From: a virus
Reading direction: 5' to 3' (one strand)
DNA: 54,745 nt
IMG/VR virus record: IMGVR_UViG_3300023210_000042
Location: 1 to 54,745 of that record
In this document: one piece after another, positions 1 through 54,745 of the stretch
How positions within the stretch are numbered: the stretch's first letter is position 1
Layout: the number at the start of each line of letters is the position of its first letter
Translations under genes and position numbers: made by a program
Notes under the pieces: generated by a model
Seen by the model: only the letters and a program-made list of their open reading frames with translations
Database searches by the model: none
Told to the model about the DNA's origin: nothing

Positions 1-14
1 GAAACTAAATAGAT

Positions 15-167
15 ATGAAATGTAGTGTGTGCGAAAAAGAATTAATATGGGGAGGAGACCATAGCTATGAAGATTACGGAATGGAAGACGAAGGGATAGT
101 ATCTAACCACTCGTGTCCTAACGATGACTGCTCAGTAGAAACAATTTTAATTTATCAAACAACATGA
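15..167 (+). CDS. Small zinc-ribbon-like protein
   Basis: A 50-residue ORF beginning ATG at 15, too short for routine gene calling. It has an N-terminal CSVC pair (C3, C6) and a second CPNDDC pair near residues 35-40, separated by an acidic loop (DHSYEDYGMEDEG). This spacing suggests a single-zinc ribbon. Small proteins of this type, with a tryptophan-glycine-glycine-aspartate stretch between the cysteine pairs, are common in marine tailed phages, but I know of no assigned role. Its stop overlaps the start of the GroES-like gene as ATGA (164-167), implying translational coupling. A nucleic-acid- or protein-binding role is inference. Confidence 0.7.
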   Translation: MKCSVCEKELIWGGDHSYEDYGMEDEGIVSNHSCPNDDCSVETILIYQTT

Positions 168-421
168 AGCTAATAGGAAAAAATATTTTAATTGAAGTAA
201 TTCATGAAGAGGTTAAAACCTCATCAGGACTATTATTGTCTACTGAAGATACGTCTCAGTTTAGATACGGTAAAGGAAAAGTGATTGAGCCAGGAACTAA
301 TGTCGATGTCATAAGTAAGGGCGATGTTATCTACTATGACAAGCGCCAGGGATACACAATGCTTATAGAGAATAATAAGTTTACTGTAATTCAAGAGAGA
401 GATGTAGTTGTAGTATTATAA
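164..421 (+). CDS. GroES-like co-chaperonin (cpn10 fold)
   Basis: 85 residues, slightly shorter than bacterial GroES (about 95). The cpn10 pattern is visible in order: N-terminal strand GKNILIEVIHEE, the start of the mobile-loop region KTSSGLLLSTED (compare KT-GGI-LP in GroES), GKGKVIEPG (compare G-V-AVG-G), the KGDVIYYDKRQGY stretch (compare GD-V-Y-Y-G), and a C-terminal VIQERDVVVVL strand. Known phage homologues such as T4 gp31 replace host GroES on GroEL to fold the capsid protein. The same role is likely here but inferred. It is coupled by ATGA to the upstream zinc-ribbon gene, and its 3' end overlaps the convergent SET gene by 6 bp. A second, larger cpn10-like protein lies at 9412-9975. 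Confidence 0.75.
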   Translation: MKLIGKNILIEVIHEEVKTSSGLLLSTEDTSQFRYGKGKVIEPGTNVDVISKGDVIYYDKRQGYTMLIENNKFTVIQERDVVVVL

Positions 422-799
422 ATACTGTGGATTAAGAAAATGTGATGTATAGTCTAAAAATAATTCTTCTCCTGCTTCTATGTCTTGTAGGGCCTTTACT
501 AATAAATCATTTGATTGATTATATAGAAAAGCTATATTCGGATTGGCTGAATGGTTAGTGTATCTACCTAGATATGTTTTATATGTATTATCAATAGAAG
601 CCATTCCAATAAAACCATCTTTTAAAATTTTACGCTTAGCAAACATTCCATAACCATGTATGTTTGATTTTCTACGTTCTGCAAGATGAGACTTGACATC
701 TATAACAGGTCCGGTATCTGATAGTTTGTTTAACTCTTCTATTGTTAGATTAAGTTTATCTAAAACATATTGAATATCAAAGTTCTTTTTTTGCATCAC
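416..799 (-). CDS. SET-domain protein (putative lysine methyltransferase)
   Basis: 127 residues. The SET signature is complete in order: IHGYGMFA (about 48-54, the G-x-G SAM-binding loop), GRYTNHSANPN (about 78-88, equivalent to R-NHS-PN) and GEELFLDYTSH (about 110-120, equivalent to the EL-DY active-site tyrosine region). The length is close to the minimal viral SET protein vSET of chlorella viruses (about 119 residues). SET enzymes transfer methyl from SAM to protein lysines; the substrate here is unknown. It starts inside the end of the winged-helix gene (23-bp overlap), so the two form one minus-strand operon within a plus-strand region. The run of lysine-rich phage proteins at 2.3-3.7 kb makes self-encoded substrates conceivable, but that is speculation. 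Confidence 0.8.
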   Translation of the reverse strand: MMQKKNFDIQYVLDKLNLTIEELNKLSDTGPVIDVKSHLAERRKSNIHGYGMFAKRKILKDGFIGMASIDNTYKTYLGRYTNHSANPNIAFLYNQSNDLLVKALQDIEAGEELFLDYTSHFLNPQYL

Positions 800-1214
800 G
801 AATCTCTTTGTTTATTTGAATTATAAAATTTCGATACACCTTGTCGGTGTATGACACGTTCTTAGCAAACATGGGGTTAAATGATGTACTGGTAGGAATC
901 TCTTTACCCTCTAACTTTTTATATATACCACTTATTACTCTTTCAGTTTTGTATGATAACTGATATATTCCCTTTCTATTTCTAGAGCCTTTTCTGAAAA
1001 CCTCAATCCAGCCATCTCTAAGTAATTTATCAAATCTATTAACGTCCCACGATAGTAGCTCATCAAACTCTTCAAACTTATCTTTAGAGAAATAATCTTC
1101 TGAGTATAGGAATAGCAGCATGTCTAAATCAGCTTGTGATAATCCGTACTTTGCTTTTATAAAATACCTGATAACCCTCCAGTATTTTAGATAATCAGAA
1201 CCTTGAATATACAT
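777..1214 (-). CDS. Putative winged-helix DNA-binding regulator
   Basis: 145 residues. Residues about 10-95 read like a MarR/PadR-type winged helix: YWRVIRYFIKAKYGLSQADLDMLLFLYSEDYFSKDKFEEF is helical, followed by a recognition-helix-like segment (WDVNRFDKLLRDGWIEVFRKG) and a basic wing (GSRNRKGIYQLSYKTERVI). The C-terminal 50 residues are helical and basic. It is the first gene of a minus-strand pair with the SET gene and is transcribed from the short divergent region at 1215-1253. Autoregulation through the inverted -7 elements there, and control of the plus-strand cluster, are plausible. The fold is judged from sequence pattern only. Confidence 0.55.
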   Translation of the reverse strand: MYIQGSDYLKYWRVIRYFIKAKYGLSQADLDMLLFLYSEDYFSKDKFEEFDELLSWDVNRFDKLLRDGWIEVFRKGSRNRKGIYQLSYKTERVISGIYKKLEGKEIPTSTSFNPMFAKNVSYTDKVYRNFIIQINKEIRDAKKEL

Positions 1215-1227
1215 AAATTAAATTTTG

Positions 1228-1246
1228 TAACTTTGCAACAAAGATA
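1228..1246. promoter_or_regulatory. Divergent promoter pair with inverted repeat CTTTG-CAA-CAAAG
   Basis: The 39-bp gap between the minus-strand regulator (start 1214) and the plus-strand gene (start 1254) carries TAACTTTG on the + strand (1228-1235) and TATCTTTG on the - strand (1246-1239). Both match the Bacteroidetes -7 consensus TAnnTTTG. A TTG at 1203-1205 could be the + strand -33 (22-nt spacer). The two elements form a small palindrome, CTTTG CAA CAAAG, so only one polymerase can occupy the site at a time, and a bound regulator would block both. Confidence 0.6.
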
Positions 1247-1253
1247 ATAAATT

Positions 1254-1484
1254 ATGCCAGATAAGCCAGAAGACAAAACTGAAAAAAAAGTTGATAATAA
1301 AGTTGATAACGATGCTATTAACTTTAAGAATGCAGCAATAAATAAAATTAAAAATTTGCAAGCTGCTTTAGATAAAGAGAAAAGCAAAAAGAAAACGAAA
1401 AATCCACCAGTCGTTGTTGCAACTAGACTTCGAGGCATGAGAAGCTTTGGCGAAAATACTAAGGCAAGTAAAAGAAACGCATAA
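1254..1484 (+). CDS. Small charged protein of unknown function
   Basis: 76 residues, not recognised. It is highly charged: an acidic/basic start (PDKPEDKTEKKVDNKVDNDA), a predicted helix (AINKIKNLQAALDKEKSKKKTKN) and a basic tail (RLRGMRSFGENTKASKRNA). The tail ends in KRNA, recalling the VRNA end of the basic protein at 2908-3150. It has the + strand divergent promoter just upstream, and its stop overlaps the next ATG (TAATG at 1482-1486). Confidence 0.6.
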   Translation: MPDKPEDKTEKKVDNKVDNDAINFKNAAINKIKNLQAALDKEKSKKKTKNPPVVVATRLRGMRSFGENTKASKRNA

Positions 1485-1648
1485 TGGGACTAGCAATAGG
1501 TAATGGAAATGGAATACCATTTCAAGACAAAAGAAACGAAGACATACCAGACATATGTTTTATAATAACAGAGAACGATGAGTTCTGTGAACAAGAATTA
1601 GTAATTGGAGATAGTAGAATGTTTCCTGAGTTATGCGTAGCACCTTAA
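1484..1648 (+). CDS. Small protein of unknown function (54 aa)
   Basis: A 54-residue ORF starting at 1484 in the TAATG overlap with the previous gene, which supports coupling. It begins GLAIGNGNGIPFQDKR and ends CVAP; two acidic segments surround two cysteines (DICFII, EFCEQE). I do not recognise it. It ends 16 bp before the next gene, so it fits the tightly packed plus-strand operon. Short glycine-rich phage proteins of this kind are common next to fibre genes, but no role can be assigned. Confidence 0.5.
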   Translation: MGLAIGNGNGIPFQDKRNEDIPDICFIITENDEFCEQELVIGDSRMFPELCVAP

Positions 1649-1664
1649 AAAAAAATAATTAAAA

Positions 1665-2249
1665 ATGGCAAATAAGAAATTTTCACAATTTGAAATAAAA
1701 ACAGACCCTAGTCAAGTTGATTTTCTAGTAGGTTACACAGGTCTAGAGAATATACAGATATCTACAGACGATTTACTTCCAGAAATAGTACAGCCAAAGT
1801 CTATTGTAGCAGGAACATTCCATAATTTATTTGGAGGCGACCCTGGGATTTTTGGTGACACATTAGAATTCGGCATACAAGCACTTCCGTTAAGCGACAG
1901 TTCATCGGTTTTGTGTGTTCCTTTTGATTGCAAAATTGTAGCTGCGTCTATAAAATTTATATCAAATGATGCAGTTTCTATTACAGCAGGTAACAGCTAT
2001 CAAGTAAAGCTTTACAAGATGAATAATAATTCAGGGAAAACAACTGATGCGTCTAATTATGATTTTGTTGGAGATTTTAGCGGACTGTTATTAGATAGTT
2101 CTGACAGTGGAGGCTTTCCTTTTAAGACAAGCACAACTGAATTTATTCTGTCTGCAGGTGATATTATAAATGTATCTGGAGTTGAGTCTGGGACAATTTT
2201 ATCTAGTGATGCGGAAATGGAAATGTCAATAGTGATACAACCAATATAA
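1665..2249 (+). CDS. Probable virion surface or fibre-related protein
   Basis: 194 residues, mostly predicted beta strand. The N-terminus (MANKKFSQFEIKTDPSQVDFLVGYTGLENIQISTDDLLPEIV) has the same layout as the N-terminus of the large tail fibre at 5594-8806 (short basic start, then P-x(4)-D-F/Y-L-V/I-G, then a T/S-x-D/GD-I-like turn). Such segments commonly attach phage fibres to the virion. The remainder (about 45-194) is Ser/Gly/Asp-rich with alternating hydrophobics and looks like a beta-sandwich head. It could be a short fibre, a decoration protein or a fibre tip. The attachment analogy is my reading, not a database match. Confidence 0.5.
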   Translation: MANKKFSQFEIKTDPSQVDFLVGYTGLENIQISTDDLLPEIVQPKSIVAGTFHNLFGGDPGIFGDTLEFGIQALPLSDSSSVLCVPFDCKIVAASIKFISNDAVSITAGNSYQVKLYKMNNNSGKTTDASNYDFVGDFSGLLLDSSDSGGFPFKTSTTEFILSAGDIINVSGVESGTILSSDAEMEMSIVIQPI

Positions 2250-2260
2250 AGAATAATAAA

Positions 2261-2506
2261 ATGGAAGAAATGAAGAAACCTTGTATAAAGGAATTATACC
2301 CAGGAAAGAAAAGAAGCGAGCTAGGCTCAATGGAAAAGGAAAGGGTAAGGGCTTGTAAGCAACAGCGCATCAGAGACTTTAAAAATAAAATGAAGGGCGT
2401 TGTGAAAAAAGTTGGAGAAGGTATTGAGGATGCCGCTAAAACAGTTAAGGAGGTTGCTACAGGAGAAAAGAAAATAACCATTACTGATGCCAAGAAAAAA
2501 AGCTAA
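2261..2506 (+). CDS. Lysine-rich small protein
   Basis: 81 residues, strongly basic, predicted helical through most of its length (SMEKERVRACKQQRIRDFKNKMKGVVKKVGEGIEDAAKTVKEVA). The amphipathic GVVKKVGEGIEDAAKTVKEV segment resembles lipid- or DNA-coating helices, but no family is recognised. It is the first of a run of six short Lys/Arg-rich ORFs, and its end overlaps the next one by 20 bp. Confidence 0.6.
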   Translation: MEEMKKPCIKELYPGKKRSELGSMEKERVRACKQQRIRDFKNKMKGVVKKVGEGIEDAAKTVKEVATGEKKITITDAKKKS

Positions 2507-2645
2507 ACGTAAAGGAAATAAAATTTGTGCTGCAGGAATATCATGGGCTAAAAGAACCTTTGATAAATATCCGTCTGCGTATGCGAATATGGCTGCAAGC
2601 AAATACTGTAAAGACCCTAATTACGCTAAGGGAAAAAAGAAATAA
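2487..2645 (+). CDS. Basic cysteine-containing small protein (52 aa)
   Basis: A 52-residue ORF starting at 2487 inside the end of the preceding gene. It starts PRKKAKRKGNKIC and continues AAGISWAKRTFDKYPSAYANMAASKYCKDPNYAKGKKK. Two cysteines flank an aromatic-rich helical core. The pattern SWAKRTFDKYPSAYANMAASKYCKDP resembles small basic proteins I associate with marine phage genomes. Its role is unknown; charge and size would allow nucleic-acid binding. The length, conserved-looking core and operon position argue that it is real. Confidence 0.65.
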   Translation: MPRKKAKRKGNKICAAGISWAKRTFDKYPSAYANMAASKYCKDPNYAKGKKK

Positions 2646-2647
2646 TT

Positions 2648-2908
2648 ATGAATTGTAAAGGGTTAAAAAACAGAAAATTAAAAAAGTGTATGAAGGCTTA
2701 TGTCAAGCAATCGACAAGGCAGTTTCCTACATTTAATCAAGAACAGGATACGATTATTACAACAAGCGGAACGAATCGTAGCGCAGTAACAGGACATCAT
2801 ACCATGAAACTACAAGCATACGGACAGGGCCAAGGAGAATCTAACAATTCATATTTTAGTGACGGAAGTTATATATCTAGAAATAAAGTAAAGAAAAAGA
2901 AGAAGTAA
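2648..2908 (+). CDS. Small basic protein of unknown function
   Basis: 86 residues. It has a basic cysteine-containing N-terminus (NCKGLKNRKLKKCMKAYVKQS), a polar middle that may be disordered (TTSGTNRSAVTGHHTMKLQAYGQGQGESNNS) and a lysine tail (NKVKKKKK). Its stop (TAA 2906-2908) shares one base with the next ATG at 2908. Not recognised; part of the basic-protein run. Confidence 0.55.
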   Translation: MNCKGLKNRKLKKCMKAYVKQSTRQFPTFNQEQDTIITTSGTNRSAVTGHHTMKLQAYGQGQGESNNSYFSDGSYISRNKVKKKKK

Positions 2909-3150
2909 TGGGTGAGCTTAAAAAATGGCGAGATGAGAAATGGGTAAGGATAGGAACGGATGGTACGATAAAAGGACCATGCGGAACTTCTAAGAACAAA
3001 AAGAACCCTGACCGATGTTTGCCGTTAGCTAAAGCTCGAAGTTTATCAAAAAGACAATTGGCTGCAACAGCTAGAAAGAAAAAGCAGGCTGGGAAGAAAG
3101 GAAAACAATTTGTTGCTAATACATCAGCGGCAAGAGTAAGAAACGCATAG
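2908..3150 (+). CDS. Small basic protein, KW-x-I/CG...RCLP-type
   Basis: 80 residues, very basic. It shows a pattern shared by a family of small phage and large-virus proteins as I remember it: KWVRIGTDGTIKGPCGTSKNKKNPDRCLPLAKARSLSKRQLAATARKKK, that is, W-V-x-I, then a G-x-CG turn, then P-x-RCLP and a basic helix. The two cysteines could bind metal or form a disulfide. The tail is basic and ends FVANTSAARVRNA. A function is not established; a DNA-condensing or minor head role is speculation. Confidence 0.6.
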   Translation: MGELKKWRDEKWVRIGTDGTIKGPCGTSKNKKNPDRCLPLAKARSLSKRQLAATARKKKQAGKKGKQFVANTSAARVRNA

Positions 3151-3151
3151 T

Positions 3152-3442
3152 ATGGCAGATAAAAGCAAAATGGCCTGCAATAAACCAAGGACCTCTGACA
3201 GAGCTGGTAAAAAGAAAATGGTAAAAGCTTGTGAGGGCGGAAAGGAAAAGCTAATTCACTTTGGTGCGAAAGGTTATGGACACAACTATTCAGCAGCTGC
3301 ACGAAAGAGTTTTAAGGCACGTCACAAGTGCGGAACAGCAAAATCAAAACTAACAGCACGCTATTGGGCATGCAAGAATTTATGGGCCGGTAAGGGTGGT
3401 TCAACAAAGTCATCCCCAAAAACTCGTAAAGGAAAATATTAG
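3152..3442 (+). CDS. Small basic protein, HFGAKGYGHNYS / RHKC / YWACKNLW type
   Basis: 96 residues, very basic. Distinctive segments are KEKLIHFGAKGYGHNYS (about 30-46), ARKSFKARHKC (about 50-60) and KSKLTARYWACKNLWAGKGG (about 64-84). This order (HFG, then FKARH-C, then T-x-x-YWxCx-LW) recurs in small proteins of many environmental phages and some large DNA viruses, where it has no known function. Four cysteines and several histidines could bind zinc. It follows the previous basic gene after one base. Confidence 0.65.
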   Translation: MADKSKMACNKPRTSDRAGKKKMVKACEGGKEKLIHFGAKGYGHNYSAAARKSFKARHKCGTAKSKLTARYWACKNLWAGKGGSTKSSPKTRKGKY

Positions 3443-3450
3443 TATCTTTG
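3443..3450 (+). promoter_or_regulatory. Late-type promoter -7 element TATCTTTG
   Basis: TATCTTTG, followed by TA, sits immediately after the stop of the preceding gene and 29 bp before the ATG at 3480. It matches the Bacteroidetes -7 consensus exactly. No TTG is seen at the -33 distance. The same TATCTTTGTA occurs before the genes at 5354, 18517 and 27529. Confidence 0.55.
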
Positions 3451-3479
3451 TATTATATTAATTGAAAAAATAAATAATA

Positions 3480-3737
3480 ATGTCGTGTATAGGATTAACA
3501 GGTAAGGCTTTATTAGATTGTAAAAAAAAGAATAAGCTAAAAGCGTCCCCTGCACAAAAAGGGGATATGTATTATGATAATCAATATTACGATAAAAGTC
3601 ATATGCGAAAAACACCAAAGCCAAAAATGAAAGACTTACCATTAGGGTCTACACCAAGAATGGAGGAATATGTAAAAAGAGGATGGAGATTAGATTCTAC
3701 TGTTTCTAACGCAATTAAACGTAAGGCTAAAAAATAA
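3480..3737 (+). CDS. Small basic protein of unknown function
   Basis: 85 residues, basic. It begins SCIGLTGKALLDCKKKNKLK, a short helix between two cysteines, followed by a tyrosine-rich stretch (GDMYYDNQYYDKSH) and a basic C-terminus (GWRLDSTVSNAIKRKAKK). It has its own -7 element at 3443-3450. Not recognised. Confidence 0.6.
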   Translation: MSCIGLTGKALLDCKKKNKLKASPAQKGDMYYDNQYYDKSHMRKTPKPKMKDLPLGSTPRMEEYVKRGWRLDSTVSNAIKRKAKK

Positions 3738-3741
3738 TTAA

Positions 3742-3885
3742 ATGGGAAAAGCATTTATAAAATTAGGATTGTGGATTCAATCTGTATGGTGTAAGTTTCA
3801 ATGTATATGGAATTCATGGACGCAAGCAATTAGTTTTAAAAACATTGATAAGTGTCCAAATAAATTATGTACTTGTAAAAAATGA
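3742..3885 (+). CDS. Small Trp/Cys-rich protein (47 aa)
   Basis: A 47-residue ORF from ATG 3742, four bases after the previous stop. The N-terminal 30 residues are hydrophobic and tryptophan-rich with few charges (KAFIKLGLWIQSVWCKFQCIWNSWTQAISF) and could be an amphipathic or membrane-associated helix. The tail KCPNKLCTCKK has three closely spaced cysteines. Its stop overlaps the next ATG as ATGA (3882-3885). A membrane role near the lysis genes is possible but unproven. Confidence 0.5.
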   Translation: MGKAFIKLGLWIQSVWCKFQCIWNSWTQAISFKNIDKCPNKLCTCKK

Positions 3886-4037
3886 AGTCAACAGGATTAG
3901 GAGATACCATCGAAAAAATAACTACCGCAACTGGAATTAAGAAAGTAGTTGATACTTTAAGCAAGGTGACAGGGAAACCTTGTGGATGCAATCAGCGTAG
4001 AGATAGTTTAAATAGAAAATTCCCTTACAGTAAATAA
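3882..4037 (+). CDS. Small CGC/FPY-type protein (51 aa)
   Basis: A 51-residue ORF coupled by ATGA to the previous gene. It has an amphipathic helix (GLGDTIEKITTATGIKKVVDTLSKVTG) followed by PCGCNQRRDSLNRKFPYSK. The combination of a TGIKKVVD helix with a CGC...R...LN..FPY end is one I have seen repeatedly near lysis genes of Bacteroidetes phages, with no known function. The CGC motif may bind metal. Confidence 0.6.
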   Translation: MKSTGLGDTIEKITTATGIKKVVDTLSKVTGKPCGCNQRRDSLNRKFPYSK

Positions 4038-4043
4038 AAAAAA

Positions 4044-4307
4044 ATGGCATATACAAAATTAACAGCTAATAGAGCCGCTGTAGTAACCCCAAGCGACACA
4101 GACTTGATACCAAATGTATCAAACCCTGATGGGATAAACAACGGATGTGCTTTATACATAGGATTACCAGGGAACGTAAGAGTTCAAACAGCAGGCGGTG
4201 ATGATGTAATATTTGTTGGATGTTATGCAGGACAGTTTTTCCCTGTAAACGTGGTTCAAGTTTACAATACAGGCACAACTGCCGGAGAAATAGTAGCACT
4301 ATGGTAG
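4044..4307 (+). CDS. Small structural (decoration/fibre-base-like) protein
   Basis: 87 residues, beta-rich: ALYIGLPGNVRVQTAGGDDVIFVGCYAGQFFPVNVVQVYNTGTTAGEIVALW. The G-x-V-x-V-x-T-A-G-G-D-x-V-x-F-x-G...AG-x-F-P-V-x-V-x-x-V...GTTA-x-x-I-VALW pattern is typical of a short beta-barrel protein found in many tailed phages near tail or head decoration genes. A virion role is likely from this resemblance but not proven by context, because it stands directly upstream of the lysis cassette. Confidence 0.55.
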   Translation: MAYTKLTANRAAVVTPSDTDLIPNVSNPDGINNGCALYIGLPGNVRVQTAGGDDVIFVGCYAGQFFPVNVVQVYNTGTTAGEIVALW

Positions 4308-4372
4308 GATATATCCAAAACAATAGCGCACTATTAGATATAGAAGTAGAGTATATACTTGTTAAAGAATAA
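4301..4372 (+). CDS. Possible micro-ORF (23 aa)
   Basis: A 23-residue ORF (MVGYIQNNSALLDIEVEYILVKE) that overlaps the previous stop at its start and the next start at its end (TAATG). Perfect tiling between two coupled genes is the only support. It may just be a translational relay or chance. Confidence 0.3.
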   Translation: MVGYIQNNSALLDIEVEYILVKE

Positions 4373-4533
4373 TGAATTTGCAAGATATTAAAATATACGC
4401 CATTAACTTTTTTAGCCTTGCTATTTCAATGACTCACGTAGAAATGGTTTTAAAATTAATTCTATTAGTAGCTTCTATAGTATATACAGCTCAAAGAATA
4501 TGGATTAATTATAATGAAAAGAAAGATAAATAA
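4372..4533 (+). CDS. Small membrane protein of the lysis cassette
   Basis: 53 residues, with a long hydrophobic stretch (IYAINFFSLAISMTHVEMVLKLILLVASIVYTAQRIWI, about 8-45) that can form two short or one long transmembrane segment, then a charged tail NYNEKKDK on the presumed cytoplasmic side. It overlaps the start of the amidase gene by 20 bp. By position it could be a holin, antiholin or spanin-like accessory; which one cannot be told. Confidence 0.6.
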   Translation: MNLQDIKIYAINFFSLAISMTHVEMVLKLILLVASIVYTAQRIWINYNEKKDK

Positions 4534-4924
4534 GATTATTATTCATTGCTCAGCAACTCCGCCAGATATGGATGTAGATGCGAAAACAGTAGATGAATGG
4601 CACAGACAAAGAGGGTGGTCAGGAATTGGCTACCATTTTTTTATTAAGAGAGATGGTCATATACAACTTGGTAGACCATTAGAAAAATCAGGAGCTCATA
4701 CAAAAGGATATAACAAAAACTCTATAGGAGTATGTTACGCAGGTGGAGTGGATTCAGATATGTGTCCAGAGGACAATAGAACAAGCGCACAGATAGCTAG
4801 CTTTCTTTCATTATTAAGATTACTTAAAAATATATATCCTGAAGCTGTTATACATGGCCATAGGGATTTTTCAACCAAAGCTTGTCCAAGCTTTGACGCA
4901 ACTAATGAATATAAAGGATTATGA
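4514..4924 (+). CDS. Endolysin: N-acetylmuramoyl-L-alanine amidase (Amidase_2, T7-lysozyme-like)
   Basis: 136 residues, the usual size for a single-domain phage amidase. Zinc-ligand positions of the family are visible: H11 in IIIHCSAT, H116 in IHGHRDFS and C124 in KACPSFD. The supporting catalytic residues Y40 (GIGYHFFI) and K122 are also present. H62 in GAHTKGYN and the NSIGVCYAGG strand complete the family pattern. It cuts the amide between MurNAc and L-alanine of the peptidoglycan at lysis. No signal peptide is seen, so access to the wall should depend on the holin encoded next door (4-bp ATGA overlap with 4921). T7 lysozyme also inhibits T7 RNA polymerase, but no phage polymerase is present here. 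Confidence 0.9.
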   Translation: MKRKINKIIIHCSATPPDMDVDAKTVDEWHRQRGWSGIGYHFFIKRDGHIQLGRPLEKSGAHTKGYNKNSIGVCYAGGVDSDMCPEDNRTSAQIASFLSLLRLLKNIYPEAVIHGHRDFSTKACPSFDATNEYKGL

Positions 4925-5316
4925 AAAAAATTATACAATGGTTAACAGGCGGTGTTATAAAACAAGTGGGAACTGTTATTGATGACCTAGTAACTACAGA
5001 CGAAGAAAGACTAGAAGCAAAACAAAAAATCCAAGAGATATTAGAGCAGGCTGATAAAGAGGCGCAGCAACAAGTAAGCGAGCGCTGGAAGTATGACATG
5101 CAATCAGATAGTTGGCTCTCGAAAAATATAAGGCCTATGGTTCTTATATATCTTACAATTATATTTACAGCTTTATGCTTTACTGATGGCAATATTGGTG
5201 AGTTTCAAATAGCAGAAGCTTATATCCCAATTTTTCAAACCTTACTAGTAACTGTGTATGGCGCATATTTTGTGGGCCGGAGCTGGGAGAAAAGCAGAAA
5301 AAACAATCAAGAATAA
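4921..5316 (+). CDS. Holin, 3-TM family
   Basis: 131 residues. It has an N-terminal amphipathic part, a charged coiled region (TTDEERLEAKQKIQEILEQADKEAQQQVSERWKYDMQSDSWLSKNIRP, about 25-72), then hydrophobic segments PMVLIYLTIIFTALCFTD (about 72-90) and AYIPIFQTLLVTVYGAYFVG (about 100-120), and a basic tail. The ER-x-x-DM-x-SDSWLSKNIRP stretch before the membrane segments is characteristic of the three-TM holin family also found in gene-transfer agents. Together with the amidase it forms the lysis unit. It is followed directly by the 19-bp promoter repeat. Confidence 0.8.
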   Translation: MKKIIQWLTGGVIKQVGTVIDDLVTTDEERLEAKQKIQEILEQADKEAQQQVSERWKYDMQSDSWLSKNIRPMVLIYLTIIFTALCFTDGNIGEFQIAEAYIPIFQTLLVTVYGAYFVGRSWEKSRKNNQE

Positions 5317-5332
5317 AATTCATATCTTTGTA
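5314..5332 (+). promoter_or_regulatory. Promoter with TATCTTTG (-7) inside a 19-bp motif repeated at 27504
   Basis: TAAAATTCATATCTTTGTA occurs here and, base for base, at 27504-27522, in both cases just after one gene's stop and just before another gene's start. The -7 element is at 5323-5330, leaving a leader of about 15-20 nt before the ATG at 5354. No TTG is present at the -33 distance. Confidence 0.6.
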
Positions 5333-5353
5333 GAATAAATTAAATTTAAAATT

Positions 5354-5590
5354 ATGTCAAAACAACAATTATCAAAAGAAGAGCTAACTAATTTACAAGA
5401 ATTAAATAACTCTTTTACGCAAGCTAAAATATCTTTAGGTGATACTGAGCTACAGAAGGCAACCATCTTAAGTGGAATTCAGAAAATCAAAAGTGATTTT
5501 GCTAAATTAGAAAACGAACTAATAAAAAAATATGGCGAAGATTCAGTTATAAATTTACAGACTGGAGAGGTAGCCGAGAAAAAAGAATAG
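5354..5590 (+). CDS. Small coiled-coil protein upstream of tail fibre
   Basis: 78 residues, predicted almost fully helical with heptad spacing (LTNLQELNNSFTQAKISLGDTELQKATILSGIQKIKSDFAKLENELIKKYG), ending INLQTGEVAEKKE. Proteins of this shape (E/D-rich coil, then KYG-x-DSVINLQTGE) are frequent in Bacteroidetes phages; I know of no function. The gene is led by its own promoter and sits 3 bp before the tail fibre, so a chaperone or assembly role for the fibre is a reasonable guess. Confidence 0.6.
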   Translation: MSKQQLSKEELTNLQELNNSFTQAKISLGDTELQKATILSGIQKIKSDFAKLENELIKKYGEDSVINLQTGEVAEKKE

Positions 5591-5593
5591 AAC

Positions 5594-8500
5594 ATGGCTA
5601 AAATTAGTAATACTTTATCATACCCTAATCAGTTACCAATTGAGGGGGGTGATTATTTAATTGGAACAGCTGCAAACTCAACACCGATTGTAAAGCAGAC
5701 AAAAACTTTTACATTAGGAGATATTGCTAATTTTGTTATTGACCAAGCTTTTGATGGCTGTTCTTATAGGCTTCCTATATTTACCGCTAGCTCAGCAGGA
5801 CAGGAATCTTTTAAGCTAGTTAACTCATTATTTTATCAAGATGTAGCGACTAATACTGTAAAGGACCCATGTGAGGTTCCTAGCGGTACAATAGTTTATC
5901 TAGACAATGGAAGCGGTGTTGGTAGTTTAAGTATAGCTCAAGACTTAACAGTAGGAAGAAATACTTTAATTTACGGAACAACTACTCTTGAGAGTTTAAC
6001 AAATGTAAATGGAGGAATATATTTTAATTCTGCAATTTATGATGCAAACGGAGACATTGGAAATAGTGAGCAGGTATTAGTTTCGGACTCATCTGGAAGT
6101 GTCACTTGGCAAAACTTTCAAGGCTCAGGCCTTGAGTTCCAAGGCGCTTGGAATGCTCAATTAGATATACCTAATTTACAGTCGATACCTTTAATACCTG
6201 GTAATACAGGAAAGTATTGGGTTGTGTCTGTTGCAGGAGCAACAGACTTAGGTGGGATTACTGATTGGGAATCACAAGACTGGGCAATTATTTCAGAAGA
6301 TAATGCAGGTAATGTATTTTGGGATAAGATAGATAACAGCCCTGCTATTACAGGTTCAGGCACAATAAACACTTTACCTCTTTGGACAGGTACTCAGATA
6401 TTGGGAGACTCTTTAGTTACTCAAGACGCTGACCCAGCAACCAACCCTTTAGTTACTGTTAATGGAAACATTATAATCGGAAGCAATCAAGCTTCTTTAA
6501 CAGGTATAGAGTCTAACGATAACTTTGAATTATTTCTTGGGGAAAGTACAGCTAGTCAAATTAGCTTAAATGGACAGAACAATAGTTTAGCAGGAGGATA
6601 TTTCTTAGCTAAGTGGAAAGGGGATACAGGTACTTTTAACACATCAACAGGAAGACTTCTTATTCAAGACATGCCAAACGGCATATTTAACTTTGATGCT
6701 AGAGTAGAGAGAGAAATAGCAAATACTTCAGGAACTTACGCTAAATTATTTCAAGTTACTGAGGGATATGGAAACCACAAATTTTCTATAACTCAAGACG
6801 GAGGAGATACCGCTCAAGGAAATAGAGGACCGTCTTTTAATTTAGGTGGAGTGGCCTATGCTAACGGAGCAAATGCCGTTGCTATGGGTACTGCAACAAC
6901 AGCATTTGGAAATGGCTCTTTGGCAGCTAACTTTTTAACATTAGCTTCTGGAGCAGGTGCGTCAGCATTCGGACTTTCAACTGAATCCTCAGCGTTAGCC
7001 TCAGCTGCTTTTGGAAATAAGACATTAGCTTCTGGACCTTACTCAATATCAAGTGGTCAAGATACAATAGCATCAGGGCAATCATCTGTAGCCATTGGCG
7101 AAAAGGGAGAAGCCTCAGGAAATAATACATTTGTATCTGGATTTGGTGGAACAGCAAGCGCAAACAACGCTGTTAAATTTGGATTTGGTGGAACAGCAAG
7201 CGCACCAAACTCCCTGGCTTTAGGATTTGAATCTACAGCAGGAGCAGACGGTTCGGTGGCGTCAGGATTTCAAAATACAATATCTTCAGGAGCAGATTAT
7301 TCATTTGCTTCAGGTAAGACCAATACCATTTCAGGTGTTCATAGCGCAGTATTTGGTAATAATAATAATATTGACGGTTCAAATTCATTAGCTTTCGGTA
7401 ACAACAATGTTGTGACTGCAGATTCTTCAATAGTCGGAGGAGGGGGTAATACTATTTACACAGGAGTAAACTCTGCAATTTTTGGAACTGGCTGCAGAAT
7501 AAATGCTACTACATCATTTGTAGTAGGAAGAAGTAATATAGTAAACGCAGGAGCAGATTATTCTGCTTTGTTTGGCGAAAACAATGTTGCGACAGGAGGA
7601 GAGAGAGCTTTTGCTACAGGAAAAGGCAACCAAGTTCTAGATAAGAATACTTTTGCTACAGGCGTGAATAATGAGGTTTTAGCGGAGAACGCATTTGCCG
7701 CAGGCTCTGGAAATATTTCCACAGCATTTCAATCGGCTGCTTTTGGATTTTCAACTGAAGCTAGAGGAAACAACTCATTTACATTTGGAGAAAACTCCAT
7801 AGCATCTAACGTAAATTCATTTGCAGGAGGAAAAAATACAAACGCAAGTGCAGAAAGAGCTGTAGCACTTGGGAATGGAACTATAAGTTCAGGCCCAAAT
7901 GCATTTTCCATAGGGGTTAGCAATTCCTCTACTGCAGCGAACTCGGTATCATTTGGACAAAGCAATACTGCAAGTGGATTGCAGTCGTTTGCCACAGGGA
8001 ATACCAACACAGTTAGCGGAAATAATGCATCTGCTTTTGGGCAATATCATACTGTTTCAGGAAATCAAGGATTTACTGCAGGAGGGATGAATCAAATTAT
8101 TGGACCAACAGGAATTGCTTTAGGAGCAGGCAATAATATTAATTCTGCCGCAGGAATTGCAATAGGGTCAAGCATTACTGTTAGTAATGCTCAAGGAGTT
8201 GCAATAGGAAAAGATATCATATTAAATGATTCGAGTCCTACATTTGCTTTTGGATGGCAGCTAACTGATTCAACTTCCATACAAGGTCAGGTTGTAATAG
8301 GACAGTACAACGCACTATCTGCTGCTAAAGTAGTAATAGGTGCAGGAAGTGTTGTTACAGGATTAAATGCAATTGAAGCATATACAAGTCACATTGCTCT
8401 TGGAGCTTATGGAAACGGAACTGTTGTACAAGATACTAAAACTTCTTATAATTTAAAAGTTGATTCAACAGGAAAAGTTTTTGAAGATTTAGCAACAAGT

Positions 8501-8806
8501 TTTTATACTTATACAGCTTTGATATCTCAGGCAGGAACTGCCGCTCCTACAGCAAATGTTTTATTCAATACGATTCCATCAGGATTTTTAACGTGGAGTA
8601 GAAACGCAGGCGGAGATTATTCATTAACTTCAACCTCAACTCCGTTCACTTCAGGAAAAACAATTGTTTTTGTAAATGGTGGTAGTGCAGAAAACAACCA
8701 TGATATAGCGTGGGAAAGAATAAGCGATAGCGAAATAAAAATATTAACACATAATAGTGACGGTAAGTTAACCAATGGCTCATTAGAAATTAGAGTTTAT
8801 CAATAA
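5594..8806 (+). CDS. Tail fibre with YadA-like head repeats
   Basis: 1070 residues. The N-terminus (about 1-60) looks like a virion-attachment segment (FTLGDIANFV). A mixed region (about 60-410) follows. Residues about 415-900 consist of tandem repeats of about 14 residues of the form S-x-A-x-G-x-x-x-x-A-x-G, as in the left-handed beta-roll head of YadA and other trimeric autotransporter adhesins. The C-terminal part (about 900-1070) is beta-rich and ends in NGSLEIRVYQ. Trimeric beta-roll fibres are receptor-binding devices, so this is the most likely host-range determinant. A 24-bp exact repeat at the DNA level marks recent repeat duplication. Confidence 0.8.
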   Translation: MAKISNTLSYPNQLPIEGGDYLIGTAANSTPIVKQTKTFTLGDIANFVIDQAFDGCSYRLPIFTASSAGQESFKLVNSLFYQDVATNTVKDPCEVPSGTIVYLDNGSGVGSLSIAQDLTVGRNTLIYGTTTLESLTNVNGGIYFNSAIYDANGDIGNSEQVLVSDSSGSVTWQNFQGSGLEFQGAWNAQLDIPNLQSIPLIPGNTGKYWVVSVAGATDLGGITDWESQDWAIISEDNAGNVFWDKIDNSPAITGSGTINTLPLWTGTQILGDSLVTQDADPATNPLVTVNGNIIIGSNQASLTGIESNDNFELFLGESTASQISLNGQNNSLAGGYFLAKWKGDTGTFNTSTGRLLIQDMPNGIFNFDARVEREIANTSGTYAKLFQVTEGYGNHKFSITQDGGDTAQGNRGPSFNLGGVAYANGANAVAMGTATTAFGNGSLAANFLTLASGAGASAFGLSTESSALASAAFGNKTLASGPYSISSGQDTIASGQSSVAIGEKGEASGNNTFVSGFGGTASANNAVKFGFGGTASAPNSLALGFESTAGADGSVASGFQNTISSGADYSFASGKTNTISGVHSAVFGNNNNIDGSNSLAFGNNNVVTADSSIVGGGGNTIYTGVNSAIFGTGCRINATTSFVVGRSNIVNAGADYSALFGENNVATGGERAFATGKGNQVLDKNTFATGVNNEVLAENAFAAGSGNISTAFQSAAFGFSTEARGNNSFTFGENSIASNVNSFAGGKNTNASAERAVALGNGTISSGPNAFSIGVSNSSTAANSVSFGQSNTASGLQSFATGNTNTVSGNNASAFGQYHTVSGNQGFTAGGMNQIIGPTGIALGAGNNINSAAGIAIGSSITVSNAQGVAIGKDIILNDSSPTFAFGWQLTDSTSIQGQVVIGQYNALSAAKVVIGAGSVVTGLNAIEAYTSHIALGAYGNGTVVQDTKTSYNLKVDSTGKVFEDLATSFYTYTALISQAGTAAPTANVLFNTIPSGFLTWSRNAGGDYSLTSTSTPFTSGKTIVFVNGGSAENNHDIAWERISDSEIKILTHNSDGKLTNGSLEIRVYQ
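7139..7204 (+). repeat. Exact 24-bp direct repeat inside the tail fibre
   Basis: The 24 bases at 7139-7162 (GGATTTGGTGGAACAGCAAG followed by CGCA) recur unchanged at 7181-7204, 42 bp apart, which is one 14-residue YadA-type unit (GFGGTASA). Most neighbouring units have diverged, so this looks like a recent duplication or conversion of a single unit. Confidence 0.85.
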
Positions 8807-8814
8807 AAAATAAT

Positions 8815-9165
8815 ATGGCAGCAACAATAACATGGACAATTTTAACAATGGAGTATGATACATCAACGGCTCCAGGTGAATTAATAGTTACATCTGCGAT
8901 ACAAGCAAATGATGGCATTGGGTATGCTAGAAAAGTATATCAATCTAAATTGTCTGGAGTGGTAGGTGCACCTCCACTTACGCCATACAACCAATTAACA
9001 GAAGCTCAAGTAATAGCTCTTGTGCAGGCTGATTTAGGAGCAACTGTAGTTGCTGATGGAGAAGCTTACGTTACAACTTATTCGGCTATTAAGAAGCAAC
9101 AAATAGAAGATATAGGTACATCAAGTGGACTGCCTTGGCAACCGCCTGTTGACCCAGTAGGGTAA
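8815..9165 (+). CDS. Fibre-associated small protein of unknown function
   Basis: 116 residues. It starts with beta strands (AATITWTILTMEYDTSTAPGELIVTSAIQANDG), followed by a helical part (TEAQVIALVQADLGATVVADGEAYVTTYSAIKKQQIED) and a proline-rich end (GLPWQPPVDPVG). This N-terminal beta / C-terminal helix layout is common in small proteins directly after phage fibre genes. It is probably a virion component or fibre assembly factor; the evidence is mainly position. Confidence 0.5.
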   Translation: MAATITWTILTMEYDTSTAPGELIVTSAIQANDGIGYARKVYQSKLSGVVGAPPLTPYNQLTEAQVIALVQADLGATVVADGEAYVTTYSAIKKQQIEDIGTSSGLPWQPPVDPVG

Positions 9166-9190
9166 ATAATTAATAATAAAATTTAATATA

Positions 9191-9415
9191 ATGGATATAA
9201 GAAAAATATCTGTCGGTCCAGATTATAAATCTGGAGCTATGCATTACTTAGTAGGTCAAGATGTTCTTAACGGAACACACAGGATTCATTTAATTAAATA
9301 TGATTCTGATTTACAGTCCTATAAAATATACATAGAAGAAGATGATGTTGTTATTCTTTGGAAAGAGTTTAGTTCTACTATGCCGGTATCCATTGAATAC
9401 AACATAAACTTTTGA
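9191..9415 (+). CDS. Conserved-looking small phage protein of unknown function
   Basis: 74 residues, beta-rich, with an acidic turn (YIEEDDVVILWKEF). The start MDIRKISVGPDYKSGAMHYLVGQDVL...HRIHLI resembles small proteins next to fibre genes in Bacteroidetes phages as I remember them. No function is known. Its stop overlaps the next gene's TTG start (TTGA at 9412-9415). Confidence 0.55.
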   Translation: MDIRKISVGPDYKSGAMHYLVGQDVLNGTHRIHLIKYDSDLQSYKIYIEEDDVVILWKEFSSTMPVSIEYNINF

Positions 9416-9975
9416 AATCACCAACTGACTTTATAGTAACACCTAGAGAAGATAAAAGATATTCCAACACAAAAAATATTGGTGGGATAGATTTTCTTGT
9501 TAGCTCATCTGAAGAAGATGCCAGGTACTCAAACAGGTATGCTGAAGTAAAAGCACTGCCTATAAACTATTGTGGCCCTATAGAAATAGGAGATACCTTA
9601 TTGGTACACCACAATGTTTTTAAATTCTACAACGACATTAAAGGGAGAAGAAAAAGTGGCAAGAGCTTTTTAAAAGACAACTTATTTTTAGTAGACAATG
9701 AGCAGTTCTTTATGTATAAGAAAAATAATGTTTGGCATGCACATGACAGATATTGCTACATTAAGCCTGTTGAAACAAAAGAATCTATTATATTTAAGAA
9801 TACTAAAGAAGAACCCTTAGTTGGCATAGTTAAGATTCCTAATCAAAACTTAATTAAGCAAGGCGTTAATAAAGGAGACTTAATATCTTTTAAGCCTGAC
9901 AGCGAATATGAGTTTGAGGTTGATGGGGAAAAACTATATAGAATGTTTGACCATCAAATAACAATGATATTATGA
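9412..9975 (+). CDS. Two-domain GroES-like (cpn10-fold) protein, TTG start
   Basis: 187 residues. Two cpn10-like halves can be read. The first contains AEVKALPINYCGPIEIGDTLLVHHNVFKF, with a glycine/aspartate turn as in GroES GD-V-x-Y, and ends NVWHAHDRYCYIKPV. The second contains EEPLVGIVKIPNQ...GVNKGDLISFKPDSEYEFEVDGEKLYRMFDHQITMIL, matching the GDLV-x-F...Y-x-V-x-x-x-x-I end of cpn10. It could be a co-chaperonin for virion protein folding, complementing the short one at 164-421. No ATG is available: the upstream in-frame stop is at 9394-9396 and the first internal Met is far inside, so TTG at 9412, overlapping the previous TGA, is the probable start. The fold assignment is moderate. Confidence 0.5.
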   Translation: MKSPTDFIVTPREDKRYSNTKNIGGIDFLVSSSEEDARYSNRYAEVKALPINYCGPIEIGDTLLVHHNVFKFYNDIKGRRKSGKSFLKDNLFLVDNEQFFMYKKNNVWHAHDRYCYIKPVETKESIIFKNTKEEPLVGIVKIPNQNLIKQGVNKGDLISFKPDSEYEFEVDGEKLYRMFDHQITMIL

Positions 9976-10253
9976 AATCAAACAGAGAAATTAAATTAGA
10001 AATTATTGATGCAGCCAGAAGGGCTGTTCACCAGTTAATTAAAGTTGCCAAAGAAGATATTATCAAGCCAGACCCTCAAGATGATTTGGCTGCAGATAGA
10101 CTTAAGAATGCAGCAGCTACTAAGAAGCTTGCGATATTTGATGCGTTTGAAATACTAAGTAGAATAGAGGCAGAGAAAGAAGCTTTATCTCTAGCAGAAA
10201 GTAATAACAAAGTAGATACAAAACAAGGGTTTGCAGAACGTAGGTCAAAATAA
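9972..10253 (+). CDS. Putative terminase small subunit or TerL partner
   Basis: 93 residues, almost entirely helical and charged (REIKLEIIDAARRAVHQLIKVAKEDIIKPDPQDDLAADRLKNAAATKKLAIFDAFEILSRIEAEKEA), with tail GFAERRSK. It lies directly before the large terminase gene and is coupled by ATGA to the preceding one. Helical proteins of this size and position are often TerS, but there is no recognisable helix-turn-helix, so the call rests on context. Confidence 0.4.
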   Translation: MKSNREIKLEIIDAARRAVHQLIKVAKEDIIKPDPQDDLAADRLKNAAATKKLAIFDAFEILSRIEAEKEALSLAESNNKVDTKQGFAERRSK

Positions 10254-10257
10254 CGAC

Positions 10258-12480
10258 ATGTATAAAGTGGTACAAGATTATGTACCTAAATCCGTACTTA
10301 CCAATAAGAATAATAAAAAAAGCTGGGAGTATGGGTATAACAAGAAATACGACTTTGTTTGTATATCTAGAAGCGGCGAGCTTGGGGATATAATAAACAT
10401 ACAAGGTCTTATTATTGGTTTACCTAAACAACCAAAAAAAACATACTCACGCTCAAATAAAAAAGCTGAGCAATACTGGGAAAGAATAGATATCCCAAAA
10501 CCTCTCACCAAAATTCAATCTATATTTCAATGGAATGAAATGCCTAGTGAGTTTAAAAACAACTGGGTTGATTATATAGAGAATGAATTTGACAATAGAG
10601 AGCTAGGATATTGGTTCATGAATAATGGAGTTCCTACATACATATCAGGAGCTCACTACATGTACTTGCAATGGACATCTATAGATGTTGGTTACCCAGA
10701 TTACAGAGAAGCTAATAGAATATTTTATTTGTATTGGGAGGCATGCAAAGCTGACAATAGAAGTTTTGGAATGACTTATCTAAAAATAAGACGTTCAGGA
10801 TTTTCTTATATGGGCTCTTCAGAAAGTGTCAATACAGGAACTCTAGCAAAAGATTCAAGGGTTGGTATACTATCTAAAACAGGAGCAGACGCTAAGAAAA
10901 TGTTTACTGATAAAGTTGTTCCTATAGCAAACAGATTGCCGTTCTTCTTCAAGCCTATACAAGATGGTATGGATAAACCTAAAACAGAGTTAGCGTTTAG
11001 GATACCTGCTTCTAAAATAACAAAGAAGAACATGTATGATGCTGATAAGGAAGAGCTGTTAGGACTAGACACAACTATAGATTGGAAGAACACAGATGAC
11101 AACTCTTATGATGGTGAGAAGTTATTATTGTTAGTTCATGATGAAAGTGGTAAGTGGATTAAACCTAATAATATTTTAAACAACTGGAGAGTTACAAAAA
11201 CTTGTTTGCGTTTAGGAAGTAAGATTATAGGCAAATGTATGATGGGCTCTACGTCCAATGCATTAAACAAGGGTGGAGATAATTTTAAAAAACTATATGA
11301 GGATTCAGCATTAACTAAACGAAACTCAAATGGTCAAACCAAAAGTGGATTATATTCACTTTTCGTACCTATGGAATGGAACATGGAAGGTTTTATAGAT
11401 AGATATGGGATGCCGGTATTTAGAAAACCTGAGGAAAAAACAATTGGAATTGATGGTGAGGTTATTGAAAACGGAGCTATAGATTACTGGGAGGCAGAGG
11501 TAGATAGTTTAAAAAACGACCCTGATGCTTTGAACGAATTTTATAGACAGTTTCCCAGAACAGAATCACACGCCTTTAGGGATGAAAGTAAACAGTCTTT
11601 ATTTAATCTTACAAAAATATATCAACAGATTGATTATAACGATTCCGTTATAAAAGAACACCACCTAACTAGAGGTTCGTTTTCTTGGAAGGATGGAATA
11701 AAAGACTCTAAGGTTATATGGACACCTAACAATCGTGGAAGATTTTTAGTCTCATGGACACCTAACAAAAATCTACAGAATATGGTTATAAATAGAAATG
11801 GCAAAAAGATGCCAGGGAATGAACACCTTGGTGCTTTTGGCTGTGATAGCTATGACATATCTGGAACAGTAGGAGGTAGAGGTTCTAATGGTGCACTTCA
11901 TGGATTAACTAAGTTTAATATGGATGAAGCTCCCAGCAATGAATTCTTTTTAGAATATGTAGCAAGACCTCAAACAGCTGAGATATTTTTTGAAGAGGTG
12001 TTGATGGCCTGTGTTTTTTACGGAATGCCAATACTTGTTGAGAATAATAAACCTAGGCTTTTGTATCATTTTAAGAATAGAGGATACAGGGCTTTTAGTA
12101 TGAATAGACCTGATAAGATTTTTAATAAACTGTCAAGAACAGAAAAAGAATTGGGAGGTATACCAAACTCTAGTGAGGATATAAAACAGGCGCATGCAGC
12201 TGCAATAGAATCATATATCGAAAAGCATATAGGATTAGATATGGAGGGAACTTTTAGAGACTCTGACCTTATGGGTTCTATGCCTTTTACTAGAACCTTA
12301 GAAGACTGGGCAAAGTTTGATATAGGCAACCGAACAAGGTTTGATGCCTCTATTAGTAGTGGATTAGCCATAATGGCTTGCCAGAAGCATTTATATACAC
12401 CTGAAAAGAAAAGCTCAAAAATTTCCATTAACTTTGCAAGGTATACCAATAAGGGATTAACAAGCGATTTAATTAGATAG
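10258..12480 (+). CDS. terL: Terminase large subunit (DNA packaging ATPase/nuclease)
   Basis: 740 residues from ATG 10258, which lies 4 bp after the previous stop; an upstream in-frame TTG at 10231 is less likely. The ATPase part has the segment MTYLKIRRSGFSYMGSSESV where the adenine/P-loop region is expected (an unusual, weakly canonical Walker A) and the Walker B strand KLLLLVHDESGKW. The nuclease part begins near LGAFGCDSYDISG, whose aspartate fits the first metal ligand of the RNase H-like fold, and continues to FYGMPILVENNK and the C-terminal basic end. It drives genome packaging into procapsids with the portal encoded immediately downstream (no gap). The family call is firm from order and Walker B; the packaging type cannot be told. 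Confidence 0.85.
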   Translation: MYKVVQDYVPKSVLTNKNNKKSWEYGYNKKYDFVCISRSGELGDIINIQGLIIGLPKQPKKTYSRSNKKAEQYWERIDIPKPLTKIQSIFQWNEMPSEFKNNWVDYIENEFDNRELGYWFMNNGVPTYISGAHYMYLQWTSIDVGYPDYREANRIFYLYWEACKADNRSFGMTYLKIRRSGFSYMGSSESVNTGTLAKDSRVGILSKTGADAKKMFTDKVVPIANRLPFFFKPIQDGMDKPKTELAFRIPASKITKKNMYDADKEELLGLDTTIDWKNTDDNSYDGEKLLLLVHDESGKWIKPNNILNNWRVTKTCLRLGSKIIGKCMMGSTSNALNKGGDNFKKLYEDSALTKRNSNGQTKSGLYSLFVPMEWNMEGFIDRYGMPVFRKPEEKTIGIDGEVIENGAIDYWEAEVDSLKNDPDALNEFYRQFPRTESHAFRDESKQSLFNLTKIYQQIDYNDSVIKEHHLTRGSFSWKDGIKDSKVIWTPNNRGRFLVSWTPNKNLQNMVINRNGKKMPGNEHLGAFGCDSYDISGTVGGRGSNGALHGLTKFNMDEAPSNEFFLEYVARPQTAEIFFEEVLMACVFYGMPILVENNKPRLLYHFKNRGYRAFSMNRPDKIFNKLSRTEKELGGIPNSSEDIKQAHAAAIESYIEKHIGLDMEGTFRDSDLMGSMPFTRTLEDWAKFDIGNRTRFDASISSGLAIMACQKHLYTPEKKSSKISINFARYTNKGLTSDLIR

Positions 12481-14916
12481 ATGAAAGAAGTTAAAGTAAA
12501 TATCTCATCTGCAGGCTTCCCTAGTCAATTTGTATCAGATGCCGAAAAAGCCACTGATGAGTTTGGCTTACAGATAGGGCAGGCAATACAGTATGAGTGG
12601 TTTAGAAAAGACGGAAATGGCTGTCGTTACTATAACCAATGGAGGGATTTTCACAGATTACGTTTATATGCAAGAGGAGAACAATCAGTAGGTAAATACA
12701 AAAACGAATTAGCTGTAGACGGAGACTTATCTTATCTTAATTTAGATTGGACTCCTGTACCTATACTGCCTAAGTTTGTAGATATTGTAGTTAACGGAAT
12801 GTCTGACAGGCTTTTTAAAGTAAAGGCTTATGCTCAAGATGCGCTATCCCAAGGTAAAAGAAGTAAGTATCAAGATATGGTTGAAGGCCAGATGGCTGCT
12901 AAAGACATACTCTTAGATATTAAAGACATGACAGGAGCAGACCCATTTACAATGGACCCTGATTCTCTTCCTGAAAATGACGAAGAACTTACACTGTACA
13001 TGCAGCTTAATTATAAGCCAGCTATAGAAATAGCTGAAGAGGAAGCTATTGATACTATGTTTGAAGAAAATCATTATGTAGACGCTCGTAAAAGAATTGA
13101 CTACGACTTAACTGTACTGGGGATAGGCTGTGCAAAGCATGAATTCCTGCCAGGTTCTGGAGTTGAGGTTAAGTATGTTGACCCTGCAAACATAGTATAC
13201 AGCTATACAGAAGACCCACACTTTAAAGATTGTTTTTATTGGGGTGAAATTAAAGTAGTTCCAATTACAGAGCTGCTTAAAATAGACCAGAGTTTAACTA
13301 ACGATGATTTAGATAAAATATCTAAATATAGTCAGAGCTGGTATGATTATTACAACACAGCACAGTATCAACAAAACGATATTTTTTATAGAGACACAGT
13401 AACCTTAATGTATTTTAATTATAAGACCACAAAGAAGATGGTTTATAAAAAAAAGGTTACAGATACTGGAGCTAAAAAAATGATAGAGAAAGATGACCAG
13501 TTCAACCCTCCGCCAGAAATGATGGAGGATGGGAAGTTTGAGAAGGTCTCTAAAACTATTGACGTTTGGTATGATGGAATAATGGTGATGGGTACTGATA
13601 TTCTTTTGAAGTGGGAGCTCGCTAGTAATATGGTTCGCCCTCAGTCTTCTTCACAACATGCGTTGCCAAACTATGTGGCTGTAGCACCAAGAATGTATAA
13701 AGGGGTTATTGAATCGTTAGTAAGAAGAATGATTCCATTCGCTGATTTAATTCAGATTACACACTTAAAACTACAACAAGTCATAGCTAGAGTCGTTCCG
13801 GATGGGGTCTTTATTGATGCAGACGGATTGAACGAAGTTGACTTGGGTACAGGTGCGGCATATAATCCAGAGGATGCGCTAAGATTGTACTTTCAGACAG
13901 GTTCTGTAATAGGTAGAAGCTACACTCAGGATGGAGATTTTAATCAAGCAAGAGTTCCTATACAACAGCTAACCTCAAACAGTGGAGCTAGTAAAACTCA
14001 GATGCTTATTACAAACTATAATCATTATCTTAATATGATTAGAACTGTAACTGGCCTTAATGAAGCTAGGGATGGTTCAACACCTGACCCTAATTCTTTA
14101 GTTGGATTACAAAAGCTTGCTGCATTAAACTCTAACACAGCAACTAGACATATACTTCAAGGGAGTTTATATATTTACAGAACACTAGCAGAGGCTCTAA
14201 CGTATAGAGTAGCGGATATATTAGAATACTCTGATTTTAAGGAAGACTTTATAAATAAAATAGGTAAGTATAACGTAAGTATACTTAACGATATATCTGA
14301 TTTATATATTTATGACTTTGGTATTTTTATTGAAGTTTCTCCTGATGAAGAGGAAAAAGCTCAGCTTGAACAAAATATACAAATGGCATTATCTAAAAGT
14401 GATATAAACTTAGAGGATGCTATTGATATCCGAGAAATAAAAAATATCAAACTAGCCAATCAATTACTAAAGGTTAAGCGTAAACAGAAGCAAGAGCGTG
14501 ATGAAAAGAACGCTATGCTTCAGCAACAGATGCAGGCGGCCACACAGTTGAAGTCTCAACAAATGGCAGCTCAAACAGCAATGCAAAAATCTCAAGCAGA
14601 GATGAATGCTAAGATGCAAATTAAACAAGCGGAGATAGCTTTTGAAATTGAGAAGATGAAGAATGAAGCTCAGCTAAAAAGTCAACTAATGGCTGAAGAG
14701 TTTAATTACAATCAACAGTTAAGGGGTATGGCAGAGCAAGCTTTATCTCAAAGAGAGGTTCAAAGAGAAACAGCTAAGGCAGGGCGTATTAGTCAGCAGA
14801 ACACAGAGCAATCAAAGCTGATTAATCAAAGGAAAAATAACTTACCACCTCAAAGCTTTGAATCTAATGAAGATAGCTTAGATGGGTTTGATTTAGCGGA
14901 GTTCGACCCTAGGTAA
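12481..14916 (+). CDS. Portal protein
   Basis: 811 residues, large for a portal but typical of podovirus-type portals. The order is an N-terminal part with WFRKDGNGCRYYNQWRDFHRLRLYARGEQ, then the clip/stem region (LTVLGIGCAKHEFLPGSGVEVKYVDPANIVYSYTEDP, about 215-250), a crown-side helix (IESLVRRMIPFADLIQITHLKLQQVIARVVPDGVFIDADGL, about 405-445) and TVTGLNEARDGSTPDPNSLVGLQKLAALNS (about 520-550). It has a long Gln/Met-rich coiled C-terminus (about 660-790), as seen in portals with extended barrels. It starts one base after terL ends and precedes scaffold and capsid genes, the standard packaging order. Confidence 0.85.
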   Translation: MKEVKVNISSAGFPSQFVSDAEKATDEFGLQIGQAIQYEWFRKDGNGCRYYNQWRDFHRLRLYARGEQSVGKYKNELAVDGDLSYLNLDWTPVPILPKFVDIVVNGMSDRLFKVKAYAQDALSQGKRSKYQDMVEGQMAAKDILLDIKDMTGADPFTMDPDSLPENDEELTLYMQLNYKPAIEIAEEEAIDTMFEENHYVDARKRIDYDLTVLGIGCAKHEFLPGSGVEVKYVDPANIVYSYTEDPHFKDCFYWGEIKVVPITELLKIDQSLTNDDLDKISKYSQSWYDYYNTAQYQQNDIFYRDTVTLMYFNYKTTKKMVYKKKVTDTGAKKMIEKDDQFNPPPEMMEDGKFEKVSKTIDVWYDGIMVMGTDILLKWELASNMVRPQSSSQHALPNYVAVAPRMYKGVIESLVRRMIPFADLIQITHLKLQQVIARVVPDGVFIDADGLNEVDLGTGAAYNPEDALRLYFQTGSVIGRSYTQDGDFNQARVPIQQLTSNSGASKTQMLITNYNHYLNMIRTVTGLNEARDGSTPDPNSLVGLQKLAALNSNTATRHILQGSLYIYRTLAEALTYRVADILEYSDFKEDFINKIGKYNVSILNDISDLYIYDFGIFIEVSPDEEEKAQLEQNIQMALSKSDINLEDAIDIREIKNIKLANQLLKVKRKQKQERDEKNAMLQQQMQAATQLKSQQMAAQTAMQKSQAEMNAKMQIKQAEIAFEIEKMKNEAQLKSQLMAEEFNYNQQLRGMAEQALSQREVQRETAKAGRISQQNTEQSKLINQRKNNLPPQSFESNEDSLDGFDLAEFDPR

Positions 14917-14945
14917 AGTAAATAAATTATAATTATTTAATGTAC

Positions 14946-14953
14946 TATATTTG
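14946..14953 (+). promoter_or_regulatory. Promoter -7 element TATATTTG before scaffold/capsid genes
   Basis: TATATTTGTA stands 17 bp before the ATG at 14971 in the AT-rich gap after the portal gene. It matches TAnnTTTG; no -33 TTG is seen. A separate promoter here would boost scaffold and capsid expression. Confidence 0.5.
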
Positions 14954-14970
14954 TACTAAAATTTAATCTA

Positions 14971-16059
14971 ATGGAAATAAAAGTAAAAGAAGTAGGTGTT
15001 GTTGAAGAAAAATCAGCAGTAGAAGTAGAGGAAACTCTAATTGAAAAAGTTGAACAGCAACACGAAGAGCAGACACAGCCAGAAGCTGTAGAGCAAACCG
15101 AAGCTCCAGAGGAAACGCAAGGTGCTGAACTAAAAGAAGAAGAAGTTCTTAATTTTATTAAGAATAGATATGATAAAGACATATCATCGGTAGACCAATT
15201 GTTTGCAGAAAAAGAAAGCAACGATAAATTACCAGAAGATGTGTCGGCATATTTTGAGTATAAAAAGAAAACTGGTCGTGGCATTGAAGATTATGTTAAA
15301 TTAAACAGAGACTTCGATTCCTTAGATGAAGACCAAATTTTAACTGAGTATCTTTTAGCTACCGAAGAAGGTATTGATAAAGAGGATGTTGAGTTGTTAA
15401 TGGAAGATTATTCCTATGACGAAGAACTTGATGATGAATCTGATATTAAAAGAGCTAAGTTAAAAAAGAAAAAGGCAATTGTAAAAGCTAAGAAGTTTTT
15501 CAATGAACAAAAAGAAATGTATCACCAGCCGCTTGAGTCAAGCGCAACTGGTATTTCTGAGGACAATGAAGACTACAAGGCGTACAAGCAATATGTTGAG
15601 AATGCAAAGACTCAGTCAGAAGAGCAGTCTAGGAAAGTAGATTTCTTTGAAAAAGAAACTGACAAGGTGCTAAATCAAGACTTTAAAGGTTTTAAGGTCA
15701 GTATTGATGAAGCTAATTTGTTATACAATCCAGGAGGTTCTGTGGAGGAAATTAGAAAGTCTCAATCAAGCGTTATTAATTTTATTAATAATCATTTGAA
15801 TGAGGACGGATTAGTTAAAAACGCAGCTGAGTATCATAAAGCATTATCGGCAGCAATGAACCCTGACAAGTTCGCAAGGTTTTTTTACGAGCAAGGCAAG
15901 GCAGCAGCAACGGACGATGTAACTAGAAAGATGAAAAACATCAATATGTCTACACGTTCTGCTCCTGAAGTTACTTCTAAAGGAGGAACTCAGTTTCGTG
16001 CAATCAATCCAAGTGAAGGAAAGGGTTTAAGAATTAAGAGTATTAAACGAAAAAATTAA
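14971..16059 (+). CDS. Scaffolding / capsid assembly protein
   Basis: 362 residues, very acidic at the N-terminus (KEVGVVEEKSAVEVEETLIEKVEQQHEEQTQPEAVEQTEAPEETQGAELKEEE), with helical and coiled segments throughout and a basic C-terminal end (GGTQFRAINPSEGKGLRIKSIKRKN). Basic C-termini of scaffold proteins typically bind the inside of capsid subunits. It lies between portal and major capsid genes, the classical scaffold position. No protease motif is visible. Confidence 0.7.
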   Translation: MEIKVKEVGVVEEKSAVEVEETLIEKVEQQHEEQTQPEAVEQTEAPEETQGAELKEEEVLNFIKNRYDKDISSVDQLFAEKESNDKLPEDVSAYFEYKKKTGRGIEDYVKLNRDFDSLDEDQILTEYLLATEEGIDKEDVELLMEDYSYDEELDDESDIKRAKLKKKKAIVKAKKFFNEQKEMYHQPLESSATGISEDNEDYKAYKQYVENAKTQSEEQSRKVDFFEKETDKVLNQDFKGFKVSIDEANLLYNPGGSVEEIRKSQSSVINFINNHLNEDGLVKNAAEYHKALSAAMNPDKFARFFYEQGKAAATDDVTRKMKNINMSTRSAPEVTSKGGTQFRAINPSEGKGLRIKSIKRKN

Positions 16060-16080
16060 CAACATTTTAAAAATTAAAAA

Positions 16081-17562
16081 ATGGCAGGACAATTATTAGG
16101 CCCAAATACTACTCCGGTAGGACCAGGATTTGCGCTACAGCCAGCACCACAACAAGTGCCGTTGGCTACAAACTATATTACTGATTTCAACTTTTTGAAT
16201 CAGTACTTACCAGATACGTATGAAAAAGAATTTGAGCGTTATGGTAACAGAACTATTTCTTCTTTCTTACGTTTAGTAGGAGCTGAGCTACCAAGTAACT
16301 CAGACTTAGTAAAGTGGGCAGAGCAAGGAAGACTACACACTAAATATACACAAGTTGGTACAGGAGCAGTAGTTGCTGGAGACAACGTAACATTTGATAT
16401 TAACGATGCGTTAGTACCAGACCGAGCTGCAACAGGCTTATCAGCTGGAACTATTGCTATTCGTGTAGGTCAAACTTTAGTTGTTACTAACAATGACGGT
16501 TCAGGAGAATTCAAAGGAATTGTAACAGCAGTAGGTGTTGCAGGAGGATTGAACGCTAACCAGATTAGTGTAGCTTTCTACAATGCTCAAGGTTATACAG
16601 GTGGTACAGGAGCAGGTAATGCTGATGCAACTATCTTTATCTATGGTTCTGAATTCAAAAAAGGAAGCAATGGAATGCAAGGTTCTTTAGAGGCTGAAGA
16701 TGAAATCTTCGACAACTCTCCAATCATCATCAAAGATAAGTATGCAGTATCAGGTTCTGATATGGCACAAATCGGATGGATTGAAGTGACTACTGAGAAC
16801 GGAGCTTCAGGATACCTATGGTACTTGAAGTCTGAGCACGAAACTCGTTTACGTTTTGATGACTACCTAGAAACAGCTATGATTGAAGCAGTACCAGCAG
16901 AAGCAGGTTCTGGAGCAATTGCAGCAGGTGGAGATGTAGGAAACAAAGGTTCTGAGGGTGTATTCCATGCAGTAGAAAATAGAGGAAATGTATGGGCAGG
17001 TGGTAACCCAACTGCACTAGCAGATTTCGATACTATCATTTCTCGTTTAGATAAGCAAGGTGCGATTGAAGAAAACGTACTTTTCTTAAACAGACAGTTT
17101 GGATTTGACATTGATGACATGTTAGCTGAGCTTAACGGTTCTGCTCAAGTAGGTGCTAATGGTACTTCTTATGGTTTGTTTGATAACGACCAAGAGATGG
17201 CATTAAACCTTGGATTCACTGGATTCCGTAGAGGTTATGACTTCTATAAGTCTGACTGGAAATACTTAAACGACCCAACTATGCGTGGTGGTTTAACTGG
17301 AACTGGAGCTGTAAATGGATTGTTAGTGCCAGCAGGTTCTACAACTGTTTATGACCAAATCCTTGGAAAGAATGCTAAGCGTCCTTTCTTACATGTACGT
17401 TACAGAGCTTCTGAAACTGAAGACAGAAAGTACAAGACTTGGATTACAGGTTCAGCTGGTGGTGCAGCAACATCTGATTTAGATGCGATGGAAGTAAACT
17501 TCCTATCTGAAAGATGTGTATGTACTATGGGTGCAAATAACTTTGTGATTTTCCAATCATAA
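16081..17562 (+). CDS. Major capsid protein (HK97-like fold expected)
   Basis: 493 residues. The N-terminal portion ends in a helix typical of capsid N-arms (NYITDFNFLNQYLPDTYEKEFERYGNRTISSFLRLVGAELPSNSDLVKWAEQGRLHTKY). The middle has beta-rich inserted-domain-like sequence (AGTIAIRVGQTLVVTNNDGSGEFKGIVTAVG). The later part (HETRLRFDDYLETAMIEAV...FDTIISRLDKQGAIEENVLFLNRQFGFDIDDMLAEL) fits a spine-helix and axial-domain layout. Codon choice looks more selective than its neighbours (many GGA/GGT, CGT, TTC), consistent with very high expression. The position after the scaffold and the 3' hairpin support the call. Confidence 0.85.
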   Translation: MAGQLLGPNTTPVGPGFALQPAPQQVPLATNYITDFNFLNQYLPDTYEKEFERYGNRTISSFLRLVGAELPSNSDLVKWAEQGRLHTKYTQVGTGAVVAGDNVTFDINDALVPDRAATGLSAGTIAIRVGQTLVVTNNDGSGEFKGIVTAVGVAGGLNANQISVAFYNAQGYTGGTGAGNADATIFIYGSEFKKGSNGMQGSLEAEDEIFDNSPIIIKDKYAVSGSDMAQIGWIEVTTENGASGYLWYLKSEHETRLRFDDYLETAMIEAVPAEAGSGAIAAGGDVGNKGSEGVFHAVENRGNVWAGGNPTALADFDTIISRLDKQGAIEENVLFLNRQFGFDIDDMLAELNGSAQVGANGTSYGLFDNDQEMALNLGFTGFRRGYDFYKSDWKYLNDPTMRGGLTGTGAVNGLLVPAGSTTVYDQILGKNAKRPFLHVRYRASETEDRKYKTWITGSAGGAATSDLDAMEVNFLSERCVCTMGANNFVIFQS

Positions 17563-17572
17563 ATTAAATATG

Positions 17573-17611
17573 TAATTACTACCCTTGTTATTGTGACGAG
17601 GGTAGTTATTA
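17573..17611 (+). terminator. Hairpin after the major capsid gene
   Basis: TAATTACTACCCTTGT pairs with ACGAGGGTAGTTATTA around a short loop, giving a stem of about 14 bp with a few mismatches. It begins 11 bp after the capsid stop and is followed by CTTTTATT, a weak T-tract. It may be a terminator or a 3' end that protects the capsid mRNA. Confidence 0.6.
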
Positions 17612-17638
17612 CTTTTATTAAATCTAAATTATAATCAA

Positions 17639-18391
17639 ATGAAAAAAAATGTATTGGTCAATAAGACCTATAAACTTACCAAAGACGCAGCGCCACTTTC
17701 TTTTATGCTGCCAACTAGAAACTCAAACAGATATCCTTTAATGTACTTTGATGAAAGTACAGGAACTAACAGAGCCTTACGATATGCAAGAAACCAAAAA
17801 AGCCCATTTGAAGATGAGCAGGATGGTAATGCTATTGTAGAGCCAATTGTTTTTGAAGATGGATTTTTATCTGTACCAAGAACAAATCCAACCCTTCAAG
17901 AGTTCTTACACTATCACCCAATGAATGGAAATAAGTTTGTTGAGGTTAATACTGAGAAAGATGCTCAGAAAGAAATGGATGTTTTGAATGCTAGAGTAGA
18001 TGCTCTTATAGAGGCTCGTCAATTAGACATTGAGCAAGTAGAAGCTTTAGCTAGAGTTTTATTTAATACAGATGTTTCTAGAACCACCTCTTCTGAATTA
18101 AGAAGAGATATATTAATATACGCAGAGCAAGAACCAGATTTTTTCTTGCGAGCTGTAAAAGACCCTGGGTTAAAATTAAATTCTAAAGTTCAAGAGTTTT
18201 TTGCTCATAAGGTATTAATATTTAAAAACAACAAGAAGGATGTATACTTTAATACAGACAAGAATAAAAAGAGAATGGTAAACATTCCTTTTGGAGAAGA
18301 CCCATTCTACGTAGTAGCAGGGTATCTTCAATCTGATGAAGGTATTGAAATATTAAGGTTTCTTGAAAAAAACTTGGATAATAAAAAATAA
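17639..18391 (+). CDS. Structural-module protein of unknown function
   Basis: 250 residues, not recognised. It is basic at the start (KKNVLVNKTYKLTKDAAPLSFMLPTRNSNRYPLMYFDE), followed by a domain with FEDGFLSVPRTNPTLQEFLHYHPMNGNKFVEVN, a helical centre (EKDAQKEMDVLNARVDALIEARQLDIEQVEALARVLF) and a C-terminal part ending LRFLEKNLDNKK. It sits between the capsid hairpin and a candidate small-RNA locus, so it is expected to be a head or head-completion protein. A pattern of strands ending in a helical C-terminus would suit a capsid stabilising protein, but this is not shown. Confidence 0.5.
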   Translation: MKKNVLVNKTYKLTKDAAPLSFMLPTRNSNRYPLMYFDESTGTNRALRYARNQKSPFEDEQDGNAIVEPIVFEDGFLSVPRTNPTLQEFLHYHPMNGNKFVEVNTEKDAQKEMDVLNARVDALIEARQLDIEQVEALARVLFNTDVSRTTSSELRRDILIYAEQEPDFFLRAVKDPGLKLNSKVQEFFAHKVLIFKNNKKDVYFNTDKNKKRMVNIPFGEDPFYVVAGYLQSDEGIEILRFLEKNLDNKK

Positions 18392-18403
18392 TTATTACAT
18401 TTG
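18374..18403 (+). promoter_or_regulatory. Complete Bacteroidetes-type promoter TTG-N19-TACATTTG
   Basis: TTG at 18374-18376, a 19-nt spacer, and TACATTTG at 18396-18403 form a -33/-7 pair with good spacing. It overlaps the last codons of the upstream gene and points into an apparently non-coding 125-bp gap that ends in a strong terminator. Confidence 0.6.
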
Positions 18404-18408
18404 CAATA

Positions 18409-18487
18409 GAAGTGTTCATAATAATAAAGGAGCTGATTACTCCAACCAATCAAGAAGAGGCTGCAGAAATGCATCCTCTTTTTTTTT
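18409..18487 (+). ncRNA. Candidate small RNA between structural genes
   Basis: The region has its own -33/-7 promoter (18374-18403) and a near-perfect intrinsic terminator (18456-18487), giving a predicted RNA of about 75-80 nt. A second promoter (18491-18498) restarts transcription for the next gene. The interval has no convincing CDS: only a 30-codon GTG-initiated ORF (18412 onward, running through the terminator hairpin) can be drawn. Base-pairing targets cannot be judged from sequence alone. Confidence 0.4.
18456..18487 (+). terminator. Intrinsic terminator
   Basis: AGAGGCTGCA pairs with TGCATCCTCT (9 of 10 pairs, one C/T mismatch) around a GAAA loop and is followed by an uninterrupted run of T residues (18479-18487). 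This is the clearest rho-independent terminator in the window. It separates the 17639-18391 unit and the possible small RNA from the 18517 operon. Confidence 0.8.
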
Positions 18488-18490
18488 ACT

Positions 18491-18498
18491 TATCTTTG
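18491..18498 (+). promoter_or_regulatory. Late-type promoter -7 element TATCTTTG
   Basis: TATCTTTGTA begins four bases after the terminator T-run and 26 bp before the ATG at 18517, re-initiating transcription for the connector/tail genes. It is identical to the elements at 3443, 5323 and 27513. Confidence 0.6.
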
Positions 18499-18516
18499 TA
18501 TTAAATAAATTAACAG

Positions 18517-19551
18517 ATGAGCATAATAAATTCAGTACGAGAAACTGTACTGTCAGTTCTTAATAAAAATAACTATGGGTACATAACTCCTAGTGATTTT
18601 AATTTATATGCCAAGCAAGCTCAGCTAGATATTTTTGAAGATTATTTCTATCAATATAATTATCAAGTTACTAAAGAGAATGCTCGGCAATCAGGAGTTG
18701 GATTGGCAGATATAAAACAAATATATCAAGACGCTATAGAGATATTTTCAGAGCAAGAGTTTCTTGTTCCAGTATATCTTAATGGCGCTAGTGAGGTTAT
18801 TGTTTCTCCATCCGCAACATCTACTTACAGTGCACCTACAACAGCTACCACAGGCTCTGACTATTATTTAATAAATAAAGTTTTACTACTAACAAGATAC
18901 TTAGTTGATAATAGTACTAATACATTATCATTTACTCAAGAGTTGGTTGATAACACTAAAAACTTTTTTGCGTTAGGAGTTCAGCCAGGTGATGTTGTTG
19001 TAAATTTAGACACTGGAGATACAGCTAATGTTAGGTATTTAAGCCCATCGGCTACCGACACCTTGACATTAGATAGTAATATTTTTCCAAATGCAGGAGC
19101 TGAGTATACAATTCTTACGACTATGCAGGGTGTGAATGAATGTGAGAAAGTGACAAATAAAAAAATCACACAGCTTAACATGTCTAATCTAACCAAGCCT
19201 ACGGAGTTATTTCCGGCTTATTCTCAGAATGGAGAAGTTATACAGATATACCCTCAAAACTTTCAGTGGGGAGCAGGTGTAATAAACTCTGGATTAACAT
19301 CAGCCGGTAGAATTCTATGTCAGTATATTAGATACCCTAAAGACCCTAAGTGGACTTACGCTCAGTTAGTTGGAGGAGAACCTTCTTTTAACCAATCAGA
19401 TGCTCTTTATCAAGACTTTGAAATACCTCTTGAAGACGAACCTACATTAGTAAATAAGATATTACAATACGCAGGTATGTCAATTAGAGAGGTATCGGCA
19501 ATACAGTTTGGCCAGTCGATGGAGATGAGAGAAACACAAAATGAAAAATAA
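18517..19551 (+). CDS. Head-tail connector / tail-base structural protein
   Basis: 344 residues. The N-terminal helical part (IINSVRETVLSVLNKNNYGYITPSDFNLYAKQAQLDIFEDYFYQYNYQ) recurs in neck proteins of Bacteroidetes phages as I recall. The central part is beta-rich (LISEVIVSPSATSTYS..., GDVVVNLDTGDTANVRYL). The C-terminus (QDFEIPLEDEPTLVNKILQYAGMSIREVSAIQFGQSMEMRETQNEK) is helical, as in ring-forming neck subunits. It is coupled to the next gene by a TAATG overlap. Function is inferred from position between capsid and tail tube genes. Confidence 0.55.
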   Translation: MSIINSVRETVLSVLNKNNYGYITPSDFNLYAKQAQLDIFEDYFYQYNYQVTKENARQSGVGLADIKQIYQDAIEIFSEQEFLVPVYLNGASEVIVSPSATSTYSAPTTATTGSDYYLINKVLLLTRYLVDNSTNTLSFTQELVDNTKNFFALGVQPGDVVVNLDTGDTANVRYLSPSATDTLTLDSNIFPNAGAEYTILTTMQGVNECEKVTNKKITQLNMSNLTKPTELFPAYSQNGEVIQIYPQNFQWGAGVINSGLTSAGRILCQYIRYPKDPKWTYAQLVGGEPSFNQSDALYQDFEIPLEDEPTLVNKILQYAGMSIREVSAIQFGQSMEMRETQNEK

Positions 19552-20474
19552 TGGCATACTTAACAGAATATCAATATTACGAGAACAATGGAAATGCTCC
19601 TGAGGATGCTAACTGGGGGTCGTATCAATACGTAAGCTTGTATGACATAGTCAACAACTTTATGTTAATGTATGCAGGAAACCATAGCTTAGTTAACAAC
19701 GAGGAAAGATATAAGATTTTATTTCACGCAAAACGAGCTGTTCAAGAATTAAACTATGATGCATTTAAGGAATTAAAAATATTAGAGCTGGATGTATGTG
19801 ACACATTAAGATATGTACTTCCTTTAGATTATGTAAACTGGGTAAGAATATCTTTATATAAAGATGGTGTTCTTAGACCGCTTACAGAAAACATTCAAAC
19901 AAACTGGAGTGACGCATATCTTCAAGACAACAATTGTAGAATACTGTTTGACCATGATGGAAACATTTTAAAGCCCTCTACGTCAACTATCGACATGCAA
20001 AGGATAGAAGGTACTAAAAAAAGTATTTACCTCAACGAGCAAAGCCCATACAACGACAGAGAGGGGTATTGTGTAGATGGAGATTGGTATTTTGATTATG
20101 GTATAGGTGCTCAGTATGGATTAAATACTGAAACCGCAAACTTTAATCCTACGTTTAAAATAAATAAAAAGGCTGGGGTTATTAACTTCAGTTCTGATAT
20201 GGCAGGTGAGTTGTGTATATTAGAATATGTTTCTGATGGAATGGAAGGTGGTGATGATTCACAAATAAGTGTTAATAAACTATTTGAGGAATATGTTTAC
20301 GCTTATGTTCAATACGCTATATTGAATGCTAAGTTTGGTGTACAAGAATATGTTGTTGCAAGAGCAAGAAAAAGAAGCTCTGCGTTACTAAGAAACGCTA
20401 AGCTTAGAATTAGTAATATACATCCTGGTCGTTTGATTCAAAACATCAGAGGTATGGATAAGTGGATTAAGTAA
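19551..20474 (+). CDS. Tail tubular protein A-like adaptor
   Basis: 307 residues. The helical start (VSLYDIVNNFMLMYAG...ERYKILFHAKRAVQELNYDAFKELKILELDV), the RYVLPLDYVNWVRISLYKDG strand pair and the C-terminal helices (VNKLFEEYVYAYVQYAILNAKFGVQEYVVARARKRSSALLRNAKLRIS) follow the pattern of gatekeeper/adaptor proteins that dock below the portal in short-tailed phages (T7 gp11-type helical bundle plus beta domain). It comes directly before the nozzle protein, as expected for a podovirus tail. Confidence 0.6.
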   Translation: MAYLTEYQYYENNGNAPEDANWGSYQYVSLYDIVNNFMLMYAGNHSLVNNEERYKILFHAKRAVQELNYDAFKELKILELDVCDTLRYVLPLDYVNWVRISLYKDGVLRPLTENIQTNWSDAYLQDNNCRILFDHDGNILKPSTSTIDMQRIEGTKKSIYLNEQSPYNDREGYCVDGDWYFDYGIGAQYGLNTETANFNPTFKINKKAGVINFSSDMAGELCILEYVSDGMEGGDDSQISVNKLFEEYVYAYVQYAILNAKFGVQEYVVARARKRSSALLRNAKLRISNIHPGRLIQNIRGMDKWIK

Positions 20475-20476
20475 GC

Positions 20477-23400
20477 ATGGCAGAAACTACTAGAAATTTT
20501 ATCGCAGGTCGAATGAACAAAAGCGTTGATGAACGCTTGATTCCTAATGGTGAGTATGTTGATGCTATGAATGTTAGGCTAGGCTCTACTGAAGAATCTG
20601 AGGTTGGTTCTCTTGAGAATACAAGAGGAAACAAGCAGTTAACATCTTTGAGCTATAATGGAGTTCCTTTAAGTGACCAAGCTAAATGTATTGGTGCTTA
20701 TGAAGATGGCCAGAGAGAAACATTATATTGGTTTGTTCATGACCCAGCAAATCTCGTTGGAATAGTAGACATGGTTGTGTCATACAACGTTCAATTAAAC
20801 CTACTAACGTATCACGTTATTACAGCAGGTGCTCTAGAGACAGTATTAAATTTTAACGAGGACTTTTTAATAACAGGTGTAAATAGGGTTGAGGATTTAT
20901 TATTTTGGACTGACAACTATAACCAACCTAGGTTTATAAATATTAAAAGAAACTATGACTCAAACTCACCTGATTTAGAAGAACAACTTTTGGTTATTAA
21001 AAAACCACCTGTTGCAGCTCCATCATTTGAGTTAACCAACCTGTCTGGTGAAGAGAACTTTATAGAAGAAAGATTCTTGACTTTTTCTTACAGATATATA
21101 TATGAGGATGGGGAGAGGTCAGCTTTATCACAGTTTACAGAGCCAGCTTTTATTCCTAAGGGATTTGATTACGCTATAGACTCAGGTTTAAATGAAGGAA
21201 TGACTAATGCCTTTAACAATGTTAGGGTTACATACAACAGTGGAGGACCTTTAGTAAAATCCATTGAGGTTGTTTTCGCAGAAACCACATCGAGTGTAAT
21301 TAAGTCTATAGAGATATTTAATAAAGAAAATCTTGGATATGCAGACAATACAGAGTATACTTTAAATTTTAACAACAGTAAAATATTCACTGTAATTAGT
21401 CCTACTCAGTTAACTAGATTGTTTGACAACGTGCCTTTAAAGGCTCAGGCTCAAACCGTAATGGGCAATAGATTAATTTATGGTAACTATGTTGATGGAT
21501 ATGACTTATTGGATTTAAACACGAATCCAATACGTTTAGAATATTACTGCGAGCTTATATCAGAGGTTATATCTGAAAATCAAATACCTGATAGAACTGA
21601 TAGTTTTAACTATACTATAGATACTAGCAATAACGTAACAAATGCTGCAGTCTTCTATGACTTTACGGATGTAGAATTAGTTAATGGCGCTTCTTTAAAT
21701 TTTGAAATAAGATATAACCATTTTGGTTTTACAGGACAACAGCCTTTCCCTACTGAGACATCACCGCTTATAACACTTGAATTTACTTTCCTTCTTTCTC
21801 AAGATTTTAATAGTGTTTATGAGTTATCAACAGACCCTGCGTTTGTAGAGACTATAGGTACAGCAGCAAGCATCCTTCCTGTATATGACCCAGTTCCAGG
21901 GAATGAAACTTCCTGTGATGGAACAACTGTAACGGATGAATGGAACTGTTTACTGCTGGCAAACTTAGATAATTTTTCAAAATTTGAAAGCGGCATAACT
22001 GGCGCTGGTCAGCCAATACAAATAATCTCAAGTCCAGGTAGTCAAGAAATAGGTTTTGTTGTTCCAGCGATGGCTTATGTAGATGATTTAGCTACACCCA
22101 CTCAAACTGTTTATGAGTATTATAGTGTTTCATTTGCTGAATTAACCTACCTTGGTATAGGAAATCCTAAAAGTCTTCACAGTGATAGAGACTATGAATT
22201 GGGTATTGTTTATATGGATGAGTTTGGTCGCTCTTCTACAGCTCTCGTAAGCCCAAACAATTCAATACATGTTGGGTGTTCTGCGTCTACTTCCCAAAAC
22301 GAAATACAGGTAGTAATACCACCTTCTCAATTAGCACCTGCATGGGCTGATAGATATAAATTGGTTATAAAGCCAGATTTTGAGGATTATAACACAATTT
22401 TTTCAAACATATTTTTTGATGAGCTATCAACCTCTTCTACTTACTTTTTATTAGAAGGAGAGAATGCAAGAAAGGTTGAAGAGGGAGATAGGCTTAGGGT
22501 AAAAGCAGACACAGATGGACCTACCAGTCGTTGTCAATACGCCACTGTTCTACAGAAAGAAGCTAAGATTGAAGACTTTATAGACGTGTCAGATGGAGAG
22601 GGAAATTCTGTTACAGTCCCAGCCGGAACATACATGAAAATTATTCCAAATGATTTTCAGGTAGAAGCAGGTGACCTCCCTTCTGTGTTATACGGACAAA
22701 GAAGTGCATCTCAAAGGAGTGGAAACAGTCATCCAAGGCTTGCGTATCCATGCGGTATAGAAGACCCTAACAATCCAGGTCAGTATATAGATTACACAAT
22801 CCCTGCTGGTTCAAGGATACGTATGAGAATTACATTTAGAAGAGCTGGAAGGTCTAGCGGTGGATGTGATGGAAGAACGTATGAATTAGATTTAAAACTA
22901 ACATCATCACAAGATTATGATAACTTTAAAGAGTGGTTTGATGGAGATAATATACAGTCTAGATTAGATAATGGAGCGGTTAATGTTTCTAATGGTCCTG
23001 ACTGTCCACCACCATACTTTCAGAATTACTACAATCCTGCTATACAAACAGGAGCTAGTACTAGTGATGCTTTAGGAGCAATGCCACAGGATAGGTGTGT
23101 GTACCAATACCAGTTTTTAAGAGCAGCGAATAACAATTTGCTTTCTCTAGGATTAATAGGCACAAACTCATGTAGAGGTTCTAAGCATTCTAATAGTAGG
23201 AGAGCAAAAATTTACGCAAATATAGAAGTTTTTAGAGCTGAAAATACTATAGTTTTTGAAACAGAGCCAACAGATGCTACTCCAGATTTATGGTATGAAT
23301 CTGCAGATGTATACAATATAGATAAAACAACCGGTAGACATGAGGGCAATATACAAAACCAAACAGGGTCTCAGTCTGCTATTGTGTTAACAGATTTCTT

Positions 23401-24913
23401 TAACTGTTTTACTTTTGGCAATGGCGTTGAAAGTTATAGAATAAGAGATTCAATTGTAGGAAAAGAATTTTCGTTAGGAGAAAGAACAACCTCCACATCT
23501 GAATTAGAATTCAAGCAAGCACATCGCTTTGCTGATTTAACATATAGCGGTGTTTATAATAACGAAAGTAATGTAAACAAGCTAAACGAATTTAACTTAG
23601 GATTATTAAACTTCAAACCTTGTGAAGATATATATGGCCCAATTGAAAAACTTCATGGAAGAGAAACCGATATACTAGTATTACAGGAGGATAAAATATC
23701 CTATGTATTAGCTGGTAAAAACCTATTAAGCGATTCAGCAGGTGGAGGACAGATAGCTTCTGTGCCTGAGGTTTTAGGAACTCAGATAGCTAGAATAGAA
23801 GAATATGGTATTTCAAGAAACCCAGAAAGTTTTTGTTCTTGGGGTTATAATAAATATTTTACTGACGCTAAACGAGGCGCAGTAATTATGCTTACAGGAG
23901 GTGCAGGACAAAACGAACAGCTCACAGTTATTTCTGAATCTGGAATGAGGTCTTGGTTTAGAGATAGATTTATCTCTGGTCTAAACACTCAAAAGATTGG
24001 TGGGTATGACCCATACATGAATGAGTATGTTTTAAGTATAAATGACGAGGAGCTACCATCTGAAGAATCTTGTATTGCCTGCGGAATTGAAAGGACTTTT
24101 ACTTTCCCAGAGGATAAAACCATTGAGTATTGTATAGACCTAGGGTTGTTAGTAGGAAGCACAGACATAGCAATTCTGGCAAGTGATTCATCAGGAAGCA
24201 GTTTAGAGATTACGTACAATGGGGTAGCTGTTGTACCAACAACTGTTATTGCCGATGGAAATAGCGGTTTTACCTTTGATAAAAACCTTGTTAGTGAATC
24301 AGAGGCTCAGGTTGTATTAACAGGAAAAGCAGGAGCTACTATACAGATTACTATTAAGTGCCCTGTTGCTGAGGTTATTACTGTAACTCAGGTGTGCATA
24401 ACAAACTCAACTGACGTTGGCGAGACAATACACAACGAGTACAGATGGGTGGACGGAACATATTTATCTCCATTGCATTCTGAGCAAGTAACATTTATTG
24501 ATGGAACTGATTTTATTATTATCAGCCAGTTTGAAGCTGTTACTGCTCCGCAAGGCGCAGGAGTTATACCAGCTGATAACGCATCGGTTCAAGTTATTTG
24601 CAACAAAAGAACTACAGATAGTTTTGTTTTTGAGCCAACTCAAAATGAGTTTTATGCTCTACGAACTAATGTTCAATACCCAGCCACACCAGCCGGTATA
24701 CTTTCTTTAATTTCTGCCGCAGGCTCACCTCTACCATTAGATGTTACTCTTGCACCAGGCCAATACACTGGAGACTATACAATGGCAACAACAGGAAATC
24801 AGTTGTATTTAGTATACGATTATAGACAACCAACAGAAGAAGTTTTATGCTACGGAACATCAGACTTAAACGATGTCTGCTGTGACTGTACAGACCCAAC
24901 AGACCCAACTTAA
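20477..24913 (+). CDS. Tail nozzle / tail tubular protein B-like
   Basis: 1478 residues. The N-terminus FIAGRMNKSVDERLIPNGEYVDAMNVRLGSTEESEVGSLENTRGNKQL is a clear signature of podoviral nozzle (tail tubular B) proteins: G-R-M-N-K-D-E-R-L-P-G-E-Y-D-A-N-V-R followed by the G-S-L-EN-GN stretch. The rest is beta-rich and consistent with a propeller plus inserted domains (DRDYELGIVYMDEFGRSS..., HGRETDILVLQEDKISYVLAGKNL). The C-terminal portion is cysteine-rich (ESCIACGIERTF, EVLCYGTSDLNDVCCDCTDP). It forms the tube through which DNA leaves the virion. The length is much greater than T7 gp12 (794), so extra domains are present. Confidence 0.8.
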   Translation: MAETTRNFIAGRMNKSVDERLIPNGEYVDAMNVRLGSTEESEVGSLENTRGNKQLTSLSYNGVPLSDQAKCIGAYEDGQRETLYWFVHDPANLVGIVDMVVSYNVQLNLLTYHVITAGALETVLNFNEDFLITGVNRVEDLLFWTDNYNQPRFINIKRNYDSNSPDLEEQLLVIKKPPVAAPSFELTNLSGEENFIEERFLTFSYRYIYEDGERSALSQFTEPAFIPKGFDYAIDSGLNEGMTNAFNNVRVTYNSGGPLVKSIEVVFAETTSSVIKSIEIFNKENLGYADNTEYTLNFNNSKIFTVISPTQLTRLFDNVPLKAQAQTVMGNRLIYGNYVDGYDLLDLNTNPIRLEYYCELISEVISENQIPDRTDSFNYTIDTSNNVTNAAVFYDFTDVELVNGASLNFEIRYNHFGFTGQQPFPTETSPLITLEFTFLLSQDFNSVYELSTDPAFVETIGTAASILPVYDPVPGNETSCDGTTVTDEWNCLLLANLDNFSKFESGITGAGQPIQIISSPGSQEIGFVVPAMAYVDDLATPTQTVYEYYSVSFAELTYLGIGNPKSLHSDRDYELGIVYMDEFGRSSTALVSPNNSIHVGCSASTSQNEIQVVIPPSQLAPAWADRYKLVIKPDFEDYNTIFSNIFFDELSTSSTYFLLEGENARKVEEGDRLRVKADTDGPTSRCQYATVLQKEAKIEDFIDVSDGEGNSVTVPAGTYMKIIPNDFQVEAGDLPSVLYGQRSASQRSGNSHPRLAYPCGIEDPNNPGQYIDYTIPAGSRIRMRITFRRAGRSSGGCDGRTYELDLKLTSSQDYDNFKEWFDGDNIQSRLDNGAVNVSNGPDCPPPYFQNYYNPAIQTGASTSDALGAMPQDRCVYQYQFLRAANNNLLSLGLIGTNSCRGSKHSNSRRAKIYANIEVFRAENTIVFETEPTDATPDLWYESADVYNIDKTTGRHEGNIQNQTGSQSAIVLTDFFNCFTFGNGVESYRIRDSIVGKEFSLGERTTSTSELEFKQAHRFADLTYSGVYNNESNVNKLNEFNLGLLNFKPCEDIYGPIEKLHGRETDILVLQEDKISYVLAGKNLLSDSAGGGQIASVPEVLGTQIARIEEYGISRNPESFCSWGYNKYFTDAKRGAVIMLTGGAGQNEQLTVISESGMRSWFRDRFISGLNTQKIGGYDPYMNEYVLSINDEELPSEESCIACGIERTFTFPEDKTIEYCIDLGLLVGSTDIAILASDSSGSSLEITYNGVAVVPTTVIADGNSGFTFDKNLVSESEAQVVLTGKAGATIQITIKCPVAEVITVTQVCITNSTDVGETIHNEYRWVDGTYLSPLHSEQVTFIDGTDFIIISQFEAVTAPQGAGVIPADNASVQVICNKRTTDSFVFEPTQNEFYALRTNVQYPATPAGILSLISAAGSPLPLDVTLAPGQYTGDYTMATTGNQLYLVYDYRQPTEEVLCYGTSDLNDVCCDCTDPTDPT

Positions 24914-24924
24914 AAATAAATAGA

Positions 24925-26691
24925 ATGGCAGTATCAGGAACATATTATTTAAACGGACCAGACTTGGCAACTTCAACGGCAATCTTTGCTGATGAGGATA
25001 TGAATGTCTGTGCGGCAGATGGACTTTATTCAAATGGTATAATAGTTCGTGAGTTACTTAATTGCGTTTTATTACCTGCACAAACATGCCCACAATGTGC
25101 TTTACCTTGTGGCCAGGTGGGTGGTGAGTCTTCTAATATTAGGGGAACTTTCTTGGGTCAGATTAGTGGTGGTACAGATGTAGGTGCGGTAGTGATTTAC
25201 TCTATTGTTGGAAACACAATTCCTGATGGAATATTAAGTACATATAATGGACAGACATATAATCAGCTTACATATATAGGTAACAACCAAGGGCCTGTTG
25301 GATTAAATACTCCATTAGGACAGCCAACTTATTATGGTTCACCTGACAACACGCCTGTAAGCACTTCAGCACTTCCAATATATACGATACAGTCTAATGG
25401 AACATACCTTGATACTGGAAATATTCAACCGATTACAGTTAACGCAAATCAGATAGACTTAAGGGGTGGGGGAACTAGAGTTTATACTCAGGTTTTTCCT
25501 AAAAACTCAGCTAGCGTTAGCCAAATCAATGTTGATTTTTTTGGGCCGATACAAGGAACATTTTTTTCTTTTCAAACAGACTGTCCTATTCAGCTAGATA
25601 GTTTTTTAGGGTCTCCAGTTCAGACAGATGACACATGCGCTGATGCCACAGTAACTTATTATTTTGCACAAAATGCAACCGTTACATCAATTCAACCAAC
25701 TGTCTTTGTACCTGAGACACTTACTACCCCAGGGATTGGGAACTATGTATTTCTAGATGACGGTGCTGGTACAAAAATTAACGATACAGCAACTAGTCAG
25801 TTTGTAATATTAGCAGACAGTACATATATTGAGATACAGTATGGTATTGTTATATCCACAGGGACGTGTACTCCAGCAGGGCTTCCATGTGGAGGTACTT
25901 TGAACGCAGGTGGAGGAACAGGGTCTTTTACATTAGATGTTGACACAGGGTCTACAGCGGCAGATGTTGGTGCTATGGTTGTTTACTTTTGGCCTCAAAA
26001 TGTCCCAGATGGTATATTAGTTACTTTTGATAATAGCACTTATAATGAATTATCCTCTCCTGTAGATGGATATAAAGCTGCACCAACAGGATTAGTTACT
26101 TACGTTGGATTAAGTACAGATGGATGTTTTAATACTCTTGTTCCAAACAGCCCTTACAACTCACCTCCAGCTAACGTGCTTAGCACTTACGACCCAGTAT
26201 CACAACAGTTTCTTGTAACTGGTACACGAAACTATACTGTTGTTGCTAGTCAATTACAACCAACAACAGGTACATCACCAGGGTATTGCGCTATGGTTAT
26301 TCCAAAACCTGCTTTACCAGTTAGTGGTAATAATCAAATGACGATAGATGTATATGGTCCTTGTGGAACATCTTGGAATTTAGACTTATCTTTAGCTTGT
26401 CCAGGGCAACTACCAAGTGTTCAGGCCAGCGCAAATCAAGGCGCAAGTACTGTCTGTCAGCCAGTAACACAGACAATATATTATAATTACAATTATAATG
26501 ATAGAGCAGGAACAATTAATCCTCCTCAGTTTGACCCTAGGGTTCATAACTTTGTCTTTAGTGACCAGTTTGCAACTACTCCATTAACAGCAGGAAATTA
26601 TACAGTCAATGGAATATCAGGTCCGTTCATTATGACAGTAGACGCTAATGGTGTTGTAAGCGCTATAACAACTTGCGCACCACCAACTTAA
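24925..26691 (+). CDS. Cysteine-rich virion protein with internal duplication (spike/fibre-like)
   Basis: 588 residues, beta-rich. It consists of two copies of one module: about residues 55-310 and about 311-588. Matching anchors are CPQCALPCG with CTPAGLPCG, DVGAVVIYSIVGNTIPDGILSTYNGQTYNQL with DVGAMVVYFWPQNVPDGILVTFDNSTYNEL, and later TVTYYFAQN with QTIYYNYNYN. The CxxC-like cysteines could form disulfides or bind metal. Its place after the nozzle suggests a tail spike or tail-side appendage. I do not recognise a family. Confidence 0.55.
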   Translation: MAVSGTYYLNGPDLATSTAIFADEDMNVCAADGLYSNGIIVRELLNCVLLPAQTCPQCALPCGQVGGESSNIRGTFLGQISGGTDVGAVVIYSIVGNTIPDGILSTYNGQTYNQLTYIGNNQGPVGLNTPLGQPTYYGSPDNTPVSTSALPIYTIQSNGTYLDTGNIQPITVNANQIDLRGGGTRVYTQVFPKNSASVSQINVDFFGPIQGTFFSFQTDCPIQLDSFLGSPVQTDDTCADATVTYYFAQNATVTSIQPTVFVPETLTTPGIGNYVFLDDGAGTKINDTATSQFVILADSTYIEIQYGIVISTGTCTPAGLPCGGTLNAGGGTGSFTLDVDTGSTAADVGAMVVYFWPQNVPDGILVTFDNSTYNELSSPVDGYKAAPTGLVTYVGLSTDGCFNTLVPNSPYNSPPANVLSTYDPVSQQFLVTGTRNYTVVASQLQPTTGTSPGYCAMVIPKPALPVSGNNQMTIDVYGPCGTSWNLDLSLACPGQLPSVQASANQGASTVCQPVTQTIYYNYNYNDRAGTINPPQFDPRVHNFVFSDQFATTPLTAGNYTVNGISGPFIMTVDANGVVSAITTCAPPT

Positions 26692-26702
26692 AAAACAAAA
26701 AC

Positions 26703-27506
26703 ATGGATAACTACACATTAACATATAGCGGTTCAGCACAGGGGTGGCCTTCTTTTTATTCCTATTACCCAGAATTTATAAAGGGTATGAATCAGTTTCT
26801 ATACACCTTTAAGGGTGGGGATTTATACCAGCACAATGACGCAAGTGTTCCAAGAAATAATTTTTACGGAATACAAGGCGAGTCTAAAATAACTAGTGTT
26901 TTTAATGAATCGGCTTTAGATAACAAAAAGTTTAAAACAATTGCTCTAGAAGGGGATGACGCATGGAGTGGTACTTTTATTACTGACCTGCAAACAACTG
27001 GATTTATAGACTCAACTTATTTTGTGCAGAAGGAATCTGATTGGTTTGCGTTTATAAGAAACAACACAGAGTTACCTGACAATACACCTCAGCTTCCTTT
27101 ACGCTCACTAACAGGTATAGGGGTTAGTGATAACGTTGTAATTGCAGGTACTGGAGCAACCATTACATTTATACCTCCATCTAGTGTTGGTACGATTTTA
27201 TCAAACGGAGATTTATTTTACTTTGGTATTGCAAACCTTCAGGGTAATTATGTTCCTAATTTAGCAGGGGAAGTTGTCTCTGTGTTAAAGCAAAACGATG
27301 GAACTTCCATAGTAACTATAGACACTTCAGTATTAGGTAGTGTTCCTATACCAGGGCTAAATGAGTATTTTTTCTTTATTAAAAACTCTATTGCAGAGTC
27401 TCAAGGGGTGTTAGGACATTTCTGTGAGTTTACACTTACTAATGATTCTACCTCACCTACTGAGTTGTTTGCTGTAAAAAGTCAGGCATTCAAAAGTTTC
27501 CCTTAA
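26703..27506 (+). CDS. Tail/nozzle-associated structural protein
   Basis: 267 residues from ATG 26703, 11 bp after the previous stop; an in-frame TTG 30 bp upstream is disfavoured. The first third (GWPSFYSYYPEFIKGMNQFLYTFKGGDLYQHNDASVPRNNFYG) has a W-x-S-F-x-S-Y-x-P...M-x-x-F-x-x-F-K-G-G-x-L-Y-x-H-N pattern that recurs at the C-terminal end of nozzle-type proteins in Bacteroidetes phages. Here it is a separate gene, perhaps the split-off final part of the propeller. The remainder is beta-rich with a Ser/Gly-rich linker. Confidence 0.55.
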   Translation: MDNYTLTYSGSAQGWPSFYSYYPEFIKGMNQFLYTFKGGDLYQHNDASVPRNNFYGIQGESKITSVFNESALDNKKFKTIALEGDDAWSGTFITDLQTTGFIDSTYFVQKESDWFAFIRNNTELPDNTPQLPLRSLTGIGVSDNVVIAGTGATITFIPPSSVGTILSNGDLFYFGIANLQGNYVPNLAGEVVSVLKQNDGTSIVTIDTSVLGSVPIPGLNEYFFFIKNSIAESQGVLGHFCEFTLTNDSTSPTELFAVKSQAFKSFP

Positions 27507-27522
27507 AATTCATATCTTTGTA
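27504..27522 (+). promoter_or_regulatory. Promoter, second copy of the 19-bp motif (TATCTTTG at 27513)
   Basis: Identical over 19 bases to 5314-5332. The -7 element ends at 27520 and the next gene starts at 27529, so the predicted message has almost no leader. No -33 TTG is present. Confidence 0.6.
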
Positions 27523-27528
27523 AAAGTT

Positions 27529-28056
27529 ATGGGTATATTAAGTATATTTAAAAGAAAAAAAAATAAGCCTGAGGAAATATTAGATTACGTCCACCAAAAC
27601 AGGGGACTTCTTTGGGAGAATATTAATGAATTTAAAGAAAAACTTATAGCTCACGAAGGTACAGTAAAACATCATACGCCAGAAATGGAGAAGATGATGC
27701 CTGTGAATCATCATTTAAAAGATGGGTTATATACTAGAGAAATATTTATGCCTAAGGGCACACTAGTTGTTAGCTTTATTCATAAACAGAATCATCCTTC
27801 TTTTTTTTTAAAAGGAGAGATGTCAGTTTTACTAGACACAGGTGAAGTGAAAAGAATAAAAGCGCCAATGAAAGTAATGACTGAGATAGGAACACAGCGA
27901 GTTGCTTATACACATGAAGATACAACTTGGGTTTGTGTTTATAGAACAGACGCTAAAACAATAAAAGACGCTGAGGCAGAGGTTTATACAGAAGATTATA
28001 AAGAACTACCTGAGCATGTTATATTAAATAAAAAATTATTATGTCAGGAGCAATAG
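27529..28056 (+). CDS. Cupin-fold-like phage protein
   Basis: 175 residues. The core VNHHLKDGLYTREIFMPKGTLVVSFIHKQNHPSFFLKGEMSVLLDTGEVKRIKAPMKVMTEIGTQRVAYTHEDTTWVCVYRT (about 62-143) follows a small cupin: E-x-x-x-P-x-G...H...H-x-x-x-L-x-G-x-x-x-V with a trailing G-x-x-R and histidine strand. The histidines (H61/H62 region, H84, H88, H129) could hold a metal. Similar single-cupin proteins are found among virion genes of several phages and their role is unknown. The N-terminus is basic (FKRKKNKPEE). It overlaps the next gene by 16 bp. Confidence 0.6.
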   Translation: MGILSIFKRKKNKPEEILDYVHQNRGLLWENINEFKEKLIAHEGTVKHHTPEMEKMMPVNHHLKDGLYTREIFMPKGTLVVSFIHKQNHPSFFLKGEMSVLLDTGEVKRIKAPMKVMTEIGTQRVAYTHEDTTWVCVYRTDAKTIKDAEAEVYTEDYKELPEHVILNKKLLCQEQ

Positions 28057-28946
28057 CAGGCTTAGCAATATCTGTAGGGACAACCGCAATGAGCTTTATA
28101 AATGCCGGTAAACAAAAAAGAAAACAGCAAGATGCTGATAGAAAAGCTGCAATGGCGATGGCTGAGGTAGAGAAAGAGCTTACAAAAAACGAATATAAAG
28201 CTTTGTCTTTGGACCAAACGATATATGAGCAAACGCAAGCTACTTTGGGTGCTCAGATAAAAACAGAAATGGAAGCCTTAAGAGAGGGTGACCAGCGTGG
28301 CGTTTTAGCAGGTTCTCAAAGAGTTCAGGAAGGAACAGTTCAGTCCTCTGGCGCAATAAGAGCTGACCAAGGGCAGAAATTAGACGAGCTAGATAAACTT
28401 GTTGCTGATGAAGAAACTCGTAAGAGTGATATTAAAATGCAACTAAAACTAGGTGATGTAGCCGGTGCACAGCAGGCTTCAGCTGAAGCATCACAAGCAG
28501 CTAACCAATTAAAAATGCAAGGTTTTCAAGGTGTTGGTAATGTTTTACAGCAAGGTCTTGGGATGGTAAAGACGTATGGAAAGAGTGCAGAAGCTAAAGA
28601 TGTAATAGGTATGCAGCGAGAGTTTGCTAAAGGCCAGAAAGCAGACTACTTAGCAGGGACTGGTGCTTTTGCTGGGCAAGGTCCTAAAACAAATAGGGAG
28701 TACAGACAGAACTTAAAGCCAATGATGAATCAAAAATTTCAACAGGCTGTAGGTGGGTTATCTTTTACTGGTGACCAGTTTTCACAGTTCGGAAATATAG
28801 GTCAGCTTGGAGGTCTAGGACAAGGTGAATTTTCTAATCTTGATTTCCAACAACTAGGAGGTTTGCAAGGAGCAGAATTTATGGACCAGCTAATGCAGAT
28901 GACTCCAGAACAAAGAAGGATGCTTAAGCAGCAGATGGGCTTTTAA
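28041..28946 (+). CDS. Internal virion protein (ejection protein, small)
   Basis: 301 residues, alanine/glutamine-rich and largely helical. The hydrophobic N-terminus (SGAIAGLAISVGTTAMSFINAG) could insert in a membrane. It is followed by a basic stretch (KQKRKQQDADRKAAMAMAEVEKEL), long polar helices and a Gly/Gln-rich C-terminus (FGNIGQLGGLGQGEFSNLDFQQLGGLQGAEF). This composition and the position just before two larger proteins match the T7 gp14/gp15/gp16 ejection set, which forms a channel through the cell envelope. Confidence 0.6.
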   Translation: MSGAIAGLAISVGTTAMSFINAGKQKRKQQDADRKAAMAMAEVEKELTKNEYKALSLDQTIYEQTQATLGAQIKTEMEALREGDQRGVLAGSQRVQEGTVQSSGAIRADQGQKLDELDKLVADEETRKSDIKMQLKLGDVAGAQQASAEASQAANQLKMQGFQGVGNVLQQGLGMVKTYGKSAEAKDVIGMQREFAKGQKADYLAGTGAFAGQGPKTNREYRQNLKPMMNQKFQQAVGGLSFTGDQFSQFGNIGQLGGLGQGEFSNLDFQQLGGLQGAEFMDQLMQMTPEQRRMLKQQMGF

Positions 28947-28961
28947 TAAAACAATAGTTAA

Positions 28962-30923
28962 ATGACTTACTACGGATACGTACAAAGAGAAAACGCAGCT
29001 GGTGTTAACTGGCAGGAGGTAGGCGCAAATTTATCTCAAACATTATTAGATGCTGGCGCTGCAAGGCAGGCTAAGCGAGATGCTTTTGATAAGTCTACTA
29101 AAGAATACCAAGAAACACTTAATAATGCTCCATCTGGAGATTTTAAAACAGCAAATGCATTTGCGCTAAACCATGCTGCAGATGCTTCACGTATGCGTCT
29201 TATTCAAGATAGACTTCTGAAAAGTGGTGTAATGAAAGATAGAGACTACACTGTAGCTCGTCAGAATTTAACTGACGGAACTAAACAATTGTTTGGTTTA
29301 TCTGAAGAATATCAAGCTGAGTACACAGAAAAAATGAAAAGATTTAAGGCAGGAGAAAGCCAAAACTTAGAGGCTTGGTTGATGGAGAATATAGAAGGCT
29401 TATCTAATCTTAAGAATGCGCAGTCCTATATAAACTCCGAAGATGGAAGCGTAAGTGTCGGTAAGCTAGTCGATGGCCCTGGAGGCACAAGAGTCATGAG
29501 TAAAAACCCTAATGACTTTATGACTGTAAACCAGCTTCGTAACAGATACAAAGAAAAGTATGATAAGTTTGACGTGTCAGCCACTATGACTATGGAGGCC
29601 GAGAGGTTAGGTACATTTATAGATAGTGTAAAAAATGCTGGAGGTTCAAACTATGCAGGTACTGTAACTAAATTACTAGACCCAACTATACGTGGGACAT
29701 TAGGTCCTAAAGGTCAAAAGGCTGTAGATAGTTTTAAGGCTATGGAAACGGATATGATTAATAGCTACTTAGAGTCTAACCCTTTAAACGCATTATCTGT
29801 TCTCACAAACAGTGTTGGGGTAAATCCAAAAACAGGGAAGAACTTTGAACCAACTTTTGATGAGGCAGAGGCTAAAAAAGACCCTAACAAGATTTTAATT
29901 AAAGATGATGGTAGTGGTAGAATAGAGCCAGTTCTTAGTGAGGACCAAAAAAAGTTAGCTTTTGAAAGTGTTCAAACAAATTTTAGAAATAAGATAGATA
30001 GAGAAAAAACTATTGATACTTATAACGAGCCAAAGCCACAGCAGCCATCAGCTGCTTCTATAAAGCAATCTGAAAAGAAAAAATCAGAGGAAAACGCTAT
30101 TAGTTCTTGGAATGATTTATACTACGAAAAAACCGCAGCAGAAAAACAAACAGCTCTAGAAAATTTATTAGGTTCACAAAAATCTAAGGACTCAAGTTTA
30201 AGAGACATTGATTTAACTGTTCCTGGAGAGATAGAGTTTATTTACAAAGACAAATCAAAGAATAGAGTTATTCAGTATGACCCACAAAATATTACTATTG
30301 AGGAGTGGTCGAGACTTGGAAACGAGATACATGGTGTAGATGATGTAACAGAAGTATTAGATAGAAGTGGAGGAAGGCGAGTTGATAATGAAGGAAACCC
30401 ATTAAAAGGCCAGTTTGGTGAAGATGTTTTAACTGATGTGTTTGCAGCACGTGAAGGTGAGTCTACAAAACAATCCATTCAAGATGCTTACTCAGATTAT
30501 CTTGACACACAAATAGACGGAAGTAGAAGGAGCTATGCTACAAAAAAAGGAGAACCTATCAAGGATGCTAATGGAGAAATGGTAAAAAACTTTAAAGCTA
30601 ACATACCTTCAGGATTTTCAATAGAAGAAACTTATGGTGTAGGAGACAATACAGATAGACTTGTTACGATTAAGAAAGATGGTGGTAAATCACTTGAGGT
30701 TGATATAACTAAATCAAATTATGCCAAACTAATTAAAGACTTTATTTTAAACAATTCAAACACTGAGGAGGATTTAAAGAGAATGTCTCTAACAAAAGGT
30801 GTAAACAGAAAAACGCTATCCAATCGGTCCGTTTCTAGAAGGAATAGACAAACAGGTAACACAGGTAGTGGTAATACAAGGACAACAAATCCAAATGGAG
30901 CAGGCGCTAATTATAATCAATAA
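28962..30923 (+). CDS. Internal virion protein (ejection protein, medium)
   Basis: 653 residues, mostly helical and strongly charged. The N-terminus (NAAGVNWQEVGANLSQTLLDAGAARQAKRDAFDKSTKEYQETLNNAPSGDF) resembles those of podoviral internal proteins. A disordered KPQQPSAASIKQSEKKKSEE linker lies about 350-370. The C-terminus is Arg/Asn/Gly-rich (SVSRRNRQTGNTGSGNTRTTNPNGAG). It stands between the small and giant ejection proteins and probably makes the middle section of the DNA ejection channel. Confidence 0.55.
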   Translation: MTYYGYVQRENAAGVNWQEVGANLSQTLLDAGAARQAKRDAFDKSTKEYQETLNNAPSGDFKTANAFALNHAADASRMRLIQDRLLKSGVMKDRDYTVARQNLTDGTKQLFGLSEEYQAEYTEKMKRFKAGESQNLEAWLMENIEGLSNLKNAQSYINSEDGSVSVGKLVDGPGGTRVMSKNPNDFMTVNQLRNRYKEKYDKFDVSATMTMEAERLGTFIDSVKNAGGSNYAGTVTKLLDPTIRGTLGPKGQKAVDSFKAMETDMINSYLESNPLNALSVLTNSVGVNPKTGKNFEPTFDEAEAKKDPNKILIKDDGSGRIEPVLSEDQKKLAFESVQTNFRNKIDREKTIDTYNEPKPQQPSAASIKQSEKKKSEENAISSWNDLYYEKTAAEKQTALENLLGSQKSKDSSLRDIDLTVPGEIEFIYKDKSKNRVIQYDPQNITIEEWSRLGNEIHGVDDVTEVLDRSGGRRVDNEGNPLKGQFGEDVLTDVFAAREGESTKQSIQDAYSDYLDTQIDGSRRSYATKKGEPIKDANGEMVKNFKANIPSGFSIEETYGVGDNTDRLVTIKKDGGKSLEVDITKSNYAKLIKDFILNNSNTEEDLKRMSLTKGVNRKTLSNRSVSRRNRQTGNTGSGNTRTTNPNGAGANYNQ

Positions 30924-30926
30924 TAA

Positions 30927-33900
30927 ATGAACGAACAAGCACTTATAGATTCTTTTGAATTGTTTCAGCAAGAAGGGTACAATGGTACTATCGATGATTT
31001 TAAAAAGCTTATGGCTAATAACGATAACGCATTGAATGATATGTTTGGTTTATTTGTAGACCAAGGGTATAGAAAATCTAAAGAAGACTATGCTGTTCTT
31101 ATTGGTGCACAGCCACCGAAGACAGTAAAAAAAAAAGACACTTCGGAATCCACTTTGGACGATGGTTTATTGGAGCAGTTCAATATTGATGACTATACAA
31201 AAAAAGAAAAACCTGATTTTAGAGAAGAGCTACTGCTAAAGGTTCAAGACAACACACGTATGCCTAGGGAGGCAACTCTAAAAAACCCACCAATACAATC
31301 TCCAAAACTTCAAGGTGAGCCTGTGGATATGGCACAAGTTCTTGCTGATATAAATGCAGAGACTAGAACAACTGAGGAGATTCGTCAGCAGGAAATGGAC
31401 GCTTTTTTAAAACAAGAAAAGCTAGACCAAGAGGCTGCGCTAGAGCAAGCAAAAATAAACCAAGCTTTGTTAACGCAAAGCGAAGGGTTTCAAAACGATT
31501 TAGCTGCTATAAATGCTGACCTTATTGGGCAAGAGAATCAAGATGTAATTCCTTTATTAAAACAAAAATTTCAGAAGTATGGATTTACTTTTGAAGAAAG
31601 CGGAATGGGAGATGGTGTACTTGTAACAAACTTTGATGGGACACAAACCATAGATATCGACCTAGACCCATTCACAACATCTACAGAGATATTAGAATCT
31701 CAAAAATTAAAAAACTTTTTATCGCAACATGCTCTTGAGGAGTTTGAAACAAATGAACTTTTAGACTTTGAAGGGCAGTCTGCAAAAGCTCAAGACCTTC
31801 GTAGAATAGGTAGAATAAATCCTAATGGTACTACATCAACTGTGCTAATGACATCTTACGAAGAGGATGGTAAACATTATGCTATACCTACCTTATTCCC
31901 TAAAAACCCTGAATGGTATGGCTCATCTTCTGGTGACTGGATGCAGTTAGATTTTCAAGAAGCAAAAAAAGTAGCTGAAGAAAGAGGTGAGGTTTTTCAG
32001 TTTGATACAGAGGAAGAGGCACAGAGATTTGCAGAGGGTGCATGGAAAGATACGCACTCTACAGACGCTGTAGGGAAAAAAATATATAGCGAGGTAGGAT
32101 TAAACTTTAAATCTGAGAAAGAAAAATACGATGAGTATCTAAAGGTAAGAGATGAGGTTGATTTTATAGAAAATGAAATGGGGATAACTTTCAGCGGCCA
32201 AGATTTAAAAGCAAAAGGTCTTGAGAGAAGACTAGACCAGCTGTCTGAAGAAGAGCAGAAAAAATTTGGAAGCCTTTATGTAAACGGACAGCTTCGTGAT
32301 GATTTTAGAGAGGTAATAAAAGAGTTGTCTAAAAGAGAGAATGAGTTATACGATGAGGTTAATACAGAAGAGTTGATTGCCTTAAGAGAAAAGTATGATT
32401 TAACATTACAAAAAAAATATTCAGCTATAGCTAAGGATGCATCACGTGCCAACTATGAGGCTATGGCTTTTGAAGATGCTTTACAGGTACAGTCATTACA
32501 AACCTTTGGTGTTAGGCTAGAAGACCTTACAGATATAGAAGCTAAAACAGAAGAAGAGGCACAGATATTAGATAAGTTTAAAGTTCAGAAAGTATCTTTA
32601 AATGCAGAGAAGCAACACGCTGCAAATATTTATGAGGCAGCTAAAACTTTTTATAGCTCCAAGTATGATAAAACCATCATGGATGAGTTTGAAGAAGGCG
32701 CATCTGCAGTATATTCTGAATTAAGAAAAGGTTTAAATGACGGTAATGCCTCTGAAATAATACTTCAGTTATCTACAGGGTTGGCTTTTGATTTTCAATC
32801 ATTAGACCTTGACAATGAAGAGGATAGAAAGAAAGCTGCTGAAATGATAGTAGCTCTTAAGACTAAGAATAGAGATAAAAAAGACTCAAAAGCACTGTCC
32901 AGATGGAACAGAGCTGAAGGATTTAGAGAGAGTATGGATGCGTTTTTACGTAACCCAGCAGAAACAGCACTTGCGTTTGCGGCTAACTCTATAGGTATGA
33001 TGGCTCCTTATGGAATGGAAATAGTTACAGGCACAACAGCTACATCAGCAGGTATAGGAGCTGGACTCGGAGCAACTGGTTTTGTTACAGGGCCTGGTGG
33101 TGTATTAACTACAACTGGTGGTGCAATTGCTGGTGGAACAAAAGGATTAAAGGCAGGGTTTGCTTTAACAGCTTTAGCGATGGAATATACTAATGAATAT
33201 TTTGCAGCTATGGAAGCTGAGGGGTATGATGTTCTTAATGCTAAGGACGTTGAGCTAGCTATGCAAGATGAAGATGTCTGGGCACTAGCAAAAGAGCGTG
33301 GTTTAAAGCGTGGCATCCCAATAGCAATGGTTGATTATCTTACTGCAGGTTTAGCAGGTAGAATTTTTAAGGTAGGGAAAGTTGCAACTCGAACTAAAAA
33401 GATTGCATCGCAATTAGCAGAGCGTTTTGTGCTTGACCCTATTGGAGAAATGGCCGGTGAAGCAGCTGCTCAAGTTGCAGTCGGTGATGAATTAGATTTC
33501 AAAGAGATTGCCGCTGAGGGTATCGGTGGCTTTGGAAACAACTCCAGTATGATGGTGGTTAACAAGCTAATAGATGCACGTAATATGTCTAACATAGAGC
33601 TTGCTTCTAAGCTTACAGATATAAACTACCTTGTAAACGAGAAAGAATCAGACACCAGAATATCAGCGTGGACAAACAACATGGTTGAACTTGGTAAGAT
33701 TAATGAAGACCAAGGACAGCGTATACAAAAAAACTTAGGCTTATCTAAAGATGCAGATAATATGCTGGACTTTGGAAGTGGTAAAAATAAACCTAAGAAC
33801 AAAATAGTTAAGGCTAGGTTAATGGAACTGTTATCTGCCAAAGAAGAGTATTCAGCCGACACTAATCGTAGAGAGGTGTTCGGTCAGAAAATAAAAGATA

Positions 33901-36900
33901 TCAATGGAGAGATTGCATATCTTCTAGAAAATAAAACATTAGCTCCAGACAACCAGAGAGCAAAGATAGAAGCTATATTTTCACCAGGCGTAGAGGTTGG
34001 TGATGTAAGAGCTGGATTATCTCAGTATGTAATTGACGGAAAGAGCTATAGCAAGCAAGACTTTTTAAAGAAGCTTGGTAAGATGAGCGCCAGTCAGTTG
34101 CTTAAGTTCAATGGCAAGGTTGCTAATGATGAAGAAGTTGCTAACCAATTAAAAGATAAAATAGATGCCGTTCAAAAGCCAGAAACAGAGGGCGTGGATG
34201 CACGCCAACAAACCGGAGATAGCCAAGGAGTGGGAACAGGAGTACCCATCCAAGAAACCACAGAACTTGAGACCACCGAAACGGAACAAGTAGCTAGTCC
34301 AATACAGGATAACCTACAGGATAATGAGACTGTTGTTCAAACAGAAGAAGATGCAAAGGGTAGAGTATTCACTACAACTAAACAGGAATCTGTAAGAGAG
34401 CGTGATGGAATGAAAGTCACCAAGTTTAAGTTCAACAGAAGCGATAAAGCAACGGACCAAAGAAATGATTCATTCGTTTCTGAAGAGGTAGCATTAGCGG
34501 ATACTAATTATGAAATTAATCCTGAAGATAGACTAAACCTTCAAGAAGGTGAGACGGCTACTTATGAAATAAATGAAATAAGAGAGGGAGATACAGGAGT
34601 AGGTGCTTCGGTAAAGTTTACAACAATTGATGCTGATGGAAATAAGATAGGCAGCTTTCAAGGTGATGTAACATTAGTTGAGAAACCTGAGGTTGATAGA
34701 AAAAAAGAACGTAATATTGCAAATACAAATGAAAACACAAATGAAAAAACAAACCCAGAAGTTGCAGCAGGAAACAGACTCTTTAGTGAGCCCTTACAGG
34801 AAGCAACAGAAATTGAAGCTAGAGTTAAAGAGAGAACTGGAATTGATACGCCAAAGGGTGAGAGAATAACGAAGCTAGACGAAGAGCGTTCAAATAGAAT
34901 ATCAGAAGCATACGAAAAGCAAGAGTCAAATCCTAATGACCCTGAAGTACAGGCATCCTATAAGGCTTTGATAGATGAAACTATAGCTCAGTATGAAGAT
35001 ATAATAGCTAATGGATATACATTAGAGATGAGTGACACAGAGTATAAAAACTCTTCTGATATGATTTCAGACCTCAGAGACAACAAGACCATGAGGATAT
35101 TCTCAACAGAGGAAGGCTTTGGTTTTGAGGGTATTACCGATGCAGATAGAGCATCTAATCCAATGTTAGCTCCAACAAGTTTTAAAGACAAGAATGGGAA
35201 ACCCCTTTTAGCTAATGATGTATTCAGGTTTGTTCATGACTTTTTTGGACACTCTACAGAAGGGAATAGCTTTGGCCCAATAGGTGAAGAGAATGCTTGG
35301 AATGTTCACTCCAGAATGTACTCTCCTGTAGCTAGAAGAGCAATGACAACTGAGACTAGAGGTCAGAACTCTTGGGTTAATTTTTCAGGCGTTAATGAAA
35401 AAGCTTTTGCTTTAAGGGATGAGGCTAGAGCATTAAGGAAAGAAGGTAAGTTCGAGGAGGCAGAAGCTAAAGTAAAAGAGGCTTATGACACGATGAAATT
35501 TGCTGAGCAAAAAGTAATGCTACTTCCTGAAGAGTTTACTTTATTACCTGAAGAAACTCCTGAAGGTATAGCTCTAGCACAAGAGGTAGCAGACTTAGAG
35601 GCTTCGATTGAGAACCCATCTCAATTTCAACTTGATGATACTAGTATAACTCCAGAAAGAAAGAAGGCTCTAGAAGATAGAGCTCTTAAGTTAATGGAAA
35701 AAGTTCAGCCTGAGCTTAGTGAAAAATCATTCACAGTTGAGGAGACTAACCTACCAACAACACCTATAGTTGTTACAGAAAATACCAAGCTTGCAAATAA
35801 GGTTGGTAAGATGTCCGTTAAAGACTTACAAGACAAGCGAATCAATCTTGTTATGGCTGACCTTTTAAAGGTTGACGAGAAAAGAATGGGTGGAGCTTTC
35901 TTTGGATTACAAGAAGGTATATATGGGAAACAAATAGCATGGGCCTCTATAACGCCTCCTGCAGCTAGGAATATTATAAGAGGGTCTATTAACTCAGACT
36001 ATACTGTGGTGTATATGATGAAACCAGAAGCGGTTGACTCTAATGTTGTACTATTAGATACCTTAACCGATAAAATAAAGCAGTCTCCAAATAGAAAGGC
36101 CATCTTCAATGCAATGATGAAGCACTTATCTATTAACAAATTTGGAAAGAAAACTGAGGTAGTAAACAATATAGGTAAGAATTCAAAGACGTTAGTAGAA
36201 TTTACAGTAGAGTTTGAAAAGCTAGACGTTGATACAAAAGCAAAAATATTTAAAACTGTGCTTCCAAGGGCTGGCGTAAATGCTGGTACTGACGTTGGTA
36301 AATTATTTCAAGCAGAGGGTATATCCCAAGAGTCTGTTCGTGAAGAAAACCTAGAGCAGTTTGCTAAGGACCTACCTATGGGGTCTATGACTATGGTTTT
36401 AAAAATCACAGACAGCAGCGGTAATAAAATAACTAAAAACAATATTGACGATGCAATTGTTATGCCTGAACAGCAGAGAGCTGAGGATATTAAGGAGCAT
36501 AGAAACTATCCTGTATATATAAGAGGTGAGGTGGTAGCTATGCTATCAGATACTGTTCCTTTCTGGGCGGTTAACAAGAATATTCTTAGCACTATAGACG
36601 CTAAGATAGATGGACTAATTAAAACTAAAACAACGGAAAAGGAAAGAAGTAAAGGAGCAGCAGATACAAAACCCACTACAGCTAGACAAGCAAGAGGTGG
36701 TGCAATGAGAACAGCTTCTATGTCGGCAGGAAATTCTTTTGTTGTACAGCCATCATCTAAAACTAATTACGAAAAGTTTATTTCAAAATTAACGAAGTCG
36801 TTTCCTAACACAGAGGTTGTAACAGACCAAAAAGAATTTGATAATTTAGTGTCTGACCTAAGTGCTAAAGCGTTAATGACTAAGAATCAAAAAGTTTATG

Positions 36901-39900
36901 GTGCAGTTTACAATGGCAAGCTATACCTAAACCCTGCTCTTGAAAATTACGACACGCCTGTTCATGAATTCGGTCACTTGTGGTTAAACACTGCTAAAGA
37001 GTTAGCTCCTGATACATATAAAAAAGGTCTATCTCTAATTGAAGGAACAGAGTATGAGGCTGCCGTAAGAAACAGTGAGGCTTACCAGCAAGTTATTAAG
37101 CAGATGATTGCAGATGGAGCAACTGAAACTGAAATTAACGAATACATTCTTGAAGAAGCCCTTGCCACTGCAATAGGAAACAAGGGAGATTCATTCGCTA
37201 GTGCAGCGCAAAAGAAAAACTTTAGGGCTTGGTTGAATGAGTTGTTTGATTTTATTAAAAAATTAACAGGTATATCTAAGCTTACACCAGAACAGATACA
37301 AGACTTATCTCTTGATGAGTTTACTGATGCTGTAGTAGTAGACTTGTTGTCAGAAAACAAGGCGTTTGAAAATGCGGAGACAGCTGTGCTCTCAGACTCA
37401 CTTCAGTTAATGACTACATCTAATTCTTCAATGACTGATATAATTAATATGTCTAGAGATAAAGGATTCTCAGACGCATCTATTAAACAAGTTTTAAAAG
37501 GGAGAGGCTTCAAGGTTGCGGATATAACCACAGCAATGGAGGTAAACGTAGATGCATTTACTCAGTTACCAGAAGCGTTTGGTAGAGTAGAAGGTGGTGT
37601 CAAGGAAGGAATGCAGTTGTTTAAGGATGTAAGAGAGAGCTTGTCTAAGTTTGTTACTCCAGAGAAAACATTATCTGATGTGAGACAAAAGGCAATGGAT
37701 TTAATTAAAGAGAATCCAATCTACAAAGCTCAGCCAGAACAAACTCAGATGGAGATTCTAGTGGACTTTGACAAGACATTGGACACACGTTCTAATGTTG
37801 CTGTGCAAAAAGAAATAGCTGCGATTAAAAACAACCTAAGACAGCGTAAGATTAATAGTCAGAACCTGAAAGCTGCACAGATACAGCTGAGAAACTATAT
37901 AAGAAAGGCTCTACCAAAATCTAAGACATATACTCAGGCACAAATAAACAAGCTTATATCACGTGTAACCAAGTCTACAGTGGATACATTCCAGGCAGAC
38001 ACTGAGTATATAATGAATATTGTAGACCAGCAGAAAGTTAAGATGAAGAATGCTCTTGTCAAGGACATGCTTAAACTAGTGAAAGCAAAAGCCATGACTG
38101 CATTTACTAAGTCTGGTAAGCGTAGAGCTAAAGGATTAAGTAAGGAAGGTACAGCTTACTTCAAAGCTGTTAAGCAGATACTTACAGCTGATGTAGATGC
38201 CCTTAACAAAATACAAGAGGACCTACAAAGTGAAAGCTCAGAGATTAATAATCTTATAGAGAAACAACAAGACGGACAGAAACTAACTCAGATAGAGCAG
38301 GCTAAAGTAAATCTTGCGTTAGCTATGGATACCTTTGGTGATGTATCTAACATGAGCCTTGAAGAGGTTCAGGACTTAATGCAGCAGCTTAAAGATGTTA
38401 GAGCTGAATCAATTGCTACCTTTAAATCAAGAAGACTAGCAAGAGTAGAAGCAAACAAGAAGATGAAAGAGGAGGCTGATAATCAGATTAAGGATACCAA
38501 TCCAATGCTGTTTGATGCTGACGGAAATGTTTTAAATAGAAATGAGCGTAATGCTAGAAGGAATGAGATACTATCACACTTCAGAAATTTTGAGATAGGT
38601 AAAGGGCTTTCATCTTTATCTGAAAGAATGAAGTTTAGCACAGCTAAAGACTTTATCCAGAACATGAAGCAGATGTTCCAGCATTTAGGAACATTAAGCA
38701 ATGTACTAGATAGGGTAACGCAGGGTAAAAACTTTTTTACCAAGAATATTTACGATGCTCTAAATAGAATGGATGACCTTAACAACGGAGGTTTATTTCA
38801 AACTCAAAAGAAGCTTGATGATATAGCTAACACAATACCTGGTATAACTAAAGGAGTAAAACAGATATACTCTAAACTAAATAGCGGTGTTCATATTTTA
38901 AAATTAAAACGTAGTGACACTGGACGAGAGTATACTGATAGGTTTAATGCAGATGAACTCATGCGTATATATGCGCTTAGCTTGAATGATACTCAAAGAC
39001 AAAAGCTTGAAGCTCAGGGTATAACTCCTGAGGTTATAGAGAATATTAAAAGTATCATAGGTCCAGAAGCTGTAGAGTTTACTGACAAAACTGTAAACTT
39101 CTTAAGCAATGAATACTATGAGAGTGTTAACGATGTATACTCATACGTTAATGATGTTAACTTAGGATATGTAAATAACTACTTCCCAACATCAACGATA
39201 CAGAAAGAGACCACCAAAAAAATGATTACTGATGGTGATTTCAATGGTGTGTTCAATGCGGAATCTGCTCCTGCTTTTAAAGAAAGGGTAGACATGAGGT
39301 CTGATGTAGACCTACACGCAGGAACGTTCACAACTGTTCTTAAGAATCATGTTGATACAATGGAGAAATATAAAGCGTATGCTGTAGGCACACAGAGACT
39401 GAATGCTTTATTTAAGATTGACTCTGTTAATGTATTGCTAGAAGAGATGGGTGTAACTGCTCCAATTAAAAAGGCTGTTAACTTTGCTATTAATCCAGAC
39501 TCTGGAAAGGATGCAAGTCTAAGTGTAAAACTTATAGCACGATTACAGACTCAGTTTACAGGATTTGCTCTAGCCTTTAAAGCTATACAGATACTTAAGC
39601 AGGCTACTTCATTTGTTAATGCTTACTCTGACTATAGTTATTTCTCTTCCGATTCTAAAGTTCCTAGAGTAGTACAGGCGGCAGTTGATTTACCTATGTT
39701 TATGTTTGATGGCGCAAGAGTTGCTTTATCGTTAGGTAAAGATTTAGTTGGAAAAAAAGGAGCTGTAAGAGAGGCGATGGAGATATCACCTACATTTAGA
39801 AAAAGGGTTGAGCAAGGACTTGAGGGTGATGTATATGGGTTAGAATCTGGCTCGCAAACATTTAAGAAGACTGCACTTACTGGAGGTAAACTTAAAAGAG

Positions 39901-40889
39901 CACAAGCTGCGTTTAAAACTGCAGCAGCTTCACCAACAATAATTGGTGATGTCTTAGGAGTTATGGGTTACATGATTAACTACAAGCGTAACATTGCCAA
40001 TGGAATGAGTAAGGCTGATGCTGTAAAAGCTTTTAATGATTACAATGCTACACAGCAATCACGAAGAGGTACAGATAAAATTCCGCTTCAAATGAACAGC
40101 AATATATTTAATCGTGCATTTACCATGTTTGGTAGTACATTATTCCTGCAGATGAATAAAGTTATGCAGAGCACTACTAACATTACTAGAGACATATCTA
40201 ACAAGAAAAGGCCACGTTCAAAAGACACTAGAGATTTAGCTTTGAACTTAGCTGTAGCCAACGTGTTGTTTGTAGGTGTATCTAACATAGCTAAATTTGT
40301 TAAGGGGGATGACGAGGATAAAGAGGCGGCACTCAAGAAAATGGCTGAAGCAATGATGGGATTAAATCTTATCTATCAAATACCATTCTTAGGCTCTACA
40401 ATAGAGGGGTTTGATGTGGCAGGTAGAACAATATCTGCTGTCAAAGGAGAAGAGTATAAGCAGAAAGGTAGAATCTTTAATGATGATATCGTCAATCCTG
40501 TTGCTAGTGTGATACAAAAGTACAGAAAGCTTACTAAGAATGATGAGAATAAAGTCGGAGCTGTAGTAAGAGCATTAACTGAGATTACAATAGGCGCACA
40601 GCTTGACCCATTTATTGGTTTATATAATTACTTTGCAGGTGAAGAAGAGGACGTAGACCCAGCAATGTATGATGTACTTGGTATATCTCCATCTTACCGA
40701 CCTAAGAATGAGGGTGGTGAAACAAAATCAATGAGCAAGTCAGATATGAAAAAATTTATGCCAGGGGTTTATGAAGATTTGTATGGGCCTGGAGGAAGCT
40801 TAGAGCCTATCGAACAGATAAAGAAAGACGAGAGAAAAAGAAAGCGTGACCTTCAGAAAGAGATAGACGCAGCTATGGGTCTTGATTAA
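30927..40889 (+). CDS. Giant polyvalent ejection protein with metallopeptidase motif
   Basis: 3320 residues in one uninterrupted frame, 18% of the window. Visible parts: two short N-terminal repeats (IDSFELFQQEGYNGTIDDFKKLM and MFGLFVDQGYRKSKEDYAVLI); a domain at about 290-380 (GKHYAIPTLFPKNPEW...EEEAQRFAEGAWKDTHS); a hydrophobic Gly-rich segment at about 678-760, probably membrane-inserting; an unknown domain around H1437 (FRFVHDFFGHSTEGNSFGPIGEENAW); a zinc-peptidase-like motif H2013-E-F-G-H2017 with a later EEALATAIG; long coiled regions (about 2250-2600); and a C-terminal region (about 2870-3320) resembling the ends of phage polyvalent proteins. By position it matches T7 gp16-type ejection proteins, delivering several activities into the cell. 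Confidence 0.7.
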   Translation: MNEQALIDSFELFQQEGYNGTIDDFKKLMANNDNALNDMFGLFVDQGYRKSKEDYAVLIGAQPPKTVKKKDTSESTLDDGLLEQFNIDDYTKKEKPDFREELLLKVQDNTRMPREATLKNPPIQSPKLQGEPVDMAQVLADINAETRTTEEIRQQEMDAFLKQEKLDQEAALEQAKINQALLTQSEGFQNDLAAINADLIGQENQDVIPLLKQKFQKYGFTFEESGMGDGVLVTNFDGTQTIDIDLDPFTTSTEILESQKLKNFLSQHALEEFETNELLDFEGQSAKAQDLRRIGRINPNGTTSTVLMTSYEEDGKHYAIPTLFPKNPEWYGSSSGDWMQLDFQEAKKVAEERGEVFQFDTEEEAQRFAEGAWKDTHSTDAVGKKIYSEVGLNFKSEKEKYDEYLKVRDEVDFIENEMGITFSGQDLKAKGLERRLDQLSEEEQKKFGSLYVNGQLRDDFREVIKELSKRENELYDEVNTEELIALREKYDLTLQKKYSAIAKDASRANYEAMAFEDALQVQSLQTFGVRLEDLTDIEAKTEEEAQILDKFKVQKVSLNAEKQHAANIYEAAKTFYSSKYDKTIMDEFEEGASAVYSELRKGLNDGNASEIILQLSTGLAFDFQSLDLDNEEDRKKAAEMIVALKTKNRDKKDSKALSRWNRAEGFRESMDAFLRNPAETALAFAANSIGMMAPYGMEIVTGTTATSAGIGAGLGATGFVTGPGGVLTTTGGAIAGGTKGLKAGFALTALAMEYTNEYFAAMEAEGYDVLNAKDVELAMQDEDVWALAKERGLKRGIPIAMVDYLTAGLAGRIFKVGKVATRTKKIASQLAERFVLDPIGEMAGEAAAQVAVGDELDFKEIAAEGIGGFGNNSSMMVVNKLIDARNMSNIELASKLTDINYLVNEKESDTRISAWTNNMVELGKINEDQGQRIQKNLGLSKDADNMLDFGSGKNKPKNKIVKARLMELLSAKEEYSADTNRREVFGQKIKDINGEIAYLLENKTLAPDNQRAKIEAIFSPGVEVGDVRAGLSQYVIDGKSYSKQDFLKKLGKMSASQLLKFNGKVANDEEVANQLKDKIDAVQKPETEGVDARQQTGDSQGVGTGVPIQETTELETTETEQVASPIQDNLQDNETVVQTEEDAKGRVFTTTKQESVRERDGMKVTKFKFNRSDKATDQRNDSFVSEEVALADTNYEINPEDRLNLQEGETATYEINEIREGDTGVGASVKFTTIDADGNKIGSFQGDVTLVEKPEVDRKKERNIANTNENTNEKTNPEVAAGNRLFSEPLQEATEIEARVKERTGIDTPKGERITKLDEERSNRISEAYEKQESNPNDPEVQASYKALIDETIAQYEDIIANGYTLEMSDTEYKNSSDMISDLRDNKTMRIFSTEEGFGFEGITDADRASNPMLAPTSFKDKNGKPLLANDVFRFVHDFFGHSTEGNSFGPIGEENAWNVHSRMYSPVARRAMTTETRGQNSWVNFSGVNEKAFALRDEARALRKEGKFEEAEAKVKEAYDTMKFAEQKVMLLPEEFTLLPEETPEGIALAQEVADLEASIENPSQFQLDDTSITPERKKALEDRALKLMEKVQPELSEKSFTVEETNLPTTPIVVTENTKLANKVGKMSVKDLQDKRINLVMADLLKVDEKRMGGAFFGLQEGIYGKQIAWASITPPAARNIIRGSINSDYTVVYMMKPEAVDSNVVLLDTLTDKIKQSPNRKAIFNAMMKHLSINKFGKKTEVVNNIGKNSKTLVEFTVEFEKLDVDTKAKIFKTVLPRAGVNAGTDVGKLFQAEGISQESVREENLEQFAKDLPMGSMTMVLKITDSSGNKITKNNIDDAIVMPEQQRAEDIKEHRNYPVYIRGEVVAMLSDTVPFWAVNKNILSTIDAKIDGLIKTKTTEKERSKGAADTKPTTARQARGGAMRTASMSAGNSFVVQPSSKTNYEKFISKLTKSFPNTEVVTDQKEFDNLVSDLSAKALMTKNQKVYGAVYNGKLYLNPALENYDTPVHEFGHLWLNTAKELAPDTYKKGLSLIEGTEYEAAVRNSEAYQQVIKQMIADGATETEINEYILEEALATAIGNKGDSFASAAQKKNFRAWLNELFDFIKKLTGISKLTPEQIQDLSLDEFTDAVVVDLLSENKAFENAETAVLSDSLQLMTTSNSSMTDIINMSRDKGFSDASIKQVLKGRGFKVADITTAMEVNVDAFTQLPEAFGRVEGGVKEGMQLFKDVRESLSKFVTPEKTLSDVRQKAMDLIKENPIYKAQPEQTQMEILVDFDKTLDTRSNVAVQKEIAAIKNNLRQRKINSQNLKAAQIQLRNYIRKALPKSKTYTQAQINKLISRVTKSTVDTFQADTEYIMNIVDQQKVKMKNALVKDMLKLVKAKAMTAFTKSGKRRAKGLSKEGTAYFKAVKQILTADVDALNKIQEDLQSESSEINNLIEKQQDGQKLTQIEQAKVNLALAMDTFGDVSNMSLEEVQDLMQQLKDVRAESIATFKSRRLARVEANKKMKEEADNQIKDTNPMLFDADGNVLNRNERNARRNEILSHFRNFEIGKGLSSLSERMKFSTAKDFIQNMKQMFQHLGTLSNVLDRVTQGKNFFTKNIYDALNRMDDLNNGGLFQTQKKLDDIANTIPGITKGVKQIYSKLNSGVHILKLKRSDTGREYTDRFNADELMRIYALSLNDTQRQKLEAQGITPEVIENIKSIIGPEAVEFTDKTVNFLSNEYYESVNDVYSYVNDVNLGYVNNYFPTSTIQKETTKKMITDGDFNGVFNAESAPAFKERVDMRSDVDLHAGTFTTVLKNHVDTMEKYKAYAVGTQRLNALFKIDSVNVLLEEMGVTAPIKKAVNFAINPDSGKDASLSVKLIARLQTQFTGFALAFKAIQILKQATSFVNAYSDYSYFSSDSKVPRVVQAAVDLPMFMFDGARVALSLGKDLVGKKGAVREAMEISPTFRKRVEQGLEGDVYGLESGSQTFKKTALTGGKLKRAQAAFKTAAASPTIIGDVLGVMGYMINYKRNIANGMSKADAVKAFNDYNATQQSRRGTDKIPLQMNSNIFNRAFTMFGSTLFLQMNKVMQSTTNITRDISNKKRPRSKDTRDLALNLAVANVLFVGVSNIAKFVKGDDEDKEAALKKMAEAMMGLNLIYQIPFLGSTIEGFDVAGRTISAVKGEEYKQKGRIFNDDIVNPVASVIQKYRKLTKNDENKVGAVVRALTEITIGAQLDPFIGLYNYFAGEEEDVDPAMYDVLGISPSYRPKNEGGETKSMSKSDMKKFMPGVYEDLYGPGGSLEPIEQIKKDERKRKRDLQKEIDAAMGLD

Positions 40890-41260
40890 TAATACCTAGC
40901 GTACTTAAAAGTTTTTTGCTTTGGGTACTGCACAACTAGCTCTGAGTTTAGTTCTGTAGTGCCCATCCAAGATACAGTTCCGTATATTTCTTTTACCTTA
41001 CCATACATAATACCATCTTCACAGGCCCATATTATAACTGGATTCAATCTTTTTAATGTAAGCTGAGATAGTTTGTTTAATGATACTGCTAGTGGATAGC
41101 AGTCAGTTACCTTTTTTTTTGTAGGTATTACCAGCACAAAAGCTATAAGATTATTTTCTTTATCGTATACCCTGAAATCTACATCGTCAGGACCAAGCTT
41201 CTTATAGCTGCCACTAAACCTTTCGGTAAATTTATTTATTGCCTTTACCTTTTCGGTCAT
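40886..41260 (-). CDS. PD-(D/E)XK-like protein with altered active site (tentative)
   Basis: 124 residues from ATG 41260, which overlaps the upstream stop; a start 54 bp further up would run into the phosphoesterase gene. The segment GPDDVDFRVYDKENNLIAFVLVIPTKKKVTDCYPLAVSLNKLSQLTLKRLNPVIIWACEDGIMYGKV reads like a small nuclease core: an Asp-bearing strand, then a hydrophobic strand where E-x-K is expected but L-V-I-P is found, then a helix and the PVIIWAC strand. If it is a relative, it has lost the catalytic E/K pair. It converges with the giant plus-strand gene with a 4-bp overlap. Confidence 0.35.
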   Translation of the reverse strand: MTEKVKAINKFTERFSGSYKKLGPDDVDFRVYDKENNLIAFVLVIPTKKKVTDCYPLAVSLNKLSQLTLKRLNPVIIWACEDGIMYGKVKEIYGTVSWMGTTELNSELVVQYPKQKTFKYARYY

Positions 41261-41979
41261 TACAATTCCATGAGTCTGTTTATAGCTGTGTGTCCACCAA
41301 TCACAACCCCACATCCTATCGCTTGTTTCTTAAAGTTCTTTGCGTATGCAGCAGCATAAGCTGTGCTATCTACGCCACACCCCACCTGCATTCCAAACAC
41401 CTTGAAGTTTCTTCCAACCATCCACTCGGTATATGCTTGTGTATGTATGTGTCCCTGAACTGTGGACATCATGTCATTCTTTGATTTAGTTCTAGCTGTC
41501 CCACCTTCTCCATGTACGTATTGTACACCATCATACACGACTCTATCAACCCAGTTCCAGTTAGTTCCAAGAACTTCGTTGTAGGATTTAATCCAGCGTT
41601 TAGGTATCTGAGAATCAAAAGCTTTGCGCATTATTATTCTGTCATGGTTTCCTATACACACATCTGCTACAGGAAACTCTTCAACCCACTTCTGCACCTC
41701 CTGTATAGCATAGTCTAGTTCATCTCCACCACCCATACCATCAGGGTCTGTAGCGTGAAAAGAACTGTAGTGGTTGTCAATTATATCACCAATGAATATT
41801 ACTTGGTTGCAGTTGTATTTAGCATAGGTGTCCTTACAGAAATCAAAGTATTCTGGAAGTTCAAAGGGAGCGTGTATATCTCCAATCACCAGAATTCTTT
41901 TTTCTTTTTGAGTCAGGTTATCAAATGCTGCTTTCCTGTTGCCACTTAGTCGTGGTCTAAAATCTTTTCTATAAGTCAT
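41260..41979 (-). CDS. Calcineurin-like metallophosphoesterase
   Basis: 239 residues. All metal-binding blocks are present in order: GDIHAPF (33-39), GDIIDNHY (64-71), GNHDR (110-114), H156 in YVHGEGG and GHIHTQ (176-181). These coordinate a two-metal centre that hydrolyses phosphoesters. Phage members include protein and nucleotide phosphatases and DNA nucleases of the Mre11/SbcD type, but the accessory domains of SbcD are missing. It heads the 3' end of the replication operon. The substrate is unknown; a nucleotide or DNA end is a guess. Confidence 0.85.
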   Translation of the reverse strand: MTYRKDFRPRLSGNRKAAFDNLTQKEKRILVIGDIHAPFELPEYFDFCKDTYAKYNCNQVIFIGDIIDNHYSSFHATDPDGMGGGDELDYAIQEVQKWVEEFPVADVCIGNHDRIIMRKAFDSQIPKRWIKSYNEVLGTNWNWVDRVVYDGVQYVHGEGGTARTKSKNDMMSTVQGHIHTQAYTEWMVGRNFKVFGMQVGCGVDSTAYAAAYAKNFKKQAIGCGVVIGGHTAINRLMEL

Positions 41980-42160
41980 CGTCCATTGATTCTATCATTG
42001 ATTTTAATCGTAGGATTAATTTCTTGGTAATTTCTTTGCACTCGTTGTAGTCATGGTCTATTAAAGACTCATATATCTCATCACAAGAGTCGTGAAGTTC
42101 TTTCGTTATTGTATTAACGTGTTTAACTCTTTCGTTCTCTAATAATGTTAGACGTTCCAT
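41969..42160 (-). CDS. Small helical protein of unknown function
   Basis: 63 residues, helical and charged: ERLTLLENERVKHVNTITKELHDSCDEIYESLIDHDYNECKEITKKLILRLKSMIESMDDDL. Not recognised. It overlaps the phosphoesterase start by 11 bp and shares its first base with the stop of the upstream gene, so it is read as part of one operon. Confidence 0.55.
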   Translation of the reverse strand: MERLTLLENERVKHVNTITKELHDSCDEIYESLIDHDYNECKEITKKLILRLKSMIESMDDDL

Positions 42161-42396
42161 TAATCCTTATCCATTGCAACCAATAGGGGTTGGCCTACTT
42201 TTGGGTTTATATTTTTTATTGCTCTATATATTCTTCTAGAGTTTTTCTTAACTTCAAACCTTTCTGCTTTTGTTGAATCAGTTCCTAGGTTTGTGTACAT
42301 ATTACAATCAATCCGTAAGAGCTCATCAATTTTTTTCCTTTCGCTCCAAGATTTAAACTCCGTTATTTTTTCTATGTCGTTAATTCTATATTCCAT
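42160..42396 (-). CDS. Small protein of unknown function
   Basis: 78 residues: EYRINDIEKITEFKSWSERKKIDELLRIDCNMYTNLGTDSTKAERFEVKKNSRRIYRAIKNINPKVGQPLLVAMDKD. It looks helical at the start, with a basic middle (KKNSRRIYRAIK). Not recognised. It overlaps both neighbours by a few bases within the minus-strand operon. Confidence 0.55.
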   Translation of the reverse strand: MEYRINDIEKITEFKSWSERKKIDELLRIDCNMYTNLGTDSTKAERFEVKKNSRRIYRAIKNINPKVGQPLLVAMDKD

Positions 42397-42898
42397 TTAA
42401 GTATGTGTTTAGTTTTCTAGTGGCTTCCTTAACATTCTTTGGTCTCACCCTTTCATCTATTAATTTATATAGCTCAGGGTATGTTTCGGCTCGTTTTTTA
42501 TACGTTTCATGCTCTAAATTTAAACGACCTATCTCCAAAGATAGTTTTTTTATTTTATTTTCCAAAGAAAATATTAAATTTCTACACTCTTCTAGCTCTA
42601 AAGTGTTAGCAATATGGTCTGTTTCATTGTAAATTCTAGCGCAAGTTAGATACATATCCCATAATCTTTCATCTGGTTTGATAAAATATTTAAAGTTTTT
42701 ATTGTAGTGAAGTATAGTTGCGTGGTTTTTATTTAAGCTCTTAGCTATTCTAGACGCAGTCATAAATTCAGAGTCTCTAAGTATTCGAGAGTAGACCATC
42801 CTTGCCTCAACCACCTCTCTCTTCCTGGTTTTCTTCATAACATCAACCTCAAAAACCTGATTGACAATATCTTTTAATCTTTCTTCTGTGTATTTCAT
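42386..42898 (-). CDS. DnaA domain IV-like protein with coiled-coil
   Basis: 170 residues. Residues about 8-70 follow the DNA-binding domain IV of DnaA: TRKREVVEARMVYSRILRD (compare R-K-R-E-V-V-x-A-R-Q-I-A-M-Y-L) and a recognition segment with KNHATILHYNK (compare GRDHSTVLHA). The rest (about 80-170) is a coiled coil (NTLELEECRNLIFSLENKIKKLSLEIGRLNLEHETYKKRAE) with a basic end. There is no AAA+ domain. It could recognise DnaA-box-like sites in phage DNA or compete with host DnaA. A second such protein lies at 50230-50532. Confidence 0.65.
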   Translation of the reverse strand: MKYTEERLKDIVNQVFEVDVMKKTRKREVVEARMVYSRILRDSEFMTASRIAKSLNKNHATILHYNKNFKYFIKPDERLWDMYLTCARIYNETDHIANTLELEECRNLIFSLENKIKKLSLEIGRLNLEHETYKKRAETYPELYKLIDERVRPKNVKEATRKLNTYLNGI

Positions 42899-43212
42899 AT
42901 TAGTATTTGATTTAGTAAATGATAATCTAGATACTCATCGCTTTCAATAATATCTAGGTCTATATAAATTGTATTTTCTCCTTTTTCTTTTATATATTCT
43001 ACTGCAAAAAAGACTGGAGGTTCAACTTGTCTTACAACTCCTGCGTATGTGCTTGACCAGTTATCAGTTTCTGGTAAGTATTCAGCATTCCAGTCTATTT
43101 GTGATGCTATTTGCATCCCAACTTTAGATGGTAATTGTCTCAAGATGTCAATAAAAAAATCATCAACCTCGTAGTCTACTTCACCCTCTATATACCTCAG
43201 TCTTAACCCCAT
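42895..43212 (-). CDS. Small acidic protein of unknown function
   Basis: 105 residues, beta-rich and acidic: LRYIEGEVDYEVDDFFIDILRQLPSKVGMQIASQIDWNAEYLPETDNWSSTYAGVVRQVEPPVFFAVEYIKEKGENTIYIDLDIIESDEYL. Not recognised. It begins inside the end of the VRR-NUC gene (32-bp overlap) and overlaps the DnaA-like gene start by 4 bp. Confidence 0.55.
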   Translation of the reverse strand: MGLRLRYIEGEVDYEVDDFFIDILRQLPSKVGMQIASQIDWNAEYLPETDNWSSTYAGVVRQVEPPVFFAVEYIKEKGENTIYIDLDIIESDEYLDYHLLNQILI

Positions 43213-43420
43213 GCGTTTTTAGTTCTTTTAATCTGTATTCCTGAAGAGCAGATACTTTACCATTAGGTTTTTTAACTTCACTAAAAAGAACATCACTGTC
43301 TGGAGGTATAGCTATAAGGTCTGGTATTCCATTCTTATTTGTCTTGATTAACTTAATAACGTAGTAACCCTCGGACTCAAGTTGTTGAATTCTTTTCTTC
43401 TGTATCTGCTGCTCAGTCAT
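43181..43420 (-). CDS. VRR-NUC nuclease
   Basis: 79 residues, a minimal VRR-NUC domain. The metal site is visible: G31-I-P33-D34 (GIPDLIAI), then the E48-V-K50 strand (VLFSEVKKPNGK) and Q60 after a helix turn (SALQEYRL). These belong to the PD-(D/E)XK superfamily and, in phages, act on branched or flap DNA. Its size and location in the replication operon suggest junction or flap processing during recombination. It overlaps both neighbouring genes, consistent with coupled translation. Confidence 0.85.
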   Translation of the reverse strand: MTEQQIQKKRIQQLESEGYYVIKLIKTNKNGIPDLIAIPPDSDVLFSEVKKPNGKVSALQEYRLKELKTHGVKTEVYRG

Positions 43421-43790
43421 CTATCACAAAGTTACAAATTTCTTTTATAGGTATTAGTACAGACATTGACGTATTATTATCTCCCATTGCTTTGATGCTT
43501 CCTTTTTTAAAATACATTCTAGAAACCTTCTTAAGTAGTTCGGTTTCAAAAACATACATTACCTTATCTTGGTATGCTCCAGAGAATATAATAATCCAGT
43601 AGTCTGCTTCTGTTGTAGCTATCCCTGATGGCTTACCTCTACTCTCGTATTCAATAGCAATGTTTCCTGATATGGAAACCCAGCTATCCCTTTTCACCTC
43701 AACCAGTTTGTCTTTAAACAAAGAGTCAACTATACGCTCACCCTCCTTACCTATCTCAAGGTCATATCTGAAGTCGTTGTTAAAATTCAT
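43413..43790 (-). CDS. PD-(D/E)XK-type endonuclease-like protein
   Basis: 125 residues. Features of the fold: GKEGERIVDSLF helix (about 14-25), LVEVKRD strand (29-35), NIAIEYESRGKPSGIATTEADYWIIIF (about 43-69), in which E47-x-E49 and K53 sit where metal ligands and catalytic lysine are expected and TEADYW recalls the conserved T-x-ADYW block of phage holliday-junction or restriction-like nucleases. It probably cuts DNA junctions or host DNA. The active-site assignment is by pattern only. Confidence 0.6.
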   Translation of the reverse strand: MNFNNDFRYDLEIGKEGERIVDSLFKDKLVEVKRDSWVSISGNIAIEYESRGKPSGIATTEADYWIIIFSGAYQDKVMYVFETELLKKVSRMYFKKGSIKAMGDNNTSMSVLIPIKEICNFVIDD

Positions 43791-43884
43791 CCCTCCAATC
43801 TTCAGGCCATATCTTTTTTCCTATAGCTTTTCCTACTATTATTACTACCCAGGCTATACATACCCAACCAATTGCTTCTATCAT
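43780..43884 (-). CDS. Small membrane protein (34 aa)
   Basis: A 34-residue ORF starting at 43884: a hydrophobic N-terminus (IEAIGWVCIAWVVIIVGKAIG) forms one transmembrane helix, followed by KKIWPEDWRDEF. It fills the gap between the helicase (stop 43890) and the nuclease-like gene, overlapping the start of the latter by 11 bp. Not recognised; the gap tiling and clear TM segment argue for a real gene. Confidence 0.5.
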   Translation of the reverse strand: MIEAIGWVCIAWVVIIVGKAIGKKIWPEDWRDEF

Positions 43885-43889
43885 GATAT

Positions 43890-45131
43890 TTAATTTAAAG
43901 TTAATAAATCTTTTTTAAAGTGACGCAAGGTATAGTCTTTCTTCTTGGTCACTGCTTTGTATATCTGTTTCTCTATACCTCCTTTAGCAAACACCCAGTA
44001 CACATCGGACTCTAGCCTTTCCTTGGTTGTCATCCTGTCTCTTGACTGCCAGTAGCTGGTGGCAGAGAAGTCTATGTTATAGTACACAAGAGCCTCGGCC
44101 TTACGTAAGCTTATACCCTCACGCCCTGACACAATCTGAAGTGCTATGGTTTTATTAGTGCTGTTGAACTCATCTAGTTCTGTGCACAAGTCATCTCCAT
44201 ATACCTCTTTTAATGCCTTGAGTTCCTGTTTAAATTTGTAGAAGATTCCAATCTTCATACCAAAAAACTGTTTGCGTATAAACTCAGCTTTGCTTAGGTC
44301 TAGTATAGTGGAGTTGCCTGACTCAAACTTCACAGTTCCAGAATACATTTGATGAAGTTTCATCATAAGTTTTACTGGAGTATCAGCGAGTATCACCTCT
44401 TCATTTCCCTCCACCACCAAATCTTTTTGAAGCTTTTTAGTTAACTGATAAGTTAACTTACTCATCTCACACTCTAGCACATGCTCCCTTGTATCAACCT
44501 TGAAACCTGCTTCCTTCTGTGTGTAAGCTATAGTGTATGGCTTCATCTTTTCAATAATAGAATCACGACCTCTGCTATAATCCCTTATGTACATGCTGTT
44601 TATCTTTCGCTCTCTAACATCAACGTAGTCGTGACAGAATTTATAAAAGCTTTGGTACTGACGAAAAGGATTATTCGGAATACCGAACACCTGATGGTAC
44701 ATTTGACTGTACGACTCAGGTGTTGGTGTTCCTGACAACAAACAGACATCACAATCTGTTTTCCTTATAATACTTTTAACGTCTCTAGCTCTCTTGTTTG
44801 GCTTAGGAAATGCTCCCATTCCATGAGCTTCGTCTAAGATAACACAATCCCACTTAATATTAGGGAGTTTATGCATGCTTTCATAATTAATTACAAACAA
44901 AACAAATGGTGTTGGATACATCATTTCATTGTCTTTAACTATAGAGCTGATGGCTTTCTTCTTGGTAAGAAACAACACGTTTTTATATCCCATTCTCTCC
45001 ACTATCCCTAAGCTTGTAAGGGTTTTACCGGTCCTAACTTCCATCGCTAGATAAACAAAACCTTTCTTCTTAATTATCTCTACTCCTGTATCGATAATTC
45101 TTTTTTGATAATCTCTAAATTGAATTGCCAT
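43890..45131 (-). CDS. SF2 DNA helicase (DEAD/SNF2-like)
   Basis: 413 residues. Helicase motifs in order: RDYQKRIIDTG (about 6-16, Q-like motif), VRTGKT (32-37, Walker A), DEAH (100-103, Walker B), SGTP (133-136, motif III), IALQIVSGREGISL (motif V region) and YWQSRDRMTT (about 361-370, motif VI with Q362, R364 and R366). The compact two-lobe layout with the motif VI Q-S-R-D-R-x-x-R form matches phage SNF2-like helicases used in replication fork remodelling or recombination. It overlaps the small gene upstream by 17 bp and is near the VRR-NUC gene, a common pairing. Confidence 0.85.
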   Translation of the reverse strand: MAIQFRDYQKRIIDTGVEIIKKKGFVYLAMEVRTGKTLTSLGIVERMGYKNVLFLTKKKAISSIVKDNEMMYPTPFVLFVINYESMHKLPNIKWDCVILDEAHGMGAFPKPNKRARDVKSIIRKTDCDVCLLSGTPTPESYSQMYHQVFGIPNNPFRQYQSFYKFCHDYVDVRERKINSMYIRDYSRGRDSIIEKMKPYTIAYTQKEAGFKVDTREHVLECEMSKLTYQLTKKLQKDLVVEGNEEVILADTPVKLMMKLHQMYSGTVKFESGNSTILDLSKAEFIRKQFFGMKIGIFYKFKQELKALKEVYGDDLCTELDEFNSTNKTIALQIVSGREGISLRKAEALVYYNIDFSATSYWQSRDRMTTKERLESDVYWVFAKGGIEKQIYKAVTKKKDYTLRHFKKDLLTLN

Positions 45132-45342
45132 CTATATATTTTTTTATTTCTGAACACTTCTCATAGTCTTCAATCGTTTCAAAATATTCCAGCATTCCAT
45201 CCATCTCGTCTCTAGTTGGCTTGCCCTTGGGATTGTGTGCAAACCAACCTGTCTCACCCCTTAAAAGCTCCTTTGCGTTTTTATCACGAATAATAACGGC
45301 ATAGGAATTTATAAACGCTATATGTATTTCGTCCTCGTTCAT
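45115..45342 (-). CDS. Small protein between helicase and primase-helicase
   Basis: 75 residues: EDEIHIAFINSYAVIIRDKNAKELLRGETGWFAHNPKGKPTRDEMDGMLEYFETIEDYEKCSEIKKYIDG. The C-terminal half (TRDEMDGMLEYFETIEDYEKCSEIKKYI) resembles the UvrB/UvrC-type interaction helix pair (Y-E-K-C-x-E-I-K-x-x-I), which mediates protein contacts. A role linking the helicase or primase to partners is possible but inferred. It shares one base with the primase-helicase stop. Confidence 0.5.
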   Translation of the reverse strand: MNEDEIHIAFINSYAVIIRDKNAKELLRGETGWFAHNPKGKPTRDEMDGMLEYFETIEDYEKCSEIKKYIDGNSI

Positions 45343-47759
45343 TAAAGTAGTGATGTTTGTGGGTTAACCTCGTCTTCTTTCTTGAGTCTTATCCATCTAC
45401 CAGAAGCATCTCTACCCTTCTCTGGTTGAGCTCCTGTTTTATACACAGCATAAGCAGCAAGCCACTTATTAAATCTAACCTGTGATATAGACAACCTAGA
45501 TTTCGGACCATAGTCTGGATACTCAGAAATAAAATCTAAATATAAATTATTAGTATGTATCCTTGAGTTCACACGTATGGATGCTCCAGCATCACTACCT
45601 TCAATTAATCCTAACCACTCAATGAAATCATGCGATGACTCTGCTGATAGTTGTCTAATTTTTAGATTGACAAACTTACTTTTAACTAATCCTGTTTTTA
45701 AATAAGACATCATACATCCAACCATATAGTTGTCAAACTTGCACCAGTCTTCATCATTCCAGTCTCCAAACATTAGCTTACCAAACTCATCTATTGGTGT
45801 GTAGTTTTTATTGTAGTGCTGGTATAGTTCTAATTCCCATTTACGTCTAGCAAAAGAATTACCTGCTCCTTTGATAGCGTAGTTAGTGGTGATAGAAATC
45901 TTAGGTGATTTACTGAAAGGAATTTTGATAGCATCCTTATTCTTTTTCTCCAAGGTTAACCCCTCAGTAACTACACTAAACAATCTCTCAAAGTCAAAGC
46001 CTTTTTTTACATCGTCAAATACAAGTATCTGAGTATCTGCTGATACTAACTGATAAGCGAATGACCTTTCAAATGTAAAAGACTTTCCATCTATAGTAAC
46101 AACCTTCTTCATTTTCTGAAGTGCGTTCATAAATAACCCTTTGCCTGTCCCACCTTCAGGATTGTCTGATATAACCTCATCGTTTAGTATAATCGCTGGG
46201 CTATAAGAAAGATTCTTATATCCATGCATGAGATATCCTATTGTAGATTCCATAGATTTTATTCTACCCTCATCTGCAGCACAAATATTTTTTATAAACT
46301 GTTTGTAATCACAGTCTCCTATCTCACATTTATTAAACACCCTATCTATTACGTGGTCTTTCCAAACAAAACCATTAAGGTCTATGTAGTCTATAACCTC
46401 TACATCATCCTTAGTTACCTTAATAGCACAGTTGTTGTAGTAAAGGTATGAGGTGTTTTTATTGTCCTCAACAAAGTAGATGTCAATCGTAGATAGAAGT
46501 GTCAGGAAATCCTCTCTAAAGTATCTTACCTGGTCTGCAAAGTGATTGTAAATTGAAGCATCGTCTAGCTCTATCACAGTGTTTAAAACAAAATCCTTTA
46601 TCTGCTTCTCGTCTGTGTGGTCTACTAAGTTATTAGTAACCTTTACAAACACATAGTTTCTTCCTCCCTCTGGAGAAAATTTATAGAAGCCATTGTCCTC
46701 AAGGAACTGCTTGAATAGTATATGCACTATCTTTATTACACCCTTGTCTGATTTAGTCCAGAACTGTTTCTGTTGATTCTCTTCCTCAACCCTATTGAGC
46801 ACCGCCTCTATTACATTTGCTTCTACATGGCTGTCTTCTAGCTGCGACTTGATTTCTTTTTTTGATGTGCCTCGCCTAAGCTTCACTCGTATATTGTTAA
46901 CCCTCTCTTCATCTTCATAATACTTTGTGCCAAAGTTTTGAGTCTGAGCATAGGCTGAGTTTATAGTCTGGTTTATTTCATTCTCAGAAAAGTCAGCTGT
47001 TCTGTAGTTCTGTAGCACATATCCTGCAAGAGATTTATTAACGCCGAAGTCATTAAATGCTGATGCTAATACATAGCAGTTGTTATTACGCTGACCCTCA
47101 ACCATAGGGTATTTTTTATTCCACCACTTCACAAGTATCTCTACAATCTTATTCTCGTCTGTGATTGGTATGGTTGGAATATCTAATCTAGTGTTTACTT
47201 CAGTATATTCCTTTTCTTTAATCTCCTCCCATACACTTGAGTTCTTGTTCACATAAATCAATGGGTCGTATGACTCGTAGCATACCCTTGATATATTTTT
47301 ACACGTTGTATCGAAGTGAGAGTTATTAAAGTGTACCTCTAAGCTATTGAAATAGTTTACATGATTATCTACATCTTGTGGTATCTTAACAAGAGCTTTG
47401 AGTCCTTTTCCGGATGGTGATATGAACACAGAAAAGACATAGTTGCTCTTAGTTAGCTTCTCCTTGTCTGTTAATAACTCCTTGTTGCTTTCGTATCCAT
47501 CAAAATCTAAACAGATATAACCTGAGTGCTCTATTATCGAAGCATCGTTCCTTTTGTTAAATGTTCCTGAGAAACAAATAGCCGGTAGGTTTTTCTTTAG
47601 CTCATTCCTTTGAGACTTATCTTTCTCTGTTCGTATTCTTTTTACCAAGTCCTTGGTAGCACCTCCCTTTATTCTCTCAAGAATAAAATCCACGCTTCTA
47701 AAGAAGGGTGTTGAGGTCTCTTTAATGTTCTGAAAAATTGTGATTTCTTTTGCTGTCAT
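45342..47759 (-). CDS. VirE N-domain primase-helicase
   Basis: 805 residues. The N-terminal part (about 10-170) is a VirE-N / BT4734-like primase-type domain: YICLDFDGYES (81-91, D85 and D87 as metal ligands) and SPSGKGLKALVKI (114-126). The C-terminal helicase (about 480-700) is SF3/D5-like: NPEGGTGKGLF (about 530-541, Walker A), TQILVFDDVKKG (about 574-585, Walker B) and ITTNYAIKGAGNSFARRKWELEL (about 625-648, sensor/arginine-finger region). It is expected to prime and unwind phage DNA. The VirE-N and D5 fusion is characteristic of Bacteroidetes phages and mobile elements. It is preceded by an intergenic region with repeats and is transcribed toward 40.9 kb. Confidence 0.85.
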   Translation of the reverse strand: MTAKEITIFQNIKETSTPFFRSVDFILERIKGGATKDLVKRIRTEKDKSQRNELKKNLPAICFSGTFNKRNDASIIEHSGYICLDFDGYESNKELLTDKEKLTKSNYVFSVFISPSGKGLKALVKIPQDVDNHVNYFNSLEVHFNNSHFDTTCKNISRVCYESYDPLIYVNKNSSVWEEIKEKEYTEVNTRLDIPTIPITDENKIVEILVKWWNKKYPMVEGQRNNNCYVLASAFNDFGVNKSLAGYVLQNYRTADFSENEINQTINSAYAQTQNFGTKYYEDEERVNNIRVKLRRGTSKKEIKSQLEDSHVEANVIEAVLNRVEEENQQKQFWTKSDKGVIKIVHILFKQFLEDNGFYKFSPEGGRNYVFVKVTNNLVDHTDEKQIKDFVLNTVIELDDASIYNHFADQVRYFREDFLTLLSTIDIYFVEDNKNTSYLYYNNCAIKVTKDDVEVIDYIDLNGFVWKDHVIDRVFNKCEIGDCDYKQFIKNICAADEGRIKSMESTIGYLMHGYKNLSYSPAIILNDEVISDNPEGGTGKGLFMNALQKMKKVVTIDGKSFTFERSFAYQLVSADTQILVFDDVKKGFDFERLFSVVTEGLTLEKKNKDAIKIPFSKSPKISITTNYAIKGAGNSFARRKWELELYQHYNKNYTPIDEFGKLMFGDWNDEDWCKFDNYMVGCMMSYLKTGLVKSKFVNLKIRQLSAESSHDFIEWLGLIEGSDAGASIRVNSRIHTNNLYLDFISEYPDYGPKSRLSISQVRFNKWLAAYAVYKTGAQPEKGRDASGRWIRLKKEDEVNPQTSLL

Positions 47760-47774
47760 GCTGTGTTTGATTTA

Positions 47775-47802
47775 TTTGTGTCGACTTTGTGTCGACTTTG
47801 TG
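47775..47802. repeat. 2.5 tandem copies of an 11-bp GTCGAC-containing repeat
   Basis: TTTGTGTCGAC is repeated twice without a gap (47775-47785, 47786-47796) with a third partial copy (TTTGTG). Each unit contains the palindrome GTCGAC. A small inverted repeat, CTGATTATCAG, follows at 47815-47825, then an AT-rich stretch (47850-47925). Short iterons plus AT-rich DNA directly upstream of the primase-helicase gene could be an operator or a replication origin. No TAnnTTTG promoter was found for the gene within 47760-47900. Confidence 0.6.
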
Positions 47803-47900
47803 TTACCTAACTGACTGATTATCAGTAGTTGTGTTGAGAATGTTAACTTTTAAGCTACATATAGGAAGTAAATATAAATAAATATATTAAACTAATAGTC

Positions 47901-48005
47901 CTATATATTAAAAAAACTCAACACTAATCTTATCATGGTGCGTGCTACCATGAATGAAATTATTCCTATGATTAGCCACACTATTATATTTTCTATTTTT
48001 TTCAT
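47901..48005 (-). CDS. Small membrane protein (34 aa)
   Basis: A 34-residue ORF starting at 48005: KKIENIIVWLIIGIISFMVARTMIRLVLSFFNI, one clear transmembrane helix after a basic start. It lies between the SSB-like gene terminator and the repeat-bearing region upstream of the primase-helicase. Not recognised. Its initiation codon follows an AT-rich leader like those of neighbouring genes. Confidence 0.45.
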   Translation of the reverse strand: MKKIENIIVWLIIGIISFMVARTMIRLVLSFFNI

Positions 48006-48010
48006 GGTAT

Positions 48011-48036
48011 AAAAAAGGGGTGCTGTTACACACCCC
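48011..48036 (-). terminator. Intrinsic terminator after the SSB-like gene
   Basis: On the minus strand GGGGTG pairs with CACCCC (loop of 8 bases including TGTAACAG) and is followed by TTTTTT. It sits 8 bp after the SSB-like stop and before the small membrane gene, so it splits the early region from the replication genes, at least partly. Confidence 0.75.
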
Positions 48037-48044
48037 ATATTAAA

Positions 48045-48347
48045 TTAGAATGGCACATCTGCCTCTTGCACTGGTGCTTGGTTGGGAGCAGTGTCTACTC
48101 CATTACCATTATTGTTACGTGCCTTTGGCTCAAAGTTATCAACAAACATGTAAGGGTTGCCTGCTTGACTTTCTTTGATGCCTAAATTTACCCAACCATT
48201 TTTTTGGTTAGCTTTTAAAAACATGATAGCATCATCTACTTTGATACTCATACTTCCTAATACAAAATCTTTTTGATTAGGATGCTTCTTTCTGAACTTG
48301 AATCCGTCTGCGAATACAATCTCATCGTTGGTGTTTGAATTACTCAT
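48045..48347 (-). CDS. Single-stranded DNA-binding-like protein
   Basis: 100 residues. The beta-rich core FADGFKFRKKHPNQKDFVLGSMSIKVDDAIMFLKANQKNGWVNLGIKESQAGNPYMFVDNF, a disordered linker (ARNNNGNGVDTAPNQAPVQ) and an acidic tail EADVPF match small SSB architecture; acidic tails ending in V/I-P-F recruit partner proteins. It is followed by a strong terminator and lies in the operon with exonuclease and annealing protein, which fits a recombination-replication role. The core is short for an OB fold, so the call is not certain. Confidence 0.65.
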   Translation of the reverse strand: MSNSNTNDEIVFADGFKFRKKHPNQKDFVLGSMSIKVDDAIMFLKANQKNGWVNLGIKESQAGNPYMFVDNFEPKARNNNGNGVDTAPNQAPVQEADVPF

Positions 48348-48510
48348 AATTATTAATATTAATAGTTCGTTCCAATGTTTCCATAGTGCTTAAGATGATT
48401 TCATCTTTTGCATCACGTGTGCTGCAGTCCATCGGAACTTCAAACCACATCACACGCCTTCCCACTTGATAACGAAGCAGGTTTTTTATAAACTCTTTAA
48501 ACCTCTTCAT
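48340..48510 (-). CDS. Small basic protein of unknown function
   Basis: 56 residues from Met at 48510: KRFKEFIKNLLRYQVGRRVMWFEVPMDCSTRDAKDEIILSTMETLERTININNYE. The start at 48510 overlaps the exonuclease end by 14 bp; a longer version from 48552 would add a hydrophobic stretch and a larger overlap, so it is less likely. Not recognised. Confidence 0.5.
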   Translation of the reverse strand: MKRFKEFIKNLLRYQVGRRVMWFEVPMDCSTRDAKDEIILSTMETLERTININNYE

Positions 48511-49228
48511 AAAAATAGAATTGGTTAATATCTTCAGAAGGATTATCGCCATAAAACTTTCTGTATTGCTCTACAGCTTTGATAACTTTTTCCTCTCCTC
48601 TTGCCAGACTCTCATCGCTAACTGGATACATTCCCATCATGCGTGATGTCTTATCAATCACCAGAAACACTAGTGGCTTATTGAATAGCTGTTGATATAT
48701 GTACGCTTGACTATCATAGTTATAATCTCGCACACTCCACCTAAATTTTTCAATAGAGCTAGATGTCTTGATGTCAATCAAGTGTTCGCTACCGACAATG
48801 TCGGCCTTACCTTTCCACATCTCGCCATGTATTTCTTTTATCATAGGGACTTCATACTGCACCCCTTCTTCCTGAATCAGTGCTCTGAAATCATCTACGT
48901 TCAGCATGCTTTCAACTAAGTTTTCTAGCATAACCTTTTCCTTGGTTAATAAACCTATAGTTATATTGTTCTCCTCTAGGAAACTATCATACGCTTTGCC
49001 TCTCCTAGTAGCTAGGTCAATATGAGGCATAGCTGCTGCTTTTTCTGGCTCAAGTATTAACTGGTGGAAGTATCTTCCTACCAGAAAGTTCTTGTTATCC
49101 TCTTGCTTTTTATTAAAGTTCTTAGGATTTTTTAAGAGGTCACCTATATTGGAGTTAGAAAGATAATTCTTTCCAACCCCATCATAGTATTCTCTATCGT
49201 CTTGAAGTAGTTTAATGATGTCTTTCAT
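48497..49228 (-). CDS. PD-(D/E)XK exonuclease (RecE/lambda-exo-like)
   Basis: 243 residues. Active-site blocks: H55 in GRYFHQLILEP, E126 in YEVPM, GKADIVG (140-146, D143), LIDIKTSS (150-157, D152 and K154) and the later helix DSQAYIYQQL (about 172-181). This is the PDDEXK nuclease layout of phage recombination exonucleases that resect 5' ends. It is separated by 2 bp from an annealing protein gene, making a classic two-gene recombination module. Confidence 0.8.
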   Translation of the reverse strand: MKDIIKLLQDDREYYDGVGKNYLSNSNIGDLLKNPKNFNKKQEDNKNFLVGRYFHQLILEPEKAAAMPHIDLATRRGKAYDSFLEENNITIGLLTKEKVMLENLVESMLNVDDFRALIQEEGVQYEVPMIKEIHGEMWKGKADIVGSEHLIDIKTSSSIEKFRWSVRDYNYDSQAYIYQQLFNKPLVFLVIDKTSRMMGMYPVSDESLARGEEKVIKAVEQYRKFYGDNPSEDINQFYFYEEV

Positions 49229-49230
49229 AT

Positions 49231-49842
49231 CTATATTGATTTAGCTATTTCTTTTTTCACATCATTAGTCATGGCATACTTGGTCTTTAGCTCTTCGCCT
49301 ATAACCTTAAGGCCTTTGCTTTTGTTAGCTATAACATACTTAAGCACCTTATCCCAGTTGTCATCACCAATATTTAATTCTATGGTGTTCTGTCTTTTTG
49401 GCATAGGCTTCTTAGCAACCGGCTTCTTAGCCACTGTGTTTGATTCTCCATTAGGCAAGTCCTCGCCTGCATACACATACAATCCTAGTCCATGTCTAGC
49501 GATTGCTTTAGTTAAGCTACGCTGTATGGTTTTGTTTACATCAACAGACGTAATCTTATCAAGCATAATTGAATTGTTTCTGAAGTCCATAACTGGAAGG
49601 TATTCAATATGCTCTTGCTCTTGGATTGTTACTCCAGTTTTTACCCATGCAGACTTACCATCTGTATGGTAGAACATTCCATTAATATCCTCATAGATTG
49701 TGTAGGTGGCCTTTGGATAGTTCTTCTTAACCTCTGCCCATGCCCACGCCCATGATAGATACGTTAGGTTGCTCTTCTTTTCTACCTTGTCATTTACATT
49801 GATAGAGTTCAATGTCTCGAAAACTGATTTTGAATTACTCAT
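49231..49842 (-). CDS. Single-strand annealing protein (DUF1071/Rad52-like)
   Basis: 203 residues. The block NLTYLSWAWAWAEVKKNYPKATYTIYEDINGMFYHTDGKSAWVKTGVTIQ (about 24-73) is the signature of the DUF1071 group, assigned to the Rad52-superfamily annealing proteins of phages. The C-terminal part (KKPVAKKPMPKRQ, then a short helical domain) is a basic linker plus a partner-binding end. It anneals strands exposed by the adjacent exonuclease in phage recombination and repair. Confidence 0.8.
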   Translation of the reverse strand: MSNSKSVFETLNSINVNDKVEKKSNLTYLSWAWAWAEVKKNYPKATYTIYEDINGMFYHTDGKSAWVKTGVTIQEQEHIEYLPVMDFRNNSIMLDKITSVDVNKTIQRSLTKAIARHGLGLYVYAGEDLPNGESNTVAKKPVAKKPMPKRQNTIELNIGDDNWDKVLKYVIANKSKGLKVIGEELKTKYAMTNDVKKEIAKSI

Positions 49843-50245
49843 AATTTAGTGATTTTAATTTATCGTTTATTTTTTTATACATGTTTAGAATTCTCTCCCT
49901 GTGAGTCTTGAGGTGTTGAATCTGTTTTGGATTTTGTTTGGTGTTCATCTCATCCTTAATCCTCTGCTCTATCCGATTTAATTTATCATGATAGGTTTCA
50001 ATGCAGAGTTTATAGACTCCATGTCTCCATCCTTTATCTACAAATTCCCACTCTGAATCATAACTTATATCCTTGTAGTAGTCACCACCCATTGCTGTGT
50101 TCTGTATCATTATATTACCGGTGTCGTTTTCTCTGGTAATCTTACAGCCATGTAGCATTCTGGACTCGTACCCATCACCATCCAAGATGGCAGCCTTGTC
50201 ATCATTTAGTGCTTCCTCAAAGACACTACTTAAAGAGTTATACAT
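49835..50245 (-). CDS. Protein of unknown function in recombination operon
   Basis: 136 residues. The N-terminal part (LHGCKITRENDTGNIMIQNTAMGGDYYKDISYDSEWEFVDKGWRHGVYKLCIETYHDKL) appears as strands followed by helices, and the C-terminal half is a coiled coil (RIEQRIKDEMNTKQNPKQIQHLKTHRERILNMYKKINDKLK). Not recognised. It overlaps both neighbours (8 bp and 16 bp), so it should be co-translated with the DnaA-like and annealing proteins. Confidence 0.55.
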   Translation of the reverse strand: MYNSLSSVFEEALNDDKAAILDGDGYESRMLHGCKITRENDTGNIMIQNTAMGGDYYKDISYDSEWEFVDKGWRHGVYKLCIETYHDKLNRIEQRIKDEMNTKQNPKQIQHLKTHRERILNMYKKINDKLKSLNYE

Positions 50246-50532
50246 TCCTTTATATTATTGATTATTTTTTGATAGTCAGAGTCGTACTCTACCCTACCTC
50301 TTACTTGTTGTATTCCATGTATGATTGTGGAATGACCTACTTTGTATCCGTTCTCTTCCATGTACTGCTGAATGTAACGTATACGCATAGGTCTCTCATA
50401 GCAAAGAAAATATAGTAGCTGTCTAGCATCTACTATATCTCTACGCTTACTCTTGGCAAACAAATCATCTGGATTTATTGAGTACGTATCGCATACATGT
50501 GATACGTACCCACTAAAAATTGGATAATGCAT
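50230..50532 (-). CDS. DnaA domain IV-like DNA-binding protein
   Basis: 100 residues. It contains DnaA domain IV almost alone: NPDDLFAKSKRRDIVDARQLLYFLCYE (20-46, compare S-R-K-R-E-V-V-x-A-R-Q-I-A-M-Y-L) and GHSTIIHGIQQV (66-77, compare D-H-S-T-V-L-H-A). It should bind DnaA-box-like DNA without ATP control. Together with the protein at 42386-42898 the phage has two such proteins, so a role in origin or promoter recognition is likely. Confidence 0.75.
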   Translation of the reverse strand: MHYPIFSGYVSHVCDTYSINPDDLFAKSKRRDIVDARQLLYFLCYERPMRIRYIQQYMEENGYKVGHSTIIHGIQQVRGRVEYDSDYQKIINNIKECITL

Positions 50533-50739
50533 TTAATTATATTTTTTAGATTCCTCTTGACCATACTTTATAGCCATAGCAAAGCCCTCGAATATATCAT
50601 CGAGTGCTTGTGTTGTTCTCGTTAAAGATTTCTGGTGTTTAGTAACCTTTGATAGCCAAAGGTTGTACTGATAATCGGCATCAAGTCTGTCTGCCTCTTG
50701 CTCTTGGATATCTCCGAGCATCTCTTTAGTTTTTCCCAT
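50533..50739 (-). CDS. Small helical protein of unknown function
   Basis: 68 residues, acidic N-terminal helix and a central helix (ADYQYNLWLSKVTKHQKSLTRTTQALDDIFEGFAMAIKYGQEESKKYN). Not recognised. It follows a strong minus-strand promoter (50762-50792) and ends one base before the DnaA-like start. Confidence 0.55.
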   Translation of the reverse strand: MGKTKEMLGDIQEQEADRLDADYQYNLWLSKVTKHQKSLTRTTQALDDIFEGFAMAIKYGQEESKKYN

Positions 50740-50761
50740 AATTTTAGTGTTTAATGAATTG

Positions 50762-50792
50762 CAAATTTAATAAATGTTTATGAATTGTCCAA
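50762..50792 (-). promoter_or_regulatory. Minus-strand promoter TTG-N20-TAAATTTG
   Basis: On the minus strand TTG at 50792-50790, a 20-nt spacer and TAAATTTG at 50769-50762 match the Bacteroidetes -33/-7 pair. It overlaps the end of the upstream gene and starts the recombination/DnaA-like operon about 20 bp before the gene at 50739. Confidence 0.6.
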
Positions 50793-51410
50793 AACTTTTT
50801 TATTTAATTCTTCCAAAGTCTCAGCAATTCTGCCCTCTTCCAGTGGCTCATAAGCCAGGTAATAACCTGCAGGAAAAGTCTGTTCTGGAGTAACATGGTC
50901 AGATAGTAGCACCATGTATTCTACTCCATTAACTTCAACAATATCTTCTGATATCTCTGGCAAATCCCATGAGAAAGAATGTATACATTCTCCGTTCTGG
51001 TACTCTTCTTCTGCGCCAAATCCTTGCTCTTCTTCCCAGGTCCAGATAAAATCTGGCAATTTCTTGGTTAGTAAATAAAGAACATCAAAGTTGAAAGGTG
51101 ACCACGCTGTAGTAAAATGTAAAGTCCCTTGGACCTCATAATAATGGTTGTCATAGCAACCCCACTTAGTACCCCAGTTTCTATAGCACCAGTCGTACCA
51201 GTTGTCGTAACCATACAAGTCTTTCAATCTGTCAGACTCTTCTCTTGATATATTTTCTGGTATTCGCTCTGGACTTGTTGTTCCTGTCAACTCCTTAGGC
51301 ATTGGTTTTACGTATCCACATATTCCGTATTCGGTTTTGGATATTTCTTTTAATACTTTACGACCTTTGTCTGTCGTAGCTTTGATTATGTGATAAACGT
51401 GATTAGGCAT
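50778..51410 (-). CDS. YubB/DUF1281-like ferredoxin-fold protein
   Basis: 210 residues from Met at 51410 (MPNHVYHIIKATTD), chosen over a start 39 bp upstream because PNHV begins the domain. Key features: N-terminal MPNHV, the RNWGTKWGCYDNHYYEVQGTLHFTTAWSPFNFDVL stretch (about 90-125), with W-G-x-K-W-x-x-x-x, and acidic ends. The pattern of W-G-x-K-W and a following beta strand with SP is that of YubB/DUF1281 proteins found on plasmids and phages. Function unknown. It overlaps the small coiled protein upstream by 8 bp. Confidence 0.65.
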   Translation of the reverse strand: MPNHVYHIIKATTDKGRKVLKEISKTEYGICGYVKPMPKELTGTTSPERIPENISREESDRLKDLYGYDNWYDWCYRNWGTKWGCYDNHYYEVQGTLHFTTAWSPFNFDVLYLLTKKLPDFIWTWEEEQGFGAEEEYQNGECIHSFSWDLPEISEDIVEVNGVEYMVLLSDHVTPEQTFPAGYYLAYEPLEEGRIAETLEELNKKVLDNS

Positions 51411-51561
51411 AATTATTTTTTTTAAGTGATTCAATTTCTTTTCTAGCATCTATTAGGTCTAGCTTTGTTTGGACTAACTCATCCTCATCTTTCGCTAACT
51501 GAATTTCAAGTGCACTTATCCTTGCTTCAAGGTAGTCCACTAAGGTTTCTTCTGTGCTCAT
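51403..51561 (-). CDS. Small coiled-coil protein (52 aa)
   Basis: A 52-residue ORF starting at 51561, overlapping the preceding gene as ATGA. It has heptad-like spacing throughout (LVDYLEARISALEIQLAKDEDELVQTKLDLIDARKEIESLKK), a near-perfect coiled coil. Not recognised; a dimerising adaptor is possible. Tight overlaps on both sides support it. Confidence 0.6.
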   Translation of the reverse strand: MSTEETLVDYLEARISALEIQLAKDEDELVQTKLDLIDARKEIESLKKNNYA

Positions 51562-51764
51562 ACCTCAGTTAGTTTAGTTAAACGCTCCATTTTCACCTCG
51601 TCTGAAAGTGTGTCCCAGTTGCTTGGTGGTTGCCAGTCTGGAACAGCATTACGCATTGTCGCAAATGCTATACGCTGTTTGTAAGCTACCTTGTCTGCCA
51701 AGGTGCTGTTTTCGTTGGTCATGTCTCCAAGGAGCATGAACATCTTCATTGCATCTATACTCAT
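51558..51764 (-). CDS. Small protein downstream of hammerhead A
   Basis: 68 residues: SIDAMKMFMLLGDMTNENSTLADKVAYKQRIAFATMRNAVPDWQPPSNWDTLSDEVKMERLTKLTEV. Not recognised. It starts 34 nt after the predicted hammerhead cleavage point, and its leader holds a small hairpin GGCGAAAGCC. It is the first gene of the transcript that begins at the promoter 51861-51891. Confidence 0.55.
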   Translation of the reverse strand: MSIDAMKMFMLLGDMTNENSTLADKVAYKQRIAFATMRNAVPDWQPPSNWDTLSDEVKMERLTKLTEV

Positions 51765-51792
51765 AATAAAATAAATTTAGTGGCTTTCGCCT

Positions 51793-51850
51793 GATTAAGA
51801 GAGTAGGAAAACTCCTACCCTTTCGACTACTAAAGTCTCATCAGTTAATC
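51793..51850 (-). ncRNA. Hammerhead ribozyme A (type I)
   Basis: Minus-strand order: stem I GATTAA; core CTGATGA; stem II GACT, loop TTAGT, AGTC; core GAAA; stem III GGGTAGGA, loop GTTT, TCCTACTC (8 pairs, one G-U); then T and C before the closing stem I strand TTAATC. All conserved hammerhead positions are present, including the G-C pair closing stem II and the A-U pair closing stem III. The predicted cut is after the C opposite 51799. Transcription from the promoter at 51861-51891 would begin only a few bases before the ribozyme, so this message should start with a self-cleaving leader. Confidence 0.93.
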
Positions 51851-51860
51851 TAAAGTTCGA

Positions 51861-51891
51861 CAAATGTAAAACTTAATTTCGACATATCCAA
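51861..51891 (-). promoter_or_regulatory. Minus-strand promoter TTG-N20-TACATTTG before hammerhead A
   Basis: On the minus strand TTG (51891-51889), 20 nt, then TACATTTG (51868-51861). The expected start, about 5-8 nt after the -7 element, falls within a few bases of the first base of hammerhead A (51850). It also serves the downstream genes at 51764 and below. Confidence 0.6.
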
Positions 51892-51894
51892 ATA

Positions 51895-51912
51895 TACTAT
51901 GCATGCATAGTA
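51895..51912. repeat. 18-bp perfect palindrome
   Basis: TACTATGCATGCATAGTA is its own reverse complement. It sits between the gene end at 51916 and the promoter at 51861-51891. It could be an operator for that promoter or a small hairpin at the end of the upstream message; no T-run follows. Confidence 0.75.
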
Positions 51913-51915
51913 AAT

Positions 51916-52059
51916 TTACTTCCAACCATTCTCTAATTTAATTTTCTGCCACCACGTTAGCTGTTGGTATTCTAATTCTGTGTAGATATGCACTCTATTT
52001 TTCTGGTCCACGATTGCGTGTAGTCCAGTCGGCAGAATTTTGTGTTGCTTAATTTTCAT
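51916..52059 (-). CDS. Small protein (47 aa) of the early operon
   Basis: A 47-residue ORF starting at 52059 that overlaps the previous stop as ATGA. Sequence KIKQHKILPTGLHAIVDQKNRVHIYTELEYQQLTWWQKIKLENGWK, with a TWW pair and a basic N-terminus. Not recognised. The coupling overlap and the gap it fills before the 18-bp palindrome support it. Confidence 0.55.
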   Translation of the reverse strand: MKIKQHKILPTGLHAIVDQKNRVHIYTELEYQQLTWWQKIKLENGWK

Positions 52060-52316
52060 AAGTGCCCTCCTATCTTGTCTACTTCGTATCTGTACTCACA
52101 TGGTTGGTCTTTGTCTGTCCAGTTATAGTCAGTGTCCATTCCAAAACCATACTCATAGTCAGTGGCTCTCATCTGGTCTTCGAGTTGCTCAACCCATAAC
52201 TCTTCGTGTTCATTCACGTAGTCTTGTACATCAAACTCATCAACAGAATCTGGTATTTCGATTTCGATTGTTGCTACTTTGTAGTACACATTTCGCTGTA
52301 AAATTTTTACTTTCAT
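52056..52316 (-). CDS. Small acidic protein downstream of hammerhead B
   Basis: 86 residues from Met at 52316. A 15-residue upstream extension (to 52361) would lie inside hammerhead B, so it is not used. VKILQRNVYYKVATIEIEIPDSVDEFDVQDYVNEHEELWVEQLEDQMRATDYEYGFGMDTDYNWTDKDQPCEYRYEVDKIGGHL is very acidic, with an initial beta strand pair. Phage acidic proteins sometimes mimic DNA, but nothing specific supports that here. The start lies 21 nt after the predicted ribozyme cut. Confidence 0.6.
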   Translation of the reverse strand: MKVKILQRNVYYKVATIEIEIPDSVDEFDVQDYVNEHEELWVEQLEDQMRATDYEYGFGMDTDYNWTDKDQPCEYRYEVDKIGGHL

Positions 52317-52331
52317 AATAAATAATTTAAT

Positions 52332-52396
52332 GATTAAGACAGCTATGCAAATAGATTGCACAACTGTTTCGGATACTGAATCCTCATCAGTTAATC
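52332..52396 (-). ncRNA. Hammerhead ribozyme B (type I)
   Basis: Minus-strand order: GATTAA; CTGATGA; stem II GGAT, loop TCAGT, ATCC; GAAA; stem III CAG, internal loop, TGCAA, loop TCTAT, TTGCA, internal loop, CTG; then T, C and TTAATC. The stem II pairs differ from copies A and C (GACT/AGTC) and D (GACC/GGTC) with both sides changed, which is direct covariation. Predicted cut after the C opposite 52338. It lies between the gene ending at 52407 and the gene starting at 52316. Confidence 0.92.
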
Positions 52397-52406
52397 TTTA
52401 CTTTCA

Positions 52407-52583
52407 TTATAAATTATTTAATTGATTAATACTCTCTGAGAAATCTACTCCAGCTATCAAGTTATTATCAAAGCAATAGTGTTCCATAACATCTCCATCA
52501 CTATCTAAGATATCATAACAACACTTATCACAAGTTTTGTACTCTGTGGTATGCGTGTTTAAATTTAGTTTATTGTTTTTCAT
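52407..52583 (-). CDS. Small CxxC protein (58 aa)
   Basis: A 58-residue ORF starting at 52583: KNNKLNLNTHTTEYKTCDKCCYDILDSDGDVMEHYCFDNNLIAGVDFSESINQLNNL. The TCDKCC cluster and a later C in EHYCFD could bind zinc. Not recognised. It ends 10 bp before hammerhead B. Confidence 0.55.
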   Translation of the reverse strand: MKNNKLNLNTHTTEYKTCDKCCYDILDSDGDVMEHYCFDNNLIAGVDFSESINQLNNL

Positions 52584-52600
52584 AATATCTTCCCATTTTG

Positions 52601-52771
52601 TTAATTGTTTATTAGTTCATAAATTAAATCTATTATCTCGCCATCTGTGGCTCTCTCGCCATCAATTTCTATTAGATGGTTAATGGCTTCGATGACCCTC
52701 ATCATGCCAAATCCCTCTGCTATCTCTCTTGAGTTACCGAGGTCTATTAATTTTTCTGCTTGTTCTTTCAT
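52601..52771 (-). CDS. Small helical protein (56 aa)
   Basis: A 56-residue ORF starting at 52771: KEQAEKLIDLGNSREIAEGFGMMRVIEAINHLIEIDGERATDGEIIDLIYELINN, strongly helical and acidic. Not recognised. It is followed after 17 bp by the CxxC gene; the close packing supports expression as part of the early operon. Confidence 0.5.
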   Translation of the reverse strand: MKEQAEKLIDLGNSREIAEGFGMMRVIEAINHLIEIDGERATDGEIIDLIYELINN

Positions 52772-52804
52772 CGTTAATATTTTTTAGTTGTTTATAATTT
52801 AGCA

Positions 52805-53056
52805 TTAAGAATATACATGACCAAACTCTTCCAGTTTTTCTTTGGCTTCATGGTACATGCGTAGGTATTTTATACGCATCTGAAGGTGTTCAATATCCTT
52901 GAGTCCGAAGGCATCTTCGTCTGGACTTTCGTCCAGAGTTTCTTGATAACCTTGGATATCATAGTAGTTCCAGTCGTAATTTTTATCGTCTGGATATCCG
53001 TTGTTGAGGTTGAAGTATTCCACTATCAACTTCTGTGCTTTGTGGTTTGCTTTCAT
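52805..53056 (-). CDS. Small acidic protein of unknown function
   Basis: 83 residues: KANHKAQKLIVEYFNLNNGYPDDKNYDWNYYDIQGYQETLDESPDEDAFGLKDIEHLQMRIKYLRMYHEAKEKLEEFGHVYS. A helical start, an acidic tyrosine-rich middle and a C-terminal helix pair. Not recognised. It follows the next gene upstream after a single base. Confidence 0.55.
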   Translation of the reverse strand: MKANHKAQKLIVEYFNLNNGYPDDKNYDWNYYDIQGYQETLDESPDEDAFGLKDIEHLQMRIKYLRMYHEAKEKLEEFGHVYS

Positions 53057-53057
53057 C

Positions 53058-53399
53058 TTAAATTGTTTTATAAAGTTCGTGTAAATTTCCCACTGGGTTA
53101 TCTGCTTTAGCTAGTGCTTTACGCTTCATGTCGGCAGTCAGTCGTTTTATCCCATTGCTTTCCTTGTAGGCACGAAGATAAGTTCTTTCTTTGTCCTCAA
53201 TCAAGTCACCCACTAACTTCTGCATGCATGACCTAAATCGGTAGGACTCCCACGTTCTGTTGTAGTATCTTACCTTGGATTCAGCAATAAAGTTTCCGTT
53301 AGCATAAAGTTCAGACTTGTGTCCCCATGCTCGACTTGTGTCCCACCCACGACTTAATATTTCGTAAGTGATTCCGTTAATTTCTTTTGTGTGTTTCAT
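53058..53399 (-). CDS. Small basic protein of unknown function
   Basis: 113 residues. The N-terminal half reads as beta strands (GITYEILSRGWDTSRAWGHKSELYANGNFIAESKVRYYNRTWESYRFRSCMQKLVGDLIEDK); the second half is helical and basic (RTYLRAYKESNGIKRLTADMKRKALAKADN). Not recognised. The aromatic and basic content would suit nucleic-acid binding, but that is conjecture. Confidence 0.55.
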   Translation of the reverse strand: MKHTKEINGITYEILSRGWDTSRAWGHKSELYANGNFIAESKVRYYNRTWESYRFRSCMQKLVGDLIEDKERTYLRAYKESNGIKRLTADMKRKALAKADNPVGNLHELYKTI

Positions 53400-53409
53400 G
53401 ATGATGTTT

Positions 53410-53697
53410 TTAGTAGGCCGAAGGAACGAATACTGGTAGGCCTTGGTTAAAATTATAATCTACTTCCATAAGTTCAGCAAACATCTGGCTTAGCTCTACA
53501 GCTACCTTTGTTAGCTCTGGATTACCTTGCCAGTTGTGTATGGTGCAGTCGTTCTGGATGCTACCAAGCATCCCACCCCCAAGGTAGTTGCAATAGGTTG
53601 TCATCTTCTGGTCATCATAGCCAAAAGGAGTTAGGCTAATTTCAATACCACCACCTCGTGATGTAATTTTTTCTCTTAAGATTTCAAATTGTCTCAT
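53410..53697 (-). CDS. Small protein downstream of hammerhead C
   Basis: 95 residues: EILREKITSRGGGIEISLTPFGYDDQKMTTYCNYLGGGMLGSIQNDCTIHNWQGNPELTKVAVELSQMFAELMEVDYNFNQGLPVFVPSAY. A glycine-rich beta part and a C-terminal helix. Not recognised. Its ATG is 22 nt after the predicted cut of hammerhead C, in an AT-rich leader. Confidence 0.55.
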   Translation of the reverse strand: MRQFEILREKITSRGGGIEISLTPFGYDDQKMTTYCNYLGGGMLGSIQNDCTIHNWQGNPELTKVAVELSQMFAELMEVDYNFNQGLPVFVPSAY

Positions 53698-53713
53698 AAT
53701 AATAATTTTTAAT

Positions 53714-53767
53714 GATTAAGACCACCTGTGAAGGTGGTTTCGACTATTGAAGTCTCATCAGTTAATC
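53714..53767 (-). ncRNA. Hammerhead ribozyme C (type I)
   Basis: Minus-strand order: GATTAA; CTGATGA; stem II GACT, loop TCAAT, AGTC; GAAA; stem III CCACC, loop TTCACA, GGTGG; T, C and TTAATC. The compact 5-bp stem III makes this the clearest copy. The TAA stop codon (53764-53762) of the upstream gene lies inside the 5' strand of stem I. The stem can extend past an A-A mismatch by about four more pairs. Predicted cut after the C opposite 53720. Confidence 0.94.
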
Positions 53768-54085
53768 TTCGATGTGCTCAAGAATTTCATCTATCGCATA
53801 CTCAATCCATTCGTACTCAAGGTCATCAACGTATATGATATACTCTTCATCAGTCTGGTGATAATTGTCTTTTATAACCTCTTCAAGTCGTTCAGATAGG
53901 TCGCTGTCATAGTAGAAAACATCATCCTCAATATTCAATTGTGTATCTGGCTCATGTGCCACGAAGACCTCATAACCATCAGCAGTGCTCTGGCTATAGA
54001 TTGCATAGTCTGGTCTATTGTAGTCATCAGTCAATTTAAAATTGAAATGGTCTTGTACTTTTTTTAATTTACTTTCGTAGTTCAT
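53762..54085 (-). CDS. Small acidic protein; stop codon inside hammerhead C
   Basis: 107 residues, strongly acidic: LKKVQDHFNFKLTDDYNRPDYAIYSQSTADGYEVFVAHEPDTQLNIEDDVFYYDSDLSERLEEVIKDNYHQTDEEYIIYVDDLEYEWIEYAIDEILEHIED. An initial helix, a beta part and an acidic helical C-terminus. Not recognised; phage DNA-mimic proteins can look like this, but no motif supports a specific claim. It ends GAA GAT TAA, of which GAT TAA is stem I of the ribozyme. Confidence 0.6.
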   Translation of the reverse strand: MNYESKLKKVQDHFNFKLTDDYNRPDYAIYSQSTADGYEVFVAHEPDTQLNIEDDVFYYDSDLSERLEEVIKDNYHQTDEEYIIYVDDLEYEWIEYAIDEILEHIED

Positions 54086-54091
54086 AATGTT

Positions 54092-54313
54092 CTAATATTT
54101 TGACAGAATTTCTCTGTCGTTTTCTAATTGCTTTTCACTTAATGCGTTCATCATTGGTGTCGTGTCTTTATCCCACGAATAAAACTGACTGTCGTTTGTT
54201 TCGTCAATACATCTTATTGATGTAACCTCGCTTGAAAGAAATTTGTCTCTCTCAATAACATCGAGAACCCTAATCCAATCATCCGTCATAACATCTAATA
54301 TAAATCTTGCCAT
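54092..54313 (-). CDS. Small protein of unknown function
   Basis: 73 residues from Met at 54313 (MARFILDVMTDDWIRVLDVIERDKFLSSEVTSIRCIDETND); the longer start at 54337 would overlap the upstream gene more. It has alternating hydrophobic strands and helices of a small alpha/beta fold. Not recognised. Confidence 0.55.
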   Translation of the reverse strand: MARFILDVMTDDWIRVLDVIERDKFLSSEVTSIRCIDETNDSQFYSWDKDTTPMMNALSEKQLENDREILSKY

Positions 54314-54317
54314 AATT

Positions 54318-54467
54318 TTAGTTATTAAATATTCCAATTGTTTTGTACCCTCTGGACTCCATAAAGTCTATGTAGTTGTTTAGGTGTTGTTCGTCATTAA
54401 ATTCTTTTGTTATAGTCTTGTACGTCTTGTACCAATGACTTTTCATAGATAGTGTTTTTGTTATCAT
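54318..54467 (-). CDS. Small protein downstream of hammerhead D (49 aa)
   Basis: A 49-residue ORF starting at 54467: ITKTLSMKSHWYKTYKTITKEFNDEQHLNNYIDFMESRGYKTIGIFNN. The end (F-N-D-E-x-H-L-N-N-Y-I-x-F-M-E-S-x-G-Y-K) resembles small phage proteins I have seen, with no known role. Its ATG is 21 nt after the predicted cut of hammerhead D. Confidence 0.55.
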   Translation of the reverse strand: MITKTLSMKSHWYKTYKTITKEFNDEQHLNNYIDFMESRGYKTIGIFNN

Positions 54468-54480
54468 AATTATAATTTTT

Positions 54481-54536
54481 AAGATTAAGACGCACCGAAG
54501 TGCGTTTCGACCTGTAAGGTCTCATCAGTTAATCTT
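54481..54536 (-). ncRNA. Hammerhead ribozyme D (type I)
   Basis: Minus-strand order: AAGATTAA; CTGATGA; stem II GACC, loop TTACA, GGTC; GAAA; stem III CGCAC, loop TTCG, GTGCG (a stable C-UUCG-G tetraloop); T, C, then TTAATCTT, which closes an 8-bp stem I. The TAA stop (54531-54529) of the upstream gene lies in stem I, as in copy C. Predicted cut after the C opposite 54489. Confidence 0.94.
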
Positions 54537-54645
54537 CTTGGTCTTCGGTTTGTGTGTAGAATTCTGCATGCTCATGGCAGTCACTACACAGGGAGTCACT
54601 CAACCATGATGGTGGTGTTCCACAACAATTGCTGTATTTACTCAT
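54529..54645 (-). CDS. Small zinc-binding-like protein (38 aa); stop codon inside hammerhead D
   Basis: A 38-residue ORF starting at 54645: SKYSNCCGTPPSWLSDSLCSDCHEHAEFYTQTEDQED. The CC-G-x-P and C-x-x-C-x-E-H pairs are typical of a small treble-clef or zinc-ribbon phage protein. It ends GAA GAT TAA, which overlaps the ribozyme. The role is unknown. Confidence 0.65.
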   Translation of the reverse strand: MSKYSNCCGTPPSWLSDSLCSDCHEHAEFYTQTEDQED

Positions 54646-54647
54646 AA

Positions 54648-54745
54648 TTATCTTTTTGTTTTAGTTATTAAATCGTTTACTAACATTTCATAGGTTTCAC
54701 CCATTTTAGCAACAACATCGTATTTAACGAAATTTTGTACTTCTC
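54648..54745 (-). CDS. Partial CDS at the window edge
   Basis: The last 31 codons of a minus-strand gene whose start lies outside the window: ...EVQNFVKYDVVAKMGETYEMLVNDLITKTKR. It is helical in appearance and ends 2 bp before the ATG of the next gene. Its identity cannot be told from this piece. Confidence 0.5.
   Translation of the reverse strand, partial: EVQNFVKYDVVAKMGETYEMLVNDLITKTKR

Follow-up and report, generated by a model that had tools for sequence, protein, structure and literature searches.

The role of hammerhead ribozymes in bacteria and phages has been an unsettled question since many of them were listed in 2011. The locus examined here raises it in a specific form: at 51.8 kb of IMGVR_UViG_3300023210_000042, a Bacteroidota phage sequence of 54,745 nt, hereafter called the window, a predicted promoter stops just short of a self-cleaving motif, hammerhead A. 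Is this a device by which a message discards its own leader, or have two separate modules come to lie side by side?

The terminase of the window is nearest to that of podovirus MW202828 (78% identical), followed by those of Flavobacterium and Cellulophaga phages (~46%), and the host is presumed from the latter two groups of matches. Among the minus-strand genes after the promoter are those for DnaA-C-like, Sak annealing, PDDEXK, primase-like and SNF2-type helicase proteins, from which the promoter probably serves a DNA-metabolism block. The first of the genes after the cut encodes a 68-aa protein that had no Pfam match, and relatives of this protein were found in L125-L130; the open reading frame of the upstream 47-aa gene is present in the window, L126, L127 and L156.

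Promoter, palindrome and ribozyme at 51.8 kb

The preliminary description had placed a promoter 10 bp before hammerhead A, and this holds: the minus strand reads TTTG-N20-TACATTTG (51892-51861; the 20-bp spacer was read directly), then ten bases (51860-51851) and a complete hammerhead (51850-51793). Both boxes agree with the consensus of the main Bacteroidota sigma factor, TAnnTTTG at -7 and TTTG near -33 (PMC7366714, PMC9723704). Relatives were collected through the 68-aa protein and a scan of genome contigs; in the window and four of them (L125, L126, L127 and L156) the boxes and the N20 spacing are kept, the only change falling on a free N of the -7 box, which reads TATATTTG in all four relatives, while the spacer sequence itself is variable. 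Published -7 boxes occupy -12 to -5 (PMC9723704), so transcription is predicted to start near 51856, 6 nt before stem I. Adjoining the -33 box, and absent from the preliminary description, is the longest exact palindrome of the window, TACTATGCATGCATAGTA, which the same five phages retain, two of them with a single mismatch, and which may be an operator (Table 1). No intrinsic terminator was found on the minus strand between the upstream gene and the promoter. Elsewhere, a 16-bp exact palindrome, AGAATGTATACATTCT, lies within a 223-aa gene (window 50976-50991).

Table 1. Positions of the features discussed, in window coordinates
Feature	Position	Strand	Remark
68-aa protein gene, function not assigned	51558-51764	minus	open reading frame; first gene after the cut
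13-nt module AGGCGAAAGCCAC with 3-bp GAAA hairpin	51780-51792	minus	directly 3' of stem I
Hammerhead A, type I	51850-51793	minus	core and three stems; expected cut between 51799 and 51798
Predicted transcription start	51856, +/- a few nt	minus	counted from the -7 box position (PMC9723704)
-7 box TACATTTG	51868-51861	minus	matches Bacteroidota TAnnTTTG; same register in five phages
-33 box TTTG	51892-51889	minus	pattern match; invariant in five phages
18-bp exact palindrome TACTATGCATGCATAGTA	51895-51912	.	candidate operator
47-aa gene	51916-52059	minus	open reading frame upstream of palindrome and promoter
Hammerhead B	52332-52396	minus	core at 52390
Hammerhead C	53714-53767	minus	core at 53761; TAA stop of upstream gene in stem I
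Hammerhead D	54483-54534	minus	core at 54528; TAA stop of upstream gene in stem I

Hammerhead A holds every core nucleotide (CTGATGA and GAA), an open-ended stem I of 6 bp (GATTAA/TTAATC), a stem II of 4 bp with a 5-nt loop (GACT-TTAGT-AGTC) and a stem III that begins at A51821 and is closed by A-U. CUC precedes the cut site, in agreement with the NUH rule, and the type I signature (CUGANGA, GAAA and three stems) is complete. Six columns vary among the five close phages, all of them neutral to the fold (one at N7, two each in loops II and III, and a stem III G-U that becomes A-U). Across 31 distinct relatives that share one geometry, pairing held in 99.8% of cells and 12 of the 16 pairs had changed on both sides, compared with at most 41.5% paired in a control with the partners slid. 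Energy minimisation, in a model that does not cover tertiary contacts, predicts a misfold for hammerhead A (-17.5 kcal/mol) and places the hammerhead fold 1.9 kcal/mol above it. An extended stem I, in which TTTA of the leader would pair with TAAA beyond the hairpin, was dropped, being absent in L125 and L127.

Neither the window hammerheads nor six further loci scanned gave a gathering-level match to Rfam; the best Hammerhead_1 score was 24.5 bits in the window (hammerhead D) and reached 30.2 in L126 (curated cut-off, 34 bits). Such a score is a curated threshold and no structural definition; we file these elements as type I hammerheads on their core, stems and covariation. With none of the scanned hammerheads at the curated cut-off, they would escape routine annotation.

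If the ribozyme is active, the sequence supports removal of a leader of about 58 nt, leaving a 5'-OH message that would start UUAAUC. A self-removed leader is a plausible part of the preliminary description, whose length of ~55 nt is corrected here from a +1 near 51856. The hairpin that it had placed near the new 5' end is also there: GGCGAAAGCC, at 51791-51782, begins 7 nt into the predicted cleaved message. The 13-nt module AGGCGAAAGCCAC is invariant in the five phages while the leader after it varies, and it recurs behind a second hammerhead (L126:1111).

Hammerheads between genes in the window and beyond

Hammerhead A has company. The window contains four hammerhead cores where chance would give 0.12; all are on the minus strand, the other three upstream of hammerhead A. 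The structural finder returned 0 matches on reversed control sequence. The distance from cut to ATG is 21, 22 and 21 nt for hammerheads D, C and B, and 34 nt for hammerhead A, equal to 21 nt plus the 13-nt module. We further surveyed viral contigs with a pattern in which part of stem I is held constant, and which biases the set accordingly, and obtained at least 143 distinct hammerheads. With stops and starts assigned by simple open-reading-frame rules, an upstream stop codon lay within 14 nt of the core in 122 of 143 and a downstream ATG followed 140 of 143, at a median of 22 nt after the cut, among the matches listed. The commonest 5' UTR length is 23 nt in B. thetaiotaomicron and the median is 24 nt in F. 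psychrophilum (PMC7366714, PMC9723704). Judged by this layout, the hammerheads are putative intergenic punctuation, with cut-to-ATG distances near the published Bacteroidota 5'-UTR lengths. The regularity of stop, ribozyme, 22 nt and ATG (among the matches listed), in arrays of up to nine, makes their function testable, and a cultured system is at hand: the Flavobacterium phages elemoA (MT497017) and elemoE, on Flavobacterium sp. BAL314, each have one such hammerhead, which has a stop codon at its stem I and is followed by an ATG 28 nt beyond the predicted cut; in elemoA the gene behind this cut is that of QLF85236.

No hammerhead appeared in the scan made of MW202828, so such phages need no array. 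Among the scanned part of the window proteins, no Pfam match to an RNA ligase, RtcB or kinase was obtained.

Several minor observations concern the arrays. Hammerhead B (window 52410-52300) is flanked on either side by ATGAAAGTAAA, and the elemoA hammerhead (L164:7925-8090) by ATGAGAGCAA; the start of the downstream gene thus has a copy immediately ahead of the ribozyme, as if it had been duplicated around each. In L040, which has six hammerheads, a AAAAGTSAGGYGCASACTATAACAGGC-like element common to them takes the place of a plain A+T-rich leader ahead of the ATG. L156, a 5.8-kb contig binned as Aliivibrio, has the phage hammerhead array as well (541-4520) and is probably a phage fragment placed in the wrong bin.

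Promoter and hammerhead joined or parted in sister phages

L125 and L126 are laid out as the window is, with the promoter abutting hammerhead A and two small genes absent. L127 and L156 share the 47-aa gene, the palindrome and the promoter, but there the promoter leads into an A+T-rich leader of ~16 nt (AATTAAGTTTAAAATT-ATG, counted from the predicted start) and two small genes, and hammerhead A with its hairpin module stands behind the stop codon of the second of these, before the homologous 68-aa gene. Promoter and hammerhead A are therefore separable modules, which a two-gene difference, loss or gain, joins or parts; the promoter abuts hammerhead A because the pair of small genes lying between them in the sister phages is missing here. 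Comparison with the more distant relative L128 favoured neither loss nor gain. The result is a natural experiment: one and the same promoter would fire into a ribozyme in the window, L125 and L126 and into an ordinary leader in L127 and L156.

The explanation we regard as probable is that hammerhead A is an array hammerhead that cuts between genes, and that a separate promoter abuts it through the two-gene difference. Hammerhead A would then be one of a type I array between co-directional small genes, and the array would cut a long transcript just before each next start codon, each cut giving a 5'-OH end at a distance from the AUG that is typical of a normal Bacteroidota transcription start. 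The separate promoter, probably regulated and accompanied by its palindrome, would have met hammerhead A where the two intervening genes are missing, whether lost here or gained in the sister phages. RNA born at this promoter would begin ~6 nt before the ribozyme and shed ~58 nt, and hammerhead A would probably give it the same 5'-OH end as RNA read through from the upstream operon, with possible effects on stability or translation. We tentatively add a broader suggestion, that hammerheads stand in for transcription starts: all messages, promoter-born or read-through, might receive a 5'-OH at natural leader length, promoter placement and end chemistry would be uncoupled, and an abutting promoter would be tolerated or even favoured.

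The preliminary description had added that the arrangement could shield the message from pyrophosphohydrolase-dependent decay or set a promoter-proximal leader RNA apart from it, and both may be entertained as hypotheses. One such reading is a purpose-built device, with promoter and hammerhead co-selected so that the message always carries a 5'-OH in place of the 5'-triphosphate and escapes this decay. The components stand, since the promoter is credible and the ribozyme intact; moreover, the two abut and are both intact in the window, L125 and L126, where hammerhead changes are only neutral, and a hairpin does lie near the new 5' end. As a purpose-built device, however, the arrangement is unlikely. 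The same promoter and hammerhead stand apart in L127 and L156, and the hairpin module is present with and without an abutting promoter and is thus independent of the abutting arrangement. Among the 143 hammerheads listed, 4 had a -7 box in the 80 nt that precede stem I against 6.6 expected, which is no excess. A collection-wide pattern of promoter plus hammerhead gave 16 matches (four in a reversed-motif control), of which 14 had no hammerhead after them and were set aside; real hammerheads followed only on the L125 and L126 contigs, leaving no unrelated true case. One further promoter-like match before a hammerhead, in L074, lay inside an open reading frame and was dropped.

We give a still lower probability to the idea that hammerhead A is a relic of the two-gene arrangement, its cutting irrelevant since the promoter sets the 5' end. 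In its favour, with the promoter directly upstream, separation from the upstream gene would be needed only for read-through RNA; yet all five of the hammerhead A substitutions in the three abutting phages are fold-neutral, although the sample is small. Very improbable, finally, is a chance promoter match with hammerhead A cut only from read-through RNA: such matches do occur, as at 50793, where a second strict match was dropped because its TTTG is TTTA in L125-L127, but the match at 51892-51861 behaves differently, with 0.74 strict matches per strand expected once the sequence is randomised (a chance of ~0.0009 for the 65-bp gap), its boxes, spacing and palindrome being kept in five phages, and its position in two of them being at the proper distance before a gene.

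Relation to known ribozymes and neighbouring elements

We then compared the array with described systems. Prophage hammerhead arrays were proposed in 2011 as mRNA processors, and cleavage was reported in vitro for three and in E. coli for one (Perreault et al., PMC3088659). As in those arrays, several hammerheads here flank single genes or short blocks with one transcript direction (four in the window, all minus). The present arrays differ in having up to nine type I hammerheads in ~4.2 kb (nine in L126, eight in L156), in the stop codon in or beside stem I with a near-constant cut-to-ATG distance, and in one member directly behind a promoter. In our analysis hammerhead A fits the 2011 array-processing proposal, with the promoter presumably brought adjacent by a change in gene content.

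HHphage of the haloviruses HF1 and HF2, a hammerhead variant 13 nt upstream of an early-gene start codon, resembles the present elements in lying upstream of a start codon, but it comes from an archaeal virus, has a variant core and a single site, and was suggested to act in salt-dependent stability (PMC3088659). The RAGATH-1 hammerhead (RF03152) has a similar core and stem I pairing and gave weak matches in the window and relatives, whose best scores (24.3 bits in the window, 28.2 in relatives) stay below the cut-off of 56.3. The theta ribozymes described from gut phages (PMC10879173) are likewise phage self-cleaving RNAs linked to RNA processing, but are reported to have an HDV-like fold and to be tRNA-linked.

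A different hairpin, CCAC-GTT-AGCTCGTACC...GGTACGGGCT-TTTC-GTGG, immediately precedes the ATG with which the homologous 68-aa gene starts in L129 (1990-2056) and L130 (2113-2157); it had no Rfam match as a ribozyme and is rare in the collection. The same CCAC...GTGG hairpin, whole or partial, stands before other genes in L166, L167 and, in part, L129:118-152.
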